A DNA stretch of 37,157 nucleotides, from the NCBI GenBank assembly GCA_020080175.1, contig JAGHQL010000222.1:1-37157 (forward strand). Direction: 5' to 3'. Position 1 is the first letter of the stretch; every line of letters starts with the position of its first letter. The notes below the pieces were generated by a model. It searched no databases. It was given only the letters and a program-made list of their open reading frames with translations, and was not told the origin of the DNA. Origin of the DNA: Glutinoglossum americanum. Taxonomy: Eukaryota; Ascomycota; Geoglossomycetes; Geoglossales; Geoglossaceae. Below are positions 1 to 37,157 of the stretch, piece by piece. The position numbers and the translations under genes were made by a program.

Positions 1-1340
1 CAATTTGAACCATTCTACATGCCCCCTTCGTGCCCCATAGCCTGTTTACAATAATAAGTAGCTCTTGATGTCCCTCTCCTGAAATTTCGCGGGTACCCCG
101 CAACCTACCATACCTTGGCAGGTATAGTAGCACTGTTGACCCTTCACCGCCTTGTCGAAAGCCTGACCAGTTTCGGTTTTTCTACCGAGGAAGTCATGAT
201 GGGGAGTATTTTTCATCGCAGCTATGGCTCGAATACGGGTCTGGTAGCATCTAGCTTTGGACTCCAGATTAGCCATAGAGTTTGGAAGAATAACTCTTTG
301 CTCGGCCTGTTGGAGGGCGTAATATGCCTTCCTGGACAATGCGACGGTATAGCTTCGGGGGTTGGGTCTGCATTTGGAGTCGCGGCTCTGCAAGAGGATA
401 TAGAGGTTAAGCGGCTTCTAAGCATAGAATCTCAAGAAATGCCAACAACACTCATATTTCCGGAATGAATCTCTTGCCCTCCTACAATGAGAGCAGCTCC
501 ACTGCTACATAGAAGAATGCCCTATGAGGTGCTCCGTAGAGCCATATTTGTTAAGAGATCTCTCAAGGTGGGGTAGCCGAACAACATGACGTCATGCCTC
601 CTGACCACCCTCTAGTTACAGCTTTTTCTCCTCCGCAGCTCTCTCTACCCCATGGGAGTATGTATAAACCCGGAAGAGGTTTAGGTCTGAGGGCGGTCGA
701 CCGAGGACACCCTTTACACGAGTCTGAGGGCGCGTATTCTGTACATTTTCTGATTCTAAGCGTGAGTGAGCGCGGGCCTGGGCGGCGCCGACGGCTTGGC
801 GGGGGAAGCGTTTACTGCCGCACCACGGTGCCAAGGAATGCTCACCGTGTGCTCGCGAGCGGGGTGGGCTAGTGACCCAACAGGGGTGGTTGCTCACCCC
901 CGCGCTATCCGCCTTAATTTTAATTTCCCTCTACCCTGTCAGCCATTCAACTGACTCCAGGGCCTTTTGTTGCTCTAGTTTTTCCAGTGCCTCATCGCTC
1001 CTGTGTCTAGCCATTAAATTGGTATCAAGGCCTCTCGTTGCTCTAGTTTTCCAGTACCGCTTCAACATTGCTCACCTACCAAGACTGGTTGGAAATTGAA
1101 GTGGGATATTCCCCGTCATATTTGGGTCTTTTGATAACCGCTATCTGAGCGTTGCTGGGTACTACGGCCGGGTTCTGGAGGAGCGGCACACGAATACGAG
1201 CTGCTCAAATGCAGGAGCGGGACCTCAGCCAACGTTGACAGTCTCAAATAGCCTTGCGATATCTCTTAAAGGGTCGAGATGGTACATGTCGGCCTCTGGA
1301 TCTATTTGAATTTCAGGAAGACTGCTTGAACCCGGCCATC
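1..1340. other. Left-edge region without a confident gene
   Basis: No gene can be supported here. On the minus strand a 114-codon open stretch (46-387) follows an acceptor-like TCTTGCAG and could be a terminal exon of a gene reaching leftward out of the window, but no domain is recognised. From about 549 to 1090 the sequence turns GC-rich, contains a TATA-like TATGTATAAA near 660 and a 68-bp-period direct repeat (944-1068), and could be part of a dispersed repeat. 1100-1340 is presumably the promoter and 5' leader of the cysteine-rich gene that follows. Confidence 0.4.
944..1068. repeat. Two-copy direct repeat, period 68 bp
   Basis: Copy one starts at 944 (CATTCAACTGACTCC) and copy two at 1012 (CATTAAATTGGTATC). 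Both share GGCC...GTTGCTCTAGTTTT(T)CCAGT at matching positions. The second copy contains TTGGTATCAAGGC, which loosely resembles the initiator-tRNA primer-binding motif of LTR elements, but no element can be delimited around it. Similarity falls off after the CCAGT block. Confidence 0.55.
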
Positions 1341-2655
1341 ATGAAGGGAGCATTCCTACTAATTGCTGTTGCCCTTATTATAAAACTATCTCGTGGTGAA
1401 ATCATGTCATCTTCAAGCTTCGGCCAGGCCTTCTCCGCCCAGGGCCAAAAGAATCTTCCCGACCGTATTGCAGGCCAGTTCTCCAATTTCACAGTCGAAT
1501 GGGATCCACATAGCGGCTTTAAGTTCTTTGTGCGTCAGCAAGAACAATGTGTGGATCCAGGCTACGGTATGCGACTCAGAGAGAGGAGGACCGACCAACT
1601 GGCTATCTTCATAGAACATGCTAAGATCTTATTCGTGAATTCTAGTCCCCTGCGCTTCAGAAGCTGGCTGCTGCCCAGCTGGAAACAACTGTGTTCCCGG
1701 AGGTTGCTGCCCGGCTGGCGAGCAGAGGTGTGGCAGTAGCAAATGCTACAATCCTCAGACTACTAAATGCTGCACAGACGGATCCGGGGCCTGTCCGCTC
1801 AATTACGACTGTGTTGTGGGGGGATGTTGTCCAACCGGGCAGCTGCCCTGCGGAAGCAGCAAATGCTTCGATCCAAAGACGGATAGATGCTGCCAGAGCG
1901 GCGGCCAAGTCTGGGCCTGTTCGGCATCAGAATCGTGCTGTAGCCTGGGGTTTTGTTTCGACCCTACCACACAGCAATGTTGCGAAGAAGGCGCATGTCC
2001 CAAGGAAGATAGTTGTTGTACAAATGAGTGCTGCAAGCCGATAGCGTACTGTGGTTCGAACGGCTACTGCGCCCCCTGCCCTCTGGTAGCCACAGAGACT
2101 GCGACCACAACAACAGATTTTACAACCAGGATGACGACAACGGTGACCATTACAGAAACTTCCGAACCACCAGAACAGCCAGAATTCACTTGTGTGCCCT
2201 TGACGGTGACCAATAGTGCAAACGCGACACTACAGCTAGACACAGGCTGCTCACTCTCATACATCCCCCCCAGCACCACTAGTAACAACAACCCCACTAC
2301 TAGCAGTTCCCAAAGGCCCCTGAGGCCGAGGGACTTCTCCTGTTTGCCCACTCGAACAACCACCATAACGACGACAATAACAAACACAATAACGTCTCTC
2401 AGAACTACAACGAAAACAGTTTTTGTTCAGGAATCTCAATCAGGATTCTCCTGTCCACCGATGACGGTCACAAATCAGGCCGGCGACGAACTCTCGATGG
2501 ATGAGTCCTGCGCATTGGAATTCTCACCAGCCCCTGCAAGCAGTAGCGTTGGGCCAGCACAAACAAGTAAGAGTTCAGCGGCTGAGCCAAGACGCAGGGC
2601 TACCGTGTCTGCCTGGGGAGTTGTGGTTATGGCATCGTTGGTAATTGTGATGTAG
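1341..2655 (+). CDS. Cysteine-rich, probably GPI-anchored surface protein
   Basis: Two exons, 1341-1566 and 1646-2655, encode about 411 residues. The intron 1567-1645 starts GTATGC, has a GCTAAG branch-like site and ends TCTAG; an alternative acceptor at 1660 also keeps frame. The chosen start gives a hydrophobic signal peptide (MKGAFLLIAVALII). Residues about 70-200 hold four to five cysteine-pair units of the type GGCCPxGxxxCGSSKCxxPxTxxCC, resembling granulin-like or chitin-binding-like knots of fungal secreted proteins. A Ser/Thr-rich stalk follows, with two copies of a short module (FxCxPxTVTN...LxxDxxCxLxxxP) at about residues 240 and 345. The tail is basic then hydrophobic (RRRATVSAWGVVVMASLVIV), as in GPI-anchor signals. 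A cell-wall or surface role is inferred; no enzyme domain is visible and the ligand is unknown. Confidence 0.75.
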
Positions 2656-3583
2656 GATTCAAGAACTATTGTCGTGCCTATTTAGTAGCGGGTATGCCGC
2701 ATAGCAACATGCGTGCTCCCGCTGGTTATACCACATACTAGTTCTCATTTTATTGAAGCGAAAGACCTGCCGCTGCTGAACTTTTTTGGTTTCCACGCTG
2801 GTATTAATTTTTGGCTTGAGCACTCTGCAGTTTAGTCACACTGTTTTATTTACCTCTGCCAGAGGATACTCCCTATCTCTCCATATATGAACCTACTATT
2901 ATGCATAGACCTTTTACTTACGACCGAATGGCCACATTATACAGGCCCTATCTGCTGTAATATTGAGGTAGACAATCATGGTTAAAAAACGGTTGGTGAC
3001 GAAGTGGGCCCGAATTATTTACTAAAAGTCTGGATCGTTTGAGGTGTTCTTTGAATCACCGGGCTATGTCTATTCGAGTAATCTTAAGCTCAAAGTTAGT
3101 TGGAACGAGGAGGGCTAGATCGTTCTTGGTTGACCTAGATTTGTTCACTAGCATTTGGACCCTGGGCTAATGAGCCGCGCTAGTTTTCTCTTGTCACGTG
3201 CCTCTCTACTGCGCGTCATAGTTCTGAACCTGCAAAATCATGCCGGTTCTCTCCCAAAAATGCTCCTCGTGTAAAGCAATTCCGTGCCTCAGAGCCTGCG
3301 TAGTATCCGGACAATTTACTCTCAGCCCCCCATTCTCGTGCTTTATAGCCGACCACGAGCACTTATACCTCATACCATCGATACCAAGGTAGATAGGAAG
3401 GAAAAGGATAACAGTTGATACATCTCTCCCCCATCAGCTCCTCCACCACCAGAATTAACAGTGCCTGCAGTCTCAGAAGTCTCCGCCGAAATTGGCTGGG
3501 GGTCTTTTGCAACTGTATTGATCAAACAGGAGAGAAGCGAAGAAGACGACATTTGAAAGCTACTGGTAGAGCTCGTGGGATTA
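2656..3583. other. Intergenic region, no gene seen
   Basis: About 930 bp between the 3' end of the surface-protein gene and the 3' end of the minus-strand DUF7580 gene, so the two genes are convergent. Only short shadow open frames without protein-like composition occur. No tRNA, tandem repeat or mobile element was recognised. The first 200 bp is presumably the 3' untranslated region of the upstream gene. Confidence 0.5.
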
Positions 3584-5134
3584 TCAAATCGGCTCCCCCA
3601 TGTACTCCAATGCCTTTGCTAACGGTTGGATGACTAGGCCGTATACTCGACACAAAAACTCGTCATTATCCAGTATGGAGTCTGTCGTACCCATGTCGAA
3701 TTCACAATAAAGACAACGTCTAATGACCTCTGCCCATGTTTTACCTGCTTTCCTATATATCGTGGGTTCGAGTTCTACAGCGTGCTTTTGTTCGGGGTCT
3801 ATGGATGTGGTATCTTGGTCACTGCCATCAATCAGCGGCCGGTTTTCGATGAGCTGTATCAAAACCTTGCCGAGAGCGTATAAAGCGGCATTGCGGACCA
3901 TGGGTGGTGGTGCTATACAGGGGGGGGCCTGTTGTGAATTGGGGAAGCTATGGGAGATATATGGCCGAAGGATGGCCTCATCATCTAAATCACCTAGATA
4001 AGGACGAAATAAGATGTCTCGGCTTGTCCACATATCTCGCATCCACGGGGAGGAATGTAGGCCTAGCAGCGAGGTCGCCAGTATGATGGCCAGTTTCAGT
4101 CGGTCGCGTTCGTGGAAGCAAAGCGGGAACCCCGAGTGACGCTGCTGAGCAGAGAGAAGGTCATGAAGCGAAATGACCTGCCGGCGCCCCTCGGAATAAG
4201 GCACTGGTTCAATACAATAGCATACGTCCGTATTAGGAGTGCATCTGGAAACGAAACCTAAGCAAGGCTCTGGATGCAATTGTAAAGTCGCCCCGAGGTC
4301 CTGCAGACGCACGCAAAGATTTTCGATATAACTACATTGCCCGTTTGAAGATTGTAGTTTTATCGCAGTTGCTCGCCATTCGCTAGACCCGAACTGAAAT
4401 ATAACCTCCAGTACATCTTCGCTACCTCCATTTCCGCTGTCTCCTAACAATCTCAAGGCCTCAGCTTGACTTCCTAGTCGCAGGTTAGCGACATGCTGGG
4501 CGACGCAACTACATTTCAGGCTAAGATTGATAGCCTCGCTGAGCCCAACAGCCGTATTTCGAAATGAACGAAACTTCGTTAAATCAGATGATGACAAGTC
4601 GATCTCCGTGCGTCGATTTTTGATGAGATTTTGGAAGATATCGATTAGACGGTGAAGCTTGTCAAGAGCAGCTTCCTTTGGTCTAAACGTGAAGGAGAGC
4701 CTCGCGGATACCCTGCGATATAGCGACGACGATTGGTTGACTGGTATGTGCTTTGCAAGCTCCGTCAATAGCTCTCCGAGGATGCACTGAATTTCGGATA
4801 TAATGCCTTCGTAAATCTGCCATCCTTTTTCACCCAATTTGTACTTAAATTTTTCCTCGAGCTCTGGCTGCTCCCAAAATGGTGCTAACGGATCCGCGAT
4901 AAGCTTCCTCGCTGTGAGTCCATTATCTTTAAATACGGCGTCAAAAAGGTTGAAACAGGCATTCTGGAACATCTCCTGTTCACCCCCAAGAACTCGTCTT
5001 AGGCTCTTGAGGGTCTTCTTGTATTTTAACCACCTACTGATGACATCTAAGCCCTGGTGGTAATCATCAATTAGGCAGACAAGCAGCGGAAATGTAGCTA
5101 TGACAAGGCCAGCCTCTTCGACCCCGGTAGGCAT
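3584..5134 (-). CDS. DUF7580-type fungal protein with HeLo-like N-terminus and pseudokinase-like C-terminus
   Basis: Single exon, 516 residues. The N-terminus (residues about 4-60, EEAGLVIATFPLLVCLIDDY...) matches the opening of fungal DUF7580 / prion-inhibition (HeLo-like) proteins, a hydrophobic helix followed by basic helices. The C-terminal half resembles a degenerate kinase lobe: LLGLHSSPWMRDMWTSRDI takes the place of the catalytic loop without the usual HRD...N, ALYALGKVLIQLIENRPL resembles helix F, and AEVIRRCLYCEF resembles the helix G/H region. That kinase comparison is inference from pattern. Family members are uncharacterised but often lie near heterokaryon-incompatibility and NLR-type genes. 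The gene is divergent from the adjacent STAND cluster across 292 bp, which suggests co-regulation. Membrane-active cell-death signalling is possible but not shown by the sequence. Confidence 0.8.
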   Translation of the reverse strand: MPTGVEEAGLVIATFPLLVCLIDDYHQGLDVISRWLKYKKTLKSLRRVLGGEQEMFQNACFNLFDAVFKDNGLTARKLIADPLAPFWEQPELEEKFKYKLGEKGWQIYEGIISEIQCILGELLTELAKHIPVNQSSSLYRRVSARLSFTFRPKEAALDKLHRLIDIFQNLIKNRRTEIDLSSSDLTKFRSFRNTAVGLSEAINLSLKCSCVAQHVANLRLGSQAEALRLLGDSGNGGSEDVLEVIFQFGSSEWRATAIKLQSSNGQCSYIENLCVRLQDLGATLQLHPEPCLGFVSRCTPNTDVCYCIEPVPYSEGRRQVISLHDLLSAQQRHSGFPLCFHERDRLKLAIILATSLLGLHSSPWMRDMWTSRDILFRPYLGDLDDEAILRPYISHSFPNSQQAPPCIAPPPMVRNAALYALGKVLIQLIENRPLIDGSDQDTTSIDPEQKHAVELEPTIYRKAGKTWAEVIRRCLYCEFDMGTTDSILDNDEFLCRVYGLVIQPLAKALEYMGEPI

Positions 5135-5426
5135 CGTGAGGAGAGGCTCAGAGCCCAGTTCTTCGTACTCGAGATTATCAGAGAAAGCCTGAGGGAGCGG
5201 AGGAGGAATCTGTGCCTATTGTTTAAATTGATTACTTGTTTTTGCCCCGTCATAGTATGATGAGCATTGAGCAATCGAAAATGTTTAATAGTACTAGGTA
5301 GATTACGGTTCATCCCCGACTGGAAGTGGGGTATGCTTGCCAAGCATCTCCGCAGAAGCCAAGTGCCATCTCGTTTTCCTTCCCCTCAATTTCACCGTAA
5401 AGAAAGTGCCAGTATGAGGCATCGAA
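5135..5426. promoter_or_regulatory. Divergent promoter between DUF7580 gene and STAND-cluster gene
   Basis: This 292-bp interval separates the start codons of two outward-facing genes and must carry both 5' leaders. It is moderately AT-rich near 5220-5300. No specific operator can be named. The arrangement is what would be expected if the two genes are expressed together. Confidence 0.5.
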
Positions 5427-6266
5427 ATGTCCATCCAAAAGCATTTCAAGGCATGTATTTCCTCCTTCAAAAATGTCGATTTAGGCTACCGCGACCATTC
5501 AGTAAACCGCACGGCTGTCGCAGAACTTGCCAATCAATATGATAGGCTCAATCTTTGGGCTCATGATGTCAAAGTTTGGGACATAGAGCGCACTCTCACG
5601 CGCTCATCGTCACTACGAAGCTACACCGCGCAGCTACTTTCTGAGCTACAAGAGGGCCTCTCCTCCAATTCGTCCTCAGTTGAGGAGTTCGTCGAAGATA
5701 TTAAAGACATAGTCGATTGCCTCATAGGCCTCGAGCCAGCCCTGACGGATCCAGCTCCGCTAGATGATCCCGACAGCTCTACAGCAAAGCGCGAGGACCT
5801 TACTCAAATGCTACCCCTCAGAGAGCCTCCATCTTCGGAACTTGATCCCATACAACCAGCCTCGAGTCATCCAACTCCATTGGATGACCCCGATAGTCCT
5901 ACAGCAGAACGTGAGGATCTTGCTCAAACGTTACTCTTTAGAGAGCCTCCATCTTCAGAACTTGACCCCACACTACCAGCCTTAAGGGATTTAGCTCTGT
6001 TGGGTAATTTCGATAGTCCCACAGCAGTGCGTGAAGATCTTACCCAAACGCTACCCCTTAGAGAACCTCTATCTTTAGAGCTTAATCCCATGCAACCGGC
6101 ATTGCGACGGCACCAAACCTCGCGGCAATGTCACGAGAGCTCCTCCGCTGCCGACCTCCAAACAACATCAGAATTTAGGTCTCTAATCAAACCCAGGAAA
6201 GATATTCTTAGTGATAACATAGGCGGGGGTCAGGATGAATATGACGTTGACTTTGAGTACGAGTAG
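5427..6266 (+). CDS. Fungal N-terminal-domain protein with three 40-aa repeats; possible 5' exon of the STAND gene
   Basis: Open frame of 279 residues. Residues 1-105 match the helical N-terminal module common in fungal STAND and zinc-finger proteins (ANQYDRLNLWAHDVKVW, then a leucine-rich helix pair). Residues 108-227 are three direct 40-residue repeats built around REDLTQxLPLREPxSxEL. The end is acidic (DEYDVDFEYE). The downstream DUF7708/NB-ARC frame has no usable start codon of its own until deep inside the domain, so this frame may be its first exon: GT donors at 6004 (GTAATT) or 6027 (GTGCGT) could pair in frame with acceptors at 6326 or 6352. Alternatively it is a separate gene that arose as a partial copy of the STAND N-terminus, because its last third is duplicated 227 bp downstream. 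The two options cannot be separated without transcripts. Confidence 0.6.
   Translation: MSIQKHFKACISSFKNVDLGYRDHSVNRTAVAELANQYDRLNLWAHDVKVWDIERTLTRSSSLRSYTAQLLSELQEGLSSNSSSVEEFVEDIKDIVDCLIGLEPALTDPAPLDDPDSSTAKREDLTQMLPLREPPSSELDPIQPASSHPTPLDDPDSPTAEREDLAQTLLFREPPSSELDPTLPALRDLALLGNFDSPTAVREDLTQTLPLREPLSLELNPMQPALRRHQTSRQCHESSSAADLQTTSEFRSLIKPRKDILSDNIGGGQDEYDVDFEYE
5748..6107 (+). repeat. Three tandem 120-bp coding repeats
   Basis: Units 5748-5867, 5868-5987 and 5988-6107 each encode exactly 40 residues with the core REDL(T/A)QxL(P/L)(L/F)REPxSxEL(D/N)P. Units 1 and 2 are closest to each other; unit 3 has diverged at its start (LLGNFDS against PLDDPDS). The unit length is a multiple of three, so copy-number change keeps the frame. 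Confidence 0.9.
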
Positions 6267-6450
6267 CCGTTTAATTTAGTTATAGGATCTGCTGAACACT
6301 TTATAGGGATAATCGGGTATTTGTAGCTTTTCGATGGAATCTAATCTCGCAGCAATGTCGCGGGAGCTTCTCTGCCACCGACCTCCACACCATATCAGAA
6401 TTTGGATCGGTAACAAAACTTGGAAAACACATTCGAGATAAAATCAGATC
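6116..6450 (+). repeat. Dispersed direct duplication, about 100 bp, offset 227 bp
   Basis: The segment at 6116-6222 and the segment at 6343-6449 align without large gaps and share AATGTC, GACCTCCA and ATCAGAATTT at matching positions. They encode SAADLQTTSEF and SATDLHTISEF, each in the frame used by its own surrounding gene. The first copy closes the small repeat protein; the second opens the DUF7708 module of the STAND gene. Confidence 0.75.
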
Positions 6451-9400
6451 GGCCAATCCTCCATCAGCGCAGCTGTTTCAGATATGGCCAGCGGTCAGCA
6501 CGCTCAAGGCCTTCTCGCTTCATTTCACCGATTTTATGATGCCTCAAGAAGTGGACGTATCCCTGATATGGGGGGTCTTATATCTCATCGTCTCGGTATG
6601 CTGTAGCGAATATAGCAACATTGGTTAAAAGGCTGACCCTTTGCAGCTGTTGCTCGAGTCGGAGTCAGAGCTGAAGTTATCACGCATCATTGGCATTCTT
6701 ATCAAATTACGGGGATTTGTGGAACTTTTCATTCATTGCATACGGTCAAATGAAGAAAAAAAGGAGATAAATGAGATAAGATTTGCTATGGTGGATGTTT
6801 TAGCCACTTTCGCTTATCTTTTCGTCAATATTATGAAATACCTCAGGGAACATTCTGATGGTGAGTATAATCCACATTTAGGTCAGATTTAAAGTAGCTA
6901 ATTCTCCAGATGACGATGCTACCAGAGCATGGACTTCCCTCCAAAGAAAGTCCCTAACTGCGGTTTTAGAAATAGACGAGGTCACAAAACATCTTCATAA
7001 CATTGCAGCTTTTACGAAGCTCACAACAGATCGCCAGAGTTCTTACATACGGCGGAGGAATGCAATGGCCTTTGGAGACGATGATAGTCCTAGAATTTTT
7101 CCTTGTGACAATCTCCCTCACAGCAAAAACGAGCGGTTCTATGGTCGCGAAGATGTTCTGAAGAAGATAGAAGACCACCTAGACTGGCATAGGAACCGCC
7201 TAGACTGGCATAGGAACATGTCCCTTCGGATTTTCACGATTTATGGTCGACATGGTGTTGGCAAAACCCAAATAGCCCTCGAATATGCTCATAGGAATAT
7301 ATCCAAGTTTGACGCAATATTCTGGGTCCGATGTGAGACGTCAGCTTCCTTACGACAAAGTTTCACTGATATAGCTATCAATCTTAATCTACGCGGAGCA
7401 GTTAAGAGTGGCCTCCATGAAGAAAATCTACTTCTTGTCCACGAATGGCTAAAAAACACAAGTAAGTCTTTAAAATATATGTGAATCACGACCTAAAGCA
7501 TTTGCTGTTCTGGCAAACAGATAACAGACTTGCCTCATTTCCTTCAATCATTTCTAGCTGACCTATGTATTTGCAAAGGCATTTTGATTCATTTTAATAT
7601 CTTGTATCTAGTATACTGCGGTTCTTTGTTATATCTTTCGATACTGTAACTATCCTTGAGAATATCTTTCTGACACAGCTCTTCGAAATTAGACAAACAC
7701 TGGCTATTGATCTTCGATAACGCTGGTAAGTCGATACCTTACTTCTCAAGTATATGGGTTCTAGCTATAACCTGCTTCGGCTTTCTAAAAGCCTTCTGAC
7801 GGAGATGCAGAGAATGAGACAATGGATATTTATTGGCCCACCTGCAAAGGAGCAGTTCTAATTACCTCTAGAGTATACTATAACTTCAATAACGATGCTA
7901 GTACGGCTGGCGAAACCATAAAAGTGTTTAATGAACAAGAGAGTTGGGAAATCTTAATCATCTTACTGGATTGGAGCAACAAACTCGCAAAGGATGAAAT
8001 TTTACAAGAGGAGCTGCAGGCTGCAAAGACTCTTCTCCAGAGGATAGGAGGGTTAGCTCTAGCGATTGAGCAACTGGCATCACTAATCAGTGCTCATCGC
8101 TTGAATATGCAGATACTCCTTAATATATTTAACGAAAGTTCGAAAAATCTTCCTCCACGACTAGGGGGGACTCGGTGTTCCCTTGGACACTCTCTTGACA
8201 CTCTTTGGAGTATATCTTTTGAGTTGCTCTCTATTAGGGCGAAGACCTTGTTAGGTGTCTTGTGTTTATTACCACCAGATGCCATATCCCTTGATTTATT
8301 TCTGCCAAGGGATCAGGACACTCTGAGTTCATCTCTTCATTTCTGCAGGAGGGACACTGGAAAATCTAGCTCCCAAACGATGCTATTCAAGGTCACTCCT
8401 TCTTCTGGTCTTACGACTGCCATACAGGAACTCTCAAACGCTAAACTTATCAAAAAAGAAGGCAGAAATCTTTCAGTCCATCGTGTTGTCCAAGAGGCTT
8501 TCACATACCTAAGTACTGAGGGGCTTCAAGATGCGTTTGACTCAGCTGTACGCCTGTTTTATGAAGCATTTCCAAAGCAGGTCAATGGGAGACCACTCTA
8601 CCCTGAATGGCAGCGATGTCAAAGATATATTCAGGGCAGTTTGTTTCTTGCACATCGATTTGCCTATAAGCTCAGAAAGATGGAACCCCCAGTTAGAATA
8701 CCACAGGCATTTGTTAAATTGTTGGCGAATTGCGCATGGTAAGCCACGAATTTGGGTTTAAAATGTATTTCAGCTAATATTTAACAAGGTACTTATACGA
8801 AATCGGTGACCATATTGAGAACCTACAAATTCTTGAGATTGCGTATGAGTCCTGCGAGGACAAGGAATCACTTCTCTGCGCCCACCTTCGTAACACGGCT
8901 GGTGTCAGTTATTTCGAGCTCAACAGCTTGACACGGGCTCGGGAGTGTTTACAGAAAAGCCTTGCAATTCGCGAAAGTCTACTAGATCCAGATAACGAGG
9001 AGGTGGCAAATACCATCAACAATCTTGGCCTTGTTGAATCTGCAAAGGGTGAATTAGAAGCCGCCATGCGGTTGTTTGACCGCGCAGAAGAGATACGTGC
9101 GGGGCTCGGGGATGAATCCACTTCGTTGCTAGGGATCACGTATTTGTCAAAGGGACGAACCCTACATCTTATGGGGAATTTTGAGCAAGCGATCCAATAT
9201 CTCGAGAGTGCGGAAGCATTATTTATTCGAACTGTTGGTCCAAATAGTCAATTGATGGCATAGTGAGTGATCTTTATTGATTGGAAAATAACAATGGAAT
9301 AGTAATCTAAAGGACTCTAGTTTTCACTATGCATACGGCAACCTTGAACGATCACAAAAGAACCAGAAACAAGCCAAGCGAGCTTATAATACCGCCTTAG

Positions 9401-9848
9401 AGATCCTATTAGACGGCGCCTTGGCCCATGCCCTTACCTCTTCAACTCTCTATAAGCTAGGATGTATTGAAGCAAGTCAGGGAAACACTGAAAGAGCCAA
9501 GTAAGAGACGCTCTACCAGAGACTTATCTACTAGAGGGATATGCTGACTTCGCTGGGTGCCTTAGAACGCATCTCGAAAGGGCGTTAAAATTAGCGGAAC
9601 TCCGTAAAAGTGGTTCGAATGACGGCAACATCGCTCGAATTCTATGGAAAATGGGGGCAGTGCTGTCTGAAAATATATACGCTTCGCTAAAAGAGAGGCA
9701 GATAGGAGAGGAACTGAAGTCGAAAGCAATGTCTATGAGACGAGCTATATTGCTGGAAAAAGTTTTTTCATATGAACTCATTGGAACGACCGCCATCGAA
9801 GAAACGGAAGCAGCATATGACAATCTAGTCTGTGGCATTTTCCGATGA
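6296..9848 (+). CDS. STAND (NLR-like) protein: DUF7708, NB-ARC and TPR domains
   Basis: Exons read as <6341-6595, 6647-6860, 6910-7461, 7679-7725, 7811-8738, 8789-9262, 9321-9500 and 9566-9848; introns are mostly 49-85 bp GT-AG. Domains in order: DUF7708-like helices (WPAVSTLKAF...SLIWGVLYLIVS...), NB-ARC with Walker A GRHGVGKT at 7245-7268, Walker B WLLIFDNA at 7701-7724, the GAVLITSR sensor at 7849-7872, a GLALA motif near 8050, and a winged-helix end with VHRVVQEAF in the MHD position. TPR units follow (AxxYxxLNSLTRARECLQKSLAI and similar) to the stop. Such proteins are oligomerising switches in fungal non-self recognition and programmed cell death; the trigger is unknown. The 5' end is unresolved because the open frame from 6296 lacks an early ATG. 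The joint at 7462-7678 is odd: the strong GTAAGT donor gives the wrong phase, while a weak GTCTTT donor at 7466 fits. Confidence 0.8.
7179..7217 (+). repeat. 21-bp tandem duplication just before the P-loop
   Basis: CTAGACTGGCATAGGAAC occurs at 7179 and again at 7200 with period 21, giving the doubled peptide LDWHRN. It lies between the conserved FYGRED box and the Walker A motif, so it lengthens the entry to the NB-ARC domain by seven residues without changing frame. The copies are identical over 18 bp, so the duplication is probably recent. Confidence 0.85.
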
Positions 9849-10130
9849 CCAATATCGAATTCCACTTCATTTTCATATCCAATCTGGCGCGACAGATTCA
9901 AGACAAATGGACTGGGCGCGAGTACCCACACTACACTATTTTATTTCTCCCTAAAAACAGTTGTCCCATACGCATCATCAGGGGGAATACATCTATCGTT
10001 CCCACCAAACCAACACCTCTTCCTGAATGTACTCAAGCAGATATTTCGAACTCAAAGCAAAACGCACTTCTGAAAACCTCAATGGGATAAAGAAAAAGCA
10101 GAAGAAACATCGAAAGATTAACGGATGATA

Positions 10131-10150
10131 CCCCCCCCCCCCCCCCGGGG
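10131..10150. repeat. Poly-C tract C16 followed by G4
   Basis: An uninterrupted run of sixteen C at 10131-10146 is followed directly by GGGG. Such tracts are mutable and prone to sequencing error. It marks an abrupt change from AT-leaning to GC-rich sequence. Confidence 0.9.
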
Positions 10151-10656
10151 AGTCGGAACCGCTACCGGAATACCCCTGATAGTCCAGCGTGGGCGCCGTT
10201 AGCCCAGGTCACGGTATCCAGCGAGAGAGGCCGAACTCGCACGACCAGACCCCCTTCGATCATCCCTCCCGGCGCCTTCAAACGCTAGAGGACGGGGGGA
10301 CCCCGCTTTTCCCGCAAGAAAGGGAGAAGTCCAGTCTGGGCGGCGCAGCGGACCGACTAGACCAACTAACCAGACCCAAAAGGAGCGGGGAGATACAACG
10401 AACGTGCATACACCCGAGCGTTCAGCAAACGCGTAATTAGGGATTACCCGCAGGCCGGGAAAGGAAGGGTCTTCGAAAAAAAAACGCGGGTGCCTAGAAC
10501 GATTTTGAATTTTAATTTTTCTTCTAATTTTTATATTTGTTTATCTGATCTGTATATATATACTATCTACCCACAAGACTCTCAAAAAAAAAAGGAGAAA
10601 AAGCTCGTGGTCCCCAGTATTTGGAGTCGGGTTATGCGGGGGAGAGAGAGAGGAGG

Positions 10657-10676
10657 ATATATATATATATATATAT
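10657..10676. repeat. (AT)10 microsatellite
   Basis: Ten uninterrupted AT dinucleotides flanked by GGAGG and by GGGGGG. It is a simple repeat with no evident function. Confidence 0.95.
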
Positions 10677-10768
10677 GGGGGGGAACAGCCTGTCTGCCTA
10701 TCTGCCTCCCGCGTGGCTATCTTGCGCGTCCCAAAATTGGGAGTGCCCCAAGGGGGGACAGGGGGTCT

Positions 10769-11619
10769 TCAGCCGGTGATTGTCCCCAGTGTTATTCCAG
10801 CGCGGACACGAAATGGATTCCACGCATCCTCGACGTCCTGATGGATGCGGGTGTCTTTATTGGCCTTGAGGGTCGTCCGGGCGTTTAGAACGGTGATGCT
10901 CTGGTAGTCCTTGGCGCGGCCTGTATATCTCGTGTGAGCTCGCAAGTAGCTATGTGGGGGAGTTAATGCTTACTTAACGAGGGAATCCCTTGGGCAGTCA
11001 AGCCATATACCAAGCCGGGCGCCATTTTCAAATAGTCCCGCGTCTACGACTGCGTTGCCATGGTGAGCAGCGGTGTTTCTCTCACTGATCGGTGGCCGCC
11101 TAACATTCGAGTCTTTTGGGATGTCTCGCCTGAACGTATCCAGGAACCTTTGGCGGATGCAGAGGTATTCTTGGCAAGTTCTCCCGATCTCATAAACCTG
11201 TGCTCGAATATCATGCGTGTCTTCCCCGATCCCAGATATCTTTTCTTCTAATTTCGTCATCCGTGCGCGGAACTCTTCTCTTTCTACAATGAGCTTACGG
11301 CCCAAGGAACTTCTGCATATGAGCAAGTCTCTATCTGTTCCGTTCCTCGAGGCAATGCTGAAGGTGCCCCGGGCTAGAACTTTGATGTCTGTATCCGTGT
11401 TCACAGAAACTCGACCGTAGCTAACGGAATTGATGTCTTTACTCTGTTAAATAGGTTAAGAAGATGCCTTTTCGATAGGAGAACGAGTCTCACCTTGGTA
11501 GAGGCTGTTGGAGAAAGGCTCTTTTCAGCCGTGGGTGCGAGGCGCTCATCTTTCAATGGGGGGTCTAGGGACGTCGCTGTTCTGTATGATCTCCTGCGGT
11601 GACCTTTAGAACGCGACAT
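10769..11619 (-). CDS. Unknown 242-aa coiled-coil protein, three exons
   Basis: Exons on the minus strand are 11619-11494, 11443-11011 and 10938-10769, with GT-AG introns of 50 bp (11444-11493) and 72 bp (10939-11010); the sum is 729 nt. The N-terminus is basic (MSRSKGHRRRSYR) and Ser/Thr/Pro-rich. The centre (residues about 75-150) is a charged helical stretch (LGRKLIVEREEFRARMTKLEEKI) likely to form a coiled coil, followed by YEIGRTCQEYLCIRQRFLDTFRRD and ERNTAAHHGNAVVDAGLF. The third exon is supported by frame continuity and composition; without it the second exon would run only a few codons past the donor. No known domain can be named. The RNTAAHxGNAVxDA pattern looks like a recurring fungal family signature, but that is from memory and weak. 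Confidence 0.6.
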
Positions 11620-12665
11620 GATGGGAGAGGTTGCATTTGCGATGTGTATTGTGTGAGGGCTAACGAACTTAAAGACGGGAGGATATTGCTGGTATTAAGG
11701 CCAGCGATGTTGACACCACGCAGGTGTTAACGCCGGGGCAAGGCGCCCATTTCTACAGGGAGAAGGGTGAGAAGGGTGGTCGGTGTTGTAGTCGGTGCTG
11801 TGGTCGGCGTTTGTGCGCATGTAGCCGAATTACATGACCGCATAGAGAGATACTGCGTCGAGAGACCGTAAAAGGGTATTATTCGTGTAACTGACCACCT
11901 GAAGAGGAGTATCTAGAGCGAATTGGTGGTGGTGTGGTAGCATGGGACTAGACCCAACCATATGCACACATCCAAGAGTCGCATACGCCCGTCATCCAAC
12001 CCACCCGTACCATCCATCCATCTCTTCCAAATCTGGACGATGGGAGAGTTACTCTCGCTGTAAAGAGATGTCTCAACACCCTCCCCAGCTCCAGCATTTT
12101 TCTTTTTCTTTTTTTTCCCCCCAGCGGCAGCTCTCCCTTCCTACCCTTCTCCTCCCTTGAGAGTAAGGGAATTCGGAAGGCCTCCGTGTCGGTCGCGGCA
12201 TGGTTGGAATCGTGAGCTCCCCCGTTTAAAAGCGGCGCCAACTAGCGGGTAGAGAGCCTATCGTACAACCACTAGCCCGGAACCCTTGTACTTGGGAATG
12301 TCCCTATCCTGTCTACAACCTTTTTCCCGTTTTTTTTCTTGTTCTCATCCCCGGGGGCCGACGCCCTGACTACCGAATTCTCCGCGTTTGTCCAAGGAAG
12401 TGCTTTCTGCGGAGGAATTGTGCATATTCCTTGCGGATACGATGGTTTTTTTTTTTCTTCAGGGGAATGAAAAGGCAAGAGGAAAAAAAAAAAAAAAATA
12501 ACCAATCATTCCAACTTTCACTTTCCATCATGCCCGCTCTGCACCACTATGCAAATTTCTTTTTTCTTTCTCCGAGCTCTTCAAGACAAAAGAGATAAAA
12601 TTTTAAAATAAAATAGGGTAAAGAATGACGCCCTCCGATGCTAGCTAAATTAAAAACCCAGCGCA
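11620..12665. other. Intergenic region, no gene seen
   Basis: The interval holds the promoter of the 242-aa gene (right side of its start at 11619) and the 3' flank of the 600-aa gene. 11775-11812 has a short imperfect GGTCGGTGTTGT/GGTCGGTGCTGT repeat. T11 at 12446-12456 and A16 at 12483-12498 lie about 26 bp apart and could pair as a weak hairpin. Short open frames lack protein-like composition. Confidence 0.5.
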
Positions 12666-14602
12666 TTATCCAGGATTCCCCTCTCCTCCTTCCGCCTCAA
12701 CCTCCCTCATCAAATACCCAAAAACCCCCCAAAGGCCTCTCGTAGCCTCGATCCTCTCCCCAACATCCAACAAATTAAACCATTTGCTCCTCCTCATCCT
12801 CAGAACGTACCAATCCGTCGGCAACGCACACGCCCCGCCATTGCCCTTCCCTCCAACGACCTTACTACCATCTACCATCATCATTGGGGATGACGGGGTC
12901 GCCGGCGTGGTGACGGGAGGTGAGGGGTTATATGCTGGGCTCCTGGCCCCAATCTGCTGGCCTGTAACGGTAGCGGGCAGCTTCCTAGTCTCTGGCTCTT
13001 TTCCCGGGCCCGAGATGTCCACCATGTGGATGTCGTCTTGGGAATGGGCGCCTGCGGCGGCGGCGGTGGCCGCGGCTTGGGCGAAGGAGGATTTGAGGGA
13101 GGGGGAGACAGGGTAGCGGGGCAGGGCGCCGGATTCAAGGAAACGGAGGTAGGAGTGTGAGACACGGAGGTGGAGGATGCTGATGTGATGGTTGATGGAG
13201 GAGATGAGGAATATCTGCGAGGGACGGAGAGGAGTTAGAGCTGGCGTAATTTACCACTGGAACGTGATATTTATCTGTGAGGCTTACATCATCCACTCCG
13301 CTTTCCTTATTCTTTCCAATTGCCTGGTACTTGACTTTCTTATCCCAAGCACCTGAGCTTTGACGGTCCAACCTCTTGAAGCTAGCCCTCCTATCCCCTC
13401 TCAGCCCCGCCCGCCCTCGCCCAATTGGTGGGGCGGGATCGTCAGAATTGCCGACTGGGTTCCCAACCTCCCCACCTGGACCACCGCCCCACCGGGGAGC
13501 TTCGCACCACCACTTGCCGGCCCCAGGCTTCTTCTCCTCCTTCCCCTCGCGGGCACGCTCTTGAGCCATAATCAGAGTTCCAACAACCTCTCGCATGAGG
13601 TCAAGGATCTCTGCTTGTCCCTTACCAACCTCATCTTCTGGACTACGAAAGGAAGTCTCTGGGCGGCATTGCACCCCTAGTACTGGCCCCTCGAGCATCC
13701 CAGAACGTTGCTCGGCTATCGTCGAAGGCGTCCGATATGCGAGATTACTGAAACGGCTTGGGAAGAGAGAAGCCCGGACGGTAAGGCGAGGTGTCATACG
13801 CGGGGGCCTAAAAGGGGATTAGTGGTAGGGTTGGAGGTTTTGTCGGCACCGTGGAGGAAGAAACGCACAGTAGACGGCAACCAAACTCCCAAGCGATTAC
13901 TTCCACGAAACCTTTGACGCAATCTTCACGGTATTGCTCTGGCAGATCCTTTCCGGCTCCGACTCTTCTCCCAATGTAAGTGCGTTCCGTGGGCGCCGAG
14001 GCAGCGTCGCTAGTATCGATGTGGAGATCATCTTGGCTGGTGTCCCACCATTGTGCCAATAAATCCAACCCTTGCCAAAACCTGTAGTACTGACCTGGCT
14101 TTACCGGTGGCTTTCCCGGAACCGGCGGTTTTCGCTGAACTACATGAAAAGCGTCTTCGTTGCTGTATGACAGCTCAGCGTACCTCTGTCGGAACTCCTG
14201 AATATTGGGCCGGACCCTGCCCGTCGACAGCTTTTTGTCTGGCAATTGAAGCGATCGGATTGTGGCATCGTCACAACCGCTGGGGAGATTGCTCCAGGAC
14301 CTTGGAGGAAGGGTCGAGGCTCCGTCGGTTGGGTCTACCGGGATAAGATCCTCCAGCTCCACATCATGCTCGATAGCCACGTTTAGACCTTCTAGATGCT
14401 CCAATCGCACATCCGAGGGTTTCTTTATTTTTGTATAGGTGGAACGGAAGTTCTTGGTCGATTCAGGGGTCAATGGAAGCTTTGGGAGCGACGTACTGCA
14501 TCGTGGAAAATCCAATGGAGTTGGTGGTGGAGGCGGAGGTCGAGGCACAGCAGCTTGGGAAGTTCCAGGGACAGAAGAAAAGCCTAAATTTGAGATCATC
14601 AT
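12666..14602 (-). CDS. Conserved fungal protein of unknown function, 600 aa
   Basis: Three exons on the minus strand: 14602-13869, 13807-13288 and 13214-12666, with introns of 61 bp (13808-13868, donor GTGCGT) and 73 bp (13215-13287). The total is 1803 nt. The start is the first ATG of an ATG-ATG pair at 14602. The N-terminal 130 residues are proline-rich and probably disordered. A conserved core follows: GQYYRFWQGLDLLAQWWDTS, TYIGRRVGAGKDLPEQYRED and FVEVIAWEFGC. The second exon carries SGMLEGPVLGVQCRPET, EILDLMREVVGTL and GKWWCEAPRWGGGPGGEVGN, and the third ISSINHHISILHLRVSHSYL and KWFNLLDVGERIEATRGLWGV. The same block order occurs in uncharacterised proteins of many Pezizomycotina as I recall them. 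No catalytic motif is apparent and the function is unknown. Confidence 0.8.
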
Positions 14603-15734
14603 TGTGCCCAATTACCCTACGAGCAGTGTGCAATGTGCCCAACCGGCAGCGTCTCCTTGTTTCTCTACTTGTTCATATAAACGGTGTAGGGCAGAGTGAA
14701 GAGCAAAGTGAAGAACGAACTTTGGTGGGTTTAGAGTCTTGGCGCCATACAGTACGATAGTAAACTGCTTTTTAACTCGCGAGGGCCCCACCCGTTTAGC
14801 GCCGCTTTAAAGGGTGAGCTGGGTAACGCTCGCGAGCACATCCCACACACTTGGTCGCAATATTCGTAGCCGTTCAGGGTATTCCCCTGCTCCACACCTT
14901 CCGACTGCGCGGATCACTAATCATGGGAAACATTTGACAGCAGTTCGGAGATTTGTTGTACATGTACGGACCATTTACTAGTTCGTGATCCAGGAACCTC
15001 TGGTAACCAATTGAATTCTATCCTATTTACATCGTTCCTCAATTCCCTCCGGTCATGTGAGACGCGCCAAACTTAGATAGCGGAATCTTTGGCTTTTATA
15101 TCTACCATGACAATTAACACCCACCATGTCTCGCGCAGCGGTCCGCCGCAATTTTCACTTCCTTGATGGAGGAGATAATGAAGTCTTGGGCTTCTGGCAG
15201 AATGGGTCTGTCATTTGGAATCTGAATGCTAGATGGATGTATATTATCATCGTCCTCCCTTTTATATAGTATGCTATCTTTCAATACTAAGAGAGTAGAG
15301 ATCTGCAAGACCTTGCTACAAATTACGGCCCCTCTATTAATCTATTAGATGATAATAACACTGTTACTATGAGATACTATATAAATTTCTATTAATAGTA
15401 GGCACAGGAACTCAGATACTGTTACTCAACTTGAGCTTTATATTAATAAGAACTCTTGTAAGTAAACCTCTCGATATTATAGTAATTAAAGAGATAGCTA
15501 TTCCTCGCTCTATTTCATATAATCTTTCAAGTCCTGATCTTTAAGTAGGTATCTCTTTACTACTCCCCCACCTGGAGTCTCAAGCACGGGGGATGGGACT
15601 GTCCAGAGTAGAGCGCCATAGAAAGTAATAAACCAAGTGAGGAACGGGTCGGAGTGAGTCTAGATGATACGGGCCATGGTGATAGAAGACACATGAAATA
15701 TATCTCAGGATATAGTTTTTCATATCTAGCTAGC
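14603..15734. other. Intergenic region with an AT/TA-rich stretch
   Basis: 14603-14760 is the CT-rich promoter and leader of the 600-aa gene. The middle has no gene. 15230-15560 is markedly AT-rich with many TA dinucleotides and resembles repeat-induced decay, but no parental repeat is recognisable. A 64-codon open frame on the minus strand (15114-15308) has no support beyond its length. Confidence 0.45.
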
Positions 15735-16945
15735 CTACTCGATCGTGCAGATGATCTTTCCCTTGGTCGCATTGCTTTCTAGAAGCTTGTGCGCGTCAAT
15801 GACCTGCTCCCATCGGAAGACTCTCTCTACATAAATCTTAAAGCTCCCATCCTTGAATTTCGGCATCGCGGTCTCGGCGAGCTTGTCCCTAAGCCGACCT
15901 TGATACTCCGCATCCCGACTTCTCAAAGAGCTACCCTCAAACCTCAACCGCTTCCTCACAAACGCACCAATATCCACGCCTGCAGGTAGCTTGGTCCCGC
16001 TCAGTGCACCAAGTGTCACTATCCGCCCATCCTTTGCAGCGGCATCAAGGTTCTGTTGGAAGTAGTCCTGGCCGATGAAATCGATAATAATGTCGACACC
16101 CTTACCTCCTGTTGCTTTATCGATCTCCTTCGCAAAATCTTGTTCCTTATAGTTGAAGCCTTGTGAGGCGCCCAACTCGTTTACGCAAAAATCAATCTTT
16201 TCCCGAGAGCTGGCGGTCACGTAAACGGCAGACGCCCCGCCACTTTTTGACAGTTGGATTCCTGCGATGGAGACGGAAGAGGCGCCGGCATGCCAGAGGA
16301 CGGACTTTCCTGGAAAGAATTCCCCAACAAGATATAAGGCTTGTGTTGCCGTTATCCAGGTCTGTGGTTGGCATTCTGGTTATAAAGGGCTAGAAAATCT
16401 TTTCAGAGATGAGTGGCAAATACGTGCCTCTGGTATGCCAGCTGCTTCTTCCCAGGATAATTCCTTCGGTTTATGGATGAGCATATGTGTTGAGACAGCG
16501 ATATACTCGGCGTAAGCCCCTGAAGTTAACTCCGTCAAGAACAATAACGTCAACCTACTTATTTTTGCAAGAGCGTTGGCGACAGACCTCCATAAGCCAG
16601 ACCAAATACTTCGTCCCCAATTTTAAAGCCTTTTTCGGCGATATGCGGTCCGAGTGATTCAATTGTCCCCGAAAATTCGACGCCGAGTGTACTGGGCGTT
16701 TGAGGTGGTACCGGATAACGCCCCTCGCGCTGTAGTAGGTCCATGCGGTTGAGACCAAACGCCTTGATCTTCACTAGAGCTTCTGACTCGCCAGGCTGTG
16801 GTTTCTGGACTTCGGGGTTTATGAAGAGAGCATTGGCATCTCCCTTGCCGCCCCTGATATCTTAGGGCAGCCAGAAACCGCGGTCAGTAATGGCAAGTGC
16901 CTAAGCGCACAATTTCATCTCAAATATCTCACCTACAGCTCGCAT
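15735..16945 (-). CDS. PIG3/TP53I3-like NAD(P)H quinone oxidoreductase
   Basis: Zinc-independent medium-chain reductase, 334 residues in four exons on the minus strand: 16945-16933, 16860-16588, 16519-16428 and 16361-15735. The protein starts MRAVDIRGGKGDAN; an in-frame ATG four codons upstream is possible. The catalytic GroES-like domain holds GLNRMDLLQREGRYP and GVEFSGTIESLG; the Rossmann domain holds WITATQALYL, HAGASSVSIAGIQL, GFNYKEQDF, GVDIIIDFIG and RLRFEGSSLRSR, ending KGKIICTIE. Members reduce quinones with NADPH, usually in the cytosol. Length matches the family. The third intron (16362-16427) restores the family alignment exactly only if it begins GC (GAG|GCACGT); a GT alternative, with donor at 16423 and acceptor CCAG at 16377, would insert six residues. 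The Gly-rich loop reads SSVS where many homologues have SGVG. Confidence 0.9.
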
Positions 16946-17295
16946 CACCTCACACATTTCACTTAATTTGGTGTACTAGAACTCGAAATACCCGTATCGA
17001 TAGATTGGTCAATGCGTAGATGGATAGATCCGCAGCTGGCTGTGCTCTAATGATGGGAACTGAAGTAATTGCATGCGCAGGCGATAAAACGATGTTTGCA
17101 CTGTTTGCATCCATACCGCAGATAGCCGAAACTCCAGGGAAAAGCCTCAACGAAGCTGAATTAGCTTCCTTGCATCACATCAATTAAGGGGCCCTACGAA
17201 ATTTCCCAGGAACGAGCAACCCAATTCAAGGAGAGAGAGCAAGAACAGGACTAGCAGCTAGAACTGAACCTATTGCGAATGCCAGTTGCTCACAC
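16946..17295. promoter_or_regulatory. Divergent promoter, quinone reductase / PX-protein gene
   Basis: 350 bp separates the two outward-facing start codons, so both promoters must lie here. No TATA box or specific binding site stands out. A purine-rich GGAGAGAGAGCAAG lies about 60 bp before the plus-strand start. Confidence 0.45.
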
Positions 17296-20200
17296 ATGGC
17301 TTCTGAAGCCACCTCAAGCGAGCTTCAATCCGGGGATGAAGGGGTAAGGACACCCGCGACCCCATCTAGCAGCGATGAAAACGGACAATCGCAGGAGGAA
17401 CTGGATTCCACTTCGGCGTCTGCGCAAGATCTCACATCGCGCCTACTAGATTTCTTGTCCAACGCCAGCAACGAGACGCTAGGAGCCTGCCTCGTTGGGC
17501 TGGGCGCAACAACATATTTTATTTTTGGCAGGATAGGTCTGGTTATAATTGGTATTGTGGTGGGAGTGGTCCTGCATGCTACCTGGGAGGGTCATGGCGG
17601 TGAAAGCGGGGGTGAGGCTGTAAAGTCAAGGGAGGCTAGGAGGAGGAGGGAAGTGGCGCTTGATGTTGTGGAGAGAATATTGGATTGGAGGGACAAGAAA
17701 CAGGATGATAGAAGTACCACTGAAGAAAAGGTAGAGTTGAAGGTGGGAGCTGCAAAGCTGGTGGACTTCTCAGGATTTGCGCCCGAGACTGCGGCCGCAC
17801 TGAATGATTTGACGGACGCAGTGATTCGCGACTATGTAAAGTATGCGTTCCCCAAGGCCATCCCCTTGCGGACTAGATGCTTACTCAATTCGCCTGCAGG
17901 TGGTGGTATGCTCCGATACTTCCATCAGAGCTATCTTTCCCAGATACTTGCCGCCAGACGCTTACAGCATTCATCTTCTCGGTCTCTTCACATCTATCCC
18001 GCAAACGTCCCGCTGACACATTCCTCGAGTTTGTCACAAACTCATCTTCTATAATGATAGTGTTTTTGAATGAATTTTCTAACATGCTCTCCTCTAATTA
18101 CTCTCCCCAGATGTCGCCGACGGAATTGGTACTCAGCTATGTTTTGGACAATCCAGACAGCGGCCTAGCCAACGTGATTGACGTAAGGCAGCAACAGAAG
18201 AAGCTCGAGATGGTGGCAGAGGATATACTGCAGAACTTCCTGGAACCGAAAACCTACAATTGCGAACCTGCTCGCACTTTTCTACGCGAGATCCTTGCGG
18301 GAGTGGTACTGGAGATGACGATTCAGAGCTGTTCGAAACCGGAGTTTATCAATGAGTGGATTGTCTATCTACTGGAGGGCGGCGAACCTGAAATTATGAA
18401 TGTCATTGATGCCGGTGTTGGAAGCGCGACAGGTGGCAGTGAAAATGCTGCGGAGTCCAGTAATGCCACGGAGAGGAAGAAGGGGCATATGAAGAGGTTG
18501 AGCAAGGCCGAAGAAGCCATGGAGGAAGCAATGCTAGAAGCCCAAAGGCTAAGCCAGTTGATTGCTGAAGAAGATGCCAAGAAGAACGAGGAGCAACAGC
18601 GTCCTTCAGCGGAGGGTACCCGCACAGAATTGCCTGAGAATCAGAGGTTGCCGGCACCGGCATCGCCATCAAAAGCCATAAGTAACACAACTCTTAATCC
18701 GTCTACTCCGAAATACACGCCATTAGATCCCACTCCGATCGCCCAGATACAACCCGTCGACCAAGCTCAGCCCAGTCCAACATTAGATTCATTTCCGCAG
18801 TCTACTTTCACCAGCTTCGACCAAATCGTCCCAGCACATAGACCCACAGCACTCCATGCGCAGCAAACAAATTCAGTACCGAAGCCCGAGCCCTCACCAC
18901 CAATTCTTCACAGTGCGAACATATCTATCTTTGATGACTCAGATCCTTCCGACAGGTCTGTACTCCGTAGTAAGCCCACGGTTGACTATCTCATCCAAAT
19001 TGAACCTGCTCTCTCTGCCCAGCCCGGCTGGATGATTGTTCGAAAATATGCCGACTTCGAGACTCTTCATGAGGTTCTGCGGCGAATTTCGAAGGTTGCA
19101 GGCGTGGAAGCATTCGTCCAAAAGCACAGTGAGCTGCAGAGCTGGAAAGGTCAGACAAAATCGTCGGTGAGGGTTGCCTTGGAAAAGTACCTAATCGACG
19201 CCCTGCGGTACCGGCCGCTTGCTGAGAGTGAAGGCATGAAGAGGTTCTTAGAGAAGGAGCAGGGCCACGGGTCAGGCTCCCCAGTCGCAGGCGGCAAGGG
19301 GGGTTTTCCTGGGATAGGGTGGCCAAATCCGGCGGCTTTTGAGACTATGGGAAAAGGAATGCTTGACGTCCTTTCTAGCGCACCAAAAGGAGCCGCAGAA
19401 GGGGGAAAGGCTTTATTTGGAGGCGTGAGCGGAGTCCTTGGTGGCGTTACTTCCTTGGGCCAGAAAAAATCTGCCCTAAGTTCAAACGCGATGGGCACGG
19501 GGAAGTCACGCAGTTCTTCTAGCATTAGCCTGTCGCGGGCAGAAACTATGTTTTCAGAATCTCCTGGACATAGGAAAGGCAGGGATAGCCAGGATAGCTA
19601 CAGGAACGAGCCCCCGTCAGTGTTGCAACCAGCCAAGACTCAATCGATGGATAGCCCACTCAACTCGGACCCCGGCAGTGACAAAGACAACCATTCTACG
19701 GCGTCGCCCAGGGAATCTTCATCTCTAGGAGCCTCGCTAGGTGGAATATCTACCGAAGACCCCTCTCCCAGTCGAGCGATTCCGGAGATGCCCCTATCAT
19801 CACCGCCCGAGGAAGCAGACATCCTTGACCTACACAACTTGCCTCCACCACCAAGCGATATACGGGACGACTACTCCCCCTTTAGGGAGAATTTCTCTAC
19901 GAGCCGCTTGTCTGTCAGAACCACCACAGCTACCGCAGCCACCGCGTCGGCCCCACCTCCCACCCTCATTCCAGCTCCGTCAACATTATCCATTGACGTT
20001 AATGCCGCCACCCCACCCAAACCCCAAAGAACACAAGCAACGCCGCTCACCGAAGAAGAAACCCAAATCGCCATCGAACTCCTCTTCGCCATCATCAACG
20101 AACTCTACACCCTCTCCTCCGCCTGGAACATCCGCCGTACCCTCCTAACCGCCGCAAAAACCTTTCTCCTCCGCCCAGGAAACCCAAACCTTGAAGCCAT

Positions 20201-20537
20201 TCGCCAGCTCCTCCAGGACTCCATAATTGACACAAATACCTCCGACTCGGGCATCGCAGCACACATCCGGAAGCTAAGGGAGAACTGTCTGCCTACCACG
20301 GAGGAGCTGGCGAAATGGCCGGCGGAGAAGACGGGAGAGGAGAAGGAGAGATTGAGGGAGAGGGCGAGGAGGCTTTTGATTGAGAGGGGTATGCCGAAGG
20401 CGTTGGGGAGCGTGATGGGCGCAGCGGCTAGTAAGGAGGCGTTGGGGAGGGTCTTTGATTGCTTACAGGTGAGGGAGATTAGGAGGGGGGTGATGTTTGG
20501 GTTGCTTTTGCAGGGTTTGAGGGCCATGACACAGTGA
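17296..20537 (+). CDS. PXA-PX-nexin_C protein with N-terminal membrane anchor (SNX13/SNX19/Mdm1-like)
   Basis: Two exons (17296-17840, 17900-20537) joined by a 59-bp GT-AG intron encode about 1060 residues. Residues 1-60 are acidic and disordered; 62-96 form one or two transmembrane segments (CLVGLGATTYFIFGRIGLV...). The PXA domain spans about 165-340 and is rebuilt exactly at the splice (IRDYVKWWYAPILPSE). A charged linker with a predicted helix (KRLSKAEEAMEEAMLEAQRL) follows. The PX domain is about 520-640 (VRKYADFETLHEVL), a Ser/Pro-rich region 640-895, and nexin_C about 896-1040 (EEETQIAIELLFAIINELYTL...). No RGS domain is seen between PXA and PX, unlike yeast Mdm1. Relatives tether the ER to the vacuole, endosomes or lipid droplets and bind phosphoinositides; that role is inferred here. 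Confidence 0.88.
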
Positions 20538-21325
20538 GTTGGTGCGTTGGTGCGTTTCCGGATGGCGAAAGCGGGTTCCTTGTAAGGCTTAGTCTCCTCG
20601 TCGATTTGTTTGTTTGGTGTAGGGTTGCGCATGTGTAAGGAGGGCGTTCTACATCCTCTTATCCTCACCGGGTAGGCTATATGCTAGAGTTACCAAGGCG
20701 CGATTTTCGCCCCGCAGGCCGCCTCGCAGTTCAGGCGTGTTTCCCCCTCGCCGTTACCTTGGGTATCAATTGTAATCTCTACATATAATACAAAAATCCC
20801 TTACGTCTTTCTTTTTTTTCTATTAACGTTTGTCATTCGGCTTATGGGAAATGGTTTTGTATGTAAGATAGTTAAGTGGAGTTGTGATGGTGAAGTGGTC
20901 TGGTTGCTCGTACTGTATTGTAGATGTATTCAGGGATGTTCAGCATCGAGAATGCTGGACGTTTTTTCCCTCAGGGGCTCCGTCCAATCAAATGCAAAGT
21001 CGTGAGAATTCTTCTCGGTTTCGTGATCGCTTAACGTCATAGGCAGTAAAGAGGCACCGCTCGGTGGCGGCACGCTTTCTTATATAGGTGGGTTCATGGA
21101 TTTGATGCGTGTACGTATTGAATGAATTAGCCCAGCAAATCTGCGTCTCCGACTGAGGTTTGGAGTATTAGAAGAGCGGGCGAGTCGTAAGTATGCAAGC
21201 TATTAGCTTGATGTTTGCCCAACACTAATCACCTCTCAAGAAAACCTTAATACAAACATTTCGGAATATCAAGAGTGATTGAAAAAAGACTTTCACTGGA
21301 GTTCAAAGTGTTGCTGCTATAAACG
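20538..21325. other. Intergenic region, no gene seen
   Basis: 3' flank of the PX-protein gene and promoter of the 5-oxoprolinase gene. A TATA-like CTTATATAGG lies at about 21078. No repeat or RNA gene is recognised. Confidence 0.5.
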
Positions 21326-24300
21326 ATGGCGCAAAATCAAGGCCGAGGCATCCGCATTGCAATTGACGTGAGAAACACCCTATACTATTGTTGTTGTCAA
21401 TGTGTTATTAGGTTGTGCTAAAGGGATCTGGAATGTCTAGCGCGGTGGCACTTTTACGGATTGTGTAGGGAATCCTGGGACCGGCAGGATGGAAGATGAC
21501 GTCCTCATCAAACTTCTATCGGAGGACCCTTCCAATTATGATGATGCTCCGCTGGAAGGAATACGCCGTCTCCTCTCGGGCTTCACCGGGCGAGAGATCC
21601 CTCGGGGTGAACCCTTAGATACTACTCAGATCGAAAGCATCCGCATGGGGACCACGGTGGCCACGAATGCGCTCCTCGAGAGAAAGGGAGAGAAGATCGT
21701 CATGGTGGTTACTAAGGGGTTCAAAGACTGTCTGGAGATCGGGAATCAATCTCGGCCGAGGATTTTTGATCTTGCAATTAGGAAACCAGAGGTACTTTAT
21801 CAGAAGGTAGTGGAGATTGACGAGAGGGTGACACTTGAGGACTACGCTGAGGACCCCGAGAGGCACACAACCAATGTTGAACAGGCGGGAGATGCAGACC
21901 TAGTCTGTGGACTATCCTCAGAAGCGGTCAGGATCCTCCAGCGGCCTTCAGAGGTGGTAGTCAAATCTCAGTTACAATCCCTCTATGAAGAAGGCTTCCG
22001 GAGCATTGCGGTATGTCTGATGCACGGCTACACTTTCCCAGACCACGAAGCGCTTGTTGGTCGCTTGGCAAAAGATATAGGTTTCAAGCACATTAGCCTA
22101 AGTCATGAGCTCATGCCCATGATCAAACTTGTGCCCCGTGCGACATCTGCATGCGCGGACGCGTATCTCACACCTACCATCAAAAAGTACATTGCAGGGT
22201 TCCAAGCCGGGTTTGAGGGTGGGCTGGGGACGGCGAGCGTGAAGAGAGAAAAAGGGGATAGGGGAGTGAGGTGTGAGTTTATGCAGTCGGATGGCGGGTT
22301 GGTTGATGTGGGGCAGTTTTCTGGACTGCGGGCTATTCTCTCGGGCCCTGCAGGAGGGGTAGTTGGTTATGCCCTAACCTCGTACGACGCTGAAACCAAG
22401 ATCCCGGTTATTGGATTTGATATGGGTGGGACTAGCACAGATGTGAGTCGGTACGGATCAGGGAGGTATGAGCATGTATTTGAAACCACCACGGCTGGTG
22501 TGACGATACAATCTCCCCAACTAGATATAAATACCGTTGCAGCCGGAGGTGGCTCTAGGTTATTTTTTCGCAATAGGCTCTTTGTTGTCGGACCGGAGTC
22601 TGCTGGAGCGCATCCTGGACCAGCGTGCTATCGGAAAGGTGGCCCTCTTACAGTCACAGACGCTAATCTCTTCCTTGGGCGTCTACTTCCGGAGTTTTTC
22701 CCAAAGATCTTTGGTAAGAACGAGGATGAGGGTTTGGATGAGGATGCTAGTGGGAAGTTATTCCAGGAGCTGACGGACCAAATAAATAGCGAGATATCTG
22801 CTGATAAGAGAATGACCCCTGATGAGGTGGCCTATGGGTTCATCAAGATTGCAAACGAGACAATGACAAGACCGATCAGATCCTTGACAGAGGCTAAAGG
22901 TCACGATACCTCACTCCACCGACTCGCTACCTTTGGGGGAGCAGGCGGCCAGCACGCCGTTGCTATTGCCGAAAGTCTCGGGATCAGACAGATTCTCGTC
23001 CACCGATACTCTTCCGTCCTATCTGCTTATGGAATGGCACTTGCCGATGTCGTCGATGAGAGACAGGTTCCAGAGTCCAAGGTGTGGGCAGATGGAGACG
23101 GGGATGTCAGAGAAGATTTAAAGGCAAAGATGGAGGAACTCAAGCGAAAGTCAAGGGAAGCACTACGGTCACAGGGTTTTGTCGATGAGAAGATCATGTT
23201 CGAGGAGTACCTCAATATGCGCTATCGTGGTACGGAATCCGCGTTGATGATAGTGAAGCCCGATAAGGCTGAGGCCGAGAGGGAATTCGGGGGAGATGAC
23301 TGGGCCTTTGGTAAAGTATTCGTGAAGCAACACGATCAGGAATTCGGATTCATACTTCCGGACCGAGATATCATTATCGACGATGTTCGTGTCAGGGGCA
23401 TTGGGAAGAGCTTTGAGGGTCTAGAGAAGACTGTAGACCAGCAACTTAGGGCCGTTATGCCAAGAGACTTGCTGTCTGGAGAGAAGAAGCACTCGACGAA
23501 GAGAGCCTATTTTGAGGAAGGCCGACTCGATACGCATATCTACAGGCTGGAGGACCTGGATGTCGGTGACCGCGTGAAAGGCCCTGCTATCCTAGCCGAT
23601 GGAACGCAGACGTTGGTGATCACACCAGGCGCCACCGCTTCAATCATCGATACACACGTCGTCATCAATATTGGGGATGCGGATGCTGGAATGAAGAGAG
23701 TATTAAGTACTGAGGAGGTGGATCCCATTATGCTAAGTATTTTCGCGCATAGGTTTATGGCGATCGCAGAACAGATGGGCAGGGCGCTGCAAAAGACCAG
23801 TGTTAGCACGAATGTCAAGGAGAGGCTTGATTACTCGTGTGCACTGTTTGATGATGTTGGGGGGCTCGTGGCGAATGGTGAGTTTTAAAGCGACCTAGAA
23901 CGCTATGCTCTCCTTTCCACACCCCCATTTTTATTTATCAACAACCGGTATGGATCCCATCGCTGAGAAATACCAGCCCCCCATCTCCCCGTACACCTTG
24001 GAAGCATGTCCACCTGCGTTCGCAAGCAAGCTTCGATGTGGCAAGGCCGCCTCAATACTGGCGATGTACTTGTCTCCAACCACCCCAAATACGGTGGCAC
24101 GCACCTCCCCGATATTACTGTCATAACCCCCGCCTTTGCTGGTGACAAAATAATCTTCTACGTCGCCTCCCGTGCGCACCACGCCGACATTGGCGGCATC
24201 CTCCCCGGGTCCATGCCCCCGCATTCCCGCGAACTTTACCAGGAAGGCGCGACCATAGCGTCCGAGAAGCTCGTCTCAGAGGGCCGTTTCAACGAGGATC

Positions 24301-25779
24301 TCATGATCAAGTTCCTCCATACTGATCCCGCGCGGTACCCGGGGTGTAGCGGGACACGGTGTCTAGCGGACAACCTCAACGATCTGAAAGCACAGATCGC
24401 GGCGAACAGAAAGGGAATCCAGCTTATTGGGACGCTGGTAGCTGATTATGGGGTGAATGTTGTTCAGAGCTATATGCGGGCGATCCAGGCGAATGCCGAG
24501 TTGAGCGTGCGAAATCTGTTGAGGGAGGTGAGCGGGAGGTTTGAAGGGAGGGCGCTGGAGGCGGTGGACTATATGGATGATGGGAGCCCGATTTGCTTGA
24601 AGGTTACGATTGATGGGGAGAAAGGGGAGGCGGTTTTTGATTTTGAGGGGACGGGGAGGGAGGTTTATGGTAGAGAAATCACTCCTTTTTATTACTTGAT
24701 CTTCTATATCTCAAGTTTCCCTGCTAAAATCCTACCCTCCGACCATCCCAGGAAACACCAATGCTCCCTCCGCCGTAACCTACTCCGCGATAATCTACTG
24801 TCTCCGCTGCCTTATCTCCTCCGACATTCCCCTAAACCAAGGTTGCCTAACCCCCATCACCGTTCTCATCCCCCCCAACTCCTTCCTCTCTCCCTCGGAT
24901 TCCGCTGCCGTTGTCGGCGGGAATGTCCTGACTGTAAGCCTTCCACCCTTCTATACAAGAGTTTCTACAGTTATTTCTATAAAGGTTATTCGAAATGTAT
25001 CGCTGATGGTGTGGCGTGGCGCAGAGCCAAAGAGTTACGGACGTGATCCTAAGAGCGTTTAAGGCGTGCGCGGCGAGTCAGGGAGATACTAATAATCTCA
25101 CATTCGGGTTTGGAGGCAACGTCGGGGGGGAAGAGGAGAGGAAGGGGTTTGGATATTATGAGACAATTGCGGGTGGGAGTGGTGCTGTGAGTCTCTCTTT
25201 CTTCACATCCATACCCCTTACTAAAAACCTCTCCTGTCGTAGGGCCCTACCTGGTCCGGCACCTCCGGAGTCCACACCCATATGACCAACACGCGAATAA
25301 CCGACTCTGAAATCTTCGAACGCCGCTACCCCGTCCTCCTCCACCGCTTCTCCCTGCGCCCCTCCTCCGGCGGGCGCGGCACATACCCAGGAGGCCACGG
25401 TGTGATACGGGAAATTGAATTCCGCCTCAGCGTGCAAGTCTCGATACTCTCAGAACGCAGGGTATACAGTCCGTATGGAATGGAGGGCGGCGGTGAAGGC
25501 GAGAAGGGGCTGAATCTGTGGGTTAGGAGGGTGTGGGTGGGTGGGGATTCGGAAGGCGAGGAGGGGGAGGGAGCATGGGTAGAGAGGGTTGTGAGCCTGG
25601 GGGGGAAGAATTCTGCGAGCATGAAGAAGGGCGAGAGGATCGTAGTCATGACGCCTGGCGGTGGGGGGTGGGGATCTGACGCCGCACCACCGGTGCAGGG
25701 GGGGAATCCCAAGGATCCGACGATGGCGTGGAAAGGGGGGAGTCTTGCGGCGAGGGTATTCACTCAGGAGACGAATTAA
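21326..25779 (+). CDS. OXP1: 5-oxoprolinase (ATP-dependent)
   Basis: Six exons: 21326-21367, 21441-23877, 23977-24669, 24752-24933, 25025-25186 and 25243-25779; all introns are GT-AG, 56-99 bp. The total is 4053 nt, 1350 residues, matching eukaryotic 5-oxoprolinases. The enzyme cleaves 5-oxo-L-proline to glutamate with ATP in the cytosolic gamma-glutamyl (glutathione) cycle. The HyuA-like half begins [13 protein letters not shown] (about residues 15-27, completed only by splicing the 14-codon first exon), with [15 protein letters not shown], the ATPase-fold motif [12 protein letters not shown] near 340 and [16 protein letters not shown] near 510. The HyuB-like half starts near 767 ([20 protein letters not shown]) and includes [14 protein letters not shown] across the second intron, [21 protein letters not shown] and the terminal [10 protein letters not shown]. 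Single-protein fusion of both halves is normal for this enzyme. Confidence 0.93.
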
Positions 25780-26075
25780 GATGTGATTTATTGTATTTTA
25801 TTTTGGGGTCGGGGAAAGGGGTGAGCTCTATAGTGATATTCGTTTTTATATTCAGAATCGGGGATGATTTTCTAGCTAACCTAACTTGTGAGCGGAAAGT
25901 AGAAATCACAAAGGCCCGTAGCACATGTATTTGTGCAAGTTATCCCTCTAGGAGCCACGCCCCTCCTAACCTAGCCTCCCAAACGCCGTCCGAGAACCTA
26001 GTCTATAAGTACATGTTAAAAAAAACATAATAACAGCTCAACATACACCCTCACACCCCACCAACTCACGCCCTT
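25780..26075. other. Convergent 3' intergenic region
   Basis: 296 bp between the stop codons of 5-oxoprolinase (plus) and the F-box-like gene (minus). An A-rich run near 26019-26031 may belong to a polyadenylation region. Nothing else is seen. Confidence 0.4.
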
Positions 26076-27443
26076 TCACCCAACCCTCATACCCCCGCTA
26101 CCCCTAACAAACTTCCAAACCCGCCTTCCACCAGCCCACGCCCTCTCTCCCCTCACCTTACCACCCCCACCACTAACCTCCCCATCAACCCAAACCTCCT
26201 CAACCCCCCTCATCCTCCTCCCAAACAGGCCCTCCAACTCCCCAGCACCAACCACCACATTCCCCAACCACAAACTCCTCACGCCATCCATCCTCAACGC
26301 CGGCGCCGAGAACCCGCCCCCGCCCAGCCTGGCGTCCAGCGTCAGGGGGCAAACGCCCCGGTCGCCGACCCAGACGAAGACCAGCCTAACCAGGACGTCC
26401 GAGAAGGAGGCAATGTAGGAGTGGAGGATCTTGGCGAACATGAGCTGGTGGTCCAGCGTGAGCCCGGCGGTGCTGCTGTTTTGGGGGTTTGGGTGGGGGG
26501 ATGTGTGGCTGTTGTCGGCGGCGGCGGGGTTCAAGACGTGCAGGACGAGCGTCGTGATCTGCGACCAGAGTTTCCCGGACATCCAGCTCGCGTCGCTGAA
26601 CGCGATCGTGTGGCGTAGGTGCAGGAGGCCGAGGGGGTGGATGGGCTGGAGGCGGAGGGTGTGGAGGTGCGGCAGCGAGGTGGTTTCTAGAGCGCAGCGG
26701 AGGGATGTGAGGGTTTTGTCGAGGTGCGGGTTAGGTGTCCATGTGGGATGGAGGGAGGAGGATGAGATTGTTAGGGTGTGTAAGTTGGGGAGGGAGCTGA
26801 ATAGTCTTGTCCAATGGGCTATCGACGTCGTTGGTGGCACGCCCGTCTCGATATCCTTTCTTGTCATGCCGACGGGTTCTTTCCGGCTTCCTGACCTGGA
26901 AAGAAGTCTTGCTATCCCACCGCCTTTTCCACCGCCTTTTCCTCCACCAGGGGGTCCGCCAGGAGGGCCGCCGGGGTGGTGTATCCCCTCCCCTGAACTC
27001 ACAAGCTCCCTAGATCCAACCCTAACTACGACCTCCCCACAAAAACCTCCAATCCCCAGCAACCCCTTCCTCATCCTCTCGCTCATACCTCCTTCTTTGA
27101 CGCGAAGGGTGCCAAAGAGTCGTTGGCCAACTGTATTGGAGGAGTTTAGGGATTTGAGGAAGTGGGTCGAGGCAAGGCGGAGGGAGAGGAGGGAAGGGGT
27201 TGGGAGGTAGAGGTATGTGAGATCGCTTGTTTGGGGGGTTTGGAGGAAAGTGAGAAAGATGTGAGAGGGCATGATGGACATTTGTTTTGACGTTTTTTTT
27301 CGTTCTTGTTGGGATCTCCCGTAAGACCCAGCGCGACTGTTGGGAGTGGGGCTGGTGACCCTGGAGCTGGAAGGGGTGGCGGAGATATATGACGTGGGAT
27401 CGGAGAAGTGAATACATCGCTGGTGGTCATCCCGGTGAATCAC
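26076..27443 (-). CDS. F-box-like fungal protein of unknown function
   Basis: Single open frame of 455 residues. The first ATG at 27443 is in a Ser-rich, poorly conserved leader; the ATG at 27281 (MSIMPSHIFLTFLQTP) may be the true start. The segment DLTYLYLPTPSLLSLRLASTHFLKSL resembles an F-box helix pair, the substrate-adaptor module that binds Skp1 in SCF ubiquitin ligases, but the match is by eye and partial. Residues about 155-180 form a Gly/Pro/Lys low-complexity loop (PGGPPGGPPGGGKGGGKGGG). The second half has leucine-rich stretches (HWTRLFSSLPNLHTLTI; SLPHLHTLRLQPIHPL) as in F-box/LRR-type proteins. GC bias makes long shadow frames on the other strand. Confidence 0.6.
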   Translation of the reverse strand: MIHRDDHQRCIHFSDPTSYISATPSSSRVTSPTPNSRAGSYGRSQQERKKTSKQMSIMPSHIFLTFLQTPQTSDLTYLYLPTPSLLSLRLASTHFLKSLNSSNTVGQRLFGTLRVKEGGMSERMRKGLLGIGGFCGEVVVRVGSRELVSSGEGIHHPGGPPGGPPGGGKGGGKGGGIARLLSRSGSRKEPVGMTRKDIETGVPPTTSIAHWTRLFSSLPNLHTLTISSSSLHPTWTPNPHLDKTLTSLRCALETTSLPHLHTLRLQPIHPLGLLHLRHTIAFSDASWMSGKLWSQITTLVLHVLNPAAADNSHTSPHPNPQNSSTAGLTLDHQLMFAKILHSYIASFSDVLVRLVFVWVGDRGVCPLTLDARLGGGGFSAPALRMDGVRSLWLGNVVVGAGELEGLFGRRMRGVEEVWVDGEVSGGGGKVRGERAWAGGRRVWKFVRGSGGMRVG

Positions 27444-28184
27444 TCGGTCTCCCTGTTCTGCAGTGAAAAATGGGAGTAAAAAGCCCCACTCGCCCCTTTC
27501 AGATAAACCGAGGAATTCTCACTCACAACTACAAACGAAAGGAGATCTGGTAAGTCATGCTCCCCACACTAACAGCACAAATGTAGCATTAGATACCTTC
27601 CGACATTATACTACACAGCTGCATCCCAACCAACCCCTTCCACCTCTGAAGAACCGTAAGCACCGATAGAGGCATAACTCAGACGATATGACGGATCAAG
27701 AAACTCTATGACGGCTGAGCCAGCCAGCCCAAGATACTCACATGCCCAGCCGAAACAAAACAAGCTCACACAATGTTCAAAATCCCCCTCTGGAAAACAA
27801 AGCACGCTCGCCGACCATGCCTCCTCAACCGCACACAACACTCGGAGTACTGTGGAGGCGATTTCTACGCTGTGGAAGCGGTAGTTTATTAGCTAGTTAT
27901 TAATCATTCTCTTGGCAAGGGTAGCTTACCTACCGCACCCACGACCTGCTTAATCCAACCGTCCTCCTACCTACCAGATGAACTTATACCTTTACAGTAT
28001 GATGTAAGAACATAGTAGCCTGTCAGCTAATATTATAGCAGATCTTCTCCAGTGCTGATTGCCCTGCCTAGACCGGCATAAAATGACAATACTTATGCCG
28101 TCCCCAACATGGAATCATATAGCCCCGATGATAATCGGTTTGATCTGAGGGTTTTACATCTCCATCTATCTAGATACCGATTCC
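27444..28184. other. Intergenic region, no gene seen
   Basis: Promoter side of the F-box-like gene and 3' side of the HET gene. Short open frames on both strands have no domain content. No mobile element was recognised. Confidence 0.45.
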
Positions 28185-29778
28185 CTATACCCTATGCAAG
28201 TATCCATACTCGACTGGGCCATCAACGGATGCCCAAGACCAAGTTGGGGCACGGTATTCCGACTGTCGCGTGTGTCGAAGGTGGTTTAGTTTAAGTCCGC
28301 TTCGATTTACATTCCATGAAAGTCCAGATACGAAGGAATTTCTCCACAAGCCATCGAGATAGACATCCGGAGATCCTGCAGACTTTTTGAAGGCCTCGGA
28401 AAAAATATTAGCTACCCCTGATATGGCTGACAACTTATCTGTTTGACGAGATAGGAGGCGATCCGAGTACAGTTGAACTATACTTCGCCATTCGCTTTGG
28501 AGCCGCAATGGCTGATCCGCAGTTCCGGAGTATCGAAGAAGTCCGGACTCACACGGAGCGCCTGACTTATACATACTGTCACCAAGGCCTAGAACCTCCT
28601 TCGCCCCTGGAATTTCATTTTGGCCCCAGTGCTGACCGCATTCGCAGACCGCATCGCTGAGGCATTGCCACGACATCTCATTACCATCAAAGAAAAGCAA
28701 ACGGTTGGGAAGAAGTTTTTCTTGAAAACACCAACCTCTCTTATCCAAAGCGCATGTAGCTGTGCGGTCTGGCCTCCCTGTTCTTATGAACATCGCATTT
28801 CCTGGATGACCAAATTCAGTGGGAGCGTCTGTGCAGAATCGCTTTTGCCAACTAGGACTCCCATAGCGTTGTTCTCCGAGGAATCCGGATTTGCATGATG
28901 CAGGCTCCTTGGCAGCGATGGTAAAGCGTGAATTTAAATAAATCTGGAACATCTGAGAGGACTCCTGGAGCCAGTCTCCCTTGTCGTCTTGAATGATACA
29001 AAGGGAGTCAACCCACAAATTAGGTATGCCTAGTTTCGTACAGACCACCACAGCATCGAGTACGGTATGCGGTAAAGAGGAGAGGTTAATAGCCTCATAA
29101 TGGGATTTCACATTCTCCTTTAAGGTCGTCAATACACCATCGACATCGCTTCCCCAGCAGTGGCTGAGACAAACGTAGGGTGCAGGCTCGCTAGGCTCGA
29201 AGAGAAATGTTGTGCTCGATTGTTCTGATGATTCTACATTGAGAAGCCGGTGAGGCATAAAGGTTGAATCGCCTGTCTTGCATCGTTCGTGGTGATTAAG
29301 GCAATGTGAGAGAGCCACTCCGCAGCTCGGTCAAAGGCCGCCTCTGACCGCGAGTCCCTGATGATGTCCAAACTTTGGTCAATGTACCTTCGATCGAATG
29401 ATCGGTCATGCAGATACCCAGCTATGGATCCATGGTTAAATATATAATACCGCTAAAATGCGGAAACCTTTAGATACCTGGTGCAGGAACAAATAGCTGG
29501 AATGAGCCAACGGTCTCCTCGCCCTCTATCAGATTAAATCTAAGGGGAACATCTCCCCAGTCTATTCTCAAGATGCCCGGGGCACCTCCTTTCCCACTAA
29601 TCCACCCAGGCTTGAAATTGTCTATTGCACGAAGTAGCAACGTGCATGGCGAACATCCTTTATCGCCGGAGGCCTGAAGGTCGGATAGGCGGCATGTATA
29701 TTGATAGCCGGGGTGGGCTGATCCATCAAAGCCACGTTCGCACCATACATCATGCAGGCATATTTTCGTACGGGACAT
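28185..29778 (-). CDS. HET-domain (heterokaryon incompatibility) protein, probably disrupted
   Basis: Two exons on the minus strand (29778-29478 and 29421-28185) around a 56-bp GT-AG intron. The start is MSRTKICLHDVWC; the N-terminal part has the paired-cysteine region typical of HET proteins (DKGCSPCTLLLRAI). The HET core (PF06985) is clear: YVCLSHCWG, LPHTVLDAVVVCTKLGIPNLWVDSLCIIQDD, then RGWCFQEKLLPNRLLFF and PTWSWASVDG. HET domains trigger programmed cell death after fusion of incompatible hyphae. Two oddities follow. The reading frame of the second exon's first 35 codons (GYLHDRSFDRRYIDQSL...) does not continue into the HET core; the shift falls at the CT-dinucleotide run 29308-29314. 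The protein also ends about a dozen residues after WSWASVDG, where relatives usually continue. It is most likely a degenerate or allelic null copy. Confidence 0.8.
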
Positions 29779-30597
29779 TGGATCGTGGGCTCGAAATGTG
29801 GTTAGAGCGTCAATTGAACAGTGCTCAAGCAAGCGATACCAACGGAGAGACAATGTTCTTGATTAATTTAGCTTGGCCTGTATCTGGGGTAACGTAACCG
29901 ACGGTGAGTTTGCCGGACCCCGCGAGTTTGCCGCTCTGCGAAACACCCCCGAGACCCCACCACAAACACAACCCCAAAACCAATTCTAGAGCTATAGTCT
30001 TAAAATCATGCATAGATGTTTTGTAGTATATAGATTGCTTAAAAATAGAATTTGACAGACAATGGACAATAATTGCATGTACAGCATGCAAATTCATGAG
30101 ATAGCTCTAATTTTCCTTTCTTGCCCTAGATCTTATTACCATACTAGTATTTAATGTACCTCTACTTGGCTCAGCTACAAGAACCTTCCTTAGCCTCTGA
30201 ATATATAGTTCTGATGTCTAGGTAACTTCAGAATCAGAAGTATCAGAAGATATAAGCATTATTCTAAGACTAATATTTTCTAATTAAAGTTAGAATGCTT
30301 AAGACTTATTATATGATAAACTAACCTTTTGAGTTGAATACTTAAACTTCAAATCTAACTCCTGGAGCTGTAAATAATATTGTAACTTCCTTAACTACTC
30401 TTTTACTCTTACTTCTTTTCCTTGTTCTCTTTTTTTTTTTTTTTTTTTCTTAATAGTTATCTTAGTAAGCTCTTTCTATTTTGTATCATACTCTTTAAAA
30501 ACTTTATTATCATCTTGAATTATTAATTTAGCATATTCTTAATACTTTTTAATTATTCTAACCCTACTCTTATAATAGTTTACTTTTATATTAAAAT
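29779..30597. other. AT-rich decayed sequence, possible old transposon relic
   Basis: From about 29990 base composition drops sharply in GC and TA dinucleotides dominate, the mark of repeat-induced point mutation. T19 lies at 30430-30448. On the minus strand some stretches (SDTSDSE-like, ENKEKK-like) recall tail regions of pogo/Fot-type transposases, but no open frame survives and the assignment is weak. It abuts LTR copy C on its right. Confidence 0.4.
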
Positions 30598-31223
30598 TAT
30601 TAAAGTAATTATTAAGTAAGAGTCTAGTTAATTATCAAATAAGATGAAAAGAAGGTCTAGTTTTAAAAAAGGTCAGTAAAGTATAAAGGAAACTACCTTA
30701 TATATAATATATTAAGTTTGTAAGAACTCTCAATGTCAAGGTGATATGAAGGTACTTTAATGTAAAAGGTTCGTAGGAGGTTTAGTAACAGTATGACATC
30801 ACACCTCATAGTGACAATGATAGCTAGCTGCTTAGCTTATATGTATATAAAGCTTAGGTATATAAAGACTAATAAATTGGCTCAATAGTTTGGGAATGAC
30901 TATATATCAGTCCAACTTAAAATATATAGTAGGCAAGATAGGCTTGATTCTAATAGACAGAAAATATAAAAGACTGATTGCTAACCTCCAAGTGGGAGGC
31001 CAGTGAGTTATATATATATATGATAGCAAATGTATAATAGTTGGGATATTACATTATCTATGAATAAGATGTCATTGATGTTACATAAGCTAATTACCTA
31101 GCTATAGAGGCTTAATGGCCTTGCTGAGTAATTAACTATGAGTCATGATATTCAGGAAGCATTCATATATATAATCATCTATATAAATTATGAATTCTAT
31201 TAATTGAACAATTTCTGTAGGGC
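30598..31223 (+). repeat. LTR copy C, strongly RIP-decayed
   Basis: This stretch aligns along its length with LTR copies A and B, for example TTGATTCTAATAGACAG, CCTCCAAGTGGGAGGCCAGTGAG and TTACATAAGCTAATTACCTAGC. It is AT-rich, and its differences from B are mostly of transition type. It has little or none of the roughly 53-bp repeat array found in A. The right end is cut where copy A begins. It is the oldest-looking copy of the cluster. Confidence 0.7.
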
Positions 31224-32363
31224 TGTTATGGTAGCTACCAGGTAAAGTCCCAGCGGGTTACTAAACAAGCTGAAAAGGAAAGCTAGTCCTGAGAAAGGCT
31301 AGTAGAGCATAGGGGGAATTATCTTATATGTAATACACTAAGTCAGTAACATACGAATGAGGTCTACAAGGCCCCACCAATAACGTCATAAAGGAGCTCT
31401 ACATGGAAGTACAGCTAGTAGCGAAGGAACTGTACAAGCATCATAAAAACTCTACATAGAAGTACGGCTAATAGCGAAGGAACCATACAAGTATTATAGG
31501 AACTCTACATAGGAGTATGGTCAGTAGTAGAAGATATGGCTGGTGGTGAGAGAACTACATAGGCATTATAAGAACTTTCTAATAAAAGCACGGCTGAAGG
31601 CGAGGGGTCCATATGCGTCCATAGAGGAAACTGGACAGGTCCTTACCTGTGGGCTTGTAAGAACTTTCGATGCTAAGGTGACACAAAGGCACTCCGACGT
31701 CGAAAGATCTAGGGGGTTCGATAACAGTGTGATATCACACCTCGCAGCGATGACGATGGCTGGCCGACTGGTCTACATCTAGGTAATGTCTAGATGTACG
31801 AGAACTAATGGATGGACTTGATGGTCGATGGTTCAGGGCAACTTGACGTCAGCCCGATTTAGAATGTAGAGTAGATGGAATAAACTTGATTCTAGTAAGC
31901 AGGAGATGTAGAAGAACTGATCGCTGACCTCCAGCGGGAGGCCAGCGAGCTACTTATATACATAACAGGCATTCAACAATAGACTAGACGTTATGAAGTA
32001 ATAAGGATATATGCTTGCGGAATCCATATAGCCATATAGGCGAGTTGTCATTTGCGTAACCTGAGCTAGTTACCCAGCCGCGGAGACCTAAATGGCCTCA
32101 CCAGGTAACTAACTGCAGGTTATAATAGGGCTCCTCAGAACTATTAGTATATATAGAAAGTCAAGAAGGGTCTTGAAGGGAACCTCATCGATCAATACCA
32201 TAATCACTTTAGATAGACTACTAAAAACTATTAAGCCTACTCTCTCGTCATACTATGCAGCCAGCCTCCCTTACTCCATCGTGACTAGTCCCTTAAAGCT
32301 AGCTTAGCTTGATGCTCATAGTATTCAAACTTTATAGCCCAGCTTATATAAGTAACTGTCACA
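31224..32363 (+). repeat. LTR copy A (solo or end LTR), moderately RIP-decayed
   Basis: About 1140 bp, opening TGTTATGGTAGC and closing TAACTGTCACA, so the TG...CA form of an LTR is kept. It is the reverse complement of copy B over most of its length; differences are dominated by transitions. It contains a tandem array of about 53-bp units (31394-31600) and a segment near 32125-32215 absent from B. A TATA-like CAGCTTATATAAG lies near its end. Confidence 0.8.
31394..31600 (+). repeat. Tandem array of about 53-bp units inside LTR A
   Basis: Units start at 31394, 31447 and 31501, with a more diverged unit near 31572. The core is ACTCTACATAGRAGTAYGGC followed by TAGCGAAGGAAC. Copy B carries about two units, so the array length varies between LTR copies. 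Confidence 0.75.
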
Positions 32364-32441
32364 GTATGGGCATCATAGGAACTCTACATAGGAGTATGGC
32401 TAGTAGTGAAGGAACTACATGAGCATTATAAAAACTCCACA
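32364..32441 (+). repeat. LTR fragment D between copies A and B
   Basis: About 78 bp that matches the 53-bp repeat array of LTR A in plus orientation (CATCATAGGAACTCTACATA, then CTAGTAGTGAAGGAAC). It separates the tail ends of the two inverted LTRs and may be a remnant of another copy into which they inserted. Confidence 0.6.
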
Positions 32442-33309
32442 TATGACGGCTGCTTATATAAGCTGGGCCATGAAGGTTGGGTGCCGCGGGCGTCGAGTCC
32501 AAGCTAGCCCTAGAGGGCTGGTCACGACGGAGCAAGGGGGGCTGACCGTGTGGCACGACAGGAGGGTAGGCTTAATGGTCTATCATGACCCGCAGTCGGT
32601 TACCCGGCGAGGCCATTTAGGCCTCCGCGGCCGGGTAACTAGCTCGGGTTACGCAAATGGCGACTCGCCTATATAGCTATATGGATTCCGCAAGCGTACA
32701 TCTTTATTGCTTTATGACGTCTGGTTCATTGTTGAATGCCCGTCGTGTATATAAGCAGCTCGCTGGCCTCCCGCTAGAGGTCAGCGATCAGTTCTTCTAC
32801 ATCTCCTGCTCATTAGAATCAAGTCTATTCCGTCTACTCTACATTCTAAACTGGGCCGACGTCAAGTCGCCCTAAACCATCAACCATCAAGTCCATCCAT
32901 TAGTCCTCGTACATCTAGGCCTTACCTAGACGCAGACCAGTCGGCCAACCATTGTCATCGCTGCAGGGTGTGACGTCACACTGTTATTGAACCCCCTAGA
33001 CCCCTCGACGCCGAAGTGCCTTCGTGTCGCCTTGGCATCAAGAGTTCTTACACTTTCGCCACCAGCCGTGCTCCTATGTGGAGTTCCTACGATGCCATGC
33101 GGTTCCTTCGCCGCCGGCCGTACTCTCATATGAAGTTCCTATGATGACATCATTGGTGAGGCCTTGCGGGCCCCCCTCGTATGTCATTGGCTTAGTGTAT
33201 TACATATAGGGTAGACCCCCCTATGCTCTGCCAGCTTTCCTCAGGGCTAGCTCTCCTTCTCAGCTTGTTTGGTGGCCCACCGGGCCCTTACTCGGTGGCC
33301 ACCGTAATA
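32442..33309 (-). repeat. LTR copy B, 3' LTR of the chromovirus
   Basis: About 868 bp on the minus strand, inverted relative to copy A and tail-to-tail with it. It is the least AT-shifted of the three copies. A polypurine tract lies directly upstream in the minus-strand sense and a Ty3/gypsy pol lies beyond it in the same orientation, which fits a 3' LTR. The TATA-like motif near its end is shared with A. Confidence 0.75.
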
Positions 33310-33313
33310 TTAG

Positions 33314-33324
33314 CTCCCCCTTTC
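33314..33324 (-). promoter_or_regulatory. Polypurine tract upstream of LTR B
   Basis: On the minus strand the sequence reads GAAAGGGGGAG, a purine run a few bases before the LTR B edge. This is the position where second-strand DNA synthesis of LTR elements is primed. The assignment rests on position and composition. Confidence 0.6.
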
Positions 33325-33425
33325 AGGGCCGAGGTCCCTTGAGGCCCGGAGTTCCTTACTGATTCTTTTTCATGTTCTTCTTCCTGTGTATTGGTGCCTT
33401 CCTTTACAGGCCTTGTTTCTGTTTG

Positions 33426-33452
33426 GTCAACGTTGTCAACGTTGTCAACATT
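33426..33452. repeat. 9-bp tandem repeat, three copies
   Basis: GTCAACGTT, GTCAACGTT and GTCAACATT in direct succession inside the element, between the polypurine tract and the opposite-strand open segments. It is a minor simple repeat. Confidence 0.9.
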
Positions 33453-33571
33453 GCCTATTGTTATTGTTTTTCCCTTTAGGTTAGCCTGGTGACCACTCAC
33501 TCAGCTACCCATTTTTATTAAGTGCTGAATCTTGCGTTTTTACCCTCTTCATCCTCACCACCATTGCCATT

Positions 33572-34939
33572 ATGTCTGGTGTGCCGCCCTCCTCTCCTCC
33601 CACCCACGGGGTTCGAACTCCCGGGGTTTTAATTGGTCTTCCTTCGCTGTCATTGCTCAGCCTTCCTCCTCCCCCTCCTACGACTCCTGCCACCCGGTCC
33701 GATGCCTCGGTGGCCCCCACACCAGGGGTCCCTTCCGTGACCCCGGTTCCGTCAACCGTGGGCCACTGAGGCTTTACGGCCATCAACCTTCTGTCCCCTT
33801 CCTCTCCTGGGGCCCTGGCATCTCCCTTGGGGAGGCGGACACGCAAGGAGTGGTGCGCGTACCAGACTGATCCTCAGACTGGTACCGTGCCCACGGCCTC
33901 CATCCGCCCCTACCCCCCATTCTTGGAGACGACCTTCCCAGAAGAGGGAGAACCCGCTGATGGCACAGGCCACGCACCCCCCTCCCACGTGTCTGGCGGT
34001 TCGACCCACCCAGCACCTCTCGTCGTCGCCCTCGGTCTCCCCCCCAGCACCGCCAAGGCCTTCCGCAGAGCCAACGGTATTCTTTTGAAGGCCGTTGGTC
34101 TTGTGGGGACTGACCGCTACCCTCGGTACTCTCGTCTGGGCGAAGCAGCCTGCTGGGCGGACCCAGCCTGTGGGATGGGTGGTGCGTACTTTGCTTGTGC
34201 CCAGCATAAGCAGAAGTGTAGTTTGGTAAGTGCTCCTTAATCCCTTTCATGACTCCTTACTGACTATTCTTTAGCCTCGTTCTGCTGCGGCTGTTCTGGG
34301 CCTTCCTCCCCTGGTTCCTCGGTTTGTTCTTTCCCCGGGCCCCTCCTCTCCCGGTCCTCTCTGCTAACCCCCCCCTTCGGCTATTTGTGTTCCCTCCTGT
34401 CCGGTTACTCGCGGGGGGTTAAAACATAAAGAGGGGTCGGTGGGCCTGAGGTTGGAACATCCTACTGCCAAGCGGGCTCGGGAGAAGGAGGAGGTAAGTT
34501 AATAGCCTTTTTCCCCTTATCTTACTTGTTGCTAACGTTCCTCAATGTGCGGTTCCGAGGAGGCCACCCTCCATTCTGAGGGTGGCTTCTGACTCCTCCC
34601 CCGGCCACCACTCCTCTTCCCCCCCAACCACTACTTGGTCCTCGCCCCTTTGGTCCTCTCGCTCGGTTGTGCCCCGTCGTCCTTCCCCCCCCTCCCCCTG
34701 CCAGGACCCGCTCTCCCATCCCTCCCCCCCCTCCCGCTATTGTTCCAGAGGGCTCTCCTTGTTCGGTCGCCCTTGGGGCCTGCGCTGCTGTACGGAATAT
34801 CCGTACGGCCCTAAGCGCGGTCCAAGGGGACCAGTTCCTGCTCTTCGAGCAGGGGGCGCACTTCGAGAGGTGCCTCGAACTTCTCGAAGAGCAGGTAGAG
34901 GGTCTCTGGCGTCTTCTGGGGGAGAGCCCGGAGTCTTAG
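33572..34939 (+). other. Opposite-strand (antisense) accessory open segments inside the chromovirus
   Basis: Three plus-strand open segments (33572-33769, 33827-34240, about 34582-34939) lie between the 3' end of pol and the 3' LTR, reading against the element. The first is Pro/Ser/Thr-rich. The second contains KAFRRANGILLKAVGLVG and a Cys/His cluster, ACWADPACGMGGAYFACAQH. The third ends in an amphipathic helix, HFERCLELLEEQVEGLWRLL. GTAAGT sites at about 34226 and 34493 and a CTTTAG near 34273 look like intron borders. Composition is protein-like rather than shadow-like. As part of the element it is treated as a fossil; it appears interrupted once or twice. No family is recognised. Antisense ORFs at this position are known in some plant Ty3/gypsy elements. 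Confidence 0.55.
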
Positions 34940-35136
34940 CATGGCTGGTAGGCCGTTTTCCTTGGGGGTCTTGGGAAGGAGATGGGTTCGGTGAAGTGGA
35001 GTGGTTTCTTCTTTTCTTATGTATACTAGTTTTAATATACAACTTTTTGCTTCCTCTTTCATGCCTTCTCTTCTCGTGACATGCCCTCTTCGTAGCCTTC
35101 TTCCGTGACATGTCTTTTTCGTAGCCCCTTCCCCTT

Positions 35137-37157
35137 TTATTCTGTCGCCGCAGGGCCTGACTTCCTTAGGTAGGCCTTATGGAAGTCCTTGACGGCTTCC
35201 GCCGCGTTTACCACGTCTTCCGCCGGTTGCCAGGAAGCCTCGATCCTTAGGAAGCCTTCCCATTTGACTAGATATTGTAACTTCCTTCTCTTTCCCCATC
35301 CCATTGGCCTCAACTGGCTATCCAATATTTCTTCTACTTCCCATTCTTCTTCCCTGTCTACTTCCACCGGCCGAGGTTCCATGGGCCTTTCCCTTTCCGA
35401 TTCCTTGTTGGTATACGGCTCCAGGAGGGAGACGTGAAATACCGGATGGTTCCTTATTGTTGGTGGGAGCTCCAATCGCCTTGTGTTCCTTCCGACTTCC
35501 CCTTTAATTTTGAAGGGCCCGAGCTGTTTGTCGTCCAATTTATCGGAAGGCCTTCTTGTAGTAATGTGTCGTTGTAGGAGCTATACCCTTTTCCCAGGTT
35601 TGAAGGCCGGGGTCGGCCTGCGTGTCTTATCGTAATACTTCACCTATCGCTCCTGAGCTTTTGCTAACGTGTACCGGAGTTCTTCCTGGATGGCCTTTAT
35701 CTTTTCGGCCCATTCCCTTGCCGCTGGCACGTTTCCTCTTAGGTTCCTTGCTGCCGGCCCTTGGGCCAGGGTCCATATAGGGTGGTAACCTTGGTTGGCG
35801 AAGAAGGGTGATACCCCTATACTGGACTGCCTAGCGTTATTCAAATGGAACTCTCCAAGAGGTAGCCAGGCGACCCAGTCGTCTTGTTGGTAGTTACAAT
35901 AAATTCGTATATACTGCTCTATTGTCTGATTCATTCGTTCCGTCTGGCCATCAGTCTGGGGGTGAAAGGCCGTTGATAGTTTAACCTGGGCCCCTAGCTG
36001 TGCGTAGAAAGCCTTCATAAATTGAGATGAGAAGGGGGAGCCTCAGTCTGATATAATGGTCTTAAGAGCTCCATGCTTCGAGAAGATATACTGGACGTAG
36101 AGGTGCGCGAGCTGTTCCAAATTGATGGTTTCATTGCAGGGTACTAGATGGGTCATCTTCGTCAGGCGGTCCACTACGACTAGTAAGGTGTCATAAGGGG
36201 GGTTCTCTGACTGAGCTGGGTCCTTGGACTCAGGTAGTTTGACAATGAAGTCTATCGTGACTGATTCCCAAGGCCTATCCGGGATGTCTAGGGGCTGCAG
36301 CTGGCCAAAGGGCCGGTGCTGAGGTGCCTTAGCCCGAGCGCATTCGTATGTGGCCACATACTGATCTACGTAGGTCCTGGCCTTCGGAAGGTAGTAATTC
36401 CTTCCAATTAGTTCTAGTGTTTTGTCCCTTCCTAGGTGACCGGCTGTAGGGGAGTCGTAGTGCTGCCACATGAGAGCCAGCCGGATGTCCTTGTCGTCTG
36501 GTATGTAGATAATGTCTTTAAATAGTAGCAGTCCCTCTATACTAACCCTGAACAGGCCGGTCCCCTCCTGGGCTTTCCGGAGCCCTTCCTGGCATGCCTT
36601 GTCCTTAGCATATACTTTCTTAATGGCTTCGGCCAGCTTTTCGTGGGTTCTGGTAATGAGGACCGCCGCTACCCATTGGCCGGCCCAAATCAAGGGGGGG
36701 TCTGGCTGGCGGGGTTCTTCCCCGATGGGGATATAGTTGGACCTTCGTGACAACAAGTCGGCTTTCCTATTCACGGTTCCCTTCCTATAGATTATAGCAA
36801 AGTTAAATTCTGCTAGTTCCTCGGCCCAGCAAGCTTGCCGTTTGTTGAGGACTTTCATAGTTGTAAAGTAGGATAGGTTCTTATGGTCCGTATAGATCCT
36901 GGTTTATTGACTGACCCCGGAGAGGTATACCCTCCATTGCTTGAGACACTCCATAATAGCGAGCATCTCCTTATTGTAGATCTCATACCGTTGCTCGGTC
37001 TCCGTGAACTTTCGACTATAGAAGGCGACCGGCCTTAGTACTCCGTCTGGCCCCTTCTGAGAGAGGCAGCTTCCTAGGGCCCAGTCCGTAGCGTCTACTT
37101 CCATGATTGCTTCCGTAGATGGGTCGAACTGTATAAGCAAGTCGGCACTCATGAAGG
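35137..37157 (-). pseudogene. Chromovirus pol remnant: RNase H, integrase, chromodomain
   Basis: On the minus strand, RNase H motifs are seen at 36904-37152 (MEVDATDWALGSCLSQ; PVAFYSRKFTETEQRYEIYN). At 36043-36858 there is the end of RNase H (AIIYRKGTVNRKADLLSRR), the integrase zinc-binding region (TAGHLGRDKTLELIGRNYYLP) and the first part of the catalytic core (PWESVTIDFIVKLP). At 35644-36018 the core continues (STAFHPQTDGQTERMNQTIEQY). At 35137-35538 the C-terminal chromodomain is clear (EVEEILDSQLR; LQYLVKWEGF; ASWQPAEDV). The segments lie in several frames; the pol is broken in about three places within the window. Confidence 0.88.

Follow-up and report, generated by a model that had tools for sequence, protein, structure and literature searches.

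The window, a stretch of 37,157 nucleotides from Glutinoglossum americanum, is contig C138 of a 25.8-Mb draft genome in 317 contigs; the C-numbers used here are contigs of that genome. Profile matches place the 3' part of a pol gene (RNase H tail, integrase, SH3 and chromodomain) on the minus strand at 35137-37157, with the integrase zinc domain and the RNase H tail within 36046-36900, and with SH3_Tf2-1 (3e-14) and Chromo (9e-11) within 35137-35580. With an integrase followed by a chromodomain, the host element is a chromovirus; the contig stops within pol and so lacks the 5' part of the element. The 3' LTR of this minus-strand element, about 253 bp at 33055-33307, was delimited by the edges of matching repeats: the matches at C53:4650-4902 and at 31226-31478, the latter an inverted copy, share the limits 496-748 in the query.

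A repeat of about 470 bp (32583-33053, plus strand) abuts the element's own LTR and lies outside the antisense gene described below. It is taken as the LTR of another chromovirus family, that of C4, because it flanks the C4 chromovirus pol on both sides and on the same strand. The repeat recurs at 81-96% identity over most of its length at 42 or more other places, one of them at 31656-32128 in the window; the count is a lower bound, as 40 of 189 candidates were scored and shorter or less similar matches are excluded. The 470-bp LTR occurs twice in the window, inverted (32583-33053 and 31656-32128), beside the inverted copies of the 253-bp LTR (33055-33307 and 31226-31478). Two further observations concern other parts of the window. 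Near the element, a HET-domain protein is encoded at 28185-29330 on the minus strand (Pfam HET, E 1e-25), which together with the chromovirus pol marks the genome as fungal. A repeat-like ORF, SYLxNLHAVHAIxVxCLSNSIFKQSIYYKTS, is common to the window (29825-30106, minus strand) and to the unlinked L042 (7315-7779).

The region between pol and the 3' LTR

An earlier note on this DNA had proposed an antisense accessory gene between pol and the 3' LTR, with plus-strand coding segments, a Cys/His cluster, an amphipathic C-terminal helix and intron-like GT/AG borders. We find there, at 33572-34939 on the plus strand, a three-exon gene that is antisense and convergent to pol. It is preceded by a leader region at 33308-33571 (plus strand), placed from the sequence and pyrimidine-rich by eye, whose complement would form the polypurine tract beside the LTR. 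The C255 fragment discussed below is 81% identical over 33268-33351. The proposed start, about 260 bp from the LTR, agrees with the 264 bp that we measure to the ATG, although the edge in question is the near (inner) one and not, as had been written, the outer.

From the ATG at 33572 the frame is open up to 34240 apart from a single TGA at 33767-33769. Exon 1 (33572-34225) is Pro/Ser-rich and ends in the Cys/His cluster; it was drawn from the reading frames, the donor and the C284 copy, and 33638-33808 can be aligned in C255. The cluster, at 34151-34219, is seen in the translation and holds the same place in other families. Its final Cys lies two codons upstream of the intron, and it is incomplete in comparison with the six-Cys motif of those families. 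Intron 1 (34226-34274) is of phase 0 and reads GTAAGT...ACTGAC...TTTAG, with donor and acceptor also present in C284. Exon 2 (34275-34493), drawn from the frames, ends in the basic KRAREKEE and contains one in-frame TAA. Intron 2 (34494-34545) reads GTAAGT...GCTAAC..., and its acceptor position is AA in the window, TAG in C284 and CAG in C255. The donors at 34226 and 34494, the branch-like ACTGAC and GCTAAC and the acceptor of intron 1 thus bear out the proposed borders, but the acceptor of intron 2 in the window does not. All exon junctions of the model are phase 0.

Exon 3 (34546-34939, with the stop TAG at 34937-34939) is predicted to encode C-terminal helices. The best helical moment over 18 residues of this C-terminal segment is 0.62, above the 0.55 that marks the 95% point of 500 shuffles, as expected of the amphipathic helix that had been proposed, and a single-sequence structure model, of modest confidence, of an 80-residue piece of exon 3 has helices at residues 21-41 and 51-74 (mean pLDDT 70, pTM 0.38). 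The exon also contains a frame change in a C-run near 34687. The C255 fragment changes frame in that region too, and there the change separates the two aligned blocks; C284 has one base fewer and reads through; slippage, a hidden or extra intron, or a programmed frameshift may account for it. The window copy is a pseudogene, with the TGA in exon 1, the TAA in exon 2, the lost acceptor of intron 2, the frame change and RIP-type decay.

Does the length of the open frames argue for a gene? The longest run in the region is 193 amino acids on the plus strand and 164 on the minus, where shuffles give a mean of 160 and a 95% point of 241. Moreover, 47% of 1000 first-order shuffles contain a run of 156 amino acids, the length of the Cys-bearing ORF, and the minus-strand ORFs of the region are about equal in length to those of the plus strand. 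ORF length, being within the chance range of the shuffles, was discarded as gene evidence.

Copies, related families and selection

Two other copies of the window gene are found. C284:29550-32519 is collinear with the window into pol, at 80-81% identity. Intron 1 retains its donor and acceptor in this copy, intron 2 has a TAG acceptor, and exon 1 is interrupted by several stops; at some cluster positions one of the two copies has Cys and the other Tyr. An insertion of about 260-266 bp lies within exon 1 of this copy, at about C284:30268-30533. Over 33280-35750 the window and C284 differ by 446 transitions and 28 transversions, and 364 of the 446 transitions have changed C to T or G to A on the C284 side, the signature of RIP. 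Because RIP dominates the substitutions the pair is unusable for measuring selection, and its dN/dS was discarded, 446 of the 474 substitutions being transitions.

The third copy, the C255 fragment (about 80100-80885, minus strand), is diverged, with 28-46% mismatches to the window, and its differences include many transversions (61 of 145). What survives in it is the LTR edge, intron 2 and portions of exons 1 and 3; the Cys part of exon 1 is missing. Its intron 2 has GTAAGC, the branch-like TACTAAT and CAG, so that this intron can be aligned in all three copies. As a test of the plus-strand reading, the same substitutions were placed at random in 2000 simulations per block and the plus-frame BLOSUM sum was compared. 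One of 2000 simulations (0.05%) reached the observed sum in exon 3a, and one did so in exon 3b; the share was 5% for exon 1 and 13% for the LTR edge, a non-coding control. The fragment thus keeps the plus-strand reading in exon 3.

What of other elements in this genome? Eight related pol loci were examined with their surroundings (C285, C103, C4, C14, C9, C70, C217 and C102; C160, C16, C1 and C283 are not in this set). Genes of the same plan lie antisense after pol in three further chromovirus families, C4, C14 and C103, and exon 1 of each ends in a complete six-Cys cluster followed, two codons past the last Cys, by a phase-0 intron; in C103 a later open segment of 108 amino acids was also seen. 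C70, a stop-bearing relative of C4, likewise has the gene antisense after pol. Both pol and LTR were located for the window, C4 and C70, and pol only for C14. Compared over the chromodomain part of pol, these families share 38-46% identity with the window, and C4 shares 50% with C14. C285 is the closest other family to the window in the integrase part (51%), yet the six-Cys motif was not found in its pol-locus stretch, nor in those of C217 and C102; the C9 contig ends about 400 bp past pol and is uninformative on this point.

When 15 sequences, the window and 14 loci, were scanned with a regular expression for six Cys, the motif turned up at four distinct places (C255:78241, C103, C4 and C14), and at each a donor stands exactly 6 nt past the last Cys. 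Five further loci added C263, whose donor again lies 6 nt away, and C301, which has GTAGT at that place, a sequence outside the donor pattern. All six distinct complete motifs therefore have GT exactly 6 nt past the last Cys, as recognized by the donor pattern in five of them and by eye in C301. The window and C284 have a donor at the same distance from an incomplete cluster. No complete motif was found by the expression in C160 or C17; the Cys exon of C160 has five stops and pol is matched 2.9 kb from it on the opposite strand, and in C17 several of the Cys are lost.

In all, we count at least 12 places on 11 contigs (C138, C284, C255 with two, C4, C70, C160, C263, C14, C17, C301 and C103), a lower bound from which weak exon 3 matches at C20 (E 0.21) and C165 (E 0.41) are excluded. 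Six of the 12, at C138, C284, C4, C70, C14 and C103, are clearly antisense to an adjacent pol. The gene is thus present in many copies and several families, and not as one transduced copy. With the window exons themselves as queries, genome searches at a limit of E 0.001 returned only C138, C284 and C255. A relation to the other families has one direct support in sequence, a 16-residue match of the window's C-terminal segment to C103 (HFERCLELLEEQVEGL / HLERCMRLLQCEVRNL; E 0.001 in a single comparison), and so the homology of the window gene rests on plan more than on sequence: position, orientation, intron phase, the place of the intron beside the last Cys, and the C-terminal helices. Common descent of the window gene and the genes of the other families is probable, and we put it no higher. 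When two window exons, C14 exon 1 and two pol pieces were searched against viral contigs, no relative was confirmed.

The C4 and C14 families provide pairs in which selection can be measured. Mismatches at first, second and third codon positions number 20/11/44 in exon 1 (5/2/22 in the Cys part) and 12/7/18 in exon 2 for C4 versus C255b, 14/15/25 and 23/18/42 in the two exons of C14 versus C263, and 15/14/19, 15/13/25 and 14/6/24 in exons 1, 3a and 3b of the window versus C255. The seven exon blocks pooled give 113/84/197 (chi-square 52.5, p 4e-12, assuming independent mismatches). By counting, dN/dS is 0.28 in both exon 1 and exon 2 of C14/C263, 0.15 in the last 64 codons of exon 1 of C4/C255b, and 0.19 in exon 3b and 0.23 in exon 3a of window/C255, 3a being near saturation. 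C14 and C263 diverge by 0.30 and 0.28 in their two exons, by 0.42 in intron 1 and by 0.31 in intron 2. For C4/C255b the divergence is 0.26 in exon 1 and 0.34 in intron 1. Some of the evidence points the other way: in C4/C255b the DNA from the LTR to the ATG is, at 0.19, more alike than exon 1, and a one-base gap interrupts exon 1 of C255b. The substitution patterns show purifying selection on the protein.

The earlier note had suggested setting the plus frames against the minus frames. The C4- and C14-family pairs and window exon 3 have low values in the plus frame, and the window/C255 value of 0.73 in exon 1 indicates weak constraint. In two control pairs the other frames give dN/dS of 0.93-3.33, except for the minus frame with the same third positions, which gives 0.33 and 0.30. 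Since this minus frame scores nearly as well, the strand is settled by the introns and by the stops, and not by dN/dS. It has stops in eight of 12 exon pieces, against none of 12 for the predicted frame (the pieces were picked as open); it is stop-free in the two exons of C14, in C263 exon 1 and in window exon 3b.

Some copies lie apart from any recognizable pol. Within the loci searched, no pol was found at E 1e-3 at C255 (both places), C263, C17 or C301, and at looser E the best match is one of 30 residues at the C301 locus (E 0.004). At C301:70073-70702 there is an open Cys-cluster copy (two exons examined) with no pol at E 1e-3 in C301:67000-73500, and C263:259263-259814 is an open relative of the C14 antisense gene, with 68% DNA identity over 760 nt. 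The stretches covered are 6.5 kb at C301 and 3.2 kb at C263. Open in both of the exons examined, C263 and C301 are candidate pol-less genes, and C301 is a candidate for a domesticated or an ancestral host gene.

The Cys cluster and the product

The core of the cluster is CX2C...CX2CX6C, and may be compared with the binuclear cluster of fungal Zn2Cys6 proteins, with its six Cys and the consensus CX2CX6CX5-16CX2CX6-8C. Only C103, at CX2CX6CX10CX2CX6C, fits that consensus; C4, C14, C255b, C263 and C301 share CX2CX11CX8CX2CX6C, with a longer first loop, and the window cluster is incomplete. Pfam Zn_clus gave no match to seven Cys-bearing pieces (window at E up to 5; C4, C14, C103 and C255b up to 10; C263 and C301 up to 1), a null on which the HMMER filters bear, as they discard most weak matches. 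Because the Pfam zinc-cluster models fail to match, we do not class the cluster as Zn2Cys6. Below threshold, the C255b piece matches a Gag zinc-finger model (E 0.044) and C14 exon 1 a zinc-ribbon (E 0.16). A PDB profile search returned only E 0.23 and 1.3, and a PHROGs search only E 0.12 and 0.27. The C4 and C14 proteins end in acidic tails.

What, then, is the gene? We consider it very probable that the window holds the decayed copy of a real three-exon chromovirus accessory gene beside the 3' LTR, antisense and convergent to pol, with a product that may be a regulator. Our best guess for that product is an element-encoded nuclear Cys-cluster protein acting on the element's own LTR, with zinc binding, nuclear entry and DNA binding as presumed properties. 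Transcription would start from the 3' LTR side; the protein would fold as a zinc cluster, enter the nucleus and pair through its helices; and it would regulate the element's integration or its own LTR, by analogy with antisense regulators of the HTLV-1 HBZ type. The wider proposition, that fungal chromoviruses commonly encode an antisense, spliced zinc-cluster regulator of their own LTR, as a counterpart in retrotransposons to the antisense regulators of retroviruses, and that C301 and C263 left such elements as host genes, is doubtful at present.

Several other explanations can be weighed against an antisense regulator. That the frames are chance openings in the pyrimidine-rich 3' region of one element is very improbable: ORF lengths within those of shuffles, and minus ORFs about as long, are what chance would give, but the conserved introns, the frame-specific conservation and the same-plan antisense genes elsewhere contradict it, and these same observations uphold the accessory gene first proposed. 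The antisense RNA might itself be the functional product, a silencing trigger or shield with the reading frames as by-products, as PMC7264820 discusses for plant elements. The gene is convergent with pol, and read-through would therefore yield double-stranded RNA. Nevertheless the dN/dS of 0.15-0.28 and the third-position excess, seen in window exon 3 and in pairs drawn from two further families, make this reading improbable, and a protein under purifying selection speaks against RNA as the only role, as in the silencing decoy once suggested.

It is more conceivable, though still unlikely, that a host gene was captured and spread among elements, with C263 and C301 belonging to the host lineage and not escapees. 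These two lack pol at E 1e-3 in the stretches covered, with only the 30-residue match at C301; the stretches, however, are short, and at half of the 12 places the gene clearly lies opposite a nearby pol. Capture of host sequence in this one copy, as the earlier note allowed, is unlikely, since a gene of this sort is present in four families; an older capture may have taken place. Finally, the product may be a protein that does not bind DNA, nucleocapsid-like or an accessory factor of the integration complex with a zinc knuckle and helices. This is possible, though less likely than not. It would suit a Cys cluster that Pfam zinc-cluster models do not match and the weak Gag zinc-finger and zinc-ribbon matches, but a separate, intron-bearing antisense unit is an odd route to a particle protein, and the basic end of window exon 2 and the acidic tails of C4 and C14 would fit nuclear factors.

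Comparison with known antisense genes

Among the papers listed in a literature search, judged by titles and the starts of abstracts and with subscription journals mostly missing, we found no Cys-cluster antisense gene in a fungal element, and neither the four-family spread of the Cys cluster nor its pol-less copies; this is no proof of novelty. The word 'antisense' is absent from a survey of fungal LTR elements (PMC3248453). Antisense accessory genes of LTR retrotransposons are known yet unexplained. At least four chromovirus families of this genome share a testable protein plan. The Cys cluster, the conserved introns, the purifying selection as measured, the open C4 and C14 copies and the pol-less copies, all in one 26-Mb genome, make a tractable system, which would let one ask what antisense genes do, and whether elements thereby regulate themselves or their host.

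The HBZ protein of HTLV-1 is a bZIP regulator expressed from the 3' LTR side. The fungal gene would resemble it as an antisense gene read from that side with a nuclear regulator as product; it differs in having a Cys cluster and not a bZIP, and HTLV-1 is a retrovirus, so that no homology is claimed. HBZ is described as nuclear and antisense in PMC11963269, where the antisense TRP28 genes of the plant element Retand are also supposed to bind DNA. More generally, the aORF-3R genes of plants (Grande gene23, RIRE2, the Retand TRP28 domain, PvRetro13) have, in the excerpts of PMC7264820 and PMC11963269, the same position and orientation and a supposed nuclear or DNA-binding regulatory role. They differ in their plant hosts and in their protein domains, those excerpts do not mention a Cys cluster, and Retand is not a chromovirus.

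The closest parallel in position is fungal. The Boty-like elements of Botrytis cinerea have an antisense gene, brtn (Zhao et al. 2011, Virology 417:248, as cited in PMC8365987, PMC7264820 and PMC4227169), which, according to PMC8365987, is absent from the latest B05.10 annotation. It runs antisense to gag-pol in the stretch that separates pol from the 3' LTR (PMC7264820); a Boty-like element with brtn and a chromodomain-bearing gag-pol lies in the ABA cluster region (PMC4227169); and a Monilinia transcript matches both a truncated Pol and BRTN (PMC5987419). The statement that such a gene was not known in fungi was therefore wrong: the window gene is not the first fungal antisense accessory gene, and its kind is known from Boty. 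We liken the two by position, each being an extra antisense gene between the pol and the 3' LTR of a fungal Ty3/gypsy element with a chromodomain.
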